DNA of 64,000 nt from Microbacterium galbinum (GTDB taxonomy: Bacteria > Actinomycetota > Actinomycetes > Actinomycetales > Microbacteriaceae), in assembly GCF_023101185.1 (NCBI RefSeq), contig NZ_CP078077.1, positions 649,630 through 713,629 on the forward strand, read 5' to 3'. The position numbers and the translations under genes were made by a program. This document shows positions 1-64,000 of the stretch, piece after piece (positions within the stretch are counted from its first letter, which is position 1; every line of letters begins with the position of its first letter). The notes below the pieces were generated by a model. That model saw only the letters and a program-made list of their open reading frames with translations. It did not search any database and was not told the origin of the DNA.

Positions 1-40
1 AGCCGAAGCTGAATCGAGGTTATTTGGCATTTGACAAGTG

Positions 41-64
41 CACGCTGTTGAGTTCTCAAGGATC
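41..64 (-). promoter_or_regulatory. rRNA leader antitermination (boxA-like) motif
   Basis: On the minus strand this reads as a CCTTGAGAACTCAACAGCG block. This motif is characteristic of actinobacterial rRNA leaders and 16S-23S spacers, where it serves as the boxA/nut region for antitermination and precursor folding. Its placement downstream of a strong leftward promoter favours a leader over a spacer. The bases beyond (1-40) look like continuing leader. Confidence 0.65.
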
Positions 65-116
65 GGATGCTCCCACGACCCAGTCATCACAACCAGGCCC
101 GAAGGGCAACTTCTCT

Positions 117-144
117 ATCTTACTGATCTCGTTCCTGTTGTCAA
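117..144 (-). promoter_or_regulatory. Promoter of an rRNA operon leaving the window to the left
   Basis: Read on the minus strand, a perfect -35 TTGACA (139-144) is followed after 16 bases by TAAGAT (117-122), a near-consensus housekeeping promoter that would start transcription near base 110 and run leftwards. About 50 bases downstream lies an rRNA-leader antiterminator-like motif, so an rrn operon, with 16S first, should begin just outside the window. The 16S gene itself is not visible here. Confidence 0.7.
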
Positions 145-375
145 ATCGCGTTTCGGCGACTCGCTCAGCGGAATGAGGCAGTTCCTTCATCCAGAACACT
201 CAGAAGAGTTGATGTGGATTCGGGGGGGGGTGGTTCTCCGCTTGAGGGGGGTGAGGCTCTCGGCCTTTCCGCTTCCCTGTGGGGCGAACAGGTAATAACT
301 TACGTGGATTCCGGGGGTCGGGCAAATCCGGCCCGTCCGCCGGGCGTGTCGTCCCGATTTTCCGCGGAACGGCGG
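145..375. other. Upstream region of the rrn promoter, no gene seen
   Basis: This spacer separates the exporter stop codon (376) from the leftward rRNA promoter. It holds a run of nine G residues at 222-230 and an imperfect direct repeat GTGGATTC (213-220 and 304-311). It has fewer GC-rich codon-like features than its surroundings and no believable ORF. It may carry activator or further promoter elements for the rRNA operon, but none is clear. Confidence 0.4.
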
Positions 376-2109
376 TCACCAGGCCGTCCACGCCGCCCAG
401 AGCCGCGCATAGGGTCCCGGCGTCTCGACGAGGTCGGCGTGCGTTCCCGACTGCACGATCCGCCCGTCCTCCATCACCAGGATGCGGTCGGCCGTCACCG
501 CCTGGGTGAGCCGGTGCGCGATCACGATCCCCGTGCGCGCACCGATCGCCCGGGCCGCCGCATCGTCGAGGATCTCGGCGTCGGCCGACCCCGCCTCCGC
601 CGTCGCCTCATCGAGGATCACGACCGAGGCATCCGACAGCGCCACCCGCACCAGCGCCAGGTGCTGCGCCTGCCCCGGGGTGAGCGGATGCCCCGACTCC
701 CCCACCGGAGTGTCGAGCCCCTCGGGCAGGCGGTGGATCCAGTGCGCGTCCAGTGCGTCGATGACCGCGAGCATCCGCTCCTCGTCGGCATCCGCGAACA
801 GCCCCAGGTCGTCGCGTACCGTGCCCGCGAACACATGGGGCTCCTGGCTCAGCATGATCACGGCATCCTGCAGGTCGCGCGGGTGCCACTCCCCGATCGC
901 GCGGCCATCGTGGCGGACGTCTCCCCCGCTCACGGGGAGCGCACCCGCGAGCACGCGGGCGAGCGTCGTCTTGCCCGCACCGCTCGCCCCGACCACCGCG
1001 ATCCTCTCGCCCGCCGACGCGCGCAGTGAGACACCGGCGAGGTCGTCACGATCGGGACGATGTCCGAAGCGCAGCCCCTCGACGTCGATCGCGCCGCGAC
1101 GGGCGGGTCTCTCCTGCGTACGCGGCGCGGGAGAGGGGAGGCCGATCACTCCGAACAGGCGTGCGAGGCTGGCGCCGGCATCCTGCAGGTCGTCGATCCG
1201 GTAGAGCAGGCTGCTCATCGGTCCGAAGAGCCCGAGGAAGTAGAGCGCGGCGGCGGTCGCGGCGCCCAGCTCGACCAGACCGCCCGCGACGAGGAAGTAC
1301 CCCGTCACCAGGACGGCCGCGAGCCCCAGGAACTCGGCCCCGTTGAGGAAGACGTTGAAGTCGTTGCGCACCCGCGTCGCGCGCACCTCGAGCCCGATCG
1401 CCTGCTCGCTGGCCTCGGCGATCCCGGCCAGGTGCCTCTCCTCGGTGCGCAGCGCGACGACGGTGTCGACCCCGCGCACCGCCTCGATCGTGCGCTGCCC
1501 CCGCTCGGCCACCACCGCGCGGTGCGCGCGATAGATCGGAGCGGACCGGCGCAGGAACCAGCGCAGTGCGAAGAACTGCACCGGGGCGGCGCACAGGGCC
1601 GCCAGTGCGAAGCGCGCGTCGAGCGCCCCCATGCCGATCAGGCTCAGCACGATCCCGAAGACTGCGGTCAGGAAGGCGGGCAACGCCTCTTCGACGACCT
1701 CGCCCACCGCACGCACGTCGCCCGAGAGCCGCGCGACCAGGTCGCCGGTCCCCGCCGCCTCGATCCGCGACGTCGGTTGGGCGAGAGCCGTGCGGAACGC
1801 CGACTCGCGCACCTCCCGGATCGTGCCCTGCCCCAGCCGGGCCAGCAGCACGCGCCCCACCCACGTGAGCACGGCCGCCGACACCACGGATGCCGCGAGC
1901 ACCAGTCCGAAGGGCAGCAGCCCACTGCCGCCCGCCACGATGTCGTCGACCATGAGCCCGATCACCCACGGGGCGACGAGCGCCGCCCCGACGCCCGCGA
2001 ACAGGGTCACGAGCGCGAGGAGCACGAGACCCCGTCGATGCCCGAGCGCCGTGAGGAGTCCGCGCGCGGTGTCGCGGCGGCTCGCGACCGGCAGCTTCTC
2101 GTCGCTCAT
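376..2109 (-). CDS. ABC exporter half-transporter, subunit with intact Walker A
   Basis: This 577-residue protein is an ABC exporter: about six membrane helices in residues 1-300, then a nucleotide-binding domain. Walker A is GASGAGKTT at about residue 374, the Q-loop is LSQEP, Walker B is VVILDEAT at about 496, and the switch histidine lies in IAHR. The ABC signature is LTPGQ instead of LSGGQ. The start was placed at 2109, not the longer 2232 frame, because ATGA overlaps the stop of the upstream subunit and the longer frame only reads through that gene's repeat tail. It almost certainly forms a heterodimer with the 2106-3872 product. The substrate (drug, lipid or peptide) cannot be told from sequence. 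Confidence 0.9.
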   Translation of the reverse strand: MSDEKLPVASRRDTARGLLTALGHRRGLVLLALVTLFAGVGAALVAPWVIGLMVDDIVAGGSGLLPFGLVLAASVVSAAVLTWVGRVLLARLGQGTIREVRESAFRTALAQPTSRIEAAGTGDLVARLSGDVRAVGEVVEEALPAFLTAVFGIVLSLIGMGALDARFALAALCAAPVQFFALRWFLRRSAPIYRAHRAVVAERGQRTIEAVRGVDTVVALRTEERHLAGIAEASEQAIGLEVRATRVRNDFNVFLNGAEFLGLAAVLVTGYFLVAGGLVELGAATAAALYFLGLFGPMSSLLYRIDDLQDAGASLARLFGVIGLPSPAPRTQERPARRGAIDVEGLRFGHRPDRDDLAGVSLRASAGERIAVVGASGAGKTTLARVLAGALPVSGGDVRHDGRAIGEWHPRDLQDAVIMLSQEPHVFAGTVRDDLGLFADADEERMLAVIDALDAHWIHRLPEGLDTPVGESGHPLTPGQAQHLALVRVALSDASVVILDEATAEAGSADAEILDDAAARAIGARTGIVIAHRLTQAVTADRILVMEDGRIVQSGTHADLVETPGPYARLWAAWTAW

Positions 2110-3872
2110 GCGTCGTCCCTCTGATCGGGGTCGTCCCGCGGATTGCGGTCGTCCCGCGGATCGGGATCCTCCCGCGGGTCGGGGTGGTCCCTCTGATCTG
2201 GGTCGTCCCTCAGATCGTGCACGTGCGCGCACGCCGCGAGCAGCGAGGCGCGGTCGGTGAGCAGCAGGATCGTGCGCCCGTCACGGGCGAGACCCTCGGC
2301 GACCTGCGCCTCGGTGATCGGATCGATCGCGGTGGTCGGCTCGTGCAGCACGAGCAGGGGCTGCGGTTGGTGCAGGGCCCGGGCGAGCAGAAGGCGCTGA
2401 CGCTGACCGCCCGAGAGCCGCAGGCCGCGCTCGCCCACGCGCTCGTCGAGACCGTCGGGCAGCCGGCGCAGCACCTCGTCGAACGCGGATGCCTCGAGGT
2501 GCGCGGCGTCGATCGGATCGGCGATGTTCTCGGCCGCCGTGCCGCTGAACACCGCGGCGTCGTGCGGCGGGGCGAACACCCGGGACCGGAGACCCTCGGC
2601 ATCGAGGCGGGCGGCATCCGTTCCGGTCAGCAGCAGCTCGCCGACCTCGGGCTCGCGCTGTCCGCCGAACAGACGCGCGAGATCGGCGATCCGCGCGGGG
2701 TCTGCGCGAATCCCCGTGAGCTCGCCCGCGCGGATCTCGATCGGCCGCCCGTCGACATCGAGGCGCGCGACCACTCCGCCCGCGGGCACTCCACCTGCGG
2801 CCGCGGCGACGGCATCCGTCACCGGCATCCGCTCGACGGCATCCGCTCCCGCTTCGGCGGCATCCGCTCCCGCTTCGGCGGCATCCATTTCCGCTTCGGC
2901 GGTGAACTCGGCGATGCGCGTCGCCGACCCGTGCTTGCTCGCGATCTGCGCCGGCAGATAGCCGAGCGCCTGCAGAGGTCCGCGGATCGTCTGCGCGAGC
3001 CCCATCGCCGTGACGAATCCGCCGACCGTGATCGCGCCCTCCAGCGCGAGCCGACCGCCGAGCATCGCGATGCCGGTGAAGGCGAGACCGCTCACCAGCA
3101 GGTTCAGCGCCGTGAGCCCGGCCGTCGCCTTCTCGGCGCGATAGGCGGCTTCGGCCGCGACCGCGCTCTCGGCGACGTAGCGCTCGGCCGCTCGGGGAGC
3201 CCCGCCCAGGGCGCCGAGCACGCGCAGGCCGGTCGCGAAGTCGGTGCTCACCGCGTCGAGCCGAGCGGCCTGCTTCTGCGCCGCGTATCCGCGACGGCGC
3301 AGGCCCCCGCTCACGGCGTGCACGACGAACGCCTGCACGAGCGTGCCGATCACGACGGCGATCGCGAGCGGCCAGGCGATGACGAGCAGCGTGATGCACG
3401 CGACGAGCACCGCCGTCGCCGCGGCCGCCTGCTCGGCGATCACCCAGAAGAACCCGGCCGTCTGCCCGGCATCCGACGAGGAGATCGTCAGCACCTCGCC
3501 GGCCGGACGCCGCACGCGACGGCGCAGCGCGAGCCCGAGCACCCCCTGCCGCAGCGCGTGCTCGCCGCGCGCGTAGACGACGGTGGCGGAGCGATCACCC
3601 ACCTGCCACGCGCAGATCAGTACCGCGAACACGGCGACGAGGAACACCAGCGCCCACCCGAGCGCGACCGGGTCGTGCGGAGCGATGGCCCGGTCGATCA
3701 CGACGCCCACCGCGACGGGCACCATGACCTCGGCGAGTTGATGCCCGCAGAAACCCGCGATCGACAGCGCCGCGCGCAGCCGACGCCCGCGCCCCCACAC
3801 CCCCTCGCGGAACGCCCCTCCCACGGTCGTCGGAGCAGGATTCGGCTCGAGGTTCGGCGCAGGGCGGGGCAT
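2106..3872 (-). CDS. ABC exporter half-transporter, degenerate nucleotide site
   Basis: This 588-residue membrane-plus-ATPase protein is the first gene of a two-gene exporter operon. The signature LSGGQRQRLLLARAL is intact at about residue 486. The Walker A region (about residues 383-402) has no GxxGxGKS, the Walker B acidic pair reads LHEP instead of LDEP, the Q-loop glutamine is missing, and the switch histidine is replaced by aspartate (LLTDR). It therefore cannot form its own hydrolytic site but can supply the signature to the partner's Walker A. An Ala/Glu/Asp-rich linker (three 21-bp units, about 2841-2903) precedes the ATPase domain. A charged repeat tail ends the protein. Confidence 0.88.
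   Translation of the reverse strand: MPRPAPNLEPNPAPTTVGGAFREGVWGRGRRLRAALSIAGFCGHQLAEVMVPVAVGVVIDRAIAPHDPVALGWALVFLVAVFAVLICAWQVGDRSATVVYARGEHALRQGVLGLALRRRVRRPAGEVLTISSSDAGQTAGFFWVIAEQAAAATAVLVACITLLVIAWPLAIAVVIGTLVQAFVVHAVSGGLRRRGYAAQKQAARLDAVSTDFATGLRVLGALGGAPRAAERYVAESAVAAEAAYRAEKATAGLTALNLLVSGLAFTGIAMLGGRLALEGAITVGGFVTAMGLAQTIRGPLQALGYLPAQIASKHGSATRIAEFTAEAEMDAAEAGADAAEAGADAVERMPVTDAVAAAAGGVPAGGVVARLDVDGRPIEIRAGELTGIRADPARIADLARLFGGQREPEVGELLLTGTDAARLDAEGLRSRVFAPPHDAAVFSGTAAENIADPIDAAHLEASAFDEVLRRLPDGLDERVGERGLRLSGGQRQRLLLARALHQPQPLLVLHEPTTAIDPITEAQVAEGLARDGRTILLLTDRASLLAACAHVHDLRDDPDQRDHPDPREDPDPRDDRNPRDDPDQRDDA
2112..2219. repeat. 18-bp tandem repeat, six units, coding
   Basis: Six imperfect 18-bp units (2112, 2130, 2148, 2166, 2184, 2202) encode six hexapeptides of the type PDxRDD at the extreme C-terminus of the upstream exporter subunit. 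The array ends three bases before the ATGA overlap with the next gene. It looks like slippage expansion added after the folded domain, since the ATPase fold is complete before it. Confidence 0.85.
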
Positions 3873-4055
3873 CGGGACTCCAGGAATCGGGGGCCCTCTT
3901 CACGCTAGCGAGGGCGGGTGTCGCCCAGCGGACAAGTGCTGTCGACCACCGGACCGGTTCGCGGGGCCCGGGATTCCCGCCCCGGTCACGGCGTCGATCC
4001 GGGCGTGCGTCGCCGCGCGGAGTACTGCCACACTGGTGCGCGGAGAGGGAGTCCC

Positions 4056-5111
4056 ATGAGCGCGCACGACCACGAACCAGAACCGGCACGACCCGCGAAG
4101 GCGCGTCGTCCGTGGCGGCGGACGAAGATCGCCGTCGCCTGCGTCGTCGGGGTGGCCGCGGTCGTGGCGATCGTCGGCTCGCTCACCCCGTGGCCGTCGG
4201 CCATGATCATCCGCGCCGTGTTCACCAAGGGCGGTGACGAGACAGCGGCGGAGATGGAGAAGCACGTGCCCGACGTCGAGCTCACCGAGCAGCTCGACGT
4301 CGCCTACGGGGACCGGGGTGCCGACACGACCCTGGACGTCTTCTCCCCGGCATCCGCCACCGGCCCGTTGCCCACGGTCGTCTGGATCCACGGCGGCGCC
4401 TGGATCTCGGGCGCGAAGGAGAACGTCGATCCGTACCTGCGCATCCTCGCCGCCGAGGGCTACACGACGATCGGCGTGAACTACACGATCGGCCCCGAGG
4501 GCGTGTACCCGCTCGCGGTGAACCAGCTCAACGAGGCGCTCGCCTACATCGACGAGCATGCCGCCGAGCTGGGCGTCGATCCCACGCGGATCGTGCTCGC
4601 CGGGGACTCCGCCGGTGCCCAGCTCGCCAGCCAGATGGCCACGCTCATCACGAGCCCCGACTACGCCGAGATCATGGACATCACGCCGTCGATCGAGGCC
4701 TCGCACCTGGTCGCGACCGTGCTCAACTGCGGCGTCTACGATCTGTCGGCGCTCGCGCAGCTCGACGGGATCGCCGGCTGGGGCTTCAAGTCGGCGATGT
4801 GGGCGTACTCCGGCACCAAGACCTGGGCCGAGGACTCGACGGGCGCGACGATGTCGACCGTGGACTGGGTGACCGCGGACTTCCCCGCGACCTACATCTC
4901 GGGCGGCAACGGTGACGGCCTCACCTGGCTGCAGTCGATCCCGATGGCGAAACGCCTCGACGAGGTGGGGGTCGAGGTCACGACGCTCTTCTGGCCGGCG
5001 CCGCACGAACCGGCGCTCCCCCACGAGTACCAGTTCCACCTCGACCTGCCGGATGCCCGGACCGCCCTGCAGAAGACCATCGACTTCCTGGACGCGCACA
5101 CGAGTCGCTGA
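4056..5111 (+). CDS. Membrane-anchored alpha/beta-hydrolase (carboxylesterase-like)
   Basis: The 351-residue product has a basic N-terminus and one membrane segment (about residues 24-45), then an alpha/beta-hydrolase domain facing outwards. The oxyanion motif HGGAW and nucleophile elbow GDSAG match the hormone-sensitive lipase/carboxylesterase group, and a histidine near the end (PHEYQFH) could complete the triad. ATG 4056 was chosen because GGAGAGGGAG sits just upstream, while the longer frame has no membrane-signal-like start. It is divergent from the exporter and convergent with the decarboxylase. The natural ester substrate is unknown. Confidence 0.85.
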   Translation: MSAHDHEPEPARPAKARRPWRRTKIAVACVVGVAAVVAIVGSLTPWPSAMIIRAVFTKGGDETAAEMEKHVPDVELTEQLDVAYGDRGADTTLDVFSPASATGPLPTVVWIHGGAWISGAKENVDPYLRILAAEGYTTIGVNYTIGPEGVYPLAVNQLNEALAYIDEHAAELGVDPTRIVLAGDSAGAQLASQMATLITSPDYAEIMDITPSIEASHLVATVLNCGVYDLSALAQLDGIAGWGFKSAMWAYSGTKTWAEDSTGATMSTVDWVTADFPATYISGGNGDGLTWLQSIPMAKRLDEVGVEVTTLFWPAPHEPALPHEYQFHLDLPDARTALQKTIDFLDAHTSR

Positions 5112-5120
5112 GGCGCGCTG

Positions 5121-6494
5121 TCAGGCCATGGTGTCGAGGATGCCGACGAGGTCTTCGAAGGTCGTGAGCGGGTTGAGGATCGCGAAGCGCGTGTTCGGGC
5201 GGCCCTTGTGCGAGCTCGGCACGACGAAGGCGCGCTGCGAGTCGAGCAGGGCGGCCGACCAGCGGTCGTAGTCGGCGCGTTCCCACCCGTCACGCTCGAA
5301 CACGACGACCGAGAGCTGCGGATCGCGCACGAGCCGGAGCCCGGGGCGTGCCGCTATCTCGTCGGCGATGCGGCGGGTGAGCGTCATCGTCGCCCCGACC
5401 GCGTCGCGGTAGGACGTGACGCCGTACGTCGCGAGCGAGAACCAGAGCGGCAGACCGCGGGGGCGCCGGGTGAGTTGGATCGAGTAGTCGGACGGGCTGA
5501 AGTCGTCGCCGTCGGTGAGCGCATCGAGGTACTCGGCGTGCTGGGTGTGCGCGCGGCGTCCCGCCTCCGGATCGCGGTAGATCAGGGCGCAGCAGTCGAA
5601 CGGCGCGAACAGCCACTTGTGCGGATCGACGATCACCGAGTCCGCGCGCTCCACCCCGGCGAAGATGTGCCGCGCCTCGGGCGACAGCATCGCGGTGAGT
5701 CCGTACGCGCCGTCGATGTGCAGCCAGAACTCGAACTCGTCCTTCAGAGCAGCGATGCCGGCGATGTCGTCGACGATGCCGAAGTTCGTCGATCCCCCGG
5801 TCGCGACGACCGCGCAGATCTCGTCACCGTGTTCGGCGAGGGCGTCGCGCACGGCATCCGCGCGGAGAACGCCGTCGTCGCCCGCCGGCACGAGCAGCAC
5901 GTCGGCATCCATCACCCGCGCGGCCGATTTGTTCGAGGAGTGCGCCTCGACGCTGCAGACGATCTTCCACCGCGACGGGAGTTGCTTGCCCGCCTCGAGG
6001 AGCCGTGCCTTGGCGGCCTCGCGCGCGGCGACCAGCGCCGACAGGTTGCCGATCGTACCGCCCTGCACGAAGACCCCGCCCGCGGTGTCGGGAAGCCCGA
6101 ACTCCTTCGCCAGGAACGAGAGCACCTCGTTCTCGGCGTGCACGGCGCCCGCTCCCTCGAGCCAGCTGCCGCCGTAGAGACCGGATGCCGACACCACCAG
6201 GTCGAACGCGATCGCCGCCATGGTCGGCGCGGTGGGGATGAACGACAGGTACAGCGGATGACTCGTGGTCAGGCACGCCGGCGCGAGGATGTGCTCGAAC
6301 ACGCTGAGCGCCCGGTTGGCCCCCAGTCCCGCGTCGGTGATCGTCGCCCCGACGAGCCGGTTGAGCTCGGCCTCGCTCTGCGGCTTGTCGAGCGGCACGT
6401 CGGCCGCCAGCATCCGCCGTCGGGAGTAGTCGAGCACCGCGTCGACGATGGCCGTCGACTCGGCCGAGGCGGCGTGCATGCGCACAGCATCCAT
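5121..6494 (-). CDS. Group II PLP-dependent amino-acid decarboxylase
   Basis: At 457 residues it has the length and motifs of the aromatic-amino-acid/glutamate/diaminobutyrate decarboxylase family: the PLP lysine in DPHKWLFAPFDCC, the cofactor-stacking region AHSSNKSA, and the PLP-binding Asp-Ala in HIDGAYG. It removes the carboxyl group of an amino acid to give an amine; which amino acid cannot be read from sequence. It follows the TetR gene by 10 bases, with AAGGAACG as ribosome site, so the two are one operon. The divergent neighbour is an agmatine deiminase, so arginine or another diamine precursor is a tempting but unproven substrate. Confidence 0.85.
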   Translation of the reverse strand: MDAVRMHAASAESTAIVDAVLDYSRRRMLAADVPLDKPQSEAELNRLVGATITDAGLGANRALSVFEHILAPACLTTSHPLYLSFIPTAPTMAAIAFDLVVSASGLYGGSWLEGAGAVHAENEVLSFLAKEFGLPDTAGGVFVQGGTIGNLSALVAAREAAKARLLEAGKQLPSRWKIVCSVEAHSSNKSAARVMDADVLLVPAGDDGVLRADAVRDALAEHGDEICAVVATGGSTNFGIVDDIAGIAALKDEFEFWLHIDGAYGLTAMLSPEARHIFAGVERADSVIVDPHKWLFAPFDCCALIYRDPEAGRRAHTQHAEYLDALTDGDDFSPSDYSIQLTRRPRGLPLWFSLATYGVTSYRDAVGATMTLTRRIADEIAARPGLRLVRDPQLSVVVFERDGWERADYDRWSAALLDSQRAFVVPSSHKGRPNTRFAILNPLTTFEDLVGILDTMA

Positions 6495-6504
6495 GGGGCG
6501 TTCC

Positions 6505-7212
6505 TTACTTCGCGGAGGAGGGAGCGGACGCCGGGGCGTCGAGCGGGTTCGGGGTGAGCGTGTTCAAGGTGAGGGGATTCGGGGTGAGGGGATTCGGTGC
6601 ATCGTCGCGCGGATCGAGCACGACGGCGAGCGTGCGCCGGGCGAGGGCGGCGCGATCGTGCGGCGCCCACTTCACCAACGAGTGCGCGTTCATGCCGTCG
6701 ATCATCGCGAGCAGCAGCCAGGCCGCGGTCTCGGTGCGGGTCGCCGAGATCTCGCCCGAGGCGACGGCACGGGCGAGATGCGCCTCGAGGGCGCTCTGCC
6801 AGAGGTCCATCTCGGAGCGCACGCGCGCGGCGAGCGCTTCGTTGCGCGCCCCCAGCGCCCACGCCTGCACCCACACGAGGGTCACGTCGTCGCGACGGCC
6901 GTCGAGCAGCGTCTCGGTCATGTGCAGCAGGTTGTCGCGCACGGTCGCGCCGGGGTCGAACGACGCCATCACCTCGTCGCGCTCGGCCGCCACGATCTCG
7001 CCGAAGACATCGGCGAGGAAGGCGTCCATGCCCGGGCGGTAGTGCGCGACGAGAGCCGGGGTGACACCCACGCGGGCGGCGACGGCACGGAGGGTGAGAG
7101 CCTCCAGCCCGCTCTCGCGGGCGAGCCCGACGGCCCCCTCGAGGATCGAGCGGTCGCGCTCTTCGGGAGGGAGGCGCCGGGGGCCGGAGACTCTTGACGT
7201 CGTGTTCATCAC
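6505..7212 (-). CDS. TetR-family regulator of the amine cluster
   Basis: The 235-residue protein has a TetR helix-turn-helix at residues about 18-65 (ALTLRAVAARVGVTPALVAHY) and an all-helical C-terminal ligand domain. GTG 7212 and ATG 7209 are both possible starts; a -10 TACGGT lies only a few bases upstream, so the mRNA is probably leaderless or nearly so. The C-terminus carries PNPLT-type repeats made by 15-bp units. It is divergent from agmatine deiminase with an inverted repeat between them, and likely controls both directions, responding to an amine or its precursor. Confidence 0.85.
   Translation of the reverse strand: MMNTTSRVSGPRRLPPEERDRSILEGAVGLARESGLEALTLRAVAARVGVTPALVAHYRPGMDAFLADVFGEIVAAERDEVMASFDPGATVRDNLLHMTETLLDGRRDDVTLVWVQAWALGARNEALAARVRSEMDLWQSALEAHLARAVASGEISATRTETAAWLLLAMIDGMNAHSLVKWAPHDRAALARRTLAVVLDPRDDAPNPLTPNPLTLNTLTPNPLDAPASAPSSAK
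6547..6600. repeat. 15-bp tandem repeat at the 3' end of the TetR gene
   Basis: Units start at 6547, 6562, 6577 and 6592 (about 3.6 copies). They encode a repeated five-residue PNPLT-like motif in the last 30 residues of the regulator, after the folded ligand-binding domain. Confidence 0.8.
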
Positions 7213-7217
7213 CGGTT

Positions 7218-7246
7218 ACCGTAGCACCTGTTGATCGCATGTTCAA
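7218..7246 (-). promoter_or_regulatory. TetR-gene promoter overlapping an inverted-repeat operator
   Basis: On the minus strand TTGAAC (7241-7246) and TACGGT (7218-7223) are spaced 17 bases apart, ending just before the regulator's start. The -35 is one arm of the imperfect palindrome TTGATC-GCAT-GTTCAA (7231-7246). A TetR dimer there would block its own promoter and could also affect the divergent deiminase gene. The assignment is inferred from position and symmetry. Confidence 0.5.
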
Positions 7247-7273
7247 TAACCACTCCACCGCGAGGAGACACCG

Positions 7274-8332
7274 ATGGCCTGGCGCATGCCCGCAGAGACC
7301 GCACGCCACGATCGCACCTGGATGGCCTTCCCCGTCGAGGGCCAGACGCTCGGCGAGAGCGCGGCCGAACGCGACGAGGGGTACGCGACGTGGACGGCGG
7401 TGGCGCACGCGGTCGCCGAGTTCGAGCCGGTCACGATGCTGGTCGATCCGCGCGAGCTCGCGCGAGCGAGGCGGATGCTGGGAGCGGGTGTCGAGATCGT
7501 GGAGGCACCGGTCGACGAGTTCTGGATGCGCGACTCCGGACCGACCTTCGTGATCGACGACGAACGCCCCGAGGCGCTCGGCGCGGTCGACTGGATCTTC
7601 AACGGCTGGGGCGACCCGGAGTGGGCCGACTGGGCGGCGGCCGCGCAGCACGCCCGCATCATCGCACGCGGCGTCGACGCCGAGCTCGTGAGCTCGACCC
7701 TCGTGAACGAGGGCGGCGGGATCCACGTCGACGGCCAGGGCACCGTGCTGCTCACCGAGACCGTGCAGCTCGACCCGCGCCGCAATCCCTACGCCGACCG
7801 GCAGCGCGTCGAGGCCGAGATGCTGCGCACGATCGGGGCGACCAAGGCGGTCTGGCTGCCGCGCGGCCTCACTCGCGACTACGACGACTTCGGCACCAAC
7901 GGGCATGTCGACATCGTGGCGACGATCGTCTCGCCCGGGCGCCTGCTGCTGCACGCGCAGAACGATCCCGCGCACCCCGACCACGCGGTGACGCGCAAGC
8001 TGCGGGCGCACCTCGCCGAGCAGACGGATGCCGCCGGCCGCAGCTTCGAGGTGATCGATCTCCCCGCGCCCTCCACGCTGCGCGACGACGAGGGCTTCGT
8101 GGACTGGAGCTATGTCAACCATCTCGTGACGAACGACGGCGTGGTCGCCTGCGGGTTCGGAGACGAACGGGCAGATGCCGTGGCGCGCGAGATCCTCGGC
8201 GAGGCGTATCCCGGCCGACGCGTCGTGACCGTCGATGCACGACCGCTGTTCGACCGCGGGGGCGGCATCCACTGCATCACCCAGCAGCAGCCGGCGCTCG
8301 GGCAGTCCTCACCCACGGGCGCACTCGCATGA
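7274..8332 (+). CDS. aguA: Agmatine deiminase
   Basis: This 352-residue enzyme belongs to the agmatine/peptidyl-arginine deiminase family, which converts agmatine to N-carbamoylputrescine and ammonia. Family motifs are complete: WMRDSGP, NEGGGIHVDGQGT, GTNGHVD, and the catalytic cysteine near the C-terminus in GGGIHCITQQQP. GAGGAG precedes ATG 7274. Its stop overlaps the amidase start as ATGA, so the amidase is likely the next enzyme, hydrolysing the carbamoyl amide. The family also includes relatives with other guanidino substrates, so the exact substrate is inferred. Confidence 0.88.
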   Translation: MAWRMPAETARHDRTWMAFPVEGQTLGESAAERDEGYATWTAVAHAVAEFEPVTMLVDPRELARARRMLGAGVEIVEAPVDEFWMRDSGPTFVIDDERPEALGAVDWIFNGWGDPEWADWAAAAQHARIIARGVDAELVSSTLVNEGGGIHVDGQGTVLLTETVQLDPRRNPYADRQRVEAEMLRTIGATKAVWLPRGLTRDYDDFGTNGHVDIVATIVSPGRLLLHAQNDPAHPDHAVTRKLRAHLAEQTDAAGRSFEVIDLPAPSTLRDDEGFVDWSYVNHLVTNDGVVACGFGDERADAVAREILGEAYPGRRVVTVDARPLFDRGGGIHCITQQQPALGQSSPTGALA

Positions 8333-10098
8333 TCGATGTCGTCGAGGCGTCGATCGCCGACCTGCGGCGCGCCCTCGACGAGGGAGCGGCGACGGCGGTC
8401 GACCTCGTCGACGCCTATCTCGCCCGCATCGACGCCTATGACGGCCCGCGCACGCCCACCGCATTGAACGCGGTCGTCGTGCGCAACCCGGAGGCCCGTG
8501 CCGAGGCGGCGGCATCTGACGAGCGTCGGGCGCGCGGCGAGACCCTCGGCCCGCTCGACGGCATCCCCTACACGGCCAAGGACAGCTACCTCGTGCGCGG
8601 GCTCACCGCCGCCGCCGGCAGTCCGGCCTTCGCGCGGCTCGTCGCCCAGCGCGACGCGTTCACCATCGAGCGGCTGCGGGCCGGCGGGGCCATCTGCCTC
8701 GGACTCACCAACATGCCGCCGATGGCGAACGGCGGCATGCAGCGCGGGGTCTACGGACGCGCCGAGAGTCCGTACAGCGCGCAATGGCTCACCGCGCCCT
8801 TCGCCTCCGGATCGTCGAACGGCTCGGGCACCGCGACCGCCGCGAGCTTCGCCGCGTTCGGCCTGGCCGAGGAGACCTGGTCGAGCGGTCGAGGTCCGGC
8901 GACGAACAACGCCCTCTGCGCGTACACGCCCTCGCGCGGCGTGATCTCGGTGCGCGGCAACTGGCCCCTCGTGCCCACGATGGACGTCGTCGTGCCGCAC
9001 GCTCGCACGATGGCCGATCTACTCGAGGTGCTCGACATCATCGTCGCCGACGACGCCGAGACGCGCGGAGACTTCTGGCGCACGCAGCCGTGGGTGGCGA
9101 TCCCGGCCGCCTCCGCGGTGCGTCCCGCCTCCTATGCGGCGCTCGCCGCGACCGGCACGCCCACCGCGACCGGCACGCCCGCCGCGACCGGCACGCCCCC
9201 TTCCGTCCGCGCGAGCACCCTCGCCGGCATCCGGATCGGCATCCCGCGCATGTACATCGACGCCGATCCCGAGGCGGGCACCGCCGCGCACCCCGGGGTC
9301 GGCGGGCCGACCGGTCGGCGCATCGACACCCGCCCCTCGATCCTCACTCGCTGGGCGGCAGCGCGCCGCGACCTCGAGGCGGCGGGGGCGACCGTGGTCG
9401 AGGTCGACTTCCCCGTGGTGTCGAACTACGAGGGCGACCGCCCCGGCGCCCCGACGATCGCGACGCGCGGGCTCGTCTCACCCGCCTACCTGCACCGCGA
9501 GATCGTCGATCTCTCGGCGTGGGCGTGGGAGGACTTCCTGCGGGCCAACGGCGACCCCGCCCTCGACTCACTGACCGGCGTCGACGGATCCACGATCTTC
9601 CCGCACCCGGACGGCGCGCTGCCCGACCGCTACACCGGCTTCGACGACGACATTGCCGAGTACCCCGACTGGGTGCGGGCGCATCCCGGCACCGGCCCCG
9701 ACGACATGCCCGAGCTGCCCGAGGGTCTCCGCGGGCTCGAGGAGACCCGGCGCCGCGATCTCGAGCAGTGGATGGACGGCCTCGGCCTCGACGCCGTCGT
9801 CTTCCCCGCCGTCGCCGACCTCGGCGCCGCCGACATGGACGTCGATCCGGCATCCGCCGACCTCGGCTGGCGCAACGGCACCTGGATCGCGAACGGCAAC
9901 CTCGCCATCCGCCACCTCGGCATCCCGACCGTCACGGTGCCGATGGGGCTCCTCGACGACATCGGCATGCCGATCGGACTCACCTTCACCGGCCGCGCCT
10001 ACGACGACGCGCGCCTGCTGCGGCTCGCGGCGGCGTTCGAGGCATCCGGAGCACCCGGCGAGCGCCGCACGCCCCCGCCGCGCACGCCCGCACTCTGA
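8329..10098 (+). CDS. Amidase-signature family hydrolase
   Basis: The 589-residue product is an amidase-signature enzyme. The catalytic lysine is in YTAKDS, the cis-serine region is GSSNGSG and the nucleophile-serine loop is ETWSSGRGPA, giving a Ser-Ser-Lys triad. It starts by ATGA overlap with agmatine deiminase, so the two are translated together. This suggests it takes the place of the nitrilase-type N-carbamoylputrescine amidohydrolase (AguB), which is absent here. A Thr/Gly/Pro-rich insert near residues 274-291 comes from three 18-bp units at 9148-9201. It could also be a general aryl or aliphatic amidase. Confidence 0.82.
   Translation: MIDVVEASIADLRRALDEGAATAVDLVDAYLARIDAYDGPRTPTALNAVVVRNPEARAEAAASDERRARGETLGPLDGIPYTAKDSYLVRGLTAAAGSPAFARLVAQRDAFTIERLRAGGAICLGLTNMPPMANGGMQRGVYGRAESPYSAQWLTAPFASGSSNGSGTATAASFAAFGLAEETWSSGRGPATNNALCAYTPSRGVISVRGNWPLVPTMDVVVPHARTMADLLEVLDIIVADDAETRGDFWRTQPWVAIPAASAVRPASYAALAATGTPTATGTPAATGTPPSVRASTLAGIRIGIPRMYIDADPEAGTAAHPGVGGPTGRRIDTRPSILTRWAAARRDLEAAGATVVEVDFPVVSNYEGDRPGAPTIATRGLVSPAYLHREIVDLSAWAWEDFLRANGDPALDSLTGVDGSTIFPHPDGALPDRYTGFDDDIAEYPDWVRAHPGTGPDDMPELPEGLRGLEETRRRDLEQWMDGLGLDAVVFPAVADLGAADMDVDPASADLGWRNGTWIANGNLAIRHLGIPTVTVPMGLLDDIGMPIGLTFTGRAYDDARLLRLAAAFEASGAPGERRTPPPRTPAL
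9148..9201. repeat. 18-bp tandem repeat inside the amidase gene
   Basis: Three near-identical 18-bp units (9148, 9166, 9184) encode a repeated ATGTPx peptide. It lies between the catalytic core and the following conserved block, so it is probably a surface loop. Confidence 0.8.
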
Positions 10099-10131
10099 AC
10101 GGCGGACCACCGCAGGAGATAAGCGGGCCCC

Positions 10132-11625
10132 TCACTCCCAGGTGTGCACCGGCGCCCCGGCCCGGGCGAGCTCGAGGTAGTCGCGGAGCATGCCGTGCAG
10201 CGCCTCCGCCCGGGTCTGCCCCGCGCGCTCCCGCGCCGCGACGCTGCCCCGCTGCCAGGTCGCCCCGTTGCGCCCGGTCACGCAGCGCTGCTCGATGATG
10301 CCGAGGTACCGATCACGTGCCGCCGGGTCGACACCGTACGCGTCGAGCCCCTCGGCGGCCATCGGCAGCAGTCGCCGCAGCACGAGCTCGCGCGCGCCGA
10401 CCCAGCCCACCTCGGGCCAGTAGAGTCGCGCCTCGATCCCGTCGCGCGCGCCCGCCCGCAGGTTCTCGGCCGCGGCATCGAAGCTCATCTGCGTCCACAG
10501 CGGACGATCGGCCTCGGCGAGCGTGCGCACGAGACCGTAGTAGAAGGCCGTGTCGGCGAGCACGTCCACGACCGTGGGCCCCGCCGGCAGCACGCGGTTC
10601 TCGACGCGCAGGTGGGCGGTGCCGTCGACCGTGTCGTAGATGGGTCGGTTCCAGCGGTACACCGTGCCGTTGTGCATGCGCAGCTCTGCGAGGGAGGGCG
10701 CGCGGCCGGCGGCGAGTTCCGCGAAGGGGTCCTCGTCGGTGACCGCCGGCAGCAGCGCCGGGAAGTACCGTGAGTTCTCCTCGAAGAGGTCGAAGATCGA
10801 GGTGACCCAGCGCTCCCCGAACCACACGCGCGGACGCACGCCCTGATTCTTCAGCTCCTGCGAGCGGGTGTCGGTGGCCTGCTCGAACATCGGGATGCGG
10901 GTCTCGTGCCACAGCGCGCGTCCCGCGAAGAACGGGGAGTTGGCGGCGAGCGCGACCTGCACCCCGGCCATGGCCTGCGCCGCGTTCCAGTACGGCGCGA
11001 AGGAGTCCGGCTCGACCTGCAGGTGCAACTGCACCGAGGTGCAGGCGGCCTCGGGAAGGATCGTGTCGGTCACGATGTCGAGGCTCTCGCGGGGGCCGCC
11101 CGGCAGCGGTACGCCCTCCAGCTTCAGCTCGATGTCCTCCCCGCGCGCGGCGAGCACCTGCTGGCCGAGCAGGCTGTAGCGCGGATCCTCCGAGATCCAG
11201 CGCTCGGTGAAGTGGTGCTCGTCGAGGGTGGGCAGCATCCCGATCATCGCGATCGCATTGCCGGTCGCCACCTGCACCCGGGCATCCGCCTCGTCGATGG
11301 CGTTGCGCAGCGACGTCTCCAGATCGCGCGTGCGCCCTCCGCCGATCGGGCGCGGCGCGACGTTGACCTCGATGTTGAACCGACCGAGTTCGGTCTGGAA
11401 CGCGGGGCTGGCGATCGCTTCCAGCGCCGCCTCGTTGGCCATGGCCGGATCCCCCGCGGGATCGACGAGGTTGAGCTCGATCTCGAGGCCGAGCTGAGGC
11501 AACGCTCCGTCGAAGCGTCCATCGGCGAGCATCTCGGCGAGCGCGTCGAGGCACTGCTCGGTCTTGGCGCGGAACTTCGTACGGTCCTGGCGCGTGAAAC
11601 TGCGCGCGTCGATGCGGTCACCCAT
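10132..11625 (-). CDS. GCS2-family glutamate-cysteine ligase-like enzyme
   Basis: The 497-residue product resembles the GCS2/carboxylate-amine ligase family, which joins an amino acid to glutamate's gamma-carboxyl with ATP. LGLEIELNL near the N-terminus and HLRVENRVLPAGPT are typical metal and nucleotide-site blocks. Actinobacteria make mycothiol rather than glutathione, so its product may be a gamma-glutamyl compound of another kind, such as an ergothioneine or polyamine intermediate. It is convergent with the amidase and divergent from the kynurenine operon. A second, shorter member of the same superfamily lies at 31019-32176. Confidence 0.75.
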   Translation of the reverse strand: MGDRIDARSFTRQDRTKFRAKTEQCLDALAEMLADGRFDGALPQLGLEIELNLVDPAGDPAMANEAALEAIASPAFQTELGRFNIEVNVAPRPIGGGRTRDLETSLRNAIDEADARVQVATGNAIAMIGMLPTLDEHHFTERWISEDPRYSLLGQQVLAARGEDIELKLEGVPLPGGPRESLDIVTDTILPEAACTSVQLHLQVEPDSFAPYWNAAQAMAGVQVALAANSPFFAGRALWHETRIPMFEQATDTRSQELKNQGVRPRVWFGERWVTSIFDLFEENSRYFPALLPAVTDEDPFAELAAGRAPSLAELRMHNGTVYRWNRPIYDTVDGTAHLRVENRVLPAGPTVVDVLADTAFYYGLVRTLAEADRPLWTQMSFDAAAENLRAGARDGIEARLYWPEVGWVGARELVLRRLLPMAAEGLDAYGVDPAARDRYLGIIEQRCVTGRNGATWQRGSVAARERAGQTRAEALHGMLRDYLELARAGAPVHTWE

Positions 11626-11665
11626 CCCTCGACGGTAGCGGCCGTACGCGAATCACCCCGACCCC

Positions 11666-11715
11666 TTGACATTTCATCATTGTGACGAACGGCACATCCG
11701 TTATATGTTTACCCC
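11666..11715 (+). promoter_or_regulatory. Promoter/operator region of the kynurenine operon
   Basis: TTGACA occurs at 11666-11671 and TTGTGA at 11680-11685. An AT-rich TTATATG (11701-11707) fits a -10 followed after 8-9 bases by ATG, with no ribosome site, so the operon is probably leaderless. The perfect inverted repeat AACGG-CACAT-CCGTT (11688-11702) sits between the possible -35 and the -10, a good place for a repressor such as the PaaX-type protein encoded at the operon's end. Confidence 0.5.
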
Positions 11716-12618
11716 ATGAGCGTCGAGAGCCCGAATCCCGAGAGCAGCCCCGCCACGCAGGCCACCACCACCGCCGAGAACACGCGTGCGCTCGAGGGCG
11801 GGATCGTGACCGACCTCGAAGGCAAGATGACCTACGGCTCGTACCTCGGGCTCGACCAGCTGCTCACGGCGCAGCGCCCGGTGAGCACCCCCGAGCACCA
11901 CGACGAGATGCTGTTCATCATCCAGCACCAGACCACCGAGCTGTGGCTCAAGCAGCTGCTGCACGAGCTCTCGTCGGCGCGGGAACTGCTCGCCCGCGAC
12001 GACCTGCGCGAGGCCCTCAAGCGCATTGCCCGCGTCAAGCGCATCCAGGACGTCATGACCCAGCAGTGGGCGGTGCTCGCGACCCTCACCCCCACCGAGT
12101 ATGCGCAGTTCCGCGGCGCGTTGGGCAACTCCTCGGGCTTCCAGTCGGTGCAGTACCGTGCGGTCGAGTTCGCCCTCGGCAACAAGAACGAGAAGATGCT
12201 CGGCGTCTTCCGCGATCACCCCGCCAACCTCGCACTGCTCACCGCCGAGTGGGAGAAACCCACCCTCTACGACGAGTTCCTGCGCTTCGCCGCCCGCCGT
12301 GGGCTGCCGATCCCCGCCGAGATCCTCGACCGCGATGTGCGGGAGCCCTACCGGATGACGCCCGAGCTCGTGCCCGCGATCCGCGAGATCTACCAGGACC
12401 CGAGCCGGTACTGGGACCTCTACGAGGCGTGCGAAGACCTCGTCGACCTCGAGGACAACTTCCAGTTCTGGCGCTTCCGCCACCTCAAGACCGTGGCCCG
12501 CACGATCGGCATGAAGGTCGGCACCGGCGGCTCCAGCGGCGTCGGATTCCTGCAGCGCGCGCTCGATCTGACCTTCTTCCCCGAGCTCTACGCCGTGCGC
12601 ACCGAGATCGGCAGCTGA
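11716..12618 (+). CDS. kynA: Tryptophan 2,3-dioxygenase
   Basis: This 300-residue heme enzyme opens the indole ring of L-tryptophan to N-formyl-L-kynurenine, the first step of the kynurenine route. MTYGSYLGLDQLL, the HHDEMLFIIQHQTTELWLKQ block and SSGFQSVQYR are hallmark segments holding substrate- and heme-contacting residues. It heads a four-gene operon whose genes abut or overlap: the next gene starts at its stop codon. No nicotinate genes follow, so the route probably ends at anthranilate plus alanine. Confidence 0.95.
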   Translation: MSVESPNPESSPATQATTTAENTRALEGGIVTDLEGKMTYGSYLGLDQLLTAQRPVSTPEHHDEMLFIIQHQTTELWLKQLLHELSSARELLARDDLREALKRIARVKRIQDVMTQQWAVLATLTPTEYAQFRGALGNSSGFQSVQYRAVEFALGNKNEKMLGVFRDHPANLALLTAEWEKPTLYDEFLRFAARRGLPIPAEILDRDVREPYRMTPELVPAIREIYQDPSRYWDLYEACEDLVDLEDNFQFWRFRHLKTVARTIGMKVGTGGSSGVGFLQRALDLTFFPELYAVRTEIGS

Positions 12619-13577
12619 TGAGAGCGGCGACCTTCTTCGACGGCGAGGAATGGCGCGAGGGCGTGATCGACGTGCTCGACGGACGGATGCTCGTGCGCGA
12701 TGCGACCCCGGCCGACCACCTCCCCCGCCTCGACGGCGTCGTGACGGGCGGGTTCACCGACCACCACGTGCACCTGCAGCTCGTCGACACGACGGGCCTC
12801 GCCGCCTCGACGCTCGGCCGCGTCATCGACCTCGGGGCGAACGTGACCGAGATCGCACGGCTCGGCGAGACGCTCGCCCCCGTGCGTCTCGACTACGCCG
12901 GCGCCTTCCTCACGGCCCCGGGCGGCTACCCCTCCGACCGCGCGTGGGCCCCGGCGGGCTCGGTGCGCGAGATCAACGACGCGGTGCAGGCCGCCGAGGC
13001 GGTGGACGAGATGGCGGATGCCGGTGCCCGGTGCCTCAAGGTCGCCAGCAACACGACCGCGGGCCCGGTATTCGGCGACGAGCTCATCCGCACGATCGTC
13101 GACCTGGCCGCCACCCACGGCCTCACGGTCACCGCTCACGCGGAGGGACCGGGCGAGGCGCAGCGCCTCGCGCGACTCGGCGTCGCGCGCCTCGCGCATG
13201 CTCCCTTCACCGAGGTGCTCGACGACGACGAGATCGCCGCGCAGGCGGCATCCGTCGCGTGGATCTCGACGCTCGCCGTGCACGACGCCGCGACCCGCGC
13301 GGTCGCGGTCGGGAACGTGCGACGCTTCCATGCCGCCGGGGGCACGGTGCTCTACGGCACCGACATGGGCAACGGCCCGACACCCGTCGGTCTGAACCCG
13401 GGCGAGATCGCGGCGCTCCGCGACGCCGGTCTCGACGACGCCGCCCTGCTGCGGGCGCTGGCACCGCTCGACCCGCGCGACCCCGGCGCGCGACCGCTCG
13501 TCATCCCCGGAGCGCCCGGCACCTCCCCCGACCCGCTCCGCGCCCGCCCCCTCCTCCCCGAAGACCTGAAGGTGTGA
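12618..13577 (+). CDS. Amidohydrolase-superfamily enzyme, candidate N-formylkynurenine formamidase
   Basis: The 319-residue product has the metal-dependent amidohydrolase layout: HxH in DHHVHLQ, a lysine in CLKVASN that could be carboxylated, metal histidines in TAHAEG and RLAHAPF, and the aspartate in YGTDMGN. ATG 12618 overlaps the kynA stop (TGATG). It lies between tryptophan dioxygenase and kynureninase, the slot normally filled by the cyclase-type KynB or an alpha/beta-hydrolase formamidase. N-formylkynurenine hydrolysis is therefore the likely job, but this is inferred from position. By family alone it is nearest imidazolonepropionase-like or prolidase-like amidohydrolases. Confidence 0.8.
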   Translation: MRAATFFDGEEWREGVIDVLDGRMLVRDATPADHLPRLDGVVTGGFTDHHVHLQLVDTTGLAASTLGRVIDLGANVTEIARLGETLAPVRLDYAGAFLTAPGGYPSDRAWAPAGSVREINDAVQAAEAVDEMADAGARCLKVASNTTAGPVFGDELIRTIVDLAATHGLTVTAHAEGPGEAQRLARLGVARLAHAPFTEVLDDDEIAAQAASVAWISTLAVHDAATRAVAVGNVRRFHAAGGTVLYGTDMGNGPTPVGLNPGEIAALRDAGLDDAALLRALAPLDPRDPGARPLVIPGAPGTSPDPLRARPLLPEDLKV

Positions 13578-13578
13578 C

Positions 13579-14823
13579 ATGACCGACCTCCACGACTCCG
13601 CCGTTCTCGACTCCGCCCTTCTCGAGCACGCCCGCGCCCTCGACGCCGCCGATCCGCTCGCCGCGCACCTCGATGCCTTCGCCGAGGCGCCGGGCGTCGA
13701 CGCCTACCTCGACGGGAACTCGCTCGGCCGCCCGCTGCGCGACATCCCCGAGCGGCTCGCGGCCTTCGTGCGCGAGGACTGGGGCACGCGCCTCATCCGG
13801 TCGTGGGACGAGCAGTGGATGGCACTGCCGATGGAACTCGGCGACCGCATCGGCCGCGTCGCGCTGGGTGCGGCATCCGGTCAGACCGTCGTCGCCGACT
13901 CGACCAGCGTGCTCATCTACAAGCTGATGCGCGCCGCGGCCGCCGCCGACCCGACCCGCACCGAGCTCGTGATCGAGGCGGGCAACTTCCCCACCGACCG
14001 ATTCCTCGCCGAGGGCGTCGCCGCCGAGACCGGCATGACGCTGCGCTGGATCGAGCCCGACCCCGTGCTCGGCGTGAGCGTCGCCGACGTCGTCGCCGTC
14101 GTGTCGGAGCGCACCGCGCTCGTCTCGCTCAGCCACGTCGACTACCGCTCCGGCGCGCTGGCCGACATGCCCGCGATCACGGATGCCGTGCACGCCTCGG
14201 GCGCGCTCATGATGTGGGACCTCTGCCACTCGGCGGGCGTCGTTCCGATGCACCTCGACGCGTGGGGCGTCGACATGGCGGTCGGCTGCACCTACAAGTA
14301 CCTGAACGGCGGCCCGGGATCCCCGGCCTTCGCCTATCTCAACCGTGCACACCAGGGCACGCTGCGCCAGCCGATCCAGGGCTGGTGGAGCGCCGCCGAC
14401 ATCTTCGCCATGGGGCCGGAGTACGTGCCCGCCGGCGACATCCGGCAGCTGCTCAGCGGCACGCCGCCGGTCACCTCGATGCTGGCGATGCAGGGGATGC
14501 TCGACCTGATCGAGGAGTCCGGCATCGATGCGGTGCGCGCGAAGTCCCGCTCGCTGACCGACCTCGCGGTGCGCGCGTTCGACGAGCAGCTCGCGCCGCT
14601 CGGCGTGCGGCTGCTCAGCCCGCGCGACGCCGACCTGCGCGGCGGGCACGTCACGATCGGGCACCCCGACTTCCGGGAGGTCACGCAGAAGCTCTGGGCC
14701 GAAGGCGTCATCCCCGACTTCCGGTTCCCCGACGGCATCCGCCTGGGCCTGTCCCCGCTGAGCACCTCGCACGTCGAGACCGTGACCGGCGTGCTGGCGG
14801 TGCGCGACGCGCTGCGCGCATGA
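13579..14823 (+). CDS. kynU: Kynureninase
   Basis: At 414 residues it matches kynureninase, a PLP enzyme cleaving L-kynurenine to anthranilate and L-alanine. Visible signatures are YLDGNSLGR near the N-terminus, RLIRSWDEQWM, WDLCHSAG with the PLP-binding aspartate, and CTYKYLNGGPGSP with the PLP lysine. It begins one base after the amidohydrolase stop and overlaps the regulator gene by ATGA. Kynureninase following TDO and the amidohydrolase in one operon supports a complete tryptophan-to-anthranilate route. Confidence 0.95.
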   Translation: MTDLHDSAVLDSALLEHARALDAADPLAAHLDAFAEAPGVDAYLDGNSLGRPLRDIPERLAAFVREDWGTRLIRSWDEQWMALPMELGDRIGRVALGAASGQTVVADSTSVLIYKLMRAAAAADPTRTELVIEAGNFPTDRFLAEGVAAETGMTLRWIEPDPVLGVSVADVVAVVSERTALVSLSHVDYRSGALADMPAITDAVHASGALMMWDLCHSAGVVPMHLDAWGVDMAVGCTYKYLNGGPGSPAFAYLNRAHQGTLRQPIQGWWSAADIFAMGPEYVPAGDIRQLLSGTPPVTSMLAMQGMLDLIEESGIDAVRAKSRSLTDLAVRAFDEQLAPLGVRLLSPRDADLRGGHVTIGHPDFREVTQKLWAEGVIPDFRFPDGIRLGLSPLSTSHVETVTGVLAVRDALRA

Positions 14824-15653
14824 CGGTGACGGCGGAGGGCGCGGGGGCGGCGGCATCCGTCGTCGACGACATCGACGCGCGCCCCGGCAGCACGGCGTCG
14901 CTGCTGCGCACGGTCGTGGGCCTGTTCCTGCGCCCGCTCGGCTGGATCTCGACGGCCGATCTCGTCTCGCTCGCCGGTGATCTCGGGATCGAAGCCGCGC
15001 AGGCCCGCACCGGCATCGCGCGCCTCAAGCAAAAGGGCCTGCTGCTGGCCGAGCGGCGCGACGCCGTCGGGTACCGCCTGAACCCGGCCGCTCTGGCGAT
15101 GCTGCAGCGCGGCGATCGGCGCATCTTCGCGATGCGGCAGATGACGGATGCCGATCCCTGGTGCCTCGTGTCGTTCTCGATCCCCGAGACCGAGCGGGCG
15201 GTGCGGCATCAGCTGCGCCGGCGCCTGCACTGGATCGGCGCGGGGGTCGTGTCCTCCGCCCTGTGGATCTGCCCCGGGCACCTGCAGGACGAGGTGCGGC
15301 AGATCGTCGACGAGGTCGGGGCGCGGGCGTGGGTCACACTCTTCCCCGCCGGGATGCCGGTGACCGATCGCACGCCGGCCGAATCGGCGGCGTCCTGGTG
15401 GGATCTCGACGCGCTCGCCGACGAGCACCGCCGGTTCCAGGAGTCGCTCACGACGCTGCCCGCCGAGCCGTTCGCCGCGTACGTCCACCTGCTCGATCGC
15501 TGGCGCACGCTCCCCTACCTCGACCCGGGTCTTCCCCCGTCGATGCTGCCCGCCGACTGGCCGGGCACCCGCAGCTTCGCCGAGTTCGCCTGGCTGTCGG
15601 ACACGCTCGAGGGCCCGGCCATGGCGCACGTGCGCGCGGTCACCGGGGGCTGA
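14820..15653 (+). CDS. PaaX-family transcriptional regulator
   Basis: The 277-residue protein has a winged helix at residues about 25-95 (ARTGIARLKQKGLLLAERRDAVGY) and a C-terminal PaaX-type domain. PaaX proteins are repressors of aromatic-compound catabolism that are usually relieved by an acyl-CoA or related metabolite. Its start overlaps kynU as ATGA, so it is the last gene of the tryptophan operon and probably regulates it. The ligand could be kynurenine, anthranilate or a CoA ester; this is not visible in the sequence. Confidence 0.82.
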   Translation: MTVTAEGAGAAASVVDDIDARPGSTASLLRTVVGLFLRPLGWISTADLVSLAGDLGIEAAQARTGIARLKQKGLLLAERRDAVGYRLNPAALAMLQRGDRRIFAMRQMTDADPWCLVSFSIPETERAVRHQLRRRLHWIGAGVVSSALWICPGHLQDEVRQIVDEVGARAWVTLFPAGMPVTDRTPAESAASWWDLDALADEHRRFQESLTTLPAEPFAAYVHLLDRWRTLPYLDPGLPPSMLPADWPGTRSFAEFAWLSDTLEGPAMAHVRAVTGG

Positions 15654-15677
15654 CGGAGGGTCTCGCACGAGACGGGC

Positions 15678-16691
15678 TCAGCGCCCCGGCGACTCCGGCG
15701 GCGGGGCCGTCGTCCCGCGCACGACCAGTCGGGTCGGCAGGGTCACGTGGAGCTCGTCGAGCTGCTCGCCGGCGAGCAGCGAGAACACCATCTCGGCCGC
15801 GACCGAGCCGAGTCGGCGCATCGGCTGCTGGATCGTCGTCAGCGGCTGTGCGCGTCGTGACGCCTCGGGCACGTCGTCGAAGCCGATCACGGAGAGGTCC
15901 TCGGGCACACGGATGCCCATCTCGCGGGCGACGTCGATCACGGCGATCGCCGAGAGGTCGTTCGCGGCGAACACGGCCGTCGGGCGATCCGGGCCGGCGA
16001 GCAGCACGCGCGCCGAATCCCGGGTGGTCTGCCACTCGTAGAGACCGGGACGGATGAGGTCGGGGTCGACGGGCAGGCCGGCATCGCGAAGCGCGCGTCG
16101 ATAGCCGGCGTCGCGCAGGCCCGCGGAGCGCAGGTCGGGGCGCCCGCCGAGGAAGCTGATGCGACGGTGACCGAGCTCGAGCAGATGACGCGTCGCGGTC
16201 AGTGCGCCGCCGAAGCTGTCGGACTCGACCGTCGGCAGATCGGCGCGGCCGGTATGCGGGTCGACGGCGACCACCGGGATCTCCGTGGCGGCGTTCACGA
16301 TCGTCGGCGTCACCATGATCGCGGCGTCGATGAGGGTGCCGGAGAGGCGGCTCAGCGATCGGCGCTCCCACCCCTCCCCCGCGCCCTGATGCGACCCGCT
16401 GTAGGCGAGCAGGTCGAACGCCGTGTCGTGCACCGCGGCGCCGACGCCCTTGAGGATCTCGGCGCTGAAGGGCTCGAAGTCGGCGAGCAGCACCCCGATC
16501 ACGCCGGTGCGCCGCGCGCGCATGCTGCTGGCCACGAGGCTCGATTCGTAGCCGAGCTCGCGCACCGCGTCGAGCACACGACGCACCGTGGCGTCGGCGA
16601 TGCCGTACCGGCCGTTCACGGCCTTCGACACGGTCGAGACCGAGACTCCCGCCGCCTTCGCGACGTCGTGGATCGTGGTCCGCCCGCTCAT
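15678..16691 (-). CDS. LacI-family regulator of the sugar ABC importer
   Basis: This 337-residue LacI/GalR protein has the DNA-binding region TIHDVAKAAGVSVSTVSKAV at residues about 5-25, then a periplasmic-binding-protein-like sugar domain. ATG 16691 was chosen since LacI helix-turn-helices begin within a few residues of the start; the longer frame has no support. It is divergent from the binding-protein gene of an ABC importer and GH3 glycosidase, with LacI-type palindromes between them, and should repress that operon until its sugar binds. Confidence 0.9.
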   Translation of the reverse strand: MSGRTTIHDVAKAAGVSVSTVSKAVNGRYGIADATVRRVLDAVRELGYESSLVASSMRARRTGVIGVLLADFEPFSAEILKGVGAAVHDTAFDLLAYSGSHQGAGEGWERRSLSRLSGTLIDAAIMVTPTIVNAATEIPVVAVDPHTGRADLPTVESDSFGGALTATRHLLELGHRRISFLGGRPDLRSAGLRDAGYRRALRDAGLPVDPDLIRPGLYEWQTTRDSARVLLAGPDRPTAVFAANDLSAIAVIDVAREMGIRVPEDLSVIGFDDVPEASRRAQPLTTIQQPMRRLGSVAAEMVFSLLAGEQLDELHVTLPTRLVVRGTTAPPPESPGR

Positions 16692-16732
16692 GAGCGCCCA
16701 TCGTATCCGCACACGTCGGGCTTTCGGAAACT

Positions 16733-16748
16733 GTTTTCGAAAACGTTT
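16733..16748. promoter_or_regulatory. LacI-type operator, two overlapping palindromes
   Basis: GTTTTCGAAAAC (16733-16744) is a perfect 12-bp palindrome. It overlaps AAACGTTT (16741-16748), the CG-centred core typical of LacI/GalR operators. The site lies between the divergent regulator and the importer operon, so it probably serves autoregulation and repression of the importer. Confidence 0.65.
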
Positions 16749-16858
16749 GACGCCCGTCATCTCCGGCAAGAGACTGCTCTGCGACGCGGTCTCACCCTGC
16801 TGCCGCGAGCGTCCGCATCGGTGCGGATGCACACACTCTCGATGAGGAGAACGATCAC

Positions 16859-18154
16859 ATGAACAGCAGAAGGCACTCCCTCGCCGCCGCGGCGGCACTG
16901 ACCGCCGTCGGCGCGCTCGTCCTGAGCGGATGCACCGGCGGCACCCCCGACGGCGGCGACGGCGACGGCTCGTCGATGACCCTGTGGCACAACTCGACCA
17001 CCGGCCCCGGCGTCGAGTTCTGGGAGAAGACGGTCGCCGACTTCGAGGAGGCCAACCCCGGCGTCTCGATCACCGTCCAGTCGATCCAGAACGAAGATCT
17101 CGACGGCAAGCTCCAGACCGCGCTCAACTCCGGCGATGCGCCCGACATCTTCCTGCAGCGCGGAGGCGGCAAGATGGCCGCGATGGTCAAGGCCGGTCAG
17201 CTCAAGGACCTCACCGGTTCGCTGTCGGATGCCGTGACCGACGAGATCCCGGCCGCCGCGTTCTCGGCCAGCAGTCTCGACGACAAGATCTACGCGATGC
17301 CCGTCGCCGTGCTGCCCGGCGGGCTGTTCTACAGCCAGGACCTCTTCGACGAGGCCGGCATCACCGAGAACCCCACGACGCTGTCCGAGCTCGAGGACGC
17401 GACGGCCGCGCTGCGCACCGCCGGCATCGAACCCATCGCGCTCGGCGCGAAGGACGCCTGGCCCGCCGCGCACTGGTACTACTGGATGGCTCTGCGCGAG
17501 TGCAGCGCCGACACGCTGGCGAAGGCCGCCGACGAGATGAACTTCGACGACGACTGCTGGGTGCGCGCGGGCGAGGATCTCGAGGCCTTCGCCGCGACCG
17601 AGCCGTTCAACTCCGGATTCCTCACGACCACGGCCCAGCAGGGTGCGGGCAGCTCGGCCGGACTCATCGCGAACCACCAGGCCGGCATGGAGCTGATGGG
17701 TGCCTGGAACCCCGGTGTCATCGGCTCGCTCACGCCCGACCAGCAGCCGCTCGCCGATCTCGCCTGGTTCCCGTTCCCCGAGATCGAGGGCGGCGAGGGC
17801 GAACCCGGTTCGATGATGGGCGGCGTCGACGGGTACTCGTGCTCGGTCGATGCTCCGGACGCCTGCGTCGATTTCCTGAACTACCTCGGGTCGGCCGAGG
17901 TGCAGACCGCCTACTACACCGCGTTCAACGCCCCGCCGGTGAACACGGTGGCGCAGGAGGCCGTGACCGAGCCGTACCTGCAGTCGATCCTCGAGGCCTA
18001 CAACGCCGCGCCGTACGCGTCGCAGTGGCTCGACACCGTCTACGGCCAGAACGTCGGCAACGCCCTCAACGTCGCCGTCGTCGACATGCTCGCGGGTCAG
18101 GGATCACCGGAAGACATCGTCAAGGCTGTCCAGGATGCCGCTGCGAAGGCGTGA
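16859..18154 (+). CDS. Sugar ABC importer, substrate-binding lipoprotein
   Basis: The 431-residue protein has a lipoprotein signal peptide (lipobox LSGC, cysteine at about residue 24) followed by a Gly/Asp-rich spacer and a family 1 extracellular solute-binding domain, as for oligosaccharide importers. GAGGAG precedes the ATG. It captures a sugar outside the cell and hands it to the two permeases encoded next. The downstream GH3 glycosidase suggests a beta-linked gluco- or xylo-oligosaccharide. No ATPase gene is in the operon, so a shared MsiK-type ATPase elsewhere is likely, as is common in actinobacteria. Confidence 0.9.
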   Translation: MNSRRHSLAAAAALTAVGALVLSGCTGGTPDGGDGDGSSMTLWHNSTTGPGVEFWEKTVADFEEANPGVSITVQSIQNEDLDGKLQTALNSGDAPDIFLQRGGGKMAAMVKAGQLKDLTGSLSDAVTDEIPAAAFSASSLDDKIYAMPVAVLPGGLFYSQDLFDEAGITENPTTLSELEDATAALRTAGIEPIALGAKDAWPAAHWYYWMALRECSADTLAKAADEMNFDDDCWVRAGEDLEAFAATEPFNSGFLTTTAQQGAGSSAGLIANHQAGMELMGAWNPGVIGSLTPDQQPLADLAWFPFPEIEGGEGEPGSMMGGVDGYSCSVDAPDACVDFLNYLGSAEVQTAYYTAFNAPPVNTVAQEAVTEPYLQSILEAYNAAPYASQWLDTVYGQNVGNALNVAVVDMLAGQGSPEDIVKAVQDAAAKA

Positions 18155-19076
18155 GGCGGCCGCCCGGCTGGAAGTGATCCTTCTGGCCGGGCCCGCCCTG
18201 GTCGTCTTCCTCGCCTTCGTCATCTTCCCCGTGCTGATGGCCGCGTACTACGGCTTCTTCAGCTGGCAGGGGTACGGGGCTCCCACCGACTTCGTGGGTC
18301 TGAAGAACTATCTGACGATCCTGCAGGACCCGCTGTTCCACGACGCCCTCGCGCACAACGGCTTCATCCTGGTGATGTCGCTCGTGCTGCAGGGCCCGGC
18401 CGCCATCCTGCTCGCGCTGCTGCTCAACCGGCGCATGCGCGGGCAGTCGCTGATCCGGGTGCTCATCTTCATCCCCTACGTGATCTCCGAGGTCGTCGTC
18501 GGCACCGGGTGGAGCCTGATGCTCCAGACCAGCGGCGCCTTCAACGCCCTGCTCGAGAACGCGGGTCTGGGGTGGCTGGCGGCGGACTGGCTGTCGAATC
18601 CCGACATCGCGATCTGGACGCTGATGGTCATCATCACCTGGAAGTACGTCGGGTTCGCCGTGATCCTGTTCCTCGCGGGCCTCCAGGGGATTCCCGAGGA
18701 GCTGCACGAGGCGGCCGCGATCGACGGGGCCTCGTACTGGCAGATCCAGTGGCGCATCACGCTGCCGCTGCTCGCCCCGACGCTGCGCATCTGGGCCTTC
18801 CTGTCGATCATCGGCTCGCTGCAGCTGTTCGATCTCGTCTACATCATCTGGGGGCAGTACATCGCCTCGACCGCCGGCACCTCGACCATGGCCACGTACA
18901 TGGTCGGCGAGGGCCGCAATGCCGGCAACTTCGGCTACGGCAACGCCGTCGCCGTCGTGCTGTTCCTGATCTCGCTCGTGGTCGCCCTCATCTATCAGCG
19001 CGCCGTGCTCAGGCGCGACACCGAGGGCGCCCTCACCGGGCCCGCCTCCGCGAAGAGGAAGAGGAAGAACCGATGA
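18135..19076 (+). CDS. Sugar ABC importer permease (MalF type)
   Basis: The 313-residue protein has six membrane helices and the cytoplasmic EAA loop (EELHEAAAIDGASYWQIQWRI) that docks the ATPase. It overlaps the binding-protein gene by 20 bases and the next permease by ATGA. The basic KRKRK C-terminus fits an inside end. It forms the membrane channel with the second permease. Confidence 0.92.
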   Translation: MPLRRREAAARLEVILLAGPALVVFLAFVIFPVLMAAYYGFFSWQGYGAPTDFVGLKNYLTILQDPLFHDALAHNGFILVMSLVLQGPAAILLALLLNRRMRGQSLIRVLIFIPYVISEVVVGTGWSLMLQTSGAFNALLENAGLGWLAADWLSNPDIAIWTLMVIITWKYVGFAVILFLAGLQGIPEELHEAAAIDGASYWQIQWRITLPLLAPTLRIWAFLSIIGSLQLFDLVYIIWGQYIASTAGTSTMATYMVGEGRNAGNFGYGNAVAVVLFLISLVVALIYQRAVLRRDTEGALTGPASAKRKRKNR

Positions 19077-19954
19077 CCGCCACCTCGCTGCTCGTGACGC
19101 AGCGTCCCGGGCGCACCGGGCGCTCCGCCCGTCCCCGCCTGCCCTGGGCGCACCCGACCGTGTACTTCGTGGCGCTGATCGTCGTCGGGCTCATGCTCGC
19201 CCCGATCGCGTACATCGTCATCGGCGGCTTCCGTACGAACGCGCAGATCACGACCGACCCCTCCGGTCTCCCGCAGCCGTGGGTGTTCTCGAACTACCTC
19301 GACGTCATCACCGGAGGGATCTTCTGGCGCCAGGTGCTGAACTCGACGATCGTCGCGGTCGCCACCACCGCCGGGGTGGTCGCGCTGGGACTCATGGCCG
19401 CCTACGTGCTGGCCCGCTACCGGTTCGCCGGTCGCGGCGTGCTCTACGCCTTCTTCGCGGCGGGGCTCATGTTCCCGCTGACGGTCGCGATCACGCCGTT
19501 GTACATCGTGGTGCGCAACCTCGGCCTGATGAACTCCCTCGGGGGCGTGATCCTCCCGCAGATCGCCTTCGCCCTGCCCACCACGATCATCATCCTCGTG
19601 CCGTTCCTCCGGGCGATCCCCGACGAGATCCAGGAGGCCGCCTTCATCGACGGCTGCAGCCGCATCGGCTTCTTCTGGCGAATGGTGCTGCCGCTGTCTC
19701 TGCCGGGGGTCATCACCACCGGCATCCTGGCGTTCATCGGCAGTTGGAACGGCTACCTGCTGCCGCTGTTCATCCTCAACGACGCCTCGGCGTTCACCCT
19801 CCCGCTCGGCGTGCAGTCGTTCTCGTCGCAGTATTCGGTCGACACGGCCAAAGTGCTCGCGTTCACGTCGCTGTCGATGATCCCCGCGCTCATCTTCTTC
19901 AGCCTGTTCGAGCGGCGCATCGTGGGCGGGCTGACCGGTGCCGTCAAGGGCTGA
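19073..19954 (+). CDS. Sugar ABC importer permease (MalG type)
   Basis: The 293-residue protein has six membrane helices and the EAA loop EIQEAAFIDGCSRIGFFWRM. The start at 19073 overlaps the previous stop as ATGA; the longer upstream frame is the shadow of the first permease. It pairs with the MalF-type subunit to form the importer channel. Confidence 0.92.
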   Translation: MTATSLLVTQRPGRTGRSARPRLPWAHPTVYFVALIVVGLMLAPIAYIVIGGFRTNAQITTDPSGLPQPWVFSNYLDVITGGIFWRQVLNSTIVAVATTAGVVALGLMAAYVLARYRFAGRGVLYAFFAAGLMFPLTVAITPLYIVVRNLGLMNSLGGVILPQIAFALPTTIIILVPFLRAIPDEIQEAAFIDGCSRIGFFWRMVLPLSLPGVITTGILAFIGSWNGYLLPLFILNDASAFTLPLGVQSFSSQYSVDTAKVLAFTSLSMIPALIFFSLFERRIVGGLTGAVKG

Positions 19955-20000
19955 ACGCGCCATCGGCGCCCCATCGCACTCCGTACGGAAAGAGATCATC

Positions 20001-22361
20001 GTGTCACACGACACCACCGCGCACTCGACGCCCACCGCGTCGACGCAGACCCCGCGCCCGCCCCTCTCGCCGCGCGTCGCCGCGCTCCTCGCCGAGATGA
20101 CCCTCGACGAGAAGCAGGCACAGCTGGTCGGGTTCTGGGTCGACCAGGGAGACGAGGTCGTCGCCCCGATGGCCGGCGAGAAGAAGACCTCGACGCGCTA
20201 CGAAGAGGCCACCGCTCACGGCATCGGCCACCTCACGCGCGTCTACGGGACCCGCCCCGTCGACCCCGGCGAGCGCGCCGCATGGCTGTGGTCGGAGCAG
20301 GCCCGCCTGCAGCGCGAGACCCGCCTCGGCATTCCCGCGCTCGTGCACGAGGAGTGCCTGACCGGCCTCGCGGCATGGCAGGCGGCGACGTATCCGACGC
20401 CGCTCGCCTGGGGAGCGTCGTTCGACCCGGCGCTCGTGGAGCGGGTGGGCGCGGCGATCGGCTCGTCGATGCGCACGCTCGGCATCCACCAGGGGCTGGC
20501 CCCGGTGCTCGACGTCGTGCGCGATCCGCGGTGGGGACGCGTCGACGAGTGCATCGCCGAGGACCCCCTGGTCGTCGGCGTGATCGGCACCGCCTACGTG
20601 CGCGGCATGCAGTCGCAGGGCGTGCACGCGACGCTCAAGCACTTCGTGGGGTACTCGGCGTCGCGCGCCGGGCGCAACCACGCTCCGGTGCACGCCGGTG
20701 GGCGCGAGATCGAGGATGTGCTGCTGCCGCCGTTCGAGATGGCCGTGCGCGAGGGCGGAGTGCGCAGCGTCATGAACTCGTACACCGACATCGACGGCAT
20801 CCCGGTGGCGGCCGACGCGCACTACCTCGACGACATCCTGCGCGAGCGGTGGGGTTTCGACGGTGTGGTGGTGTCGGACTACTTCGCCGTCGACTTCCTG
20901 CGCTCGATGCACCGCATCGCCGCCGACTCGTCCGAGGCCGCGGCTCTGGCCCTCACCGCCGGCATCGACGTCGAGCTCCCCTCGCCCGACGCGTACACCA
21001 CGCTCGCGGCGCAGGTGCGCCAGGGCACGCTCGCCGAAGAGCTGCTCGATCGAGCGGTCGGTCGTGTGCTCGCGCAGAAGGAGAAGCTCGGGCTGCTGGA
21101 CGCCGACTTCACCGCCGCTCCGCCGACGGCCGTCGATCTCGACTCCCCCGCGCACCGCGCTCTCGCCCGCGAGCTCGCGGAGGAGTCGATCGTGCTGCTG
21201 AGCAACGACGGCATCCTGCCCCTGGTCGCGGACCCCACCAGGCGCATCGCCGTGATCGGCCCCAATGCCGACAGCACCGAGGCGCTGATGGGCTGCTACT
21301 CCTTCGTCAACCACGTGCTCGCCCACCACCCCTCGACGCCCGCCGGCATCGCCCTGCCGACGGTGCTCGAGGCCTTACGCGCCGAGCTGCCGGACGCGAC
21401 CGTGACGCACGCGGTCGGCTGCGCCGCCGAAGGCGACGACCGCAGCGGGATCGCGGATGCCGTCGCCACCGCGCGAGCCGCGGATCTCGCCGTGGTCGTC
21501 GTGGGCGACCGCGCGGGGCTGTTCGGCCGCGGAACGGTCGGCGAGGGCAACGACGTCGACACCCTCGATCTGCCGGGCGTGCAGCGGGAACTCGTCGAGG
21601 CGATCGTCGAGACCGGCACGCCCGTGGTGCTCGTCGCCATGACGGGTCGCCCCTACGCCCTGGACTGGGCGCTGCCGCCGCGTGCGACGCCGGGCGGAGC
21701 ATCCGCGGGTCTCGGCGCCGTGAACTCCCCCGCGGCGGCCCGCGTCTCGGAGGAGGCTCCGGCCGCGCGCCAGCCGGCTGCGGTGCTGCAGACGTTCTTC
21801 CCCGGTGAGGAGGGCGCCCCCGCTCTCGCACGCCTGCTCACGGGACGCGTCGACCCGTCGGGGCGTCTGCCCGTCTCGCTGCCGCGTTCCGCCGGCGCGC
21901 AGCCGTACTCGTACCTGCACCCCGTGCTCGGCGGACGCACCGACATCACGAGCGTCGACCCCACACCCGTTCGCCCCTTCGGGTTCGGACTCGGCTACAC
22001 GTCGTTCACGCGCACGGCGATCGAGGCCGATGCGACGGTCGTCGCCGGAGCCTCGTTCCGCGTCGCGGTCGAGGTGAACAACGTCGGAGGGCGTGACGGC
22101 GTCGACGTCGTGCAGCTCTACGCGCACGACGAGGTCGCGAGCGTCGTGCGCCCCGTGGCTCAGCTGATCGGATTCGAGCGGATCGGGCTGGCCGCCGGTG
22201 AGAGCAGGCGCGTCACGTTCGACGTGCCCACCGAGCGCCTCGCCTTCACCGGGCGCGACGGCGTGCGCCGGGTCGAGCCCGGGCGGATCCGTCTCTGGGT
22301 CGGCGAGGCGTGCGACCACGAGGAGGCCGTGACGACCATCGAGATCGTCACGGCCCCCTGA
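20001..22361 (+). CDS. Glycoside hydrolase family 3 beta-glycosidase
   Basis: This is a 786-residue GH3 enzyme, probably beta-glucosidase or beta-xylosidase, cytoplasmic (no signal peptide). The TIM barrel holds VLDVVRDPRWGRVDE, KHF and the nucleophile aspartate in VVVSDYFAV. The second domain and a C-terminal fibronectin-III-like domain follow FGFGLGYTSF. GTG 20001 is preferred because GGAAAGAG lies seven bases upstream; ATG 19938 would extend it by 21 residues into the permease gene. It should split the oligosaccharide imported by the adjoining ABC system. Confidence 0.88.
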   Translation: MSHDTTAHSTPTASTQTPRPPLSPRVAALLAEMTLDEKQAQLVGFWVDQGDEVVAPMAGEKKTSTRYEEATAHGIGHLTRVYGTRPVDPGERAAWLWSEQARLQRETRLGIPALVHEECLTGLAAWQAATYPTPLAWGASFDPALVERVGAAIGSSMRTLGIHQGLAPVLDVVRDPRWGRVDECIAEDPLVVGVIGTAYVRGMQSQGVHATLKHFVGYSASRAGRNHAPVHAGGREIEDVLLPPFEMAVREGGVRSVMNSYTDIDGIPVAADAHYLDDILRERWGFDGVVVSDYFAVDFLRSMHRIAADSSEAAALALTAGIDVELPSPDAYTTLAAQVRQGTLAEELLDRAVGRVLAQKEKLGLLDADFTAAPPTAVDLDSPAHRALARELAEESIVLLSNDGILPLVADPTRRIAVIGPNADSTEALMGCYSFVNHVLAHHPSTPAGIALPTVLEALRAELPDATVTHAVGCAAEGDDRSGIADAVATARAADLAVVVVGDRAGLFGRGTVGEGNDVDTLDLPGVQRELVEAIVETGTPVVLVAMTGRPYALDWALPPRATPGGASAGLGAVNSPAAARVSEEAPAARQPAAVLQTFFPGEEGAPALARLLTGRVDPSGRLPVSLPRSAGAQPYSYLHPVLGGRTDITSVDPTPVRPFGFGLGYTSFTRTAIEADATVVAGASFRVAVEVNNVGGRDGVDVVQLYAHDEVASVVRPVAQLIGFERIGLAAGESRRVTFDVPTERLAFTGRDGVRRVEPGRIRLWVGEACDHEEAVTTIEIVTAP

Positions 22362-22372
22362 GCGGGGGTGCC

Positions 22373-22426
22373 CTTCGACAGGCTCAGGGACCCAGCTCGG
22401 ACAGTGAATCGCTGAGCCTGTCGAAG
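22373..22426. terminator. Hairpin between convergent genes, repeat-derived
   Basis: Two perfect 15-base arms (22373-22387 and 22412-22426; CTTCGACAGGCTCAG and its complement) flank a 24-base loop. The site is between the converging GH3 and FBP genes, so it can act as a bidirectional terminator. Each arm resembles the units at 28156-28246, which suggests a dispersed repeat family. Confidence 0.7.
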
Positions 22427-22446
22427 CGTCCCCGCACGAGACTCCC

Positions 22447-22932
22447 TCAGGCGTCGAGGCCGGCGAGGAAGGCGCGCACGTGCTCGCCCAGCTTCACGAT
22501 GCGCAGATCGCGGGCGAGCTCGCGGTCGAAGCCCTCGTAGGCGAGCGGGGGCAGCCGGCGCACGTTCTCGGAGCATCCGAAGTTCGCGCACACCAGGGTG
22601 CCGATCGTGTCGCCCTTGCGACCGGCCGGCCCGGCCTTGCGCGCGGTGAACAGCTGCACGTCGTTGCGGAGCGTGACGTCCTCGCACCACGAGCACTGGG
22701 CGCGGGCGATCACGCGCTGCTCGGCCTGCTGCAGCAGGGCGCCGGTGAACTCGCCGTCCACCTCGGTGATCACGTAGGCGCGACGCGGCGCCTTGGGGTC
22801 GACCCAGCCGAGATAGTCGATCCGGTCGAAATCGATGTCGGCGAAACCGGCGGGCAGGTTCAGGTCGGAGACCTCTTTGCGGGAGGCGTTGCGGAAGGAG
22901 GCGCGGATGGCGCGCTCGTCGATGGGACGCAT
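22447..22932 (-). CDS. FBP-domain treble-clef zinc-finger protein
   Basis: The 161-residue protein has the FBP C-terminal treble-clef zinc finger: CSWC at about residue 80 and CANFGC near 115 supply four cysteines. The family includes FusB-type elongation-factor-G binding proteins, which release EF-G from stalled ribosomes and can give fusidic-acid tolerance. Many actinobacterial members have no known role. The N-terminal half is the helical part expected. It stands alone between GH3 and putA. Confidence 0.78.
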   Translation of the reverse strand: MRPIDERAIRASFRNASRKEVSDLNLPAGFADIDFDRIDYLGWVDPKAPRRAYVITEVDGEFTGALLQQAEQRVIARAQCSWCEDVTLRNDVQLFTARKAGPAGRKGDTIGTLVCANFGCSENVRRLPPLAYEGFDRELARDLRIVKLGEHVRAFLAGLDA

Positions 22933-23170
22933 GGGAGTGGGTGCTTTCGTCTGATGCTCGCCACGGGAGGACGAGTCGAGAGGTGGAGGTGGAGGGAACG
23001 ATGAAGCACCGGAGACGGCATCCGCCTCCGGCTGATCGTCAGCCTCTGCCCGCGGCGCTGTGCGCGCCTGCGGCTCCTGCCTGCGCCACCCGGGCGCTCC
23101 TCGAGAACATCACCCGGCGAGCCTACACCCGCCCCGGCGGCGTGGGCCGGGAACGCGGGGGAACGCGACG
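22933..23170. other. Spacer upstream of the FBP gene, no gene seen
   Basis: About 240 bases between the FBP start and the putA terminator. A short plus-strand frame has a plausible purine-rich site near 22990 but encodes a Pro/Arg/Ala-rich peptide with no recognisable features. The FBP promoter must lie here but I could not place it. Confidence 0.35.
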
Positions 23171-23202
23171 AAGGCCCGCCCCGTCGTGACGGGGCGGGCC
23201 TT
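23171..23202 (-). terminator. Terminator hairpin after putA
   Basis: A perfect 13-bp stem (AAGGCCCGCCCCG, 23171-23183, with 23190-23202) and six-base loop lies 14 bases beyond the putA stop. It has only a short T run, as is usual at this GC content. Confidence 0.75.
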
Positions 23203-23216
23203 CGAACGTGCGCGGG

Positions 23217-26200
23217 TCAGGCCGTGAGCGTGGGGATCTCGTAGCGGCGCGGGGTGCCGAAGCGGTGCGCCGAGACCGACACGGCCTGCTCCCGCAGGTA
23301 CGGGAGCATCTCGATGCGACCGGCGGTGAGGACCGGCTGGCCGTAGACCGCGACGGCCGGGGAGCCGCCGGTACGGGCCGCGGTGTCGGCCGTGCTGCCG
23401 CCGACGAGACGGATGCGTCCGCCGGTCTGCGCGAGGCGAGCGGCGCGGGCGGTCCAGGCGGTGCCGTTCTCGACCGCGATCGTGACGCCGGCGGCGCGCA
23501 ACCACGACGACACGGATGCCGGGAGGTCGGCCGCCGCGCTCACCGTGAGCGCTGCTCCCGTGCGGAGTCCGGCCGCGAGGGCGCGGATCACGTGCACGGT
23601 CGTCGCGTCCTCGATGCGCACCGTGACGGGCACGGCGTCGTAGCGCAGGGCGTTCTGCTCGGTCTCGAGGCCGGTCGCGTCGACCACGGCGCCGAACTCC
23701 GCGGCCCATGCGGCCACGTCGGTCGACAGCGCGCCGGCGAGCCAGGCCGCATCCTCGCCCGAGAGGTCACCGGCGGCGACGAGCGCGGCCTTCGACAGGG
23801 CATCGGTGGGGGCATCCGCGGCGATCGGGGCGTCGACCCAGTCGGACAGGCCGATGAGGTAGCTCGGGCCACCCGCCTTGGTGCCGGCGCCGACGGCGGC
23901 CTTCTTCCAGCCGCCGAAGGGCTGACGCTGCACGATGGCGCCGGTGGTGCCGCGGTTGACGTAGAGGTTTCCGGCCTGCACGGTCGCGAGCCACTGGGCG
24001 ACCTCGTCCTCGTCGAGCGAGTGCAGACCCGAGGTGAGGCCGTAGTCGATCGCGTTGACGAGGGCGGTGGCCTCCTCGAGCGTCTTCGCCGTCATGATGC
24101 CGAGCACCGGTCCGAAGTACTCCGTGAGGTGGAACGGGCTGCCGGCCGCGACACCCGAACGGATGCCGGGGCGCCAGTACTGCCCCTCGTCGTCGAGCTT
24201 CTGGGGCTTCATCACCCAGTTCTCCCCGGGCTCGAGCGTGGTGAGGGCGTGGAGCAGCTTGCCCTCGGCGGGTGCGATGAGCGGTCCGATGCGGCTGGAG
24301 CCGTCGCTGGGGGCGCCGACCTTGTAGGAGCCGACGGCGTCGACGAGCTGGCGGCGGAACCGCTCGCTCTCGGCGACCGTGCCCACGAGGATCACGAGCG
24401 AGGCGGCCGAGCACTTCTGGCCCGCGTGACCGAACGCCGAGTAGGCGACGTCCTTCGCGGCGAGGTCGAGGTCGGCGCTGGGGGTGACGATGATCGCGTT
24501 CTTGCCGCTGGTCTCGGCGAGCAGGGGCAGGTCGGGGCGGAAGCTGCGGAACAGCTCGGCCGTCTCGTATCCGCCGGTGAGGATGACGCGCTCGACGGCG
24601 GGGTGGCTGATCAGCTGCGTGCCGAGTTCGCGCTCCTCGAGCTGCACGTACTGCAGCACCTCGCGGGGCACTCCGGCCTCCCACAGCGCCTCGACCATGA
24701 CCGCGCCGGATCGGGCGGCCTGGGCGGCGGGCTTGATCACGACCGGGGAGCCGGCCGCGAGGGCGGCGAGCGTCGATCCGGCGGGGATCGCGACGGGGAA
24801 GTTCCACGGCGGGGTGACCACGGTCAGCCCGACGGGACGGTGCTCCGCGCCCGCGATGTTCTCGGCGCGCTTCGCGCTCTCGGCGTAGTAGTGCGCGAAG
24901 TCGATGGCCTCCGACACCTCGGGGTCGCCCTGCTCGAGCACCTTGCCGGCCTCCGAGCCCATGACCTCGAGCAGATCGGCGCGACGGGCTTCGAGCACAT
25001 CGCCCGCACGGTGCAGGATCTCGGCACGACCGGCGGCGCCGAGCGCACGCCAGGCTTCGCCTGCGGCGACGGCCTCGGCGATCACGGTGTCGAGGGCTGC
25101 GGCATCCGACAGCGTGTGCGTGCGCACGGTCCTGTCGCCGAGCGTCGAGGACTCCATGCGCGAGCGGATGCCGTCGCCCCACGCGCGGTTCGCGGCGAGG
25201 CTGGGATCGGTGTCGGGGGTGTTCTCGAAGCCGTCGCGCGGGGCGGCGGGCGCTGCCTGCGTGCGGTCCTGCACGCGGTTCGAGCCGGGGACCTCGGTCG
25301 GCATCGACGCGATCGAGGCGAGGAAGCGGTCGCGCTCACGGGCGAAGAGCGCGGGCTGCTCGTCGAGGTCGAACACGGCCGACATGAAGTTGTCGGTCGA
25401 CGCGCCCTCTTCCAGGCGGCGGATCAGGTACGCGATCGCGACGTCGAACTCGGCCGGGTGCACGACCGGCGTGTAGAGCAGCAGCGAGCCGACGGTGCGG
25501 CGCACGACGGTGGCCTGCGCGGATGCCATGCCGAGAAGCATCTCGAACTCGATCCCGTCGGTGGCGCCGCGCCGGTTCGCGAGCAGCCAGGCGAGGGCGA
25601 TGTCGAAGAGGTTGTGACCGGCGATGCCGATGCGCACGTTGCCGATGCGGTCGGGGTGCAGGGCGTAGTCAAGCACGGCCTTGTACGAGGCATCCGATGC
25701 CTCCTTGCTGTGCCAGGTGGCGAGCGGCCAGTCGTGCGACTCGGCGTCGACGCGCTCCATGGGCAGGTTCGCGCCCTTGACGACGCGCACCTTGATCGGC
25801 GCACCGCCGGAGGCCGTGCGGGCCGCCGACCACTCCTGCAGGCGGATCATCGCACCGAGGGCGTCGGGCAGGTAGGCCTGCAGCACGATGCCGGCCTCGA
25901 GCGAGCGGAACTCCTCGCGCTCGAGGATCGTCGTGAAGACCGCGATCGTGAGGTCGAGGTCCTTGAACTCCTCCATGTCGAGGTTGATGAACTTGCCGCG
26001 CTTCACGGCGATGCGGTACAGCGGGGCGAGGGCGTCGACGGCGTGCGCGACCGCGTCGTCGAAGGCCCAGGGGCTGTGCGGGGCGACGGTGGAGGAGACC
26101 TTGATCGAGACGTAGTCGACGTCGCTGCGCTCGAGCAGGCGACGGGTGCCGTCGAGGCGGCGCGCGGCCTCCTCCTCGCCGAGGATCGCCTCGCCGAGCA

Positions 26201-26693
26201 GGTTGACGTTGAGGTGCACGCCGTCGGTCGACTTGATGCGCGTGATGGCCTTGCCGAGCTTCGCGTCGGTGGCGTCGACGATGAGGTGGCGCACCATGCC
26301 GCGCAGCACCCGGCGGCTGATCGGCACGACGATGCCGGGGAACGCGGGGGCGAGTGCACCGCCGAGCTTGATGAGCCCGCGCAGCGCGCCGGGCAGGAAC
26401 GCCGGGGTGAGCGGCACGAGGTCGCGGAGGTTGGCGGCCGCGACCCTGAGGTCTTCGGGGCGCACGACGCCGTCGACGAAGCCGACCGTGAAGTCGAGGC
26501 CGTTCGGGTCGCTCAGCACACCGGCGAGGCGCTTGGCGGCGGTGTCGGCCGGCACCTCGCGGCTCTCGACGAGCCAGCGCTGGACGAGTGCGACCGCGTC
26601 GTCGGCGAGGGCGGCGAGCTCTGCGCTGCCGGTCGGGGCGGTCTCGGCCGGGGCCGTCTTGGCCGGGGCCGTCTCGGGAGTGGTCTGCGTCAT
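23217..26693 (-). CDS. putA: Bifunctional proline dehydrogenase / L-glutamate-gamma-semialdehyde dehydrogenase
   Basis: This 1158-residue PutA oxidises proline to glutamate in two coupled steps. The FAD proline-dehydrogenase barrel spans about residues 130-440 (motif RRGATDGIEFEMLLG). The NAD aldehyde-dehydrogenase domain spans about 500-1000, with catalytic cysteine in GQKCSAAS and glutamate in LLAETSGKN, and a C-terminal lid-like domain follows. There is no N-terminal ribbon-helix-helix DNA-binding domain, so it does not regulate itself. ATG 26693 with GAGGA upstream was chosen; the longer frame is the antisense of the LysR gene. That divergent LysR gene is the likely activator. Confidence 0.95.
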   Translation of the reverse strand: MTQTTPETAPAKTAPAETAPTGSAELAALADDAVALVQRWLVESREVPADTAAKRLAGVLSDPNGLDFTVGFVDGVVRPEDLRVAAANLRDLVPLTPAFLPGALRGLIKLGGALAPAFPGIVVPISRRVLRGMVRHLIVDATDAKLGKAITRIKSTDGVHLNVNLLGEAILGEEEAARRLDGTRRLLERSDVDYVSIKVSSTVAPHSPWAFDDAVAHAVDALAPLYRIAVKRGKFINLDMEEFKDLDLTIAVFTTILEREEFRSLEAGIVLQAYLPDALGAMIRLQEWSAARTASGGAPIKVRVVKGANLPMERVDAESHDWPLATWHSKEASDASYKAVLDYALHPDRIGNVRIGIAGHNLFDIALAWLLANRRGATDGIEFEMLLGMASAQATVVRRTVGSLLLYTPVVHPAEFDVAIAYLIRRLEEGASTDNFMSAVFDLDEQPALFARERDRFLASIASMPTEVPGSNRVQDRTQAAPAAPRDGFENTPDTDPSLAANRAWGDGIRSRMESSTLGDRTVRTHTLSDAAALDTVIAEAVAAGEAWRALGAAGRAEILHRAGDVLEARRADLLEVMGSEAGKVLEQGDPEVSEAIDFAHYYAESAKRAENIAGAEHRPVGLTVVTPPWNFPVAIPAGSTLAALAAGSPVVIKPAAQAARSGAVMVEALWEAGVPREVLQYVQLEERELGTQLISHPAVERVILTGGYETAELFRSFRPDLPLLAETSGKNAIIVTPSADLDLAAKDVAYSAFGHAGQKCSAASLVILVGTVAESERFRRQLVDAVGSYKVGAPSDGSSRIGPLIAPAEGKLLHALTTLEPGENWVMKPQKLDDEGQYWRPGIRSGVAAGSPFHLTEYFGPVLGIMTAKTLEEATALVNAIDYGLTSGLHSLDEDEVAQWLATVQAGNLYVNRGTTGAIVQRQPFGGWKKAAVGAGTKAGGPSYLIGLSDWVDAPIAADAPTDALSKAALVAAGDLSGEDAAWLAGALSTDVAAWAAEFGAVVDATGLETEQNALRYDAVPVTVRIEDATTVHVIRALAAGLRTGAALTVSAAADLPASVSSWLRAAGVTIAVENGTAWTARAARLAQTGGRIRLVGGSTADTAARTGGSPAVAVYGQPVLTAGRIEMLPYLREQAVSVSAHRFGTPRRYEIPTLTA

Positions 26694-26837
26694 CGGGGGT
26701 CCTCTTCGTCTGAGCTCGTACGCCGAGCACGCGCGCGGGTGGGTGCGACTCTCAGTGTGGGGCGCGGCATCCGTTATGAAAAGCGAACGTTTACGATGGG
26801 TACTGTTCGATGTCTTCGATTCTTTCGGGAGGTCTCC

Positions 26838-27722
26838 GTGTTCGAGCTGCGCCGCCTGCGCCTGCTGCACGAGTTGCACCTGCGCGGCACGATCGCCGAT
26901 GTCGCCGCCGCCCTGTCGTTCAGCCCCTCGACGGTCTCGCAGCAGCTCGCGCAGCTCGAGCGCGAGGCCGGGGTCGCTCTGCTCGAACCCGACGGCCGGC
27001 GGGTGCGCCTCACCGCGCGTGGCCGCCTGCTCGCCGCGCACGCCGCGCGCGCGCTCGAACTCGACGAGGCCGCCCGCGCCGAACTGTCGGAGGAGGCGCC
27101 GGCGCAGGTGCGCATCGCCGTCATGCCCACGGCCGCGGAGGCTCTCGTGCCTCCGGCGCTCTCGCTGCTGGCCGAACGGATGCCGGGGCTCCGCCTCGAG
27201 ATGGTGGAGCTGCCGCCCGAGATCGCGCTCTTCGAGTTGCAGGCCCGGGCGTTCGACCTGGTCGTCGCCGAGCAGTACCCCGGCCACACGCGGGAGATCG
27301 CCGAGGGAATCGACCGCACCTTGCTCGGCGTCGATCCGATCCGACTGGCCGTGCCCCGCGGGGATGCCGCGCACGGGCTGGAGGACCTGCGCGATCGGGC
27401 GTGGGTGCTCGAGCCTCAGGGCGCCGCGGTGCGGCGATGGGCCGTGCAGCAGTGCCGGGCCGCGGGGTTCGAGCCCGACGTGCGCTTCGAGGCCACGGAT
27501 CTCGTGTCGCACGCCCGGCTCGTCGCCGCCGGCCATGCCGTCGCGATGCTGCCCGATCTCGTGTGGACCGGAGGGCGGACAACCGTGAGCCTGCGGGAGC
27601 TGCCCGGGTCGCCCGTGCGCGAGATCTTCGCCGCCACCCGCGCGTCGTCGCGCGACGATGCGGCGATCACGGCGGTGCGCGACGCGCTGGCCGATGCGCT
27701 GGCCGCCCACGAACCGCGCTGA
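26838..27722 (+). CDS. LysR-family regulator, likely of putA
   Basis: The 294-residue protein has an N-terminal winged helix (residues about 1-60, FELRRLRLLHELHLRGTIADVA then SPSTVSQQLAQLE) and a two-lobed effector domain. It starts with GTG after GGGAGG. It is divergent from putA across 144 bases, the classic arrangement for an activator of the neighbouring gene, with proline as possible co-inducer. Its last bases run into a short tandem repeat. Confidence 0.85.
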   Translation: MFELRRLRLLHELHLRGTIADVAAALSFSPSTVSQQLAQLEREAGVALLEPDGRRVRLTARGRLLAAHAARALELDEAARAELSEEAPAQVRIAVMPTAAEALVPPALSLLAERMPGLRLEMVELPPEIALFELQARAFDLVVAEQYPGHTREIAEGIDRTLLGVDPIRLAVPRGDAAHGLEDLRDRAWVLEPQGAAVRRWAVQQCRAAGFEPDVRFEATDLVSHARLVAAGHAVAMLPDLVWTGGRTTVSLRELPGSPVREIFAATRASSRDDAAITAVRDALADALAAHEPR

Positions 27723-27885
27723 CGGCGGGGGCTGACGGCGGGGGCTGCGCCCGGTTGCTGGGCCCGGTTGCTGGGCCCGGTTGCTGGGCGGGCGCGGCGG
27801 GGGCGGGCGTTGGCGGGCGCTGGGCTGGCGGGCACTGGGCTGGCGGGCACTCGGCTGGCGGGCACTCGGCTGGCGGGCGGGCTTG
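27718..27885. repeat. Cluster of short GC-rich tandem repeats after the LysR gene
   Basis: Three small arrays follow each other: GCTGACGGCGGGG twice (27718 onward, the first copy containing the LysR stop codon), a 13-base GCCCGGTTGCTGG unit three times (about 27749-27788), and a 15-base GCTGGCGGGCACT(C/G)G unit about four times (27829-27880). No open frame explains them. They look like slippage products at a gene end. Confidence 0.75.
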
Positions 27886-27975
27886 GCTCCCACGACGCGA
27901 GCGAGCAGCGAGATGGAGCGCCGTGCTCGACGCCGGGCCCGTGCACTTTTCGAGGCGACCCGTGCCGTTCACGCT

Positions 27976-28151
27976 CCGGTTCCTGAGCGAGCGCAGCGAG
28001 ATGAAGGGCCTCGTCCCATCACCCGGTTCCTGAGCGAGCGTAGCGAGACGAAGGGCCGCACCTCATCACTCGGTTCCTGAGCGAGCGCAGCGAGACGAAG
28101 GGCCGCGGCTCATCACCCGGTTCCTGAGCGAGCGCAGCGAGACGAAGGGCC
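27976..28151. repeat. 47-bp tandem array, four copies
   Basis: A conserved 35-base core containing CCTGAGCGAGCGCAGCGAGA begins at 27976, 28023, 28070 and 28117, an exact 47-base period, with 12-base spacers mostly ending in CATCAC. Cores differ by one to three bases. The core holds GAGCGAGCGCAGCGAG-type internal symmetry but no ORF, and spacers are too similar and short for CRISPR. A degenerate relative lies near 27889-27922. Confidence 0.85.
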
Positions 28152-28155
28152 GCGG

Positions 28156-28246
28156 CCCTGTCGCTGCTGGGTCCCTGAGCTTGCCGAAGGGCCCCGCCCC
28201 GCCCCTGTCGCTGCTGGGTCCCTGAGCTTGTCGAAGGGCCCCACCC
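28156..28246. repeat. Second 47-bp repeat type, two copies
   Basis: Units at 28156-28200 and 28203-28246 contain GGTCCCTGAGCTTGTCGAAG and are 47 bases apart, directly following the first array. The same GAGCTTGTCGAAGG / CTTCGACAGGCTC motif forms the inverted hairpin at 22373-22426. Confidence 0.8.
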
Positions 28247-28367
28247 ATGTGCACTCGTTCTACACCGCTGCCGTGTTGTTCCGAGTTCTCCACCGATCAC
28301 ATCGATACTTGCGTTGGCCTGGGGTTTTCGTTTCGGAATGTCGGTGGTCCCTGGTGGACTGAGACGC
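28247..28367. other. Promoter-containing spacer before the HNH gene
   Basis: This is slightly AT-richer than its surroundings. CGATACTTGCGTTGGC (28303-28318) and a TTTTCG tract may belong to the promoter of the downstream HNH gene. No other feature is seen. Confidence 0.3.
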
Positions 28368-29987
28368 ATGAACAGCACCACCGAACTCCTGGATCGGGTC
28401 GCCGCCGACCTGGCCGCGGTGCTGCGCGCGGACGCGCTGGCGGGGTTGTCGGATGCGGAGAAGATGCAGGTGCTCCGCGCCGCGGGTGAGGTCGCCCGTC
28501 TCGTCGACGCCGTCGTGGTGGAGACGGTCGGATCGGTCGATCAACGCCCGGCGGGATCGGGAGAATTGGCGTTCTGTGGCCTGTTCGGATGCCGGACGAT
28601 GAACGAGCTCGTCCAACGCGTGCTCCGCACCGACGCGGCGGGGGCGGCACGGGTCGTGAAAGCCGGGACGATCGTCCGGCGAGAGCTCGACTTCTCCTCC
28701 GGAGCGATGCTTCCCGCCCGATGGCCCGCCCTGCGGGAAGCGCTGCTGGACGGGGCCGTCGGGGTCGCGGGGCTGCTCGCCGCGACCGGCCCCGTGGAGC
28801 AGGCGGGGCCGCGGATCGGTGCGGCGGACCGGTTGCATGCGGATGCCGAATTGGCGGAGTACGCCCGGGGACTCGTTGCCGTCGAGGGCGACGGGGCCTC
28901 GGACGGCGACCGTGGTGCCGATGCCGAGCGTCGGGTCGAAGCGGGCCCGCCGGCCACCCCGGAAGACTTGAAGTTGTTGTCGCGGGTGATTGTGACCTAC
29001 CTCGATCCCGACGGCGCGGAACCCGCCGAAGAGCGGGCAATGCGCGCCCGGGGGATCGTGCTCGGGCGGGTGAAGGACGGGGTGATCCCGATCCGCGGGT
29101 CCCTGCTGCCGGAGACGGCGGGGCAGTTGCAGCGCATCTGGGACGCGTACCTGAACCCGAAAGTCGACGGACCACCTGTCCCGGCGGCCCCGATGCCTGA
29201 TGAAGGGATGGCGGGTGGAGTGAGGTTCGTTCCGACCGTTGACGACGCGCCGCCACGTGAAACGAACGACTTCCTCGATGGCGATGTGCTCCCGTCGGGT
29301 GATCGCGGTGGGATGGTCGACGGCCGGTCCCGGGCACAGAAGCAGCACGATGCCCTCGCCGCCGTACTCGGGATCGCCGCCCGCCACAGCGACATGCCCT
29401 CCCTCGGTGGTGCCGCCCCGACCCTGGTCGTGTCGGTGACCGCGGAGGACTACGCGTCCGGGCGGGGATGGGCGCATGTCGACGGCATCGACACGCCGGT
29501 CTCGCTGATCACCGCCCGGCACACCGCGTGCGGTAGCAGCATCCAACGCGTCACCTCCGACCCCGCCGGGCGCATCATCGGCATCGATTCGACCGACCGG
29601 GTGTTCACCGTCCACCAACGCCGGGCGATCACGCTCCGTGATCGCGAGTGCCTCATCCCCGGCTGCCACGTCCCCGCCGCCTGGTGCGAGATCCACCACG
29701 TCACAGAACACTCCCGCGGCGGACCCACCCACACCGACAACGGCGTCGCCCTCTGCTGGCACCACCACCGCACCCTCGACACCTCCGGCTGGACCATCCG
29801 CATGCACAACGGCACACCCCACGTCCGCGGACCCGCCTGGTGGGACCCCCACCAACGCTGGAGAACACCCCGACCCGCACCCCGACCGGCACCACGGACC
29901 GCACCGCGGACTGCAACTACCACTGCCACTGCAACGGCCACCGCCACCGCGGCGAGACAGCGAACTCGAACACCGATGCGCGCATGA
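28368..29987 (+). CDS. DUF222 / HNH-endonuclease (13E12 family) protein
   Basis: The 539-residue protein has an N-terminal DUF222 region and a C-terminal HNH module: CLIPGCHVPAAWCEIHHV, EHSRGGPTHTDNGVALCWHHH. This zinc-bound HNH fold is usually a nuclease. 13E12 proteins occur in many copies in actinobacterial genomes and their role is unknown; mobile or defence functions have been suggested. ATG 28368 is chosen as the first start with DUF222-like sequence. The last 40 residues are PAPRTAPRTAT-type low complexity. It follows a repeat array, fitting a recombination-prone site. Confidence 0.82.
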   Translation: MNSTTELLDRVAADLAAVLRADALAGLSDAEKMQVLRAAGEVARLVDAVVVETVGSVDQRPAGSGELAFCGLFGCRTMNELVQRVLRTDAAGAARVVKAGTIVRRELDFSSGAMLPARWPALREALLDGAVGVAGLLAATGPVEQAGPRIGAADRLHADAELAEYARGLVAVEGDGASDGDRGADAERRVEAGPPATPEDLKLLSRVIVTYLDPDGAEPAEERAMRARGIVLGRVKDGVIPIRGSLLPETAGQLQRIWDAYLNPKVDGPPVPAAPMPDEGMAGGVRFVPTVDDAPPRETNDFLDGDVLPSGDRGGMVDGRSRAQKQHDALAAVLGIAARHSDMPSLGGAAPTLVVSVTAEDYASGRGWAHVDGIDTPVSLITARHTACGSSIQRVTSDPAGRIIGIDSTDRVFTVHQRRAITLRDRECLIPGCHVPAAWCEIHHVTEHSRGGPTHTDNGVALCWHHHRTLDTSGWTIRMHNGTPHVRGPAWWDPHQRWRTPRPAPRPAPRTAPRTATTTATATATATAARQRTRTPMRA

Positions 29988-30098
29988 ACGAGCGCGCGAC
30001 CTGTCACGCGCCCGACCGGTTGTCAATCCCGTGGTCGCTTCGCGCGGGCGGTGCGAGGGTGGCCACTCCAACGATCCCCACAAGGAGAGGAAGACGCC

Positions 30099-30305
30099 AT
30101 GAGCGCGGGAGACGACATCAAGAACAACGCCGAGAAGCTGGCCGGAAAGGCCAAGGAGGGCGCGGGCAAGCTCACCGACAACGAGCGCCTCGAAGCCGAA
30201 GGTCGCGCAGACCAGACGAAGGCCTCTGCCAAGCAGGCGGGCGAGAACGTCAAGGACGCCGCGCAGAAGGCCGGCGAGAACGTCAAGGACGCGTTCGACC
30301 GCTGA
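30099..30305 (+). CDS. CsbD-family stress protein
   Basis: The 68-residue hydrophilic helical protein matches the CsbD family (DIKNNAEKLAGKAKEGAGKLTDNERLEAEG split across its start). CsbD proteins are small general-stress proteins of unknown mechanism. AAGGAGAGGAAG precedes ATG 30099. The sequence AGENVKDA occurs twice at the C-terminal end. Two strong hairpins follow. Confidence 0.88.
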   Translation: MSAGDDIKNNAEKLAGKAKEGAGKLTDNERLEAEGRADQTKASAKQAGENVKDAAQKAGENVKDAFDR

Positions 30306-30313
30306 GACCGACG

Positions 30314-30337
30314 AACCCCGCTCCTCGGAGCGGGGTT
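30314..30337 (+). terminator. Terminator after csbD
   Basis: AACCCCGCTC pairs with GAGCGGGGTT around a four-base loop, starting nine bases after the stop codon. Confidence 0.75.
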
Positions 30338-30366
30338 CCGGCCCTCCGGCGCGACGTCCGGACACA

Positions 30367-30400
30367 GAGGAGGCCCGCCACTCGGGCGGGCCTCCTCTTT
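30367..30400. terminator. Bidirectional terminator between convergent genes
   Basis: A 12-13 bp stem (AGGAGGCCCGCC, 30368-30379, with 30385-30396) is followed by TTT on the plus strand. It lies just beyond the stop of the minus-strand small membrane protein (30406), so it can end both transcripts. Confidence 0.75.
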
Positions 30401-30405
30401 CTGGT

Positions 30406-30570
30406 CTAGCTGCGGCGACTGCCGGTGATCGATCGGATGAGCCATGCGATCACGGCGATAGCGAGGAGCACGAGGCCCACCCACAGGAGGAACTGCAGAG
30501 ACTGCACGAGTCCTCCGGTGATCGCGAGAATCACGGCGATGACGATGACGATGATGAGGAGGATGTTCAT
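30406..30570 (-). CDS. Small hydrophobic membrane protein
   Basis: The 54-residue peptide has two membrane helices (residues about 3-20 and 27-46) and a basic end SRRS. GAAGGGAAGAACG precedes ATG 30570; the longer frame adds an Arg-rich stretch made by the 18-bp repeat and is unlikely. Similar short hydrophobic proteins of unknown role are widespread in actinobacteria. It lies among stress-type genes. Confidence 0.65.
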   Translation of the reverse strand: MNILLIIVIVIAVILAITGGLVQSLQFLLWVGLVLLAIAVIAWLIRSITGSRRS

Positions 30571-30673
30571 CGTTCTTCCCTTCTGTTCGAGGCGGGCGCC
30601 CCGAATTGCTGTAACCCTCACGCTAGGGGTCGACGCCCGCCGGGGCAGAGGGGGTTGACGCGGACACCTCCGG

Positions 30674-30722
30674 AATGCCAAGGGAATCCGAAATGCCAAG
30701 GGAATCCGAAATGCCCAGGGAA
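30674..30722. repeat. 18-bp tandem repeat between divergent small genes
   Basis: AATGCCAAGGGAATCCGA-type units start at 30674, 30692 and 30710 (about 2.7 copies) between the divergent membrane-protein and DUF7218 genes. It may place or multiply a regulator site, or be neutral slippage. Confidence 0.8.
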
Positions 30723-30742
30723 GCAGAGGAGAGGACGACATC

Positions 30743-31009
30743 ATGCCCGGACGACGCAACAGTTCACTGAAGGATCCGGAGCTCTACGAAGAGCTCCGCG
30801 ACGACGGCGCCTCGAAGGAGAAGGCCGCCCGCATCTCGAACGCGGCCGCCCGTGACGGCCGCAAAGCCGTCGGCAGACGCGGCGGCGAGAGCGGCGATTA
30901 CGAGGACTGGACGGTGCCGGAGCTGCGCGCCCGAGCGAAGGAGCTCGGAATCACCGGCTACAGCGGCAAGCGCAAGGCCGAGCTCATCTCGATGCTGCGG
31001 AACCACTAG
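30743..31009 (+). CDS. DUF7218 / Rho-termination-factor N-like small protein
   Basis: The 88-residue basic protein starts with the KDPELYEELRDDGASKEKAARISNA-type region (residues 10-34) and ends with a SAP/Rho-N-like helix-extended-helix (TVPELRARAKELGITGYSGK), a fold that often binds nucleic acids. GAGGAGAGG precedes ATG. The next gene begins nine bases after its stop. Its role is unknown; binding DNA or RNA is a guess from the fold. Confidence 0.75.
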   Translation: MPGRRNSSLKDPELYEELRDDGASKEKAARISNAAARDGRKAVGRRGGESGDYEDWTVPELRARAKELGITGYSGKRKAELISMLRNH

Positions 31010-31018
31010 GCGGACTCG

Positions 31019-32176
31019 GTGACGCGCTTCGGCATCGAGGAGGAGTTCCTGCTGGTCGACCGGAGCACGCTCGTGCCGCTAGCCATGGCCGACGGCACCC
31101 GGGAACGGCTCGCACCCGAGGGCGGCGGACGGATCCTGCCCGAGTTCCTCACCTCCCAGTTCGAGTGCGTCACCGATCCCCTCTCGTCGATGACGGATGC
31201 TGCGGCGCAACTGCGGAACCTGCGCGCTGCACTCGCAGCGCACGCCGCCCCGCTGGACGCCGTGATCGCCGCATCCGGCACGCCGTTCAACACCACGGGA
31301 CGCGCGACGATCTCCGCGTCGCCGCACTACGACCGCGTCTCGGCGCAGCTCGGCGCGATCGCGCGCGGCCACGAGGTGAACGGGCTGCACGTGCACGTCG
31401 AGGTCGCGGATGCCGAGGAGCGCGTGCGGGCGCTCAACCGTCTGCGCGGCTGGTTGCCGGTGCTGCTCGCCCTCACCGGCAACAGCCCCTTCGCCGAGGG
31501 GGCGGCGACCGGTTTCGCGAGCTGGCGCAGCATCCTGATCCGTCGCCTGCCCGCGACGTGGACGCCGCCCTGGTTCCACGACCTCACCGACTACGAGGGT
31601 CAGGTGGATCGGCTGATCGCGCTCTCCGCGATCCCCGAACGGTCGTCACTGTCGTGGGCGGCACGGCTCTCGGACCGCTTCCCCACGGTCGAGTCGCGCG
31701 TGTGCGACGCGCAGCTCTCGATCGACGACACGCTCTTCGCGGCGGCCCTCACCCGCGCGATCGTGGTGGCCGACGACGGCCCGGCGTCGGCGGCCCCGGT
31801 CGAGCAGATCGACGCCGGGCTCTGGGTGGCCGCGCGGCACGGCATGGCGGCGACGATCACCGATCCCACGACGGGCGAGACGACGGATGCCTGGGCCGCG
31901 ACGCACCGGCTGCTCGAGGTCGTCCGGCACGCGCTCGAGCAGCTCGGCGACGCGGAGTTCGTCACCGCCCACATCGACCGCCTCCGGAGGGAGGGAACGG
32001 GCGCCGAGCGCCAGCTCCGCGCCCACGCGCACGACGGCCTGCGCGGCCTCCGACGGCTGCACCTCGCGGGGAGCGACACCGGAGAGTTCACCGGAGACTT
32101 CGCCGCGGAGCCCGCCACGGAGCCCGCCGCAGGATCCACCGAGGACTCCGCCACAAGATCCGCCGAAGAGGAGTGA
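31019..32176 (+). CDS. YbdK-type carboxylate-amine ligase (GCS2 superfamily)
   Basis: The 385-residue enzyme has GIEEEFLLVD at its very start and NGLHVHVEV in the middle, typical of YbdK-like weak glutamate-cysteine ligases. GTG 31019 gives the conserved FGIEEEF motif at residue 4, so the start is well placed. It would join a carboxylate and an amine using ATP, with unknown true substrates. The C-terminal 30 residues are acidic low complexity. It is a shorter cousin of the 10132-11625 protein. Confidence 0.82.
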   Translation: MTRFGIEEEFLLVDRSTLVPLAMADGTRERLAPEGGGRILPEFLTSQFECVTDPLSSMTDAAAQLRNLRAALAAHAAPLDAVIAASGTPFNTTGRATISASPHYDRVSAQLGAIARGHEVNGLHVHVEVADAEERVRALNRLRGWLPVLLALTGNSPFAEGAATGFASWRSILIRRLPATWTPPWFHDLTDYEGQVDRLIALSAIPERSSLSWAARLSDRFPTVESRVCDAQLSIDDTLFAAALTRAIVVADDGPASAAPVEQIDAGLWVAARHGMAATITDPTTGETTDAWAATHRLLEVVRHALEQLGDAEFVTAHIDRLRREGTGAERQLRAHAHDGLRGLRRLHLAGSDTGEFTGDFAAEPATEPAAGSTEDSATRSAEEE

Positions 32177-32225
32177 GTTCCCGGCATCCGCCCTCCACGT
32201 CCGTGGCCGGGAGTAGCCTTCGCCT

Positions 32226-33635
32226 GTGGCATCCTTCTCCGGCGTCCAGCGCCTGGTCATCTCGATCGCGGTCCTCGCGTCGTTCGTGACGTTCCTCGAC
32301 GGCACCGTCGTGAACGTCGCGCTGCCCGCGATCAGCCGCGAGCTGGGCGGCGGCATCACGACCCAGCAGTGGGTGGTCGATGCGTACCTCATCACGTTGA
32401 GCGCGCTGATCCTGCTGGCGGGGTCGGTCTCCGACGCGTACGGCCGCGTGCTGGTGATGCGCGTGGGGCTCATCGCCTTCGGAATCGCCTCGATCGCGGT
32501 CGCCGCGGCCCCTGACCCGCTGGTGCTCATCATCGCCCGCGCGGCGCAGGGCGCGGCGGGCGCGCTGCTGGTTCCGAGTTCTCTCGCCCTGATCACCGCG
32601 ACCATGCGCTCCGATGTGCAGGCGCGCGCGATCGGGGTGTGGACGGCGTTCACGACAGCCGCTCAGCTGGTCGGCCCGCTCATGGGCGGACTCTTCGTCG
32701 ACTACCTGTCGTGGCGCTTCGTGTTCCTCATCAACGTGCTGCCGATCGCCCTGAACCTGATCCTGCTGTCGCGGCTGAAGCTGGCCGAGAAGCCGAGCGG
32801 TCGCCGCGTCGACTGGGTCAGCGGGGCGCTGTGCGCGATCGGCCTCGGCGCCGTGGTGTTCGCGCTCATCGAGCAGCCCAACTACGGCTGGGGCTCCCCC
32901 GCCATCTGGATGCCGGGCATCGCGGGGGCCGCCCTGTTCGCGTGGTTCCTGCTGCGGCAGCGGGGCTCGGCCTCACCGCTCATGCCGCCGTGGCTCTTCC
33001 GCGTGCGCGACTTCGGCTGGGGCAACCTCGCCACCTTTTTCGTCTACGCCGCGCTCTCGCTCAACGGATTCGTCGTGGGCGTCTACCTGCAGCAGGGCGC
33101 GGGGCTCAGCGCCACCGCCGCCGGTCTCGCGAGCCTTCCCATGACGATCCTGATGATCCTCGTCAGTTCGCGGGCGGGCGCCTGGGCCGGGCGATTCGGT
33201 CCGCGTATCTTCATGACGGTCGGCCCCGCGATCATGGCCGTCGGCGCCCTCATGCTGCTGCTCGTCGCCGAGGACTTCGACTACTGGTGGCAGGTGCTGC
33301 CGGCCATGATCGTGACGGGTCTCGGCCTCGCACTCACGGTCGCCCCGCTGACCGCCGCGATCCTCGGCGCGATCGATCAGGAGCACTCCGGTATCGCCTC
33401 GGCCGTCAACAACGCCGTCTCGCGCGTCGCCGGCCTCCTCGTCGTCGCGATGCTGTCGACGATCGTCGGCGGCATGCTCGACCTCGACGGGTTCCACAGC
33501 GCAGCCTGGGTCACCGCCGCGCTGCTCGTGCTCGGCGCGATCGTGTCGTGGATCGGCATCCGTCGCAATCCCGCCGAGGTCGAAGACGCCGTGACCCCGA
33601 CATCCGCCCCGTCCCCGGCAGCACCCGCGGCCTGA
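32226..33635 (+). CDS. DHA2-family MFS drug exporter
   Basis: The 469-residue protein has about 14 membrane helices and the DHA2/EmrB-QacA signatures FLDGTVVNVALPAI (helix 1) and WVVDAYLITLSALILLAG. It starts at GTG 32226. Such proton antiporters expel toxic compounds or antibiotics. No adjacent regulator gives a substrate clue. It is followed by a spacer with an inverted repeat. Confidence 0.88.
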   Translation: MASFSGVQRLVISIAVLASFVTFLDGTVVNVALPAISRELGGGITTQQWVVDAYLITLSALILLAGSVSDAYGRVLVMRVGLIAFGIASIAVAAAPDPLVLIIARAAQGAAGALLVPSSLALITATMRSDVQARAIGVWTAFTTAAQLVGPLMGGLFVDYLSWRFVFLINVLPIALNLILLSRLKLAEKPSGRRVDWVSGALCAIGLGAVVFALIEQPNYGWGSPAIWMPGIAGAALFAWFLLRQRGSASPLMPPWLFRVRDFGWGNLATFFVYAALSLNGFVVGVYLQQGAGLSATAAGLASLPMTILMILVSSRAGAWAGRFGPRIFMTVGPAIMAVGALMLLLVAEDFDYWWQVLPAMIVTGLGLALTVAPLTAAILGAIDQEHSGIASAVNNAVSRVAGLLVVAMLSTIVGGMLDLDGFHSAAWVTAALLVLGAIVSWIGIRRNPAEVEDAVTPTSAPSPAAPAA

Positions 33636-33681
33636 ATCAGGCCCTGCCTGCGTGACTCAGGCTGCCCCCGCCTGCGCAGGA

Positions 33682-33750
33682 TCTCGGAGATCTGCACCCA
33701 TTTCGCACGAACGCGGCCGATTCCCTGCGGGATTGCGTGAATCTCCGAGA
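33682..33750. promoter_or_regulatory. Long-loop inverted repeat between convergent genes
   Basis: TCTCGGAGAT (33682-33691) and its exact complement (33741-33750) are separated by 49 bases between the converging exporter and glycosidase genes. It may form a terminator stem or be the remnant of a palindromic repeat like those at 53107 and 55835. Confidence 0.45.
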
Positions 33751-33841
33751 CGACGCCACGGCCTCTCCCGCACGTCGGGATCGACAGGTCGGCCCGGAGA
33801 ACCGGGGCGGCGACCCGTCGATCCCGCGAGCGGGGCGACGC

Positions 33842-36007
33842 TCAGGCGCGGCGACGGCGGCGCAGTGCAGCTGCGCCCGCCATCGCGGCACCGGCGGCGA
33901 GCAACCCGCCGGCCAGGAAGAGGGCGGCGGCCGGCACGTCCCCGCCGGTCGTCGCCAGATCGTCCTGGGCGCCTGCATCGGATGCCCCGCCCGACCCCGT
34001 TCCGAAGCCGGAGCCCGAGCCGTTTCCGGGGGTGCCCGGATCCACAGGGTCGACCGGATCCACCGGATCCACCGGGTCCACCGGGTCCACCGGATCCACC
34101 GGATCGACCGGGTCCACGGCGTCCGCGACCGCGACCGGCGCGCTCTCGACGGCCGCCGCGTCCAGTGCGGTCACCACCCAGGTCTCGCCCGCCGCGCGAG
34201 CCGCGGCATCCGCATCGCCGGCACCCGCACCACCGGCATCCGCACCGGCATCCGCACCACCGGCACCCGTGGGCAGCGGATACGCGAACTCCGCCGCACC
34301 CCCGGCCCACACGGTGTCGACCAGCGTCCCCGGAGCGGCCACGATCTCCTCGGCCGTCCCCGTGCCGCGATAGATCGCGTACTGCCGGGCCTCCGCCGCA
34401 TCACCGGCCGCCCAGACGAGGGCGCCATCGTCGACCGCCACATCCGCGGGCGACGCGACCGCGCCGTCGGACAGCCACGGCTTCGCGGGCACGATCGTCG
34501 GGTGCGCGAACGCCTCGCCCTTCAACAGCTCGATCGCGGTGTTCTTCGCCTGGTTCCGGGGCTGCTGGTCGGCGGGCAGCGCGGCGATGTCACTCGGCTT
34601 CATGTCGTTGTAGCTGAACAGCACGCTGCCGTCGATGCCCTCGAGCTTCTGGTTGAAGCGGATCTGGTTCGGAACCTCTTCGGGGTTCATCCACGCGGCC
34701 TCCCAGCCGCCGTTGTTGACGTGCTTGTACAGCGCGTGCCCGACGTAGATCTGGGTGCGGCTCTCGGCCGCGGCATCGCTCCACCACTGCGCGAGCTCCC
34801 CGTAAGGGGCTGCCGCCTGGTCGAAGCTCCAGTAGATCTGCGGGGTGAGGTAGTCGATGAGCTCGTCCTGCACCCAGCCGCGGGTGTCGGCGAAGACGGC
34901 GTTGCTGTAGGTCTGCGACGACCCGACCGGGGTGTTCGACCCGGCAGGGTCGAGGGCCTTGTGCTCCCAGATGCCGAAGGGGCTGATGCCCAGCTGCACG
35001 GCGGTGCCGGCATCCGCGTTGTGCGCGTCGATCGCGCCCGCCACCTGCGTGACGAGACCGGTGATGTTGTCGCGACGCCAGGCCTCGATCCCGTCCTGCG
35101 TGTCGGGGTAGCCGGCCGTGAGCCCGAATTCCTCGAAGGTCGCGCGATCCTCGCCCTGGGCGCCGAAGAAGACGTTCACGCCGTCGACGGTGATCCGGTA
35201 CGGGTAGAAGTAGTCATCGAAGTGGATCGCGTCGACGTCGTAGTTCTCGACGATCTCGGCGACGGATGCCGCGACGTACGCGGGCACCTCGGGCTGCCCC
35301 GGGTCGAGGAAGAGCTTCTCCTCGAAGGACAGCACCCAGTCGGGATGCTGCACGGCGAAGTTGTCGTCGGCGAGGATGCCGGCGCCGTTGAGCGCGGCGA
35401 TGTACTCCGGGATCGTGAGGGCCTTCACCTCGTCGGCGGTGAGGCCGAGGGCCGTGAGGATCGCGGGCGCGGTCATCTTGGTGTTGGTGACCCGGTAGGG
35501 GTTGAGCCACGCGTGGAACTCCATGCCGCGGGCGTGGGTCGCGTCGACCATCTTCTGCAACGGGTCGTAGCCGGGGTCGGTGCCCTGCGGGCCCCCGAGG
35601 AACTCCGACCACGGGTTGAGCTCCGAGGGGTAGTACGCGTCGAGCAGCGGACGCACCTGGAAGATCACGGCGTTCATGTTCCACGACGCGAAGTCGTCGA
35701 GCACGGTGGCGTACTTCGCGTCGAAGTCGGCGGCGTCCGCGGGCTTGCCGAAGTTGAGGTTGCCGATCGTGCCCACCCAGGCGCTCGAGAAGCGCCGATT
35801 CTCGGGCTGGAGCGCGGTGGGGATGCCGACCTGTTCCCCGGAGCCCGGGAAGGTCTCCACCGGATCCGTGCCGTAGCCGTAGGCGCCCGAGGCGTCCTTC
35901 ACGAACTTGTACAGAGGCTCCTCGTCGGGGGCGGCGGCGACGGCCGCGGCCGGGAGGGCGAGCATCAGCAGGGCGGCGGTCGCGGCGGCGGTGGATCTTC
36001 TCAACAT
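33842..36007 (-). CDS. Sortase-anchored GHL10-type (YddW-like) glycosidase
   Basis: The 721-residue precursor has a signal peptide (residues 1-27, cleaved near AAA) and a glycosyl-hydrolase-like family 10 TIM barrel (about 50-450; WVGTIGNLNF, GMEFHAWLNPYR, DAIHFDDYFYPYR, YLTPQIYWSF). A C-terminal module follows, then about nine DPV tripeptides, then LATTG, a membrane helix and RRRRR. LAxTG is the class E sortase motif of actinobacteria, so it is wall-anchored. It probably cuts a cell-surface or environmental polysaccharide. ATG 36007 was chosen for the signal peptide. Confidence 0.85.
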   Translation of the reverse strand: MLRRSTAAATAALLMLALPAAAVAAAPDEEPLYKFVKDASGAYGYGTDPVETFPGSGEQVGIPTALQPENRRFSSAWVGTIGNLNFGKPADAADFDAKYATVLDDFASWNMNAVIFQVRPLLDAYYPSELNPWSEFLGGPQGTDPGYDPLQKMVDATHARGMEFHAWLNPYRVTNTKMTAPAILTALGLTADEVKALTIPEYIAALNGAGILADDNFAVQHPDWVLSFEEKLFLDPGQPEVPAYVAASVAEIVENYDVDAIHFDDYFYPYRITVDGVNVFFGAQGEDRATFEEFGLTAGYPDTQDGIEAWRRDNITGLVTQVAGAIDAHNADAGTAVQLGISPFGIWEHKALDPAGSNTPVGSSQTYSNAVFADTRGWVQDELIDYLTPQIYWSFDQAAAPYGELAQWWSDAAAESRTQIYVGHALYKHVNNGGWEAAWMNPEEVPNQIRFNQKLEGIDGSVLFSYNDMKPSDIAALPADQQPRNQAKNTAIELLKGEAFAHPTIVPAKPWLSDGAVASPADVAVDDGALVWAAGDAAEARQYAIYRGTGTAEEIVAAPGTLVDTVWAGGAAEFAYPLPTGAGGADAGADAGGAGAGDADAAARAAGETWVVTALDAAAVESAPVAVADAVDPVDPVDPVDPVDPVDPVDPVDPVDPGTPGNGSGSGFGTGSGGASDAGAQDDLATTGGDVPAAALFLAGGLLAAGAAMAGAAALRRRRRA
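34045..34120. repeat. 9-bp repeat encoding a DPV spacer
   Basis: About eight to nine units of CC(G/A)G(A/G)TC(C/G)A encode repeated Asp-Pro-Val. They form a stiff spacer between the secreted domains and the wall anchor. Length variation between strains would be expected. Confidence 0.85.
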
Positions 36008-36061
36008 CGAGTCCTCGTTCACTTCGGCGTTCACGGTGATAACCATTTCCACTCTCAGCAT

Positions 36062-36082
36062 TGTTAGTGGAACTAACTAACA
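36062..36082. promoter_or_regulatory. Inverted repeat upstream of the GHL10 gene
   Basis: TGTTAGT (36062-36068) and ACTAACA (36076-36082) are perfect arms seven bases apart, 55 bases upstream of the signal-peptide start. This is a good operator size and position; the regulator is not adjacent. Confidence 0.5.
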
Positions 36083-36124
36083 GCGTGCCACAGCATCCGC
36101 CCGATCACCACCCCCGCTCACGCA

Positions 36125-36159
36125 GAAGGGGCCCGCAGCCGATGGCCGCGAGCCCCTTC
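36125..36159 (-). terminator. Terminator after the FMN reductase gene
   Basis: GAAGGGGC pairs with GCCCCTTC with further imperfect pairs inside, 12 bases beyond the stop at 36171. Confidence 0.65.
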
Positions 36160-36170
36160 GAGACGAGCGA

Positions 36171-36740
36171 TCAGCTGACAGGGCTGAGCGTCTTCGCGAT
36201 GTGCGTGTGCACGGCGGTGAGCCACGAGAGGAGGAACTCGGTCGTCGACTCGTCGGTGACCTCGCCATCATCGGTGATCAGTCCCTCGCGCATGTGCACG
36301 TAGGCCTCCGGCTGCGCGAGTTCCGGCGACGCCAGGAAGGAGAGGATCGAGCGCAGGTGCTGCTGCGCGACGGCGGTACCGATCGCACCGACCGAGGCGC
36401 CGATCACGGCGGACGGCTTGCCCGCGAAGCTGTTCTGGCCCCACGGGCGGCTCGCGGTGTCGAGCGCGTTCTTCAGCACGCCCGGCACCGAGCGGTTGTA
36501 CTCGGGGGTGATGACGATGATCGCATCGGAGGCCTCGATCGCCTCCTTGAACGACGCGGCCTCGGCCGGGATCGCACCGTCGTTGTCGGCCGAGTAGAAG
36601 GGCAGGTCGACGAGCGGGATCTCGGTGAGGTTCAGGCCCGCCTGCGGGGCGAGCTTCACGAGCGCCTTCGACAGGCGGCGGTTGATCGAGGTCGAGGAGA
36701 TGCTGCCGACGAGGAAGCCGACGTCGTACGTGGTGGTCAT
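36171..36740 (-). CDS. NADPH-dependent FMN reductase
   Basis: The 189-residue flavodoxin-like protein has GSISSTSINRRL near the start for the FMN phosphate and TPEYNRSVPGVLKNALD for flavin and NADPH contacts, matching the NADPH-dependent FMN/azo/chromate reductase family. It reduces FMN or quinones in the cytosol and may protect against redox stress. A 14-bp palindrome lies 20 bases upstream of ATG 36740, so a MarR-like redox sensor may regulate it. Confidence 0.88.
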   Translation of the reverse strand: MTTTYDVGFLVGSISSTSINRRLSKALVKLAPQAGLNLTEIPLVDLPFYSADNDGAIPAEAASFKEAIEASDAIIVITPEYNRSVPGVLKNALDTASRPWGQNSFAGKPSAVIGASVGAIGTAVAQQHLRSILSFLASPELAQPEAYVHMREGLITDDGEVTDESTTEFLLSWLTAVHTHIAKTLSPVS

Positions 36741-36759
36741 GAGGGGTCCTTCCCAATTA

Positions 36760-36773
36760 CATGCAATTGCATG
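36760..36773. promoter_or_regulatory. MarR-type palindromic operator
   Basis: CATGCAATTGCATG is a perfect 14-bp palindrome in an AT-rich patch between the divergent FMN reductase and GH114 genes. Its size and TTGCA half-sites resemble MarR-family operators. Confidence 0.6.
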
Positions 36774-36845
36774 AATATGAAACCACGTCCGCGGCATCCG
36801 CATTCCCGAATCGTCCGAGCAGGATCGCCCAGTAGATTTGCTCTC

Positions 36846-37667
36846 ATGCGCGCCCGCCCCACCTCCGCTCTCATGATCGCTGTGCTGACGGTCGCCGCGC
36901 TCGCGGGGTGCGCCACCACGGACGCCCCGGCATCCGGATCCTCCAGCGCGCCACCCGCCGGCGCCGCGCCCGACTACCAGCTGGGCGGCGCCTACGCACC
37001 GGCATCCGGGGTCGGGATCGTCGGGCGCGATCGCGCGGCCGAGCCCGCCGACGGCGTGTACTCGATCTGCTACGTCAACGGATTCCAGACGCAGCCCGGC
37101 GAACTCGACCTCTGGGACGACGACCTGCTGCTGCAGCGCGACGGCGCGCCGGTCTTCGACCCGGACTGGCCCGATGAGGCTCTCGTCGACACCTCGACGC
37201 CCGCGCAGCGCGAGCGCATCGCCGCCCTGGTCACCCCGTGGATCGAGGGATGCGCGGACGCCGGGTTCGACGCGGTCGAATTCGACAACCTCGACTCGTA
37301 CACCCGGTCCGACGGTGCCCTCACGCTCGAGGGGAACCTCGCCCTCGCGACACTGCTCGTCGACGCCGCGCACGGTGCCGGTCTCGCCGCCGGCCAGAAG
37401 AACGCCGCCGAGGATGCCGTGGTGCTGCACGACGAGGCGGGATTCGACTTCGCCGTGACCGAGGAGTGCGCCGCCTACGAGGAGTGCTCGGCGTACACCG
37501 ATGTCTACGGCGAGGCCGTGATCGACATCGAGTACAGCGACGAGCTGCCCCGCACCTTCGCCGAGATGTGCGCCGACGACGAGTCGCCCGCCTCGATGGT
37601 GCTGCGCGACCGGAACCTCGTGACCCCCGGCGACGAGGCGTACGTGTTCGAGACCTGCGCCGGCTGA
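36846..37667 (+). CDS. GH114 endo-alpha-1,4-polygalactosaminidase-like lipoprotein
   Basis: The 273-residue precursor has a lipobox LAALAGC (Cys about residue 22), a Ser/Ala/Pro spacer, and a GH114/TM1410-like barrel: YQLGGAY, CYVNGFQTQP, and the likely catalytic glutamate in FDAVEFDNLD. GH114 enzymes cut galactosamine-rich polysaccharides. With the wall-anchored GHL10 enzyme next door, this suggests attack on an amino-sugar exopolymer. The first unit of a 19-bp repeat contains its stop codon. Confidence 0.82.
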   Translation: MRARPTSALMIAVLTVAALAGCATTDAPASGSSSAPPAGAAPDYQLGGAYAPASGVGIVGRDRAAEPADGVYSICYVNGFQTQPGELDLWDDDLLLQRDGAPVFDPDWPDEALVDTSTPAQRERIAALVTPWIEGCADAGFDAVEFDNLDSYTRSDGALTLEGNLALATLLVDAAHGAGLAAGQKNAAEDAVVLHDEAGFDFAVTEECAAYEECSAYTDVYGEAVIDIEYSDELPRTFAEMCADDESPASMVLRDRNLVTPGDEAYVFETCAG

Positions 37668-37718
37668 TCTCTTCGGTGCGGGCTGATCTCTTCGACGCCG
37701 GCTGACCTCTTCGGTGCG
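37662..37718. repeat. 19-bp tandem repeat straddling the GH114 stop
   Basis: GGCTGATCTCTTCGG-type units start at 37662, 37681 and 37700. The first includes the TGA stop codon of the GH114 gene. The rest lies in the spacer before the next gene. Confidence 0.8.
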
Positions 37719-37741
37719 GGCCGCGCCGATACGGTGGGGGC

Positions 37742-38698
37742 ATGCCCACGGATGCACGCGTGATCGCGATCCTCGAAGAACTGCCCGACCTCGCGGACGC
37801 GGGCGAACAGGACGGACGCCGGTGGTTCGCCCGGTGGAACGAGGGCGCGGTTCGGCTGCTCGACGATCAGCTGAGCGAGGTGAACGGCCGGGCTCTCGCG
37901 CTCACCGACGAGGTGCGTGTGCGCGCGGCATCCGCCCTCGATCGCCTGGTGCTCACCGCCGGCGGCGACACCGTCCTCGTCGGCGACGACACCGTCACGG
38001 TCACGGGCCTCTCGATTGACGCGGCCGCGTTCGTCGGCGATCTCGTCGTCGCCACCGCGCCGGGTGACGACGGCGGGCATCGGGTGCTGCTGCTCGACCA
38101 CGCGACGGGGGCGCTACTCGATGAGCAGGCCGTCGACGCCGACGATGCGATGGCCGTCGTGCACCGGCATCCGATCGATCCGGTCGCCGTGATCGAGCTC
38201 GCGATGGGGCAGGACGGATGCCTCGCCCTCCGCGTCGATGTCGATGTCGATGCCTCCAGTCCGGCGGGGGCGCAACTGCGGCTGACCGAGATCCTCTCAG
38301 GACACGACCCGGTGATCGCCGGGTTCCGCGCCGCCGGGGACCGGCTGCTGATGGCTCCCTACCCGAGCGATCCCGAGACCGCCCGGGTGTTCGCGTGGCC
38401 GTCACTCGACGAGGTCGGTCAGGTGTCGGCCGCCGACATCGATGCGGAGTACGGTTTCGGACTCGCCGCCTGCTGGGTCGACGACGACCGGGCGGCGCTC
38501 GTCGCACCGGAGGACGCGCTCGTGCTCACCGGTTCGGCGCTCGACTCCGCCGTGCGGGTCGACCTGTCGCAGATGCTCGGCGACGACGCGGAGATCGAAT
38601 CGCTCACCCCTCTCGCCCCCGGCCGCATCGCCGCGGGTGTCTGGGCCCCGGACGGGCGATCGACACGGGTGATCGAGTTCGCGGCACCGCGCGACTGA
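37742..38698 (+). CDS. Hypothetical protein, beta-rich
   Basis: I do not recognise this 318-residue protein. It has no signal peptide or membrane helix. It is rich in Asp, Val and Ala with repeated short strand-turn units (VGDLVVATAPG, HRVLLLDHATGALL, GDRLLMAPYPSD), resembling a WD/PQQ-like beta-propeller of low conservation. Codon use is typical of its neighbours, so it is a real gene. It may sit in a short operon with the following 58-residue ORF. Confidence 0.65.
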   Translation: MPTDARVIAILEELPDLADAGEQDGRRWFARWNEGAVRLLDDQLSEVNGRALALTDEVRVRAASALDRLVLTAGGDTVLVGDDTVTVTGLSIDAAAFVGDLVVATAPGDDGGHRVLLLDHATGALLDEQAVDADDAMAVVHRHPIDPVAVIELAMGQDGCLALRVDVDVDASSPAGAQLRLTEILSGHDPVIAGFRAAGDRLLMAPYPSDPETARVFAWPSLDEVGQVSAADIDAEYGFGLAACWVDDDRAALVAPEDALVLTGSALDSAVRVDLSQMLGDDAEIESLTPLAPGRIAAGVWAPDGRSTRVIEFAAPRD

Positions 38699-38811
38699 GG
38701 CGAGCGACACCCTTTCGTCCGCCTGTCAACGGGCGGGTGCCGATCGAGACGATGCGCGAGGCTGGGCATCCGCCCGGATCGACCGGCGGCCCGTCGACGA
38801 GAGGACAACCC

Positions 38812-38988
38812 ATGAGCGACCCGAAAGCGTACCCCGACGACAGCGGCCCCTACGACGCCGCCGCGGATGCCGCCGCCGAACCCGCCGACGACGGCAAGGT
38901 CTTCACGGCCGACGAGGGCTCCGATCACGGCGCCCCGCACGACGGGGAGCAGGATCCGCTCGATCAGAGCGACAGCCTCGAGCGCTGA
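38812..38988 (+). CDS. Small acidic hypothetical protein
   Basis: The 58-residue, very acidic, probably disordered protein has GAGAGGA upstream and ATG 38812. It has no recognised domain. Similar short acidic ORFs are common and unexplained in this family of bacteria. Confidence 0.5.
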   Translation: MSDPKAYPDDSGPYDAAADAAAEPADDGKVFTADEGSDHGAPHDGEQDPLDQSDSLER

Positions 38989-39056
38989 GACGCGCATCTC
39001 GCTGAACCCCGCGCCGCGCTACGCCCCGCACCTCGTCGAAACCCACCGAGCGCGAC

Positions 39057-39085
39057 GAGACCCACCGAGCACCTCGGTGGGTCTC
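39057..39085. terminator. Terminator hairpin at a convergent junction
   Basis: GAGACCCACCGAG pairs perfectly with CTCGGTGGGTCTC around a three-base loop between the converging 38988 and 39121 gene ends. A partial direct copy of the left arm lies just before (39038-39050). The GAGACCCACC arm recurs in the hairpin at 61184-61225. Confidence 0.8.
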
Positions 39086-39120
39086 GATGCGTCCGAGCGG
39101 CACCGCGAGGGTGCCGAGGG

Positions 39121-39333
39121 TCAGATACGGTCGTCCTCGACGACCGTCGTCGTGCCACGGGTGCGACCGCGACGGGAGACCATGACGATGATTCCGATGA
39201 TGGCCGTGATCGCTCCGGCGGCCATGAGGATGTAGCCGACGAGGTCGAGGTTCACCCAGTCCAGCTGCACGTTCAGTGCGAACGCGAGGATCGCGCCGAT
39301 CACGAAGAGGACGATTCCGGTTCCGATGCTCAT
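39121..39333 (-). CDS. DUF6458-type small membrane protein
   Basis: The 70-residue protein has two membrane helices (about residues 5-22 and 30-50) and a basic/acidic tail ending in VVEDDRI. Length and GTGIVLFVIGAILAFAL match the DUF6458 family, of unknown function, found across actinobacteria. Confidence 0.75.
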   Translation of the reverse strand: MSIGTGIVLFVIGAILAFALNVQLDWVNLDLVGYILMAAGAITAIIGIIVMVSRRGRTRGTTTVVEDDRI

Positions 39334-39472
39334 GAGAGTGCTCCTTCCGGCATCCGACGATGCCGTCGCACTTCATGCTCCCGGAATACCCCGGGCTCCG
39401 GAAAGGGCTTGACTTCGGCGCAGGCGTCGGGGCGCCCCGCGACGACGGCGCCGCATTCACGGAGACCGCGGT

Positions 39473-40066
39473 TCACCCGTCTCCGCGCCCGAGCATCCGG
39501 AAGTGCCGTTCCAGCATGGTCCGCGCGCGAGCACCCGCATCGGAGTCCGTGCTCCACAGCAGACGCAGCGCGAGCCCGTCGAGCAGCGCGTGGAGACGGT
39601 CGCCCTCGAAGGCGGCGTCGACCGACGCGGGCACCTCGCCCACGCGTACGAGTTCTGCGATGGCGGCGTCGCACACCCGCCGCACGCCGCCGCTGAGCTC
39701 GCGCACCGAGGGAGCCAGCGAGCCGTCGGTCAGCGCCAGGCTGCCCAGCTGGAGCTGCACCATCAGCTCGGTGCGCCGCACCTCGTCGAGAGGGAGGAGT
39801 TCCTCGAGCATCGCGATCACGAAGCGCCCACCGTCGCCGTCGAGGCGCCGCAGGCGATCGGCGACAGCGGAGCGGATCCCGTCCAGGCAGAACGACCGCA
39901 GGGCCGCCTGCGTCGGGAAGGCGCGGCGGAGGGATGCCGTCGCGAGCCCCGCCTCCTCGGCGACCTTCCGCACCGAGAGCGCGACGAGGCCGTCCCGCGC
40001 GAGCACGCGCATCGCCGCCTCGCCGATCTCACGGTCGCGCTGCGCGTGGTCGATCAGCTTGGGCAT
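39473..40066 (-). CDS. TetR-family regulator
   Basis: The 197-residue protein has a TetR helix-turn-helix at residues about 10-55 (LSVRKVAEEAGLATASLRRAF) and a BetI-like C-terminal domain. It lies four bases after a membrane-protein gene in the same direction, so the pair is an operon. A palindromic site upstream of that operon is a likely autoregulatory target. Confidence 0.85.
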   Translation of the reverse strand: MPKLIDHAQRDREIGEAAMRVLARDGLVALSVRKVAEEAGLATASLRRAFPTQAALRSFCLDGIRSAVADRLRRLDGDGGRFVIAMLEELLPLDEVRRTELMVQLQLGSLALTDGSLAPSVRELSGGVRRVCDAAIAELVRVGEVPASVDAAFEGDRLHALLDGLALRLLWSTDSDAGARARTMLERHFRMLGRGDG

Positions 40067-40070
40067 GTCC

Positions 40071-40619
40071 TCACCGTACCGGGGCGGCCTCCGCGGGCGC
40101 CTTCTTCGGCCAGAGCGTGTAACTGACGGCCCAGATCACGTCGACCGCCAGGACGATGCCGAGGATCCGGAAGAACCCGAGCAACTCGGCCGTGCGGTCG
40201 GGAGCCGCCACGATGGCGATGAGTCCCCCGAGGATCGCGGCCGCGATGGCGACCGCGAGCGCGGTGCGCGCCACGTCCTTCCAGCAGGCCACCGTGTACG
40301 CCGCCCCCGTGAGCGGAGCACGGCGCGGCGCCCCGCGGAACCGCGTCGCGAACTTCGCGTCCAGCCACGCGATCATCCGATGCCCGTAGGCGATCGAGAT
40401 ACCGATGTAGAGGGCGGCGAGACCGTGGTGCCAGGATGCCGTCGCCCCGCCGAGGAGGTCGACCGTGACGAGCGTCAGGAGCACGAGATCGATGAGCGGT
40501 GCGGCGACGAGGAATCCGACGCCGAGCCTCGGCCGGCGAAGCGGGTACCGCGCGACGAGGCCGGCGACGATCGCGACCCAGAACGCGATCTCGCAGGCGA
40601 TGATGGCGACGAGGATCAT
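40071..40619 (-). CDS. Integral membrane protein, YmcC-like
   Basis: The 182-residue protein has about five membrane helices and ends in LWPKKAPAEAAPVR. It resembles the loosely described YmcC-type membrane proteins of Gram-positive bacteria; function unknown. Its ATG at 40619 overlaps as ATGA with the stop of a ten-codon upstream ORF. The TetR gene follows, so it may be exported-compound- or stress-controlled. Confidence 0.7.
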   Translation of the reverse strand: MILVAIIACEIAFWVAIVAGLVARYPLRRPRLGVGFLVAAPLIDLVLLTLVTVDLLGGATASWHHGLAALYIGISIAYGHRMIAWLDAKFATRFRGAPRRAPLTGAAYTVACWKDVARTALAVAIAAAILGGLIAIVAAPDRTAELLGFFRILGIVLAVDVIWAVSYTLWPKKAPAEAAPVR

Positions 40620-40648
40620 CGGCGCGGACCCGGGGTGCGTGTATTCAT
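40616..40648 (-). CDS. Possible ten-residue leader peptide
   Basis: ATG 40648 opens a ten-codon frame (MNTRTPGPRR) whose TGA overlaps the membrane-protein ATG. TAACTT (40655-40660 on the minus strand) lies six bases upstream, where a -10 would make this ATG the first base of a leaderless mRNA. The main gene has no strong ribosome site of its own, so it may depend on this coupling. It is a prediction only. Confidence 0.35.
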   Translation of the reverse strand: MNTRTPGPRR

Positions 40649-40657
40649 GGCGTTAAG

Positions 40658-40675
40658 TTAGCACAGTCGTACTAA
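40658..40675. promoter_or_regulatory. TetR-type operator
   Basis: TTAGCACAGTCGTACTAA is an 18-base imperfect palindrome (outer TTAG/CTAA perfect) directly at the predicted promoter of the membrane-protein/TetR operon. It is a good candidate for autoregulation. Confidence 0.6.
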
Positions 40676-40718
40676 AACGTCGGCAGGCAGGTGCCGGTGC
40701 CGCATCGACGCCTGACGC

Positions 40719-41684
40719 CTAGGCTCGGCGGGGCGCGGCGGTGGAGGCCCGCACGATGAGCTGCGAGCTGAGCGTCGCGGCCTCTCCGACCACGGCGCCC
40801 GCGATCGCCTGCAGCAGCAGGTCGACACCGAGAGCGCCGCTGCGCTCGATCGGCATCTGCACGGTGGTGAGGCCCGGGGTCACGGCGCCGGCGAGATCGA
40901 TGTCGTCGATGCCGACCAGGCTCACGTCGTCGGGGCAGGTGAGTCCGAGGTCGAGGAGCCCCGCCTCGAGGCCGATCGCGACGAGGTCGTTGTAGGCGAC
41001 GACGGCGGTCGCTCCGCTGGCCGCGGCGAGCGCGGCGGCGGCGCGGCCTCCCTGGATCGACGCCTCGTGGTGGCTGAGCCGGGTGAGACGGATGCCGTGG
41101 CGATCGCACGCGCGCTCGATGGTGTCGTATCGACGGGCGTCCGCCCACGAACCGCGGGGACCGGAGGCGTAGGCGATGTGCTCGTGCCCGAGCGCGAAGA
41201 GGTGCTCGATCGCCTGCGCGGGGCCGTGCTCGGCGTCCATGAGCACGCTGGGGATGCCGTCGATCTGTCGGTTGACGACGACCGAGGGGGTGCCGCCGAT
41301 GAGGGCCGTGACGTCGGCATCGGGCAGGCGCGGAGAGCAGAGCAGGATGCCGTCGAGCTTGCGGGCCTGCTCGATCTGCTCGCGCTCGCGGCGCAGGTCC
41401 TCGTCGGCATCGAACAGCACGATGCGATGGCGCCCGTGCCACGCCTGGCCCTGGATGGCCTTCAGGAGCTTGCCGTAGACGGGGTTGGCGACGTCGGGCA
41501 CGATCACGCCGAAGGTGCGGGTGGCGGTGCCCGCCTGGGGGTTCGCGTAGCCCAGGTCGGCGGCGGCTTCGAGCACGCGCTCGCGGGTGGTGGGGGCGAG
41601 GCGGTCGGGTTCTCCGAAGGCGCGTGATGCCGTGGCGATCGATACGCCTGCGCGCTTCGCCACGTCCGTCAATGTCGCTGCCAC
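40719..41684 (-). CDS. LacI-family regulator of the hexuronate operon
   Basis: The 321-residue protein has a LacI helix-turn-helix (TLTDVAKRAGVSIATASRAF, residues about 4-23) and a sugar-binding domain. GTG 41684 is preferred, seven bases after GGAGG; the longer frame would start inside the promoter. It is divergent from uxuB, whose promoter contains a TTGTACAA palindrome. It should repress the L-gulonate/hexuronate operon until an acid sugar or its product binds. Confidence 0.88.
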   Translation of the reverse strand: MAATLTDVAKRAGVSIATASRAFGEPDRLAPTTRERVLEAAADLGYANPQAGTATRTFGVIVPDVANPVYGKLLKAIQGQAWHGRHRIVLFDADEDLRREREQIEQARKLDGILLCSPRLPDADVTALIGGTPSVVVNRQIDGIPSVLMDAEHGPAQAIEHLFALGHEHIAYASGPRGSWADARRYDTIERACDRHGIRLTRLSHHEASIQGGRAAAALAAASGATAVVAYNDLVAIGLEAGLLDLGLTCPDDVSLVGIDDIDLAGAVTPGLTTVQMPIERSGALGVDLLLQAIAGAVVGEAATLSSQLIVRASTAAPRRA

Positions 41685-41739
41685 GTCCACCCCTCCGGTT
41701 GCCGCAATCCTATGGCACGTTCCCCACCATGAAACGGGC

Positions 41740-41768
41740 TTGACAAGTTTGTACAACTCATACACACT
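41740..41768 (+). promoter_or_regulatory. uxuB promoter with embedded LacI-type operator
   Basis: TTGACA (41740-41745) and CACACT (41763-41768) are 17 bases apart, and ATG follows seven bases later with no ribosome site, so the mRNA is probably leaderless. TTGTACAA (41749-41756), a perfect palindrome of the type used by KdgR-like LacI repressors, lies in the spacer. Confidence 0.65.
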
Positions 41769-41775
41769 GCTTTAC

Positions 41776-43338
41776 ATGACGATCAACGCCGATCTCCGGA
41801 TCCTGAGCCGCGCCACCCCCGCGGCCACCGCTCCGCTGGTCACCCCCACCGGCACCGGCATCCTGCACCTGGGTCTCGGCAGCTTCCACCGGGCGCACCA
41901 GGCGATGTACACCGCCGCCGCCATCGCCCAGGACGGCGGGGACTGGGGCATCATCGGCGCCGCCTCCCGCTCGCGCACCGTCGTCGACGCGATGCACGCG
42001 CAGGACCTCCTCTACTCGGTCGCCACCATCTCCCCCGCCGGCACCAGCCTCGCGATCCCCGGCGTGCACACCGACGCCTTCGTCGCCGGCGACGAGCCCG
42101 AGCGCGTGGTCGCCCACATCGCCGACGCCGGCATCCGCATCGTCACGCTCACCGTCACCGAGAACGGCTACAGCTACTCCCCCGCCACCGAGCACCTCGA
42201 CCTCGACGACGAGACCGTGCGCGCCGACCTGCAGGGCGGCGCGCCGCGGTCGACGATCGGCCAGCTCGCCCGCGGACTCCAGGCCCGTGCCCGCGCCGGC
42301 GCCGAGCCGATCTCGATCCTCAGCTGCGACAACCTCGCCGCGAACGGCAAGCACACCGAGAAGCTCGTGCGCGAGTTCCTGCAGGCTCTGCCCGGCGGCG
42401 AAGCATCCGACGTCCTCGACTACCTCGACCGTGCCGTCACCTTCCCCTCGAGCATGGTCGACCGCATCGTGCCGTCGACCACCGCCCGACTGCGCGACGA
42501 GGTCACCGGCCTCCTCGGCGCGGTCGACGCCATCCCGGTGCCGGGCGAGCCGTTCACGATGTGGGCCATCGAAGACGCGTTCGCCGGCGGACGCCCGGCC
42601 TGGGAGGCCGGCGGCGCCGTCTTCACCTCGGAGGTCGCCCGCTACGAGCAGATGAAGGTGCGCCTCCTCAACGGCACGCACTCGCTCATCGCCTACCTCG
42701 GCGCGCTTCGCGGGGTCGGCACGATCCCCGAGGCGATCGGCATCGACCGGATCGCGGATGCCGCGCGCGGCGTCATGCGCAACGAATACGAGCCGTCGGT
42801 CGACGTGCCCACCGGTGTCGACATCCGCGCCTACGAGGCCGAGCTGTTCGAGCGCTGGGGCAACAGCGCCCTCGGGCACCAGACCCGCCAGGTGGGATCG
42901 GACGGCTCGGTGAAGCTGCGCCAGCGCATCCCGGAGCCCGCGCTCCTCGCGCTCGGACAGGGGCGGATGCCGCACCTCATCGCCCTCACGGTCGCCGGCT
43001 ACCTGTCGTGCCACGCCCCGCTCGGCGGTTTCGACCCCGGCGTGCACGCGGCCGCGATGACCGACCCCGCCCGCGAGCGCCTCGCCGTGCTGGCGTCGGG
43101 CGCACGCGACGGCGTCGACCTCGCGCGCCGCGTGATCATCGACCACCGTCTGTTCGGCAGCGAGCTCGCCCACCAGGACGCCTTCGCCGCACGCGTCGGC
43201 GAACTGGTCGACACGATCCGCCGCAGCGGCGTCGACGCTGCGATCGCCGACGCCCTCTCCGCCACGGAAGAGGGCATGCTCGAGAACGACCCGACCGATC
43301 CGAACGCCACGAACGCCACGAAGGAGGCCCGCCGATGA
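41776..43338 (+). CDS. uxuB: Fructuronate reductase (mannitol dehydrogenase family)
   Basis: The 520-residue NAD-dependent enzyme has the N-terminal fold with GILHLGLGSFHRAHQ and the catalytic block KVRLLNGTHS. It belongs to the polyol/hexuronate dehydrogenase family; in this operon D-fructuronate to D-mannonate fits best, since mannonate dehydratase follows. Mannitol or altronate are alternative substrates of the family. The stop overlaps the next ATG. Confidence 0.85.
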   Translation: MTINADLRILSRATPAATAPLVTPTGTGILHLGLGSFHRAHQAMYTAAAIAQDGGDWGIIGAASRSRTVVDAMHAQDLLYSVATISPAGTSLAIPGVHTDAFVAGDEPERVVAHIADAGIRIVTLTVTENGYSYSPATEHLDLDDETVRADLQGGAPRSTIGQLARGLQARARAGAEPISILSCDNLAANGKHTEKLVREFLQALPGGEASDVLDYLDRAVTFPSSMVDRIVPSTTARLRDEVTGLLGAVDAIPVPGEPFTMWAIEDAFAGGRPAWEAGGAVFTSEVARYEQMKVRLLNGTHSLIAYLGALRGVGTIPEAIGIDRIADAARGVMRNEYEPSVDVPTGVDIRAYEAELFERWGNSALGHQTRQVGSDGSVKLRQRIPEPALLALGQGRMPHLIALTVAGYLSCHAPLGGFDPGVHAAAMTDPARERLAVLASGARDGVDLARRVIIDHRLFGSELAHQDAFAARVGELVDTIRRSGVDAAIADALSATEEGMLENDPTDPNATNATKEARR

Positions 43339-44339
43339 AGTCGCTCGTCATCCACGGCAAGGAAGACATCCGCTGGGACGACCGGGAGATCCCGGAGCCC
43401 GGTGCGGGCGAGGTGCGACTGCGCGTCGGCTTCGTGGGCATCTGCGGATCCGACCTGCACTACTACTTCCACGGCGCCAACGGCGAGTACACGATCCGCG
43501 AGCCCCTGGTGCCCGGCCACGAGCTCTCCGGCGTCGTCGACCTCGACTCCTCCGGTCGCCTCGCTCCGGGCACTCCGGTGACGGTGCACCCGGCCCGCTA
43601 CGGAGCATCCGTCCCCGGCCTCGAGGACCGCCCGCACCTGCGCCCCGGCGGCGACTACCTCGGCAGCGCCGCGGCGAACCCGCACCGTCAGGGCGGGGCG
43701 TCCGAGTACCTGATCGTCGAGGAGCACATGATCCGCGTGCTGCCCGACGGCCTGCCGCTCGAGCGCGCCGCACTCGCCGAGCCCCTGGCCGTCGCGCTGC
43801 ACGCCGTGGGTCTCGCGGGCGATGTCAGCGGCAAGCGCGTGCTCGTGATCGGCGCCGGGCCCATCGGGCTGCTGGTGGTCGCCGCGGCCGTGCACGCCGG
43901 TGCCGGCGTCGTCGGCGCGAGCGACGTGCGCACCGAGCCCCTCGACCGCGCGCAGGCGCTCGGCGCGACCGAGGTCGCCCTCGTCGGCCGCGACACGATC
44001 GAGAACGAGTCGTACGACATCGTCTTCGAGTGCTCGGGCGTGGGCGTCGCCCTCACCCAGGCCGTGCGCGCCACCCGTCGCACCGGAACGATCGTGCAGG
44101 TCGGCATGCTCCCGAACTCCGACATCGGCGTGAACCTCGCGCCGCTGCTCGCCAAGGAGCTCACGATCCGCGGCGCGTTCCGATTCTCGACCGAGATCGA
44201 CGACGCGGTGCGCATGCTCGCGGAGTCGGATGCTCTCGACCCCGTGATCTCGCACGTGCTCCCGGCATCCGATGCCGTGAACGCGTTCACGATCGCGCGC
44301 GACTCCTCCGCCTCCGCGAAGGTGCTGCTCGCCCTCTAG
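43335..44339 (+). CDS. Zinc alcohol dehydrogenase, L-gulonate/L-idonate 5-dehydrogenase-like
   Basis: The 334-residue medium-chain dehydrogenase has catalytic zinc ligands in GICGSDLH and PGHE, and the nucleotide motif GAGPIG. The lobe that normally carries four structural-zinc cysteines (about residues 78-105) has none, reading VHPARYGASVPGLEDRPH. The best pathway fit is oxidation of L-gulonate to D-fructuronate (RspB role), or L-idonate to 5-ketogluconate (IdnD role). It starts by ATGA overlap with uxuB. Confidence 0.82.
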   Translation: MKSLVIHGKEDIRWDDREIPEPGAGEVRLRVGFVGICGSDLHYYFHGANGEYTIREPLVPGHELSGVVDLDSSGRLAPGTPVTVHPARYGASVPGLEDRPHLRPGGDYLGSAAANPHRQGGASEYLIVEEHMIRVLPDGLPLERAALAEPLAVALHAVGLAGDVSGKRVLVIGAGPIGLLVVAAAVHAGAGVVGASDVRTEPLDRAQALGATEVALVGRDTIENESYDIVFECSGVGVALTQAVRATRRTGTIVQVGMLPNSDIGVNLAPLLAKELTIRGAFRFSTEIDDAVRMLAESDALDPVISHVLPASDAVNAFTIARDSSASAKVLLAL

Positions 44340-44409
44340 CGCTCTCTCCCGTTACCCGCGGCCCCGCCGCATCCGACACCCCCCTTTCTGGTCCGAAGGA
44401 GTACCTCCC

Positions 44410-45801
44410 ATGTCAGACGCCACCACGACGGCCCCGGCCGCCGATCCCACCGCGAAGAGGTCGGTGCGCGACCTCGTCCGCGCCGCCATCTCGGGGTGGC
44501 TCGGCACCGCGCTCGAGTTCATGGACTACCAGCTGTACTCGCTGGCAGCCGCGCTCGTCTTCGCCGATCTGTTCTTCTCGTCCGAGAACCCCGCCGTCGC
44601 GGTCGTCGCCGCGATGGCCACCTACGGCGTCGGCTACGTCGCCCGCCCCGTCGGCGCGTTCTTCTTCGCCCGCCTCGGCGACAAGACCGGCCGCACCAAG
44701 GTGCTCTTCTACACGATCCTGCTCATGGGTCTCGCGACGACGCTCATCGGTTTCCTGCCGACGTACTCGCAGGTGGGCGTGCTCGCACCGATCCTGCTCG
44801 TGCTCCTGCGCATCGCCCAGGGCTTCGGTGCGGGAGCCGAGATCTCCGGCGCCGGCGTCATGCTCGCCGAGTACGCCCCGGCCAAGCGCCGCGGCATCAT
44901 CGCCTCGCTCGTCGCCCTCGGCACGAACTGCGGCACGCTGCTCGCGTCGGGCATCTGGGCGATCCTGCTCGTCGCCTACAGCGAGGACGAGGTCATCGAC
45001 TGGGCCTGGCGCATCCCGTTCATCGCCAGCGCCGTCATCATGCTGTTCGCCATCTGGGTGCGCTTCAACCTCAAGGAGACCCCGGTCTTCGAGGAGCGCG
45101 ACGACGTCGTCGACGGCAAGGCCCTGTCCCGCGAGGAGACGATCCAGCTCGCCACCGAGACCGGAGACATCCGCACGCTCGAGGCGATGCAGCGCAAGCC
45201 GTGGAAGGCCTTCTCGATCGCCCTGCTGCTGCGCTTCGGTCAGGCCGGCAACTCCGGCATGATCCAGACGTACCTCATCAGCTACATCACCGTCGTGCTG
45301 CTGCTCGACCGCTCGATCGGCGTCAACGCCGTGATCGTCTCGTCGCTCGTCGCCTTCATCACGGTGCCGCTGTCGGGCTGGCTCGGTGACCGCTTCGGCC
45401 GCAAGCGCATGTACATGGTGTGGGCGATCATCGCCCTGATCGTCATCGTTCCGACGATGCTCATGATCAGCAGCAAGGACACCACGCAGGTCTTCATCGG
45501 CTACGTGGTGCTGCACAACCTCGCGGTGATGAGCTTCGCCTCGCTCGAGAACCTCACGCTCCCCGAGCTGTTCGGAGCCCGTAACCGCTACACCTACACC
45601 GCGATGGCTCGTGAGATCGCGGCGATCATCGCGACCGGCGCCGGCCCCGTCATCGCCGCCGCGTGGGTCTCGGCCGTCACCGGTTCGTTCATCCCGATCA
45701 TCATCATGCTCGTGTTCTTCACGCTCTGCGCGCTCGTCGCGTCGATCTGGATGCCCGAGGTCGCCGGTCGCGATCTGACCGATCCGCGCGACGCGATCTG
45801 A
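44410..45801 (+). CDS. MHS-family MFS symporter, probable sugar-acid importer
   Basis: The 463-residue protein has 12 membrane helices and metabolite:H+ symporter signatures [15 protein letters not shown] and [16 protein letters not shown] transporters import small acids such as shikimate, alpha-ketoglutarate or gluconate-type compounds. Its place between the dehydrogenase and mannonate dehydratase suggests it brings in the sugar acid the operon degrades. A strong hairpin follows. Confidence 0.85.
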
Positions 45802-45821
45802 TCGCACCACGCACCACGACC

Positions 45822-45854
45822 CGGGGTGCGGCCGAGACCTTCGGCCGCACCCCG
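45822..45854. terminator. Strong hairpin inside the hexuronate gene cluster
   Basis: CGGGGTGCGGCCGA pairs perfectly with TCGGCCGCACCCCG around a five-base loop, 20 bases after the transporter stop. No T run follows, so partial termination or mRNA protection are both possible. It may set different levels for the upstream and downstream genes. Confidence 0.6.
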
Positions 45855-45913
45855 CACCACACCCATCACGCCCCCGCACGACACCCCGCTTCACCAGGAG
45901 AACCGAGAACGCC

Positions 45914-47140
45914 ATGACCATCGAGCTCGTCGACGTCAACATCACCAGCCCCGGACGCAACTTCGTCACGCTCAAGATCACGACCTCCGACGGCATCACC
46001 GGCCTCGGTGACGCGACCCTCAACGGGCGTGAGCTCGCGGTCGCCTCGTACCTCGCCGACCACGTCGCCTCGATGCTCGTCGGCCGCGACGAGGATCGCA
46101 TCGAGGACACCTGGCAGTACCTCTACCGCGGCCCGTACTGGCGCCGCGGCCCGGTCACGATGGCGGCGATCGCCGCGGTCGACATGGCCCTGTGGGACAT
46201 CAAGGCCAAGAAGGCCGGCATGCCCCTGTACCAGCTGCTCGGCGGAGCCAGCCGCGAGGGCGTGCGCGTCTACGCCCACGCCTCCGGCACCGACTACGCC
46301 GCCCTCAAGAACGCGATCACCGGTTACGAGGAGCTCGGCTACACGGCCGTGCGCGTGCAGACCGGTGTGCCCGGTCTCGGCCAGATCTACGGCGTCTCGT
46401 CGTCGGGCCCGGGCGTGCGCTACGACTACGAGCCCGCCAAGCGCTCGGGCGACCGCCCCAGCGAAGAGCGGTGGGACACCCGCAACTACCTGAACCACAT
46501 GCCCGGCGTCTTCGCCAGCATCCGCGAGGACTTCGGCTCCGACCTGCGCATCCTGCACGACGGGCACCACCGCATGACCCCGATCGAGGCGGCGCGCTTC
46601 GCGAAGGACATCGAGCCCTACGACCTGTTCTGGCTCGAGGACTGCACCCCCGGCGAGGACCAGACGGCGCTGCGCCTGGTGCGCCAGCACTCCACGACGC
46701 CGCTCGCGATCGGCGAGGTCTTCAACTCGGTTTACGACTACCAGACGCTCATCACCGAGCGTCTGATCGACTACGTGCGCTCGGCCGTCACCCACACCGG
46801 CGGCATCACCGCCATGAAGAAGCTCCTCGACTTCGCGGCGATCTACGGCATCAAGTCCGGCATCCACGGCCCGACCGACATCTCGCCGGTCGGCATGGCC
46901 GCAGCGCTGCACCTCGACCTGGCGATCCACAACTTCGGGATCCAGGAGTACATGCCGCACAACGCCCAGACGCTCGAGGTGTTCCAGACCTCGTTCACCT
47001 TCGACAAGGGCTTCCTGCACCCGGGCGACAACCCCGGCCTGGGCGTCGAGCTCGACGAGGATGCCGCGGCGGGCCACGAGTACACCAAGGCGTACCTGCC
47101 GGTGAACCGTCTGCTCGACGGCACCGTCCACGACTGGTGA
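45914..47140 (+). CDS. manD: D-mannonate dehydratase, enolase superfamily (ManD/RspA)
   Basis: The 408-residue enolase-superfamily enzyme has the ManD features [12 protein letters not shown], the metal and acid-base region [30 protein letters not shown] and [14 protein letters not shown]. It removes water from D-mannonate to give 2-keto-3-deoxygluconate. RspA of E. coli is a homologue; UxuA is the unrelated enzyme that does the same step elsewhere. CAGGAGAACCGAG precedes ATG. The kinase that takes its product follows. Confidence 0.9.
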
Positions 47141-47147
47141 CGCGTTC

Positions 47148-48125
47148 ATGACGGGTGACGATCGCGGGATGATCACGCCCGGCGGGGTGATCACTCTCGG
47201 CGAGAGCATGGCGCTGATGCGCACCACCGAGATCGGCTCCCTCCGGCACGCGAGCGCGATGGCGCTCGGTGTGGGAGGGGCCGAGAGCAACGTGGCCATC
47301 GGGATGCGCCGACTCGGGGCATCCGTCTCGTGGCTCGGCCGGGTCGGCGACGACTCGCTCGGCGAGCGGGTGCTGCGCGAGATCCGCGCCGAGGGCGTCG
47401 ACGTGCACGGCATCGTCGATGCGGATGCCCCGACCGGGCTCATGGTGAAGGAACGGCCGTTCGCGGCATCCACCGCCGTGCACTACTACCGCGCGGGCTC
47501 GGCCGGATCTCGGCTGCGGCCCGACGACCTCCCCGCGGAGTGGATCGAGCGCGCGGCGATCCTGCACGTCACCGGCATCACGCCGCTGCTGTCGACCTCG
47601 GCGCGCGAGACGCTGCTGGTCGCTGTCGACCGCGCGACGGCCGCCGGGGTGACGGTGAGCGTCGACATCAACTACCGCTCGGCGCTGGCCCCGGTCGCCG
47701 TCGCCGGGCCCATCCTGCGGGAGCTCGCGGAGCGCGCCGATCTCGTGTTCGGCGGTGCCGAGGAGTTCGCGGTGCTGTACCCCGGGGCATCCGCGACCGA
47801 CGCGGCGGCGCTGCTGCACGCCGCGGGCGTCGGTCAGGTCGTGGTGAAGCAGGGCCCCGACGGGGCGACCGTCATCACGCCCGACGGCGTCACCGCCGCT
47901 CCCGGCTTCGCGATCGACGTGGTCGACACGGTCGGCGCGGGTGACGCGTTCGTGGCGGGCTACCTCAGCGCGCGACTCGAGGGGCAGGGCATCGCCGACA
48001 GCCTCCGGCGCGCCAACGCCTGCGGTGCGATCGCCTGCCTCGTGCCGGGCGACTGGGAGGCCGCTCCCACGATGCGCGACCTCGCGCGATTCCTCGACGG
48101 CGGGGGCGACCCGGTACGTCGCTGA
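47148..48125 (+). CDS. kdgK: 2-keto-3-deoxygluconate kinase
   Basis: The 325-residue PfkB-family sugar kinase has GGAESNVAIGMRRLG near the start and the anion-hole/catalytic base motif DTVGAGDAFVAGY. Following mannonate dehydratase seven bases after its stop, it should phosphorylate 2-keto-3-deoxygluconate to KDPG. The KDPG aldolase is not in this window. Other PfkB substrates cannot be excluded by sequence alone. Confidence 0.85.
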   Translation: MTGDDRGMITPGGVITLGESMALMRTTEIGSLRHASAMALGVGGAESNVAIGMRRLGASVSWLGRVGDDSLGERVLREIRAEGVDVHGIVDADAPTGLMVKERPFAASTAVHYYRAGSAGSRLRPDDLPAEWIERAAILHVTGITPLLSTSARETLLVAVDRATAAGVTVSVDINYRSALAPVAVAGPILRELAERADLVFGGAEEFAVLYPGASATDAAALLHAAGVGQVVVKQGPDGATVITPDGVTAAPGFAIDVVDTVGAGDAFVAGYLSARLEGQGIADSLRRANACGAIACLVPGDWEAAPTMRDLARFLDGGGDPVRR

Positions 48126-48149
48126 GCGGCCCCCGCCCGCGAGCGTCTC

Positions 48150-48491
48150 TCAGTTCTGCGGCGTCTCGGGCGTCTCGGGCGTCTCGAGCGTCTCGAGCAT
48201 CTCGTCGACGAGGCTGATGCCGCCCGAGGAGTTCGCCGACATCATCAGCTGCTCGATCCACTTCAGGTTCAGCTGCGGCGCCTCGGGGTCGTCGAACGTG
48301 AAGCGCAGCGGAATCGAGGGGTGCAGCCAGATCGTCGACCGCCCGTTCTCGTCGCCGTCGCTGTGCCGCCACGACAGCGTGAAGCTCTCGTTGCGGCGCA
48401 GCTTCGTGGCGATCGCCACCTTGAGGTGCGCGAGCGCGCGGTCCTCGATGCGGATCGGGGAATCGGAGCCGCCGTAGTGCAATGAACCCAT
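48150..48491 (-). CDS. DUF7882 small conserved protein
   Basis: The 113-residue protein starts MGSLHYGG and has RIEDRALAHLKVAIATKLRR (one conserved block) and GRSTIWLHPSIPLRF, features of the DUF7882 family, sometimes mislabelled ATP-dependent DNA ligase. It is not a ligase: there is no nucleotidyltransferase motif. TATGGT (48499-48504 on the minus strand) is seven bases before ATG 48491, indicating a leaderless mRNA. A 9-bp repeat encodes an LETxET tail. Confidence 0.8.
   Translation of the reverse strand: MGSLHYGGSDSPIRIEDRALAHLKVAIATKLRRNESFTLSWRHSDGDENGRSTIWLHPSIPLRFTFDDPEAPQLNLKWIEQLMMSANSSGGISLVDEMLETLETPETPETPQN
48161..48205. repeat. 9-bp tandem repeat at the 3' end of the DUF7882 gene
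   Basis: GCGTCTCGG-type units occur nearly five times (48161-48205) and encode the Thr/Glu/Pro-rich C-terminal tail, outside the conserved domain. Confidence 0.8.
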
Positions 48492-48604
48492 GGTCGAAAC
48501 CATAGTCGCGGTCGCACGACGTCGGCCGGAGCGACGGCTACCAACGGCATCCGAGTCGCGCAACCCCCTCAGGATCGGCCGGGATCGGGTCTACCGTCGA
48601 GCGC

Positions 48605-48877
48605 ATGGACGAGCCGAGGACGAACACGAGAGCACGCATCGACATCGATGGCCGCGAGTTCCTCCTGGACGGCGACCGCGACCTGTTGGAACTCATGGGG
48701 CGTATCGAAGCCGCCGCCCGATCGGAGCCCACGTTCGTCGACATCTCCGACCGCAACGGGCTGGTGAGCGTGCTCGTCTCGCCGGGCGCTCGCGTCGTCA
48801 TCTCGGTCGAGCACGTGAGCTCGGTCGCGCTCGTGGAGGAGGCTCCCGTGCACCCGATCGCCGACTGGGATCTCTGA
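48605..48877 (+). CDS. Hypothetical small protein
   Basis: The 90-residue mixed alpha/beta protein is not recognised. It has regular composition and normal codon use. TACCGT (48592-48597) lies seven bases before the ATG, the leaderless spacing seen at other genes here, which supports the start. It ends two bases from the arr stop codon. Confidence 0.65.
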   Translation: MDEPRTNTRARIDIDGREFLLDGDRDLLELMGRIEAAARSEPTFVDISDRNGLVSVLVSPGARVVISVEHVSSVALVEEAPVHPIADWDL

Positions 48878-48879
48878 GA

Positions 48880-49290
48880 TCAGTTGATGATCTCGGCGCG
48901 CTCGTCGCCCTGCAGCGCCGCGAGCTTGCGCCGCCACTCGGCGAGCGCCTCGGGCGCCGACCGCACCCAGTCGTCGACTTCGCGCACGACCCGCAGCGGG
49001 GCGGCGCTTCGATAGGAGCGGGTGGGGTTGCCCGGGAACTTCTTGTCGGTGACGTTGGGGTCGTTCTCGAACTCCCCGGTCGGCTCGACCTCGTACACAC
49101 GGGGAGCACGGTCGCCGGGAGCGAGCTCGGCTGCAAGACCCGCGCCGTTCGGCATCGCCGTGAAGTAGATGTGGTTCATGACGATCTCGGGGCGATAATT
49201 CGAGGGGAACCCCGCGGTCAGCAGATCGCCCGGCCGCAGATCGGCCTTCGTGCCGTGGAAGAACGGTCCGTCGTCGAGTGCGTCGCTCAC
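48880..49290 (-). CDS. arr: Rifampin ADP-ribosyltransferase
   Basis: The 136-residue enzyme matches the Arr family: FFHGTKADLRPGDLL at the start, IYFTAMPNGAGLAAELA, RVYEVEPTGEFENDPN, and KFPGNPTRSYRS. Arr transfers ADP-ribose from NAD to rifampin and inactivates it. It is chromosomal here, with no integron or mobile signs, as in other environmental actinobacteria. Expect low rifampin susceptibility if expressed. Confidence 0.92.
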   Translation of the reverse strand: MSDALDDGPFFHGTKADLRPGDLLTAGFPSNYRPEIVMNHIYFTAMPNGAGLAAELAPGDRAPRVYEVEPTGEFENDPNVTDKKFPGNPTRSYRSAAPLRVVREVDDWVRSAPEALAEWRRKLAALQGDERAEIIN

Positions 49291-49336
49291 GCCGACAGCC
49301 TATGCCGGAGCTCTCGCCCACCGATCGCGACGACCG

Positions 49337-49978
49337 TCAGCGCCCGACGGCGACGATGACGACTCCGATCGCGACGGCCGCGCCGACGACGACCGCGCCG
49401 AGGGGGAGGACGTGCGAGAACCTCTCGCCGCGCCCGACCGAGCCCGGATAACGACGCGTCGCCTCGGATGGGGTGAGCGGATCCACGATCGTGACGGGAG
49501 CCCATCCGCACCTCGCGAGGTCTGCGACGACGGCCGCATCACGCGGGGTGAACGTCGCGACCACCGCACCCTCCCTCCGCAGGACGACCCGTGGGTTCGG
49601 CGCCGTCGCCACGCGTGACGGCAGGATCAGGTCGGCCAGCACCACGACCTCGTCCACGTCCGTGATCTCCACGACCCTGCGACGACCCCACACCCGCCGG
49701 ATCACGAGGCCGTGCGCATCGACCGTCGCCTCGACGAAGCGCACGGTGAGGACGGCACCGACGACCCACAGCACGGCGGCGATGCCGCCGATCGCCAGAA
49801 GGATGCCCAGCCCACCGGCATCCGATCCCGTGCTCCGCCACGCCACACCTGCCCCGACGAGCGCGGCGACGCACACCGCCCCCGTGATCGCGAGGAAGAC
49901 ACGACCAGCCAGCACCGACACGGGCACCGTCCTCTCTGCGGACGACCCGATCGCCGAGGCATCCGTCCTCACCAGCAT
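49337..49978 (-). CDS. PH-domain-like membrane protein
   Basis: The 213-residue protein has two membrane helices near residues 24-75, a soluble strand-rich domain (about 80-175, VDAHGLVIRRVWGRRRVVEI), and a final helix (about 190-212). This resembles bacterial PH-domain membrane proteins of unknown function. It is probably a single-gene unit, with GTG/ATG choices unresolved. Confidence 0.6.
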   Translation of the reverse strand: MLVRTDASAIGSSAERTVPVSVLAGRVFLAITGAVCVAALVGAGVAWRSTGSDAGGLGILLAIGGIAAVLWVVGAVLTVRFVEATVDAHGLVIRRVWGRRRVVEITDVDEVVVLADLILPSRVATAPNPRVVLRREGAVVATFTPRDAAVVADLARCGWAPVTIVDPLTPSEATRRYPGSVGRGERFSHVLPLGAVVVGAAVAIGVVIVAVGR

Positions 49979-49994
49979 GACGGATGCCCCGCAC

Positions 49995-50483
49995 TCAACG
50001 CTGCGGCAGCTCGACCGTCTCGTTCTCGCCCTCGTAGGGCTCGCCGGTGATCTTGGACTTCACGAAGCTGAACAGCGAGGCGATCTTCCCGCCCGGGCTG
50101 TCCCAGTACTCGGCGGATTCGGCAGTGAACTTCAGCAGGCCCACCTCGGGGTCGTCCGGCCCGTTCGTGAACCAGGCTTCGACCGTGGGGCTCCAGAGCT
50201 CGCGCACCTTCGCCGGGTCGTCGACCAGCTCCGCGGTGCCCGAGAGCGACACCCACGAGTCGTTCGAGCTGAGCGAGACGCCCACCCGTTCGTCGGCCTG
50301 CGCGTCGAGCACGAGCGTGGCGCTCTTCGACACGAGGAACCACAGGTCGCCGTCGAACTCGGCCTCCTGCACGGTGAGCGGATGCGAGACGAGTCGCCCC
50401 TCGGCGTTGCGCGTGGTGAACATCGCGAAGCGGAAGTCCTTGAGGAGCTCGGCGACCCGCTGGACGGGTGTGGTGTCGGTCAT
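49995..50483 (-). CDS. Pyridoxamine 5'-phosphate oxidase-fold (general stress protein 26-like)
   Basis: The 162-residue split-barrel flavoprotein has FRFAMFTTRNAEGRLVSHPLT-type strands (over residues 16-36) and EYWDSPGGKIASLF, typical of the general-stress FMN-binding group. It probably binds FMN, FAD or F420; biochemical role unknown. ATG 50483 is chosen over a longer Arg-rich frame. It is divergent from the LuxR gene. Confidence 0.8.
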   Translation of the reverse strand: MTDTTPVQRVAELLKDFRFAMFTTRNAEGRLVSHPLTVQEAEFDGDLWFLVSKSATLVLDAQADERVGVSLSSNDSWVSLSGTAELVDDPAKVRELWSPTVEAWFTNGPDDPEVGLLKFTAESAEYWDSPGGKIASLFSFVKSKITGEPYEGENETVELPQR

Positions 50484-50674
50484 GAGAGTGTCCCTTCTGC
50501 GCCACGATTCGCGCGACGTCACCGTCATCCTGCGACGACCGGATGCCGGCGCCGAGGGGGTTGCGATTCCCACCGTGAGGGCTTAGCGCGACGCGCGATG
50601 GTTGCGCAATCACCGCGCGTCGCTTCTGCCAGACTGGGACGGTCGAGGGGAACGACGAGGGAGAGATCGATCCG

Positions 50675-52222
50675 ATGACCGCAGGAGCCGCCGAAGAGCT
50701 CGAACAGTCGCTCGCCTCCGCACGGGAAGGCGGCGACTGGACCGGGGTGATCGGCATCCTGGGCTCTCGCTGGAGCGACCTCTATCAGGACCATCCGCAG
50801 CTGCTGATCCGCACGATCGAGTCCCTGCCCCCGGCCGTTCTCGAGGCGCATCCGCGCCTGCGCTTCGCCGAGGAGCACCTGCGCCGACGGTCGAACCGAC
50901 TTCCCGAGCGGCGGGCCTACCCCGACATCCTCTCGGACGACCCGGATGCACCGCCGCTCGACCGGCTCGCGGCCCTCACCGGCCGCATCGCGACCGCGCG
51001 CGGCGACGGACGCCTGGCCGACGCCGCCGCGTCCGCCGACCAGGCCGTGGAGACCCTGCGCGCCGTCCCCGTCGAGATGGTGCCCACCTTCGCGAACGCC
51101 CTTCCCGAGCTCCACTACCACTGGGCCGTGACATACTTCCTCGCCAGTCGGTTCGACGATGCGCTCGAGCAGTTCGCGCGCAGCTACGACTGGGCCGAGT
51201 CGGTCGACAACCGTCTCGTGCGCACCACGTCCGGGGGCGCCAGCGCCCTCATCCACGCGCTGCACGGTCGCGGGCGCGACGCGGCTCGCTGGCTCGGCCG
51301 GCTTCCGGAGGTTCCGGCCGATGCCTGGTGGGCCGCGGATGCCCCGGCCGCCGGCCGCATGGCCGATGCCGTGCTGCACATGGACCGCCTCGAGATGGAC
51401 GCCGCGCGCGGCATCCTCGACGGGATCGACATCACGCTGTCGCTCGATTTCTGGGGCCCGTACTTCGCGCTGCGCGCCTACAGCACCCCGCCGGATCGGC
51501 GCGACGAGGCCCAGGTGCTGCTGTCTGAGTTCGACTCCTTCGTCTCGGGCCTCGCCCCGGAGTACGCCCAGGTTCCCGTGAACGCCGAGTACACGGCCAT
51601 GGTGCGCTATCTGCTGCTTCTGCTGCTGCACCAGCCCGACCGCGCGGCCCGAGAACTCGGGAGCACCGCGCCCGATGCCGATGCTAGCGTCGTGGCGCAG
51701 ACCGGTACTGCTCTGCTCGCGCGCCGTCTGCTGCAGCGCGAACAGCCCGCCGCCGCACGCCGCCTGATCGCTCCTCTCCTGCAGGCGTCGAGCGCTCGAC
51801 CTCGCGTGATCATCCCGGCCCTCGTCATCGCCGCCGAGACGGGCTCGCCCTCGCAGCGCGACGACCTGTTGCAGCGCGCCGCGGCGCTCGCCACCTGGAA
51901 CGGCCTCTACTCCGCCTTCCCTTCGGCGTCGACCGCCGCACGCCGGACGCTCGCCGACCTGATCGAGGAGCGCGGCGAGCCCGGGATCGCCGACCTCCTG
52001 CGCGGGCTGTCGGAGACGACGGCCGTCGCCGGGACCGAGGCCCTCACCCGCCGTGAAGCCGCGGTCGTGGCGTCGGCCCTGGCCGGGCTCTCGAACACCG
52101 AGATCGCCGCGAAGCAGCACGTGAGCGTCAACACGGTCAAGTCGCAGCTGCGCGGCGCGTTCCGCAAGCTCGAGGTCTCGAGCCGTCAGGAGCTGATCGA
52201 GCTGTTCCAGCTCGGACGCTGA
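50675..52222 (+). CDS. LuxR-family regulator with TPR-like sensor region
   Basis: The 515-residue protein has a long helical, TPR-like region (residues about 60-430) and a C-terminal LuxR helix-turn-helix (ALTRREAAVVASALAGLSNTEIAAKQHVSVNTVKSQL, split in two motifs at about 449-485). No ATPase domain is present, so it is shorter than MalT/LAL regulators. The ligand or partner is unknown. Its stop codon lies within the first unit of a 17-bp repeat. Confidence 0.8.
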   Translation: MTAGAAEELEQSLASAREGGDWTGVIGILGSRWSDLYQDHPQLLIRTIESLPPAVLEAHPRLRFAEEHLRRRSNRLPERRAYPDILSDDPDAPPLDRLAALTGRIATARGDGRLADAAASADQAVETLRAVPVEMVPTFANALPELHYHWAVTYFLASRFDDALEQFARSYDWAESVDNRLVRTTSGGASALIHALHGRGRDAARWLGRLPEVPADAWWAADAPAAGRMADAVLHMDRLEMDAARGILDGIDITLSLDFWGPYFALRAYSTPPDRRDEAQVLLSEFDSFVSGLAPEYAQVPVNAEYTAMVRYLLLLLLHQPDRAARELGSTAPDADASVVAQTGTALLARRLLQREQPAAARRLIAPLLQASSARPRVIIPALVIAAETGSPSQRDDLLQRAAALATWNGLYSAFPSASTAARRTLADLIEERGEPGIADLLRGLSETTAVAGTEALTRREAAVVASALAGLSNTEIAAKQHVSVNTVKSQLRGAFRKLEVSSRQELIELFQLGR

Positions 52223-52298
52223 GCCGGGGCGGACGCTGAGCCGGGACGGACGCTGAGCCGGGGCGGACGCTGAGCCGGGGCAGACGCTGAGCCGGGAC
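52214..52298. repeat. 17-bp tandem repeat straddling the LuxR stop
   Basis: Five units of GGACGCTGAGCCGGG(G/A)C begin at 52214, 52231, 52248, 52265 and 52282. The first contains the Gly-Arg-stop end of the LuxR gene; the rest are noncoding. Confidence 0.9.
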
Positions 52299-52360
52299 TC
52301 AGGTGCACGGGATAGCGTCGACGGGTACGACCACCGCGATCCCCGACACCTGAGGACACG

Positions 52361-53050
52361 ATGAGCCGCATCGCCCCCGCCCTGGAAGCATCCGCCCCCG
52401 CCTACGACGGTTTCGTCGGGTGGGTGCTGAGCCTCATCGAATCGCTCGGGGAGGTGGGCGTCGGCATCGCGATCCTCATCGAGACGTTCGTGCCGCCGAT
52501 CCCCTCGGAGGCGATCCTGCCGGTCGCCGGGTTCCTCGCCTACGAGGGCCGGATGAGCGCGTGGGGCGCGTGGGCGGCGGCCACTCTCGGCGTGCTCGTC
52601 GGCGCACTGATCTGGTACGCGATCGGCGCCGCGGTCGGGCGCGACCGCACGCGTCGGATCGTCGGGCGCATCCCCCTGCTCGACTACGAGGACTTCGATA
52701 AGGCCGAGGCGTTCTTCGCCCGCTGGGGCGGCGGGGCGGTGCTCTTCGGACGCTGCGTACCGCTCGTGCGGTCGTTCATCTCGATCCCCGCGGGCATCGA
52801 GCGCATGCCGCTGTGGAAGTTCACGCTCTACACGCTGATCGGCTCGGGCATCTGGAACGCGATCTGGATCGGTCTCGGCTTCGCGTTCGGCCCGGCCATC
52901 AAGCCGGTGCTCGAGGAGTGGAGCGGGCTCATCTCGAACATCGCGGTCGGGGCGATCGCGCTGCTGGTGCTGATCTTCATCGCCGTGCGCATCCGGCGGC
53001 GGCTGCGCGAGGGCTCGACGCGACGGATGCCGCAGCCCGACGCCGAGTGA
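52361..53050 (+). CDS. DedA-family membrane protein
   Basis: The 229-residue protein has the DedA/SNARE-associated family layout: ETFVPPIPSEAILPVAGFLA with the re-entrant loop, a second half with FGRCVPLVRSFISIPAGIERM containing the conserved Arg residues, and a final membrane helix. DedA proteins flip phospholipids or lipid carriers such as undecaprenyl phosphate. It starts at ATG 52361 after the repeat. Confidence 0.9.
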   Translation: MSRIAPALEASAPAYDGFVGWVLSLIESLGEVGVGIAILIETFVPPIPSEAILPVAGFLAYEGRMSAWGAWAAATLGVLVGALIWYAIGAAVGRDRTRRIVGRIPLLDYEDFDKAEAFFARWGGGAVLFGRCVPLVRSFISIPAGIERMPLWKFTLYTLIGSGIWNAIWIGLGFAFGPAIKPVLEEWSGLISNIAVGAIALLVLIFIAVRIRRRLREGSTRRMPQPDAE

Positions 53051-53106
53051 GCCCTCCCCGAGCGACCCCTCCCGCGTGAGCCCTCCCCGAGCGACCCCTC
53101 CCCGAG

Positions 53107-53172
53107 TGCATCGATCGGTGCGAAATGTCGGTCATGGCGCCTCTTCGCCGACGTTTCGCACCGATCGATGCA
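53107..53172. terminator. Long asymmetric hairpin, dispersed repeat copy A
   Basis: A 25-base left arm (53107-53131, TGCATCGATCGGTGCGAAAT...) pairs with 53148-53172 except for one T/G wobble position, around a 16-base loop. It lies between converging DedA and DUF2277 genes, only eight bases from the DUF2277 stop. A near-identical copy lies at 55835-55899. Confidence 0.8.
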
Positions 53173-53179
53173 CGACGGG

Positions 53180-53497
53180 TCAGGCCTCGGCGGCGCGCGC
53201 GGCGCGCTTCGCGTCCTGGAACACCCGGATCGCCTCGTAGCGCTCCGCCGAGCGCGCCTGGCGCTTGGCGGCCTGCTCCTGACGGTTCTTCGGCGGCGCC
53301 GAGGTGACGAGTCCGTCGAGCAGACTCCGCACCGACCGCTCGATCTCGGCGATCGCCCGGTCGAACACCTCCTGGTTGGCTCGCGACGGAGCGTTCGTCC
53401 CCGAGATCTTGCGCACGAACTGCAGAGCGGCGTCGTGGCATTCGTCGTCGGATGCCGGGGGCTCGAGGTTGTTCAGGGGGATGATGTTGCGGCACAT
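53180..53497 (-). CDS. DUF2277 protein
   Basis: The 105-residue protein starts MCRNIIPLNNLEPPASDDE and contains ALQFVRKISGTNAPS and LVTSAPPKNR, clear signatures of DUF2277, of unknown function. ATG 53497 gives this canonical N-terminus. It stands alone and converges with dedA. Confidence 0.88.
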   Translation of the reverse strand: MCRNIIPLNNLEPPASDDECHDAALQFVRKISGTNAPSRANQEVFDRAIAEIERSVRSLLDGLVTSAPPKNRQEQAAKRQARSAERYEAIRVFQDAKRAARAAEA

Positions 53498-53612
53498 GCC
53501 AGCCAGGCTAGATCGCTGAGCGGCGGAGTCAAGGGGTGGCGGCGCGGCCACGGCATCCCGCGGATCCGACGCGCCCACCCGTTCGCACGGGTCCGCCCCT
53601 CCGAACGGGTGG

Positions 53613-54449
53613 TCAGCCGCGCGCGAGCGCCGCGAGCTCGACCCGCGACGTGGCCCCGGACTTGCGCAGCAGGTTCGAGACGTGGAACTTCACGGTGTTC
53701 TCGCTGACGCTGAGCGTGTGCGCGATCTCCCGGTTGCGTCGACCGGCGGCGATCAGCCGCAGAACGTCGCGCTCGCGAGGACTGGCGTCGATCGCGGCGG
53801 GCAGGTCGCCGGCATCCGCGGGTGGGTCGAGGGGCAGGCGGATGCCGACCTCCGACCCCCAGCCCGGCGTGGCCGACACCGAGAAGTCCCCGGCGAGGGC
53901 CGACACCTGCTCCCCGATCGAGCGCAGCGTGTCGTCGTGGGTGGTGAGGTCGCCGCGGCCGTCGTCGCGGATGCCGATGAGCAGGTTGAGGCCGTCGCAG
54001 TCCCACTGGATGCGCACGCGCCGGGTGTCGCCGCGGTCGACGATCGCCAGCACGGTGCTGCGCACGATGGCTCGTGCGGAGTGCGCGATGTCGCCGGGGA
54101 GAGCACGCCCGTTGGCGGGCGGTTCGACGAACTGCACGTCGAGCTCGCTGTACCGCACGAGTGGGCGCAGGTCTCCGCGCAGCCGTTCGAACGCCCCGGT
54201 GACCGGCTCGAGGCCCGCCCCCTGCTCGTCGTTCAGGGTGCGCAGCCCCACGAGGGCACCGGCGGCGACGTCGACCGCGATCGTGCGCGCCGCCCGGTCG
54301 TCGAGGCGGGTCGAGCGCAGCGTCGCGAGAAGGGACTCGAGCGTGAGCGCGTACCGGTCGCGCTGCTCGGCGAGCGCGCGGGAGTGGTCGGCGGTCAGGC
54401 GGCGCGACGTGGTCTGCGCGGTGCGGTCGGTGCGGTCGGTGGCGCTCAT
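53613..54449 (-). CDS. Histidine-kinase-like ATPase fused to LuxR output domain
   Basis: The 278-residue protein starts with a coiled region (about 20-60) lacking a phosphoacceptor histidine, has an HATPase-like fold (about 110-205) with the G1 box RDDGRGD and a second glycine box GWGSEVGIRLP, and ends with a LuxR helix-turn-helix (SPRERDVLRLIAAGRRNREIAHT, split over two helices). No receiver domain is present. It is divergent from the RuMP genes, 94 bases apart. It may couple nucleotide or ligand binding to promoter control of formaldehyde metabolism. ATG 54449 follows a TAGAGT -10 by ten bases. Confidence 0.72.
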   Translation of the reverse strand: MSATDRTDRTAQTTSRRLTADHSRALAEQRDRYALTLESLLATLRSTRLDDRAARTIAVDVAAGALVGLRTLNDEQGAGLEPVTGAFERLRGDLRPLVRYSELDVQFVEPPANGRALPGDIAHSARAIVRSTVLAIVDRGDTRRVRIQWDCDGLNLLIGIRDDGRGDLTTHDDTLRSIGEQVSALAGDFSVSATPGWGSEVGIRLPLDPPADAGDLPAAIDASPRERDVLRLIAAGRRNREIAHTLSVSENTVKFHVSNLLRKSGATSRVELAALARG

Positions 54450-54543
54450 GGGCACCCACTCTATCCCGCCCCCTCCTTTCGGGTAGGGGGAACGGTCCCG
54501 AGGCAGGAGCGCCCCACGGTCGGATGCTGGCGAGGCTGGGTAC

Positions 54544-55125
54544 ATGCCCCTCACCGCCACCATCTCCCCGGGAGCGGCGATCTCCCTCGTCGCCAACGAG
54601 CTCCTGCACGCCGCCGAGCGCACAAGCGTCGCGAACGCACGACAGCTCGACGACCTCGCCGCCCTCCTCACCGACGCCGACCGCGTCTTCGTGATGGGCG
54701 CGGGCCGCTCGGGACTCGCGCTGCGCATGACGGCGATGCGCCTCATGCACCTGGGCCTCGAGGTGCACGTGGTGGGCGACACCACCACTCCCGCCATCGC
54801 GGCGGGCGACGTGCTGCTCACCGCGAGCGGCTCGGGCACCACGGAATCCATCGTGCGCGCGGCCACCCGCGCCTCCGAGATCGGCGCACGCGTCGGCGTG
54901 ATCACCACCGCCGAGTCGTCGCCCCTCTCCGACCTCGCCGACGTGCGCGTGCGGGTGCCCGCGGCTCAGAAGCTCGACCGCAGCGCCGAGGCATCCGCTC
55001 AGTACGCGGGCGGCCTGTTCGAGCAGATCGTCGTCGTGATCGGCGACGGGCTCTTCCACGCGCTCTGGCAGCGCCAGGGATCGAGCGCCGACGAGCTGTG
55101 GCCGCGGCACGCGAACCTCGAGTGA
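54544..55125 (+). CDS. hxlB: 6-phospho-3-hexuloisomerase
   Basis: The 193-residue SIS-domain isomerase (FVMGAGRSGLALRM, LTASGSGTTES) converts hexulose-6-phosphate made by HxlA to fructose-6-phosphate, the second step of the RuMP route. It is followed by hxlA after 50 bases. In non-methylotrophs the pair detoxifies formaldehyde or supplies ribose-5-phosphate in reverse. Confidence 0.9.
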   Translation: MPLTATISPGAAISLVANELLHAAERTSVANARQLDDLAALLTDADRVFVMGAGRSGLALRMTAMRLMHLGLEVHVVGDTTTPAIAAGDVLLTASGSGTTESIVRAATRASEIGARVGVITTAESSPLSDLADVRVRVPAAQKLDRSAEASAQYAGGLFEQIVVVIGDGLFHALWQRQGSSADELWPRHANLE

Positions 55126-55175
55126 CCCGCACCGCCCCTCACCCCTCGAACCATCCCCAGAAGAACGGAACACCC

Positions 55176-55799
55176 ATGAAGCTGCAGTTCGCCATCGACA
55201 CCCTCAGCACCGAGAAGGCCCTGGAGCTGGCCGCGGCCGCCGCGGCGCACGTCGACATCCTCGAGCTCGGCACGCCCCTCATCAAGAGCGAGGGCCTGTC
55301 GGCGATCACCGCGCTCAAGGAGGCGCACCCCGACAAGGTGATCTTCGCCGACCTCAAGACGATGGATGCCGGTGAGCTCGAGGCCGACATCGCTTTCGGC
55401 GCGGGCGCCGACCTCGTGACCGTGCTCGGCGCCGCCGACGACAGCACCATCGCCGGTGCCGTCAAGGCCGCGAAGAAGCACGGCAAGGGCATCGTCGTCG
55501 ACCTGATCGGCGTCGCCGACAAGGCCGCCCGCGCCCAGCAGGTCATCGGCCTCGGCGCGGAGTTCGTCGAGATGCACGCCGGCCTCGACGAGCAGGCGCA
55601 GGAGGGCTACTCCCTCGACAGCCTCCTCACCGACGGCGCGGCATCCGGCGTCGCGTTCTCGGTCGCGGGTGGCGTGAATGCGTCGAGCATCGCCGCGGTG
55701 CAGGCATCCGGCGCGCAGGTCGCCGTCGCCGGCAGCGCGATCTACAGCGCCGACAACGTCGGCGACGCGGCGGCAGCGCTGCGCGCGGCGATCGTCTGA
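55176..55799 (+). CDS. hxlA: 3-hexulose-6-phosphate synthase
   Basis: The 207-residue barrel enzyme joins formaldehyde to ribulose-5-phosphate. ELGTPLIKSEG, IFADLKTMDAGELEA with the catalytic Asp/Lys pair, EMHAGLDEQ and FSVAGGVN are hallmark motifs of the orotidine-decarboxylase-like HPS family. With hxlB it forms a full formaldehyde-fixing module. A dispersed hairpin follows its stop. Confidence 0.92.
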   Translation: MKLQFAIDTLSTEKALELAAAAAAHVDILELGTPLIKSEGLSAITALKEAHPDKVIFADLKTMDAGELEADIAFGAGADLVTVLGAADDSTIAGAVKAAKKHGKGIVVDLIGVADKAARAQQVIGLGAEFVEMHAGLDEQAQEGYSLDSLLTDGAASGVAFSVAGGVNASSIAAVQASGAQVAVAGSAIYSADNVGDAAAALRAAIV

Positions 55800-55834
55800 C
55801 GGTCTCCCCACCCCTCGCGCGCCCTCTTGCGAGC

Positions 55835-55899
55835 GCATCGATCGGTGCGAAATGTCGACTTCCAGTCCCCAGAATCGACGTTTCGCACCGATCGATGCA
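55835..55899. terminator. Long asymmetric hairpin, dispersed repeat copy B
   Basis: Arms 55835-55858 and 55876-55899 pair over 24 bases around a 17-base loop. Both arms match those at 53107-53172, including the single T (left) opposite G at the same position. It lies between converging hxlA and the flavin oxidoreductase. Confidence 0.8.
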
Positions 55900-55905
55900 T
55901 TTCCG

Positions 55906-55983
55906 GATGCCGTCGGGTCAAGAAACAGCGAGCGGATGCCGTCGGGCCTCGAAACAGCGAGCGGATGCCGCCGGGCCTCGACG
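55906..55983. repeat. 29-bp tandem repeat after the hairpin
   Basis: GGATGCCGTCGGGTC-AAGAAACAGCGAGC-type units start at 55906, 55935 and 55964 (about 2.7 copies), ending at the stop of the flavin oxidoreductase gene. Confidence 0.8.
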
Positions 55984-55991
55984 TGCGCGCG

Positions 55992-57080
55992 TCAGGCCTC
56001 CGAGCGCGACTCCTCGAGCGACGGGTAGTCGGTGTAGCCCTCCGCGGTCGAACCGTAGAACAGCTCGGGACGGGGCTCGTTGAGCTCGGCCCGCGTGCGC
56101 CAACGCTCGACGAGGTCGGGGTTGGCGATCACGGGGCGCCCGGCGGCGACGGCATCCGCCCAACCCTCGTCGACGAGCTCCACGGCCTCCTCACGGGTGG
56201 TCGGGGTCGCGAAACCGGAGTTGACGATGAGCGGGGCCTTCGACGCCGCCCGGATCGCCTGCACCAGATCGGCGCGCGGGTCGGCGTTGAGCACGTCGAC
56301 GAACGCGAGTCCGAGGGCGGCGAGACCGTTCGCGACGGCGGTGTAGGTCGCCCGCACGTCGGCATCGTCCTCTTCGAGCACGCCCTGGATGTTGTGCTGG
56401 GGAGAGAGACGGATGCCGGTGCGCTCCGCGCCCACCGCCGCCGCGACGGCGCGGGTCACCTCGACGGCGAAGCGCGCACGGTTCTCGGGGGATCCACCGT
56501 AGGAGTCGTCGCGGACGTTCGACACCGGCGAGAGGAACTCGTGCACGAGGTAGCCGTTGGCGCCGTGCACCTCGACCCCGTCGAAGCCGGCCGCGATCGC
56601 GTTGCGCGCCGCCTGGGCGAACTGCTCGATCACCACGGGGATCTCGTCGAGGGTCAGCGCGTGCGCGACGGGCAGGTCGACCTTGCCCTCGGGCGTGCGG
56701 GTCTGGCCCGGAGCGGCGAGTGCACTGGGGCCGACGACACGGTCCTCGCCCGAGATGAGCGGGTGCGAGACGCGTCCTCCGTGCATGAGCTGCATGACGA
56801 TCGTCCCCCCGGCCGCGTGCACGGCGTCGGCGACCCGACGCCAGCCCTCGATCTGGGCGGGGGTGACGATGCCCGGCTGACCGGGGTACGACTTGCCCTC
56901 GGCCGCGGGCCACACACCCTCACTGATGATCAGGCCCTGGCCCGCGCGCTGGCGGTAGTACTCCACCATCGTGTCGGTGGGCACGCCGGCGTCGTCTGCG
57001 CGCGTGCGGGTCAGCGGCGCCATGACGACGCGGTTGGACAGGTTCAGGGCACCGAAGACGGCGGGATCGAAAAGACTCAC
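55992..57080 (-). CDS. Old Yellow Enzyme-family alkene reductase
   Basis: The 362-residue FMN barrel enzyme has NRVVMAPLTRTRA at the start, MQLMHGGRVSHP, DGVEVHGANGYLVHEFLSP and SYGGSPENRARF, classic NADH:flavin oxidoreductase motifs of the OYE class. It reduces activated C=C bonds. GTG 57080 gives the usual MSLFDP-type start; the upstream extension is Arg-rich and unlikely. Confidence 0.88.
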   Translation of the reverse strand: MSLFDPAVFGALNLSNRVVMAPLTRTRADDAGVPTDTMVEYYRQRAGQGLIISEGVWPAAEGKSYPGQPGIVTPAQIEGWRRVADAVHAAGGTIVMQLMHGGRVSHPLISGEDRVVGPSALAAPGQTRTPEGKVDLPVAHALTLDEIPVVIEQFAQAARNAIAAGFDGVEVHGANGYLVHEFLSPVSNVRDDSYGGSPENRARFAVEVTRAVAAAVGAERTGIRLSPQHNIQGVLEEDDADVRATYTAVANGLAALGLAFVDVLNADPRADLVQAIRAASKAPLIVNSGFATPTTREEAVELVDEGWADAVAAGRPVIANPDLVERWRTRAELNEPRPELFYGSTAEGYTDYPSLEESRSEA

Positions 57081-57112
57081 ACCGGGAGTCAAGAGGCGTC
57101 GGTCCTTCCGTA

Positions 57113-57155
57113 TTCCCGATGGCGGTTCCCGATGGCGGTGCCCGATAGCGGCGGG
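57113..57155. repeat. 14-base direct repeat in a divergent promoter region
   Basis: TTCCCGATGGCGG-like units occur three times between the divergent OYE and glycosyltransferase genes. They could be operator repeats or slippage. A TACCGT (57199-57204) may be the rightward -10. Confidence 0.45.
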
Positions 57156-57265
57156 ATCGGCGGGCGTCAACCCGATGCGCCACTCCGCGCCGCCCGCCTA
57201 CCGTGGGACGAGACGATCACGCCGAGGATCTCGACGACGATCGGCACCACGGGAGACGGGAACCG

Positions 57266-58045
57266 ATGCAACCGCCGCGCACGCTGACCACCTCGATCGT
57301 GATCCCGGTTAAGGACGACGCGGATCTCCTCGCCCTCTGCCTCGCCGCGCTCGCCGGTCAGACGACGCCGGCGGACGAGATCGTCGTGGTCGACAACGCA
57401 TCCAGCGACGCATCCGCCGTCGTCGCCCGCGCGGCCGGTGCCCGCGTGATCACCTGCGCCGACCCCGGCATCGGCGCCGCCGCGGCCGCCGGGTACGATG
57501 CGGCGCACGGCGATCTGATCCTTCGCCTGGATGCCGACTGCGTCCCGGGCGCGGGATGGGTGGACGAGGTCTCGCGCGCTTTCGCCGCCGCGCACGACGT
57601 CGCCGCGTTCACCGGTCGGGCGCACTTCACCGACGGCCCGAGCGCTCTCCGCGCTCCCCTGGCCGCGCTGTACCTCGGCGCCTACGCGGCCGTGACCGGG
57701 CTGGCGCTCGGACACCGCCCCCTGTTCGGTTCGAACCTCGCATTCCGCCGCGACGCCTGGCTCGCGGTGCGCGACGAGGTGCACCGCCAGGACCCCGAGG
57801 TGCACGATGACCTCGACCTCGCCTTCCACCTCGGCGAGAGACACCGCATCCGCGCGCTCCCCGGACTGTCGATGGGCATGTCGATGCGCCCGTTCACCGG
57901 CGGCCACTTCGGCCGGCGCGTGCACCGCGGCATGCGCAGCGTGCTCGTGCACTGGCCGCACGACTTCCCGCCGCTGCGGTGGGCACGGATGCTCGCCCAT
58001 CGCACCCGCCGACGCACGTCGTCGCCCCGCGGGAGCCGCCGATGA
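57266..58045 (+). CDS. Glycosyltransferase family 2
   Basis: The 259-residue GT-A enzyme has SIVIPVKDDADLLALCLAAL at the N-terminus, VVDNASSDAS, and the metal-binding LRLDADCVPG. It has no clear membrane anchor. GGGAGACGGG precedes ATG 57266. It is the first of four genes joined by 4-base overlaps; the acceptor and sugar are unknown. Confidence 0.85.
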   Translation: MQPPRTLTTSIVIPVKDDADLLALCLAALAGQTTPADEIVVVDNASSDASAVVARAAGARVITCADPGIGAAAAAGYDAAHGDLILRLDADCVPGAGWVDEVSRAFAAAHDVAAFTGRAHFTDGPSALRAPLAALYLGAYAAVTGLALGHRPLFGSNLAFRRDAWLAVRDEVHRQDPEVHDDLDLAFHLGERHRIRALPGLSMGMSMRPFTGGHFGRRVHRGMRSVLVHWPHDFPPLRWARMLAHRTRRRTSSPRGSRR

Positions 58046-58902
58046 ACGCCGACGCGACGCTCATCGGCCCGACCGCCCCGCCGGAGCTGCACGTGATGAC
58101 GCTCAACGTGCGCCGCGCGATGGAGGGGCCGCTGATCGCGCGCGCCGATCGCTGGAGCACGCGTGCTCCCGCCGTGCATGCGCTCCTCACCTCGGAGCGC
58201 CCGACGCTGCTGGGGGTGCAGGAGGCGCTGCCCCGCGTGATGCCGTCGATCCGGAGAGCGCTCGGCGACGGCTACCGGTCGCTGGGACGCGGACGCGGGC
58301 GCGGGGGAACGGGAGAGGGCACGCCGCTGCTCTACGACGGCACGCGCCTGCAGCTCGTCGACGGCGGCCAGCGGGCGCTGTCCGACCGCCCCGACGTGCC
58401 GGGTTCGACCGGGTGGGGCAACGCCATCCCGCGCATCGCCGTGTGGGCCGAGTTCGTCGACCGCTCGACCGGAGCGCGCCTGCTCGCCGTGAACACGCAC
58501 CTCGACCCGTTCTCGCGGCGATCGCGGCGCCGATCGGCCGCGGACATCGCCGCATTCGTCCGGGAGCGGGGCATCCCCGCCGTCGTGACGGGCGATCTCA
58601 ACGCCGATGTCCGCTCGGCCTCGGTGCGCGCGCTGTTCGACGGAGAACGGCTGACCGATGCCCGGGCCGTCGCCGACGTGCACCTCTCCCCGCACTGGGG
58701 GACCTACACGCATTACCGACGCCCCCGGGTCGGGGACCGCCGCATCGACGCGATCGCGGTCACTCCCGGCGTGCAGGTGCGCGCGGTGGGGGCGAATGCG
58801 CGCACCTTCGACGGGGTGCATCCGTCCGACCACCTCGCGGTGCAGGCGGTGATCCGCGTCGGCGCCGTCGACGCGAGCAGTGCGAGGAGAACGACACGAT
58901 GA
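58042..58902 (+). CDS. Endonuclease/exonuclease/phosphatase-family protein
   Basis: The 286-residue EEP-fold enzyme has VMTLNVRRAMEG, the catalytic glutamate in GVQEALPRVMP, NTHLDP, the metal site VTGDLNADV, and HPSDHLAV. Such enzymes cut DNA, phosphoinositides, sphingomyelin or related phosphodiesters. There is no signal peptide. It starts by ATGA overlap with the glycosyltransferase. Confidence 0.85.
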   Translation: MNADATLIGPTAPPELHVMTLNVRRAMEGPLIARADRWSTRAPAVHALLTSERPTLLGVQEALPRVMPSIRRALGDGYRSLGRGRGRGGTGEGTPLLYDGTRLQLVDGGQRALSDRPDVPGSTGWGNAIPRIAVWAEFVDRSTGARLLAVNTHLDPFSRRSRRRSAADIAAFVRERGIPAVVTGDLNADVRSASVRALFDGERLTDARAVADVHLSPHWGTYTHYRRPRVGDRRIDAIAVTPGVQVRAVGANARTFDGVHPSDHLAVQAVIRVGAVDASSARRTTR

Positions 58903-59525
58903 AGGAAGACTTCCTGCGCCCGCCGCGCACCGCGGCGGAATGGGCGGCCGACGGCCTGCGCGTCGTGGGGGTGCTGGCGGTGATCGCCGCGGCGGTGTGG
59001 CTGAAGCCCACCGATGCGGGCATCGCCGCCCTCGCGCTGCCCGCGCTCATGCTGCCGCGGATGCTGGGACTGCGAGCGTGGTTCGACGTCGTCGCGTGCG
59101 CCACCGTGCTCGTCGCGGCCTGGAGCAACGTCTTCGACCTCTACCGGACGATCACCGGGTGGGATCTGCTGCTGCACGGCGTGTGCACGGGGGTGCTCGC
59201 GGTCATCGCCGCCGTCGTGCTCGAGCGCTGCGGCGTCGTGGCCCTCACCCTCGACACCGGTGCCCGACCGCGCACGCCGCTCGTGCTGCTCCCCCTCATC
59301 GCCCTCGCGATCAGCGCGGTGTGGGAGATGATCGAGTGGCTCGGCTGGGCGTTCCTGAGCGACGAGATCTTCGTGACCTACCAGGACACGATCGGCGACA
59401 TGGTGTTCGGCGGGCTCGGCGGCATCCTCGCCGGGGTCCTGCTGGCCCGCGTGCGACTGGCGCGCCGTCCCTCGCCCGAAACCGCGGGCGCCCTGCCAGC
59501 CACGAACGGAGGATCCCACCCGTGA
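58899..59525 (+). CDS. Multi-pass membrane protein, DUF2238/YjdF-like
   Basis: The 208-residue protein has about six membrane helices. WDLLLHGVCTG and AISAVWEMIEWLGW, followed by YQDTIGDMVFGGLGG, resemble the DUF2238 (YjdF) family, of unknown function. ATGA overlaps link it to the EEP gene before it and GTGA to recQ after it. Confidence 0.65.
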   Translation: MKEDFLRPPRTAAEWAADGLRVVGVLAVIAAAVWLKPTDAGIAALALPALMLPRMLGLRAWFDVVACATVLVAAWSNVFDLYRTITGWDLLLHGVCTGVLAVIAAVVLERCGVVALTLDTGARPRTPLVLLPLIALAISAVWEMIEWLGWAFLSDEIFVTYQDTIGDMVFGGLGGILAGVLLARVRLARRPSPETAGALPATNGGSHP

Positions 59526-61177
59526 GCTGCACCCTCACCCTCGCCGAGACACGGCAGACCGCCCGCGAGGCGTTCGGTTGGTCCGCCCTCCTGCCGGGTC
59601 AGGCCGAGGCCATCCAGGCCGTCGTCGGCGGACGCGACACGCTCGTCGTTTTCCCGACCGGCGCCGGCAAGTCGGCGGTCTACCAGATCGCCGGACTCGA
59701 GCTCGGGGGCGTCACACTGGTGATCTCTCCTCTTCTCGCCTTGCAGCGCGACCAGGTCGCATCGATCGACCACGCCCCGGATGCCCCGGCCGCCGTCGCG
59801 ATCAACTCGCGCACCTCGGCCCGGGCCGTGCGCGAGGCCTGGGCGGCGGTGGAGAGCGGTGAGCCGGTGTACCTGTTCCTCGCGCCCGAGCAGCTCGCCC
59901 GATCCGAGGTGCGCGACCGTCTCCTCGCCGCCAGCGTGGGGCTGGTCGTCGTCGACGAGGCCCACTGCGTGTCGGCGTGGGGGCACGACTTCTGACCCGA
60001 CTACGCGCGCATCGGCGACATGGTCGACGCCCTCGGGCATCCGCCGGTGCTCGCCCTCACCGCTACCGCCTCCTCGCCCGTGCGCGACGACATCGTCGAG
60101 CGTCTGGGCATGCGCGATCCGCACCTCGAGATCCGCGGAATGGACCGCCCCGAGATCCATCTCGCGGTGCGCCGCTACGAGGACGACGCGCAGAAGCGCC
60201 GAGCCGTCGTCGACGATGCCGCGGACGAGGCCGGTGCCACGCTCGTCTACGTCGCGACCCATAAGGAGACGCGCGAGTACACCGAGGCGTTGACCGAGCG
60301 CGGACGGCGGGCCGCGGCGTACCACGGCGGCATGTCCGCGCGGGATCGGGAGGCGGTGCACGCCGCGTGGAGCGCCGGGCGGCTCGACGTCGTGGTCGCC
60401 ACGTCGGCCTTCGGCATGGGGATCGACAAGCCCGACGTGCGCCGCGTCGTGCACGCCGACGTCACCGAGTCGCTGGACTCCTACGCCCAGGAGATCGGCC
60501 GGGCCGCGCGCGATGGAGAGCCGGCGCACGCCGTGCTGCACTACCGTCCCGAGGACTTCTCCGTGCGGTCGTTCTTCGCCGGGGGACGCACCCGACCCGC
60601 CGAGGTGAGAGCGGTCTGGGCCGCCCTTCGGCGTGCCGACGGACCCGCGCGCACCACGGCGATCGGCGATGAGGCGGGCCTGACGGCGCGGGCAGCCGGA
60701 CGCGTGCTCGGATCGCTCGTCGAGATCGGTGCCGCGGCATCCGCTGCGCAGGGATTCACCGCGGCGGATCGCCGCACGCCCGCCGCGATCGTGACGGCCG
60801 TGCGCGAGCACGAGGAGGCGCAGAGACGGATCCGCGAATCGCGCATCGCGATCATGCGCGGCTACGCCGAGGCGGTGCGCTGCCGCCGCATCGCCCTGCT
60901 GGAGTACTTCGGTGTCGAGGCCCCGGAGGCGTGCGGGGCGTGCGACCGCTGCGACGCGGGAGAGACGAGCTCCTCTCCCCGATCGACATCGGGGGATGCG
61001 AGGAACGACCGGGATGCCGGCGACATCCGCCCCGACGACGCCGTGCAGCACCGCGAGTGGGGCGTCGGCACGGTCGTCAGCGTCGAGGACGATCGGATGA
61101 CGGTTTTCTTCGCGGAGCAGGGCTACCGCGTCGTCGCCCGTGAGGCGCTGGAGCGCGGGATCCTCGACGTCGCCTGA
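59522..61177 (+). pseudogene. recQ: RecQ-family DNA helicase interrupted by one in-frame stop
   Basis: The frame from GTG 59522 (GTGA overlap with the membrane protein) encodes a RecQ-like helicase: Walker A FPTGAGKS, DEAHCVSAWGHDF, ALTATAS, the second RecA lobe (YVATHKETREYTE, GMGIDKPDVR, QEIGRAARDGEP), and a zinc region with CGACDRC. At 59993-59995 TGA replaces the usual Arg codon of the GHDFRPDY motif, at codon 158 of 551; the frame then continues unbroken to 61177. A single C-to-T change (CGA to TGA), sequencing error or readthrough could explain it. The 3' part could restart near 60020 but would lack Walker A. Confidence 0.85.
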
Positions 61178-61183
61178 TGCGCG

Positions 61184-61225
61184 CCGAGACCCACCACCCC
61201 CGACGTGTGGGGTGATGGGTCTCGG
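61184..61225. terminator. Terminator hairpin at a convergent junction
   Basis: CCGAGACCCACCACCCC (61184-61200) pairs with 61209-61225 with one mismatch around eight bases. A third related arm (61226-61244) follows. It ends recQ and the sugar dehydrogenase gene from both sides and shares the GAGACCCACC arm with the 39057 hairpin. Confidence 0.75.
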
Positions 61226-61251
61226 CGGTGGTGATGGGTCTCGCCGCAGGA

Positions 61252-64000
61252 TCACGGCACGAGCGTGAACCTCACCTCCGTCGCGTTGCCGGCCACGTCG
61301 AGCACGACGAGGGTGTTCTCCCCGGCGACGGCACCGAAGCGCCCGGCCTTCACCGCGTTCAGATCCGACCACGCGTTGTCGGTCAGGTCGGTCGTCACAC
61401 CGTTCAGCACCACGCGGTCGACCTTCAGCGCGTCGTACAGCTTGAACGACACCACTTTGTACGCCCGCTCCTGGCCCGCGCCCTTCGACTCGGGCTTGGC
61501 CGTGACGGTGGGCGGCGTGACGTCGAGCGTGAAGGTCACCGTCGTCTCGTTGCCCGCCGCGTCGCGCACGACCAGGGTGTTCGCGCCCTCCACCGCGCCG
61601 AAAACCCCGGGCTTCACACCATTGAGGTCGGACCAGACGGCATCCGTCACGTCCTTCTCGACGCCGTTGAGCGCGAGGCCTGCGACCAGCCCCTCGTCGT
61701 GCAGCTTGAACGAGACCTTCGAGTAGACGCCGTCACGGCCCACCGTCGCCCCGGCATCCGTCTTGACCGTCACGGCCGGAGCCGTGGCGTCGGTCGCAGC
61801 CGCCGTGACCGTCAGGTCGCGCAGGCGCCCGAAGTTGTCGAACGAGCCGAAGCCCACCCGCCCCTCGGGGAACGTGGTGTCGGTCGCGGTGAGCAGCGGG
61901 GTGTCGAGTCCGTCGAGATAGACGGCCACCTCACCCGTGTCGCAGCGCACCACACGCACGTCGTGCCACTCCTCGTCGGTGATCGCCGGCGGGGCGCCGA
62001 CCGTGCCGTCCCACTGATCGTCGACCCGCACGCGGTCGGCGTTGTTCACGGTGAAGATGCCGTTGTGCGGGTAGATCGTGTTGTCCTTCGACAGGTGCAC
62101 GTACGAGTACTCGGTGTCGGACTTCCACCCGAACACGATGATGACGTCGCGGTTGTTGACCGACGCCTTCTCATCGATGCGCACCTGGGCCGAGAGATCG
62201 AACGACCCGAGCTCGGGACCCTCGTTCAGCACGGCGTACTCGAAGGGACGACGGATGCCGTCGTTCGGGTTCGTGCCCGCCTCGGTGAGCACGATCTGAT
62301 CGCCGGGGAAGTCCCACTTCGCCGGCGTGCGCGGTGCCCAGTTCTCCTCACCCATCACGTCGGTGATCACCTGCCCGTCGGGCGTGCAGGCGGCCGGGGC
62401 CGGCGGCTCGACGGGCGGAACCGCGTAGAGCGCGTACTGCGCCGCGATCTGCTCGGCGGTCGGCACCGTGTCGAGCAGCATCACGTCGTCCATGCGGCCG
62501 TGGAACGGGTTGGCCTCGCGCGTGTTCTGCGGGAAGCTGCCGCCGATCTTGATGCCCGCGGGCGTGGTGTCGCTCGTCGCGCCCCCACCCCACGGGTTCG
62601 CCGCGGTGTACCGCCCGGCGAGTTCCTCGCCGTTCATGTACAGCTTCATCTCGCCGCCGGCGAAGTCGAAGGTGGCGGCGAGATGCACCCACTGCCCCTT
62701 CTTCAGGATCTCGTCCCACGGCAGGTCGGCCGCGAACGTCCACGACCCCGCCCCGTCGACCCGGCGACCGAGCGCGACGAGCTTGAGCTCGCCGTCGACC
62801 GTGATGACCTCGAGCAGCGCGCGCACCGCATGGCCGTCGGAAGTGCCGGTGAGCACGCCCGCGAGACCGATCGCGTTGTAGACGTCGTCGGGGTTGGCGG
62901 TGCCGGAGTTCAGCGCCGGATGATCGCCGGTGGGCTTGAACCAGCCCATCACCGAGATCTCCTCGGCACCGGCGAAGTCACCGAGCGAGTCGACGCCCGC
63001 GGCGTCGTAGACCCCCGCCTTCCAGTCGTCGTTCGAGGCCGTCGTCGGGCTCATCTGCTGCGTCTGCAGCGCCTTGCCCGCCCCCGGGTACGCCCGGTCG
63101 GCGACCCGCTGCTCGACGCCGCCGTTGATCAGCGCGATGTCGGTGCCCGAGCGCCCCTGGTCGACCTCGACCGTCGGGTCGGCGCCCGGGTGGTCGAAGT
63201 CGTGGTGGGTGACGACGTTCGGTGCCAGCTCGGGCAGCACGAACGGCGACGACGGGCCCGCCTCGCGGGCGCCCGTCACCTTCCAGATCTTGCCGTTCGC
63301 CTTCGAGACGAGGTACAGCTCGCCGTCGGCATCCGATCCGAAGCGCAGGTCGACGCGCGTGTCGCCCACCAGCTCCTGGAAGGTGGTCTCCTCGCCGTCC
63401 TCGAACACCCGCAGCTGCTCGATCGTGGCGAGATCGTCGATGTCGCCCGCGTTGCGGACCATCTCGTCGGCCTGCGTCGAGAGCACCCATCCGCGCACCA
63501 GATCGGTGAAGAGGTACCGGCCCTGCAGCGCCTCGATGTCACCGCGGTAGACGAAGCCGCCGTTCACGGCCACGCCCGCGTCACCGGTCTGGCCGGGGTC
63601 GCGGTTGTGGTCGTAGGCGGCGACCGGGTAGGTGAAGCCGAACTCGGCGTCGTTTTCGGGCAGCGGGAAGATCTGCCGGTTCTCGGCGAGGAACGAGCCC
63701 TCGCGCACCGACCAGCCGAAGTTGTCGCCCGGCTCGACGGCGTAGATCGACTCGACCTGCCACTCGCCGATGTGGGCGAGGTACATGGTGTGGTCGCCCT
63801 CGGGATCCCAGCTGATGCGGTGCGGGTCGCGCAGACCCACCGCGTAGATCTCGGGCAGCGCGTCCGCGTCGTCGAGGAACGGATTGTCGGCGGGGATGCC
63901 GTACGCGCCGTTCTCGCTGTCGTCACCGGTCGGGTCGATGCGCAGCACCTTGCCCTGCGGGGTGGCGAGATCCTGCGGGTTGCCGTTGCCGACGCCGTTA
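61252..64000 (-). CDS. Secreted PQQ-type sugar dehydrogenase with lectin-like and Ig-like modules (5' end outside window)
   Basis: The visible 916 or so residues continue open to the window edge, so the signal peptide and propeller start are missing. The N-terminal visible part is a glucose/sorbosone dehydrogenase propeller (LRDPHRISWDPEG, GDNFGWSVREGSF, GGFVYRGDIEALQGRY). A LamG/concanavalin-like domain follows (WVHLAATFDFAGGEMKLYMNG), then a second such module (WHDVRVVRCDTGEVAVYLDG), and two related Ig-like repeats, each with SFKL..., NGV... and NTLVV.D.AGN. There is no wall anchor. It probably oxidises an extracellular sugar or binds polysaccharide. Confidence 0.8.
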   Translation of the reverse strand, partial: NGVGNGNPQDLATPQGKVLRIDPTGDDSENGAYGIPADNPFLDDADALPEIYAVGLRDPHRISWDPEGDHTMYLAHIGEWQVESIYAVEPGDNFGWSVREGSFLAENRQIFPLPENDAEFGFTYPVAAYDHNRDPGQTGDAGVAVNGGFVYRGDIEALQGRYLFTDLVRGWVLSTQADEMVRNAGDIDDLATIEQLRVFEDGEETTFQELVGDTRVDLRFGSDADGELYLVSKANGKIWKVTGAREAGPSSPFVLPELAPNVVTHHDFDHPGADPTVEVDQGRSGTDIALINGGVEQRVADRAYPGAGKALQTQQMSPTTASNDDWKAGVYDAAGVDSLGDFAGAEEISVMGWFKPTGDHPALNSGTANPDDVYNAIGLAGVLTGTSDGHAVRALLEVITVDGELKLVALGRRVDGAGSWTFAADLPWDEILKKGQWVHLAATFDFAGGEMKLYMNGEELAGRYTAANPWGGGATSDTTPAGIKIGGSFPQNTREANPFHGRMDDVMLLDTVPTAEQIAAQYALYAVPPVEPPAPAACTPDGQVITDVMGEENWAPRTPAKWDFPGDQIVLTEAGTNPNDGIRRPFEYAVLNEGPELGSFDLSAQVRIDEKASVNNRDVIIVFGWKSDTEYSYVHLSKDNTIYPHNGIFTVNNADRVRVDDQWDGTVGAPPAITDEEWHDVRVVRCDTGEVAVYLDGLDTPLLTATDTTFPEGRVGFGSFDNFGRLRDLTVTAAATDATAPAVTVKTDAGATVGRDGVYSKVSFKLHDEGLVAGLALNGVEKDVTDAVWSDLNGVKPGVFGAVEGANTLVVRDAAGNETTVTFTLDVTPPTVTAKPESKGAGQERAYKVVSFKLYDALKVDRVVLNGVTTDLTDNAWSDLNAVKAGRFGAVAGENTLVVLDVAGNATEVRFTLVP

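Follow-up and report, generated by a model that had tools for sequence, protein, structure and literature searches.

Stable symmetric hairpins just behind stop codons characterise the bidirectional or U-tract-free terminators of GC-rich bacteria, which are enriched between convergent genes and keep their sites while their sequence changes. Other palindromes, such as the matS, parS and SlmA sites, are restricted to one part of the chromosome, and REPs mobilised by RAYT carry a short head motif, GTAG or GTGG, at the REP foot. According to PMC1525189, REP sequences span 21–65 bases, and REPs and REPINs are short palindromic extragenic repeats that often lie between convergent genes. REPs usually exceed 100 per genome (PMC2817692). 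The DNA uptake sequence (DUS) dialects of Neisseriaceae combine species-specific outer bases with a short common core (PMC3630211). The listings and abstract openings returned by our literature search gave no account of repeats such as those described here in Microbacterium or Microbacteriaceae.

The window analysed, a stretch of 64,000 nucleotides of Microbacterium galbinum (contig NZ_CP078077.1, positions 649,630–713,629), contains two long hairpins, whose arms lie at 53106–53131/53148–53173 and 55835–55858/55875–55898 and are 96% complementary, in agreement with the original prediction made for this DNA. Both are near-perfect, unstranded 64-bp palindromes (copy 1, 53108–53171, with a perfect outer extension to 53106–53173; copy 2, 55835–55898) and belong to a family of 64-bp palindromic intergenic repeats that is REP-like in the broad sense. 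Copy 1 is flanked by convergent genes, with the stop of a plus-strand gene for a DedA/VTT-domain membrane protein (52361–53050; Pfam PF09335, E 5.5e-20) 57 bp before it and the end of a minus-strand DUF2277 protein gene (53180–53497; Pfam PF10041, E 2.3e-33) 8 bp after it. Copy 2 likewise lies between convergent genes, 35 bp behind hxlA, encoding 3-hexulose-6-phosphate synthase on the plus strand (55176–55799; NCBIfam TIGR03128, 241.8 bits, cut-off 200), and 93 bp before the end of a minus-strand NADH:flavin (FMN) oxidoreductase gene (55992–57080; Pfam PF00724, E 2.9e-78); upstream of hxlA is plus-strand hxlB, encoding 6-phospho-3-hexuloisomerase (54544–55125; NCBIfam TIGR03127, 233.5 bits, cut-off 160). 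On both strands the two copies give RNA folds of −45.6 to −51.2 kcal/mol with z-scores of −8.5 to −10.2 (0 of 200 shuffles as good). An Rfam search of positions 52000–57000 placed no family on the hairpins, its one match lying elsewhere, inside hxlA on the minus strand, below the gathering score.

The arm recurs across the genome, with 14 forward and 19 reverse matches at ≤3 mismatches and 0 for a reversed control pattern, and a covariance model derived from 17 copies retrieved 19 full copies from the source genome (G000), all of them intergenic and 18 of them with constant arm spacing. These 19 intergenic 64-bp copies have the attributes of REP sequences in the broad sense (repetitive, palindromic, extragenic, 21–65 bases), and the predicted repeated, structured, intergenic family was found both genome-wide and in a second strain (G261), where the full-element sequences of copies 1 and 2 are identical. 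Arms are conserved above loops, as had been proposed (0.86 versus 0.56 within the genome), and the apparent loop is itself decayed palindrome, complete at 1513980 (GGTTCTGAGC and GCTCAGAACC), the central bases being the least conserved portion of the repeat. A centre of the form TGTCG-N18-CGACG, exact in 15 of the 19 copies, lies without strand assignment at 53126–53153 in copy 1 and at 55853–55880 in copy 2. Two further expectations, a conserved T/G asymmetry giving the element polarity and a common orientation of its copies, failed: across the 19 copies the pair reads T-A in 10, T-G in 4, its reverse C-A likewise in 4 and C-G in 1, and both orientations are thus equally frequent (4 T-G versus 4 C-A), so polarity of the element is rejected. 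The inverted repeat at 33682–33750, which had been suggested as a decayed relative, was also rejected as kin, since, aligned without gaps, it agrees with the family consensus at 27/64 positions at best, a value equal to the median for stretches taken at random from the window, and the family model finds no match there at E ≤ 10; a general model (R2) matches weakly a little farther on, at 33775–33827 (E 0.075).

The likeliest role of the repeat, and one we consider probable, is that of a bidirectional 3′-end hairpin, either a terminator or a 3′-end shield. All copies but one (18/19) lie 3′ of at least one gene, the exception at 1660149 being in a divergent spacer. Placement between convergent genes holds for both window copies but not as a rule, as it applies to only 7 of the 19, with 11 in tandem spacers and 1 in a divergent spacer; compared with 344 sampled spacers (48 convergent, 198 tandem and 98 divergent), copies show a convergent excess (p 0.011) and a divergent lack (p 0.015). 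A systematic sample of palindromes from G000 contained 0 of 37 within genes and 0 in divergent spacers (p 4e-6), and this genome shows the pattern expected of a bidirectional 3′-end hairpin, namely position 3′ of genes with avoidance of divergent spacers. In the corresponding sample from a second species (G169), 6 of 27 palindromes are genic, while 3 of the other 21 occupy divergent spacers (lack, p 0.09) and 8 occupy convergent ones (excess, p 0.004). Positions are also retained while sequences change: immediately after the hxlA stop, a palindrome scoring at least 16 is present in 44 of 80 relatives, compared with a background of 1.35% for a 140-bp window, with largely different sequences, and in the sister strain the spacer corresponding to the copy at 993009 has a palindrome unrelated to it. 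At the 900079 spacer, the repeat is present in G000 only among 28 comparable loci of 30 fetched.

In RNA of either strand, each copy would fold into a very stable hairpin just past the stop codon, which may stop or shield message 3′ ends by acting as a bidirectional terminator or as a barrier to 3′–5′ exonucleases, and fresh copies landing in 3′ spacers may be tolerated or retained for this 3′-end role. Such retention would account for unrelated palindromes replacing one another in the same spacer. The family shares with the bidirectional terminators of GC-rich bacteria a stable symmetric hairpin behind stops, convergent enrichment and a site kept while its sequence changes, but differs from them in lacking a U-tract, in being dispersed within a species and in having arms longer than a terminator needs. 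A scan of 52800–56200 for canonical intrinsic terminators (GC-rich stem with an immediate U run) returned 0 terminator-like sites, and the T run behind the inner stem comprises three T in most copies of the source genome and mostly four to six in G218. The original view that the element is not a simple terminator therefore stands with respect to the lack of a U-tract site and to dispersal, which is unlike simple terminators, but not with respect to location, which is typical of 3′-end hairpins both among the 18 copies and at the hxlA site.

RNA-level selection within the species is not evident, since compensatory change among 17 aligned copies is not in excess (79.8% paired versus 80.9% in shuffles) and, in tandem spacers (11 copies), the transcribed strand shows no preference for G-U over A-C (18 versus 21). 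Between the two strains, paired double changes were seen twice (1513980 and 1531933) and one-sided changes in the copies at 844208, 997531 and 1037006. The absence of a covariation excess within the genome is expected of decay from a palindromic ancestor, and is consistent with a rival reading in which the family is a non-autonomous mobile repeat (MITE or REPIN-like) without host function, with 3′ spacers as harmless landing places and hairpin strength as a by-product of palindromic ends. This reading, which we regard as rather unlikely, is also favoured by the low conservation of the central bases, by arms common within a species and by presence/absence differences between the strains, 12 copies being common to both and 6 found in one only; against it, five junctions of the two-strain comparison showed no constant target-site duplication (1660149 has a direct repeat of 10 bp, the rest nothing clear), a search that covered Y1_Tnp gave no autonomous partner, and other palindromes recur in the same orthologous spacers, suggesting that the position is used. 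Mobilisation by a RAYT partner, as in REPs or REPINs, was not supported: no RAYT-type Y1 transposase (Y1_Tnp, PF01797) was found at E ≤ 0.01 in any of 10 Microbacterium genomes, that of the window included, while 6 of 14 control genomes were positive. Besides this difference, the family departs from REPs and REPINs in being a single 64-bp symmetric palindrome in 19 copies, far from the usual REP numbers, and in its confinement to the origin half of G000. Carriage by phages or plasmids was rejected: the searches gave a single weak match for each, covering 31% and 30% of the query, respectively, and an 18-mer search of viral contigs yielded none. The copying step might be transposition, conversion or replication-linked duplication.

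A 5-kb block in G261 carrying a siderophore-uptake operon (SIP, ABC ATPase, two FecCD permeases and a binding protein) lies between two copies of the repeat where G000 has one, as would be expected of a recombination or cassette site (attC-like) bounding exchangeable gene blocks. We consider such a site highly improbable: this is a single case, homologous deletion between two repeats would have the same outcome, and at the remaining copies compared, the strains differ in the repeat and a short stretch of adjacent DNA rather than in genes. Palindromes of other Microbacterium species have a centre similar to that of copy 1 (YGYCG-N18-CGRCR), with arms that are particular to each species and common to its copies. 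Arm identity within genomes is 0.86 in G000 (17 copies), 0.92 in G218 (12 copies) and 0.90 in G169 (6 copies), with arms less alike in G034 (0.64), while between genomes identity is 0.435 for arms and 0.78 for the centre in a comparison using 42 of the 57 rows from genomes other than G000. In palindromes listed with no test for the core, this centre occurs in only 1 of 30 even palindromes from 80 named loci and in 4 of 16 from the G000 sample. Outside the genus, model R2 matched 113 of 396 genomes, representing 42 of 109 genera, a result that counts as a lead since the model was run without a shuffled control. The pattern of a short common core with species dialects around it resembles that of DUS, but the idea of a DNA-uptake-type dialect sequence whose inverted copies act as terminators is scarcely credible given 19 copies, about two orders of magnitude fewer than the thousands of DUS per genome given in PMC3630211, and given that half-sites hardly ever occur singly: among 100 of 110 places listed, one exact 14-base half-site (2406566) lies away from full copies.

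All 19 copies lie no farther from dnaA than 0.42 of a half-chromosome, a confinement that a terminator role leaves unexplained. In the G000 sample, repeated palindromes of several families number 25 in the origin half and 0 in the other, whereas the G169 sample shows no clear origin bias (5 versus 3). Of 29 sites with model matches at E ≤ 0.01 in ten further Microbacterium genomes, 22 fall in the origin half; in G169 these matches alone lean that way (8 of 10). Spacers are equally numerous in the two halves of G000 (172 each), convergent ones numbering 30 against 18, and GC skew near dnaA is weak and mixed. A disturbed zone was rejected as the explanation of the bias, as genes in the zone are co-oriented with replication no less often (0.70 versus 0.64). 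The palindromic form of the repeat and its limitation to one part of the chromosome are shared with matS, parS and SlmA sites, and a DNA-level, protein-bound site organising the origin-side chromosome (like parS, Noc, SlmA or matS sites) would fit the position of all copies, their two inverted arms at a single spacing and the model matches in other genomes. The repeat is, however, much longer than such sites and inconstant between strains, copies being gained or lost; palindromes in G169 generally show little zoning, and in G000 several unrelated palindrome families occupy the same zone, which is therefore no property of the 64-bp sequence. Such a protein-bound site thus appears improbable.

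In G000, several unrelated families of repeated palindromes, among them the 64-bp element, TTCGACARGCTCAG, GAGGAGTCACGACACGCCG-like and GAGGAGATCTCGC, are found almost only on the origin side, and single palindromes are not so restricted; in the sample, exact copies of TTCGACARGCTCAG reach 2.37 Mb. It is possible, though doubtful, that a position-dependent process rules where palindromic repeats arise or survive, and that the palindromes of the genus are mobile 3′-end hairpins drifting together within each species. Such a process could exclude repeats near the terminus, or could be a copying mechanism linked to multifork replication or to gene dosage.

Palindromic repeats that lack a RAYT partner raise the question of how they are multiplied and kept alike within a species, and the family described here offers a tractable case, with few copies, a fixed geometry, presence differences between strains, and a similar centre with changing arms elsewhere in the genus. 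Should origin-side confinement hold generally, it would add a new rule on where bacterial chromosomes can harbour repeats; otherwise, the family remains a record of fast replacement of 3′-end hairpins at fixed sites.

Both hairpins in the window are present as originally described, copy 1 at 53108–53171 and copy 2 at 55835–55898, although each proved to be a 64-bp near-palindrome over its whole length and not merely two arms around a free loop. The genome under study (G000) is a single contig of 3,458,159 bp, in which the window occupies bases 649,630–713,629. A genome-wide pattern search allowing up to three mismatches gave 14 forward and 19 reverse matches to the arm and none to a reversed control pattern, and a covariance model built from 17 copies added 1536632 and 1537338 (copies are named by genome position), giving 19 full copies in total. 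The alignment of the 17 copies is gapless, so that in every one of them the two arms start 45 bp from each other, a spacing that 1537338 also fits; one extra base occurs only in 1536632, the weakest copy. Because copy 1513980 is palindromic right up to its centre (GGTTCTGAGC and GCTCAGAACC on the two sides), the variable "loop" represents the central part, now decayed, of what was palindromic throughout. The exact centre (TGTCG-N18-CGACG in the two window copies) is found in 15 of the 19 copies in this genome, and the arm is indeed more conserved than the loop (identity 0.86 vs 0.56, 17 copies). The T/G pair, by contrast with the original prediction of a conserved asymmetry conferring polarity, is T-A in 10 copies, T-G in 4, C-A in 4 and C-G in 1, both orientations thus being equally frequent, an outcome named in advance as refuting the polarity claim. 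Convergent placement applies to the two window copies but not overall, with 7 of the 19 copies convergent, 11 tandem and 1 divergent according to a home-made codon-usage gene caller, and the inverted repeat at 33682–33750, proposed as a decayed relative, is unrelated to the 64-bp repeat. Each window hairpin adjoins a two-copy tandem duplication of a 29-nt unit, to the left of copy 1 (53043–53100, units 97% alike) and to the right of copy 2 (55904–55961, 90%), the units of the two duplications being seemingly unrelated to each other.

All 19 copies lie within 583,957–1,673,409, none of them farther from dnaA (1,312,362) than 0.42 of a half-chromosome. Systematic sampling of G000 (40 stretches of 20 kb; palindrome score ≥18) yielded 37 palindromes, 25 of which have an 11-mer in common with another sampled palindrome and 12 of which are unique. 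The repeated palindromes are all in the origin half (25 vs 0 distal), while the unique ones are split 4 origin vs 8 distal and the spacers are equal at 172 per half. One family, with arm TTCGACARGCTCAG, accounts for most of the 25; its 14-mer, with one base left open, occurs 64 times in the sampled origin half vs 3 times in the distal half, exact copies being spread between 290 kb and 2.37 Mb. This family, larger than that of the 64-bp repeat and with its arm also written CTTCGACARGCTCAG(S)GACCC, has at least 139 forward and at least 105 reverse matches genome-wide with up to one mismatch (e.g. loci L217 and L214). A circular-shift test, which respects clustering, was less extreme (2 of 39 shifts as low), so that the evidence amounts to one contiguous zone in one place and not to 25 independent events. 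Identical sampling of another genus genome, G169 (dnaA at 3,624,502), showed no clear bias in repeated palindromes (5 vs 3). Model matches at E ≤0.01 fall in the origin half in 8/10 cases in G169 and 14/19 in nine further genomes with dnaA mapped (combined 22/29, p 0.004; p 0.03 without G169), a count that leaves out three single-contig genomes with matches (G093, G114 and G248) and uses a rounded length for G138. This species therefore shows strong origin-side confinement, which may or may not be a general rule.

At the same threshold, the model has matches in 46 of 295 genus genomes, two of them of this species. Inspected loci of the other genomes carry palindromes of ~40–90 bp with arms different from that of the 64-bp repeat. 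In alignment A3, all 35 sequences have G.CG and CG.C at a fixed distance from the centre, but 31 were chosen because they resembled the first model and fitted the core, and the centre conservation and high covariation are thus partly by construction. Less dependent on selection is the finding that arms are shared among the copies of a species. Arm identities, based on 42 of 57 rows (those with an odd centre or a core mismatch were removed), are 0.86 within G000, 0.92 within G218, 0.90 within G169, 0.96 for two G024 copies and only 0.64 in G034, compared with 0.435 between genomes. The palindrome scan of the G000 sample, which involved no core test, revealed a second family that matches the 64-bp repeat in both its centre and the offset of that centre: the motif (YGYCG-N18-CGRCR) is at offset 9 in 4 of 16 even palindromes, three of them of this family, and the only other offset with the motif counts 2. 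A (GAGG)GGTCRNGACACGCCG-like palindromic family has the centre geometry of the 64-bp element (L205 14113, L210 19163, L212 17093, L017 3301–3360). The second family of G169 (ATTGGTGC..GTTCTC) is close to the G000 type, its rows having failed the core test and been left out of the arm comparison.

Comparison with G261, classed as the same species (flanks mostly 96–99% identical, some stretches 93–95%), showed 12 of the 19 copies to be orthologous, with both window copies identical over the whole element. Six are absent from G261 (796332, 900079, 993009, 1529797, 1644589 and 1660149), the junction at 1529797 being known from alignment coordinates only; 1559803 is in neither count, and three G261 copies lack a clear G000 partner (1997438, 2047505 and 2503852). 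At 1644589 one outer arm is still present in G261, so this copy looks to have been lost there; G000 also has a short duplication beside this hairpin that G261 lacks. The 993009 spacer of G261 holds an unrelated palindrome, and extra DNA at 1660149 is flanked by a 10-bp direct repeat. Two copies, 1513980 and 1531933, show a both-sided base-pair change between strains (T-A to C-G), other copies having changed on one side only, and the 17 aligned copies show no more compensatory change than shuffles do (79.8% vs 80.9% paired), which lends no support to selection at the level of RNA. In locus L195 of G261 (6500–11580), two repeat copies enclose an operon of 5 kb for siderophore uptake (SIP, ABC ATPase, two FecCD permeases and a binding protein), where G000 has a single copy. 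An 85-bp palindrome, GTACCCAACTCAGGAA.., in which an inner stretch does not pair, occurs in both strains (L019 4606–4690, L175 1928–2012).

Palindromes of the G000 sample are all intergenic (37/37), with none in divergent spacers, compared with 98 of 344 spacers being divergent. By the home-made gene caller, 6 of the 27 in the G169 sample are genic, and of the other 21, 3 are divergent and 8 convergent. Copy 2 adjoins the 3' end of hxlA, whose product has Microbacterium sp. APC 3901 (97%) as best-scoring named relative and, by its neighbours, places the genome in Microbacterium. A palindrome of score ≥16 follows the hxlA stop codon in 44 of 80 relatives (the best 80 of 338, near-duplicates included) vs 1.35% of random 140-bp windows, with widely different sequences among relatives; Curtobacterium has its own repeated version, GACGGACGGGAGG... 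There, GACGGACGGGAGGCRCGGTGCCAG or close variants occur at this site in L058, L060, L063, L066, L072, L073, L083 and L101, and the palindrome recurs within the same 10 kb in some loci. The query for the 900079 spacer matched in 133 of 295 genomes; in the 28 comparable loci of 30 fetched, this spacer is 9–225 bp of mostly unrelated sequence, with the 64-bp repeat in G000 only; many of these loci lack palindromes scoring ≥12, and G117 and G185 have one resembling, by eye, the second G000 family.

At some sites, then, position is conserved and sequence is not, the pattern to be expected of 3'-end hairpins; elsewhere no hairpin is required. The element would act in the manner of a bidirectional terminator or a stabiliser of 3' ends, from which it departs in the U-tract, none being found at the two window copies, which makes factor-independent termination of the classic kind doubtful; 3'-end protection is as likely as termination free of a U-run. 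By the broad definition of REP sequences given in PMC1525189 the element qualifies, but it is not one of the RAYT-served REPs, and Y1_Tnp was absent from all 10 genomes searched. In its species dialects around a similar centre the family resembles the uptake-sequence dialects described in PMC3630211; copy number argues against an uptake role. The repeat most likely acts as a 3'-end hairpin.
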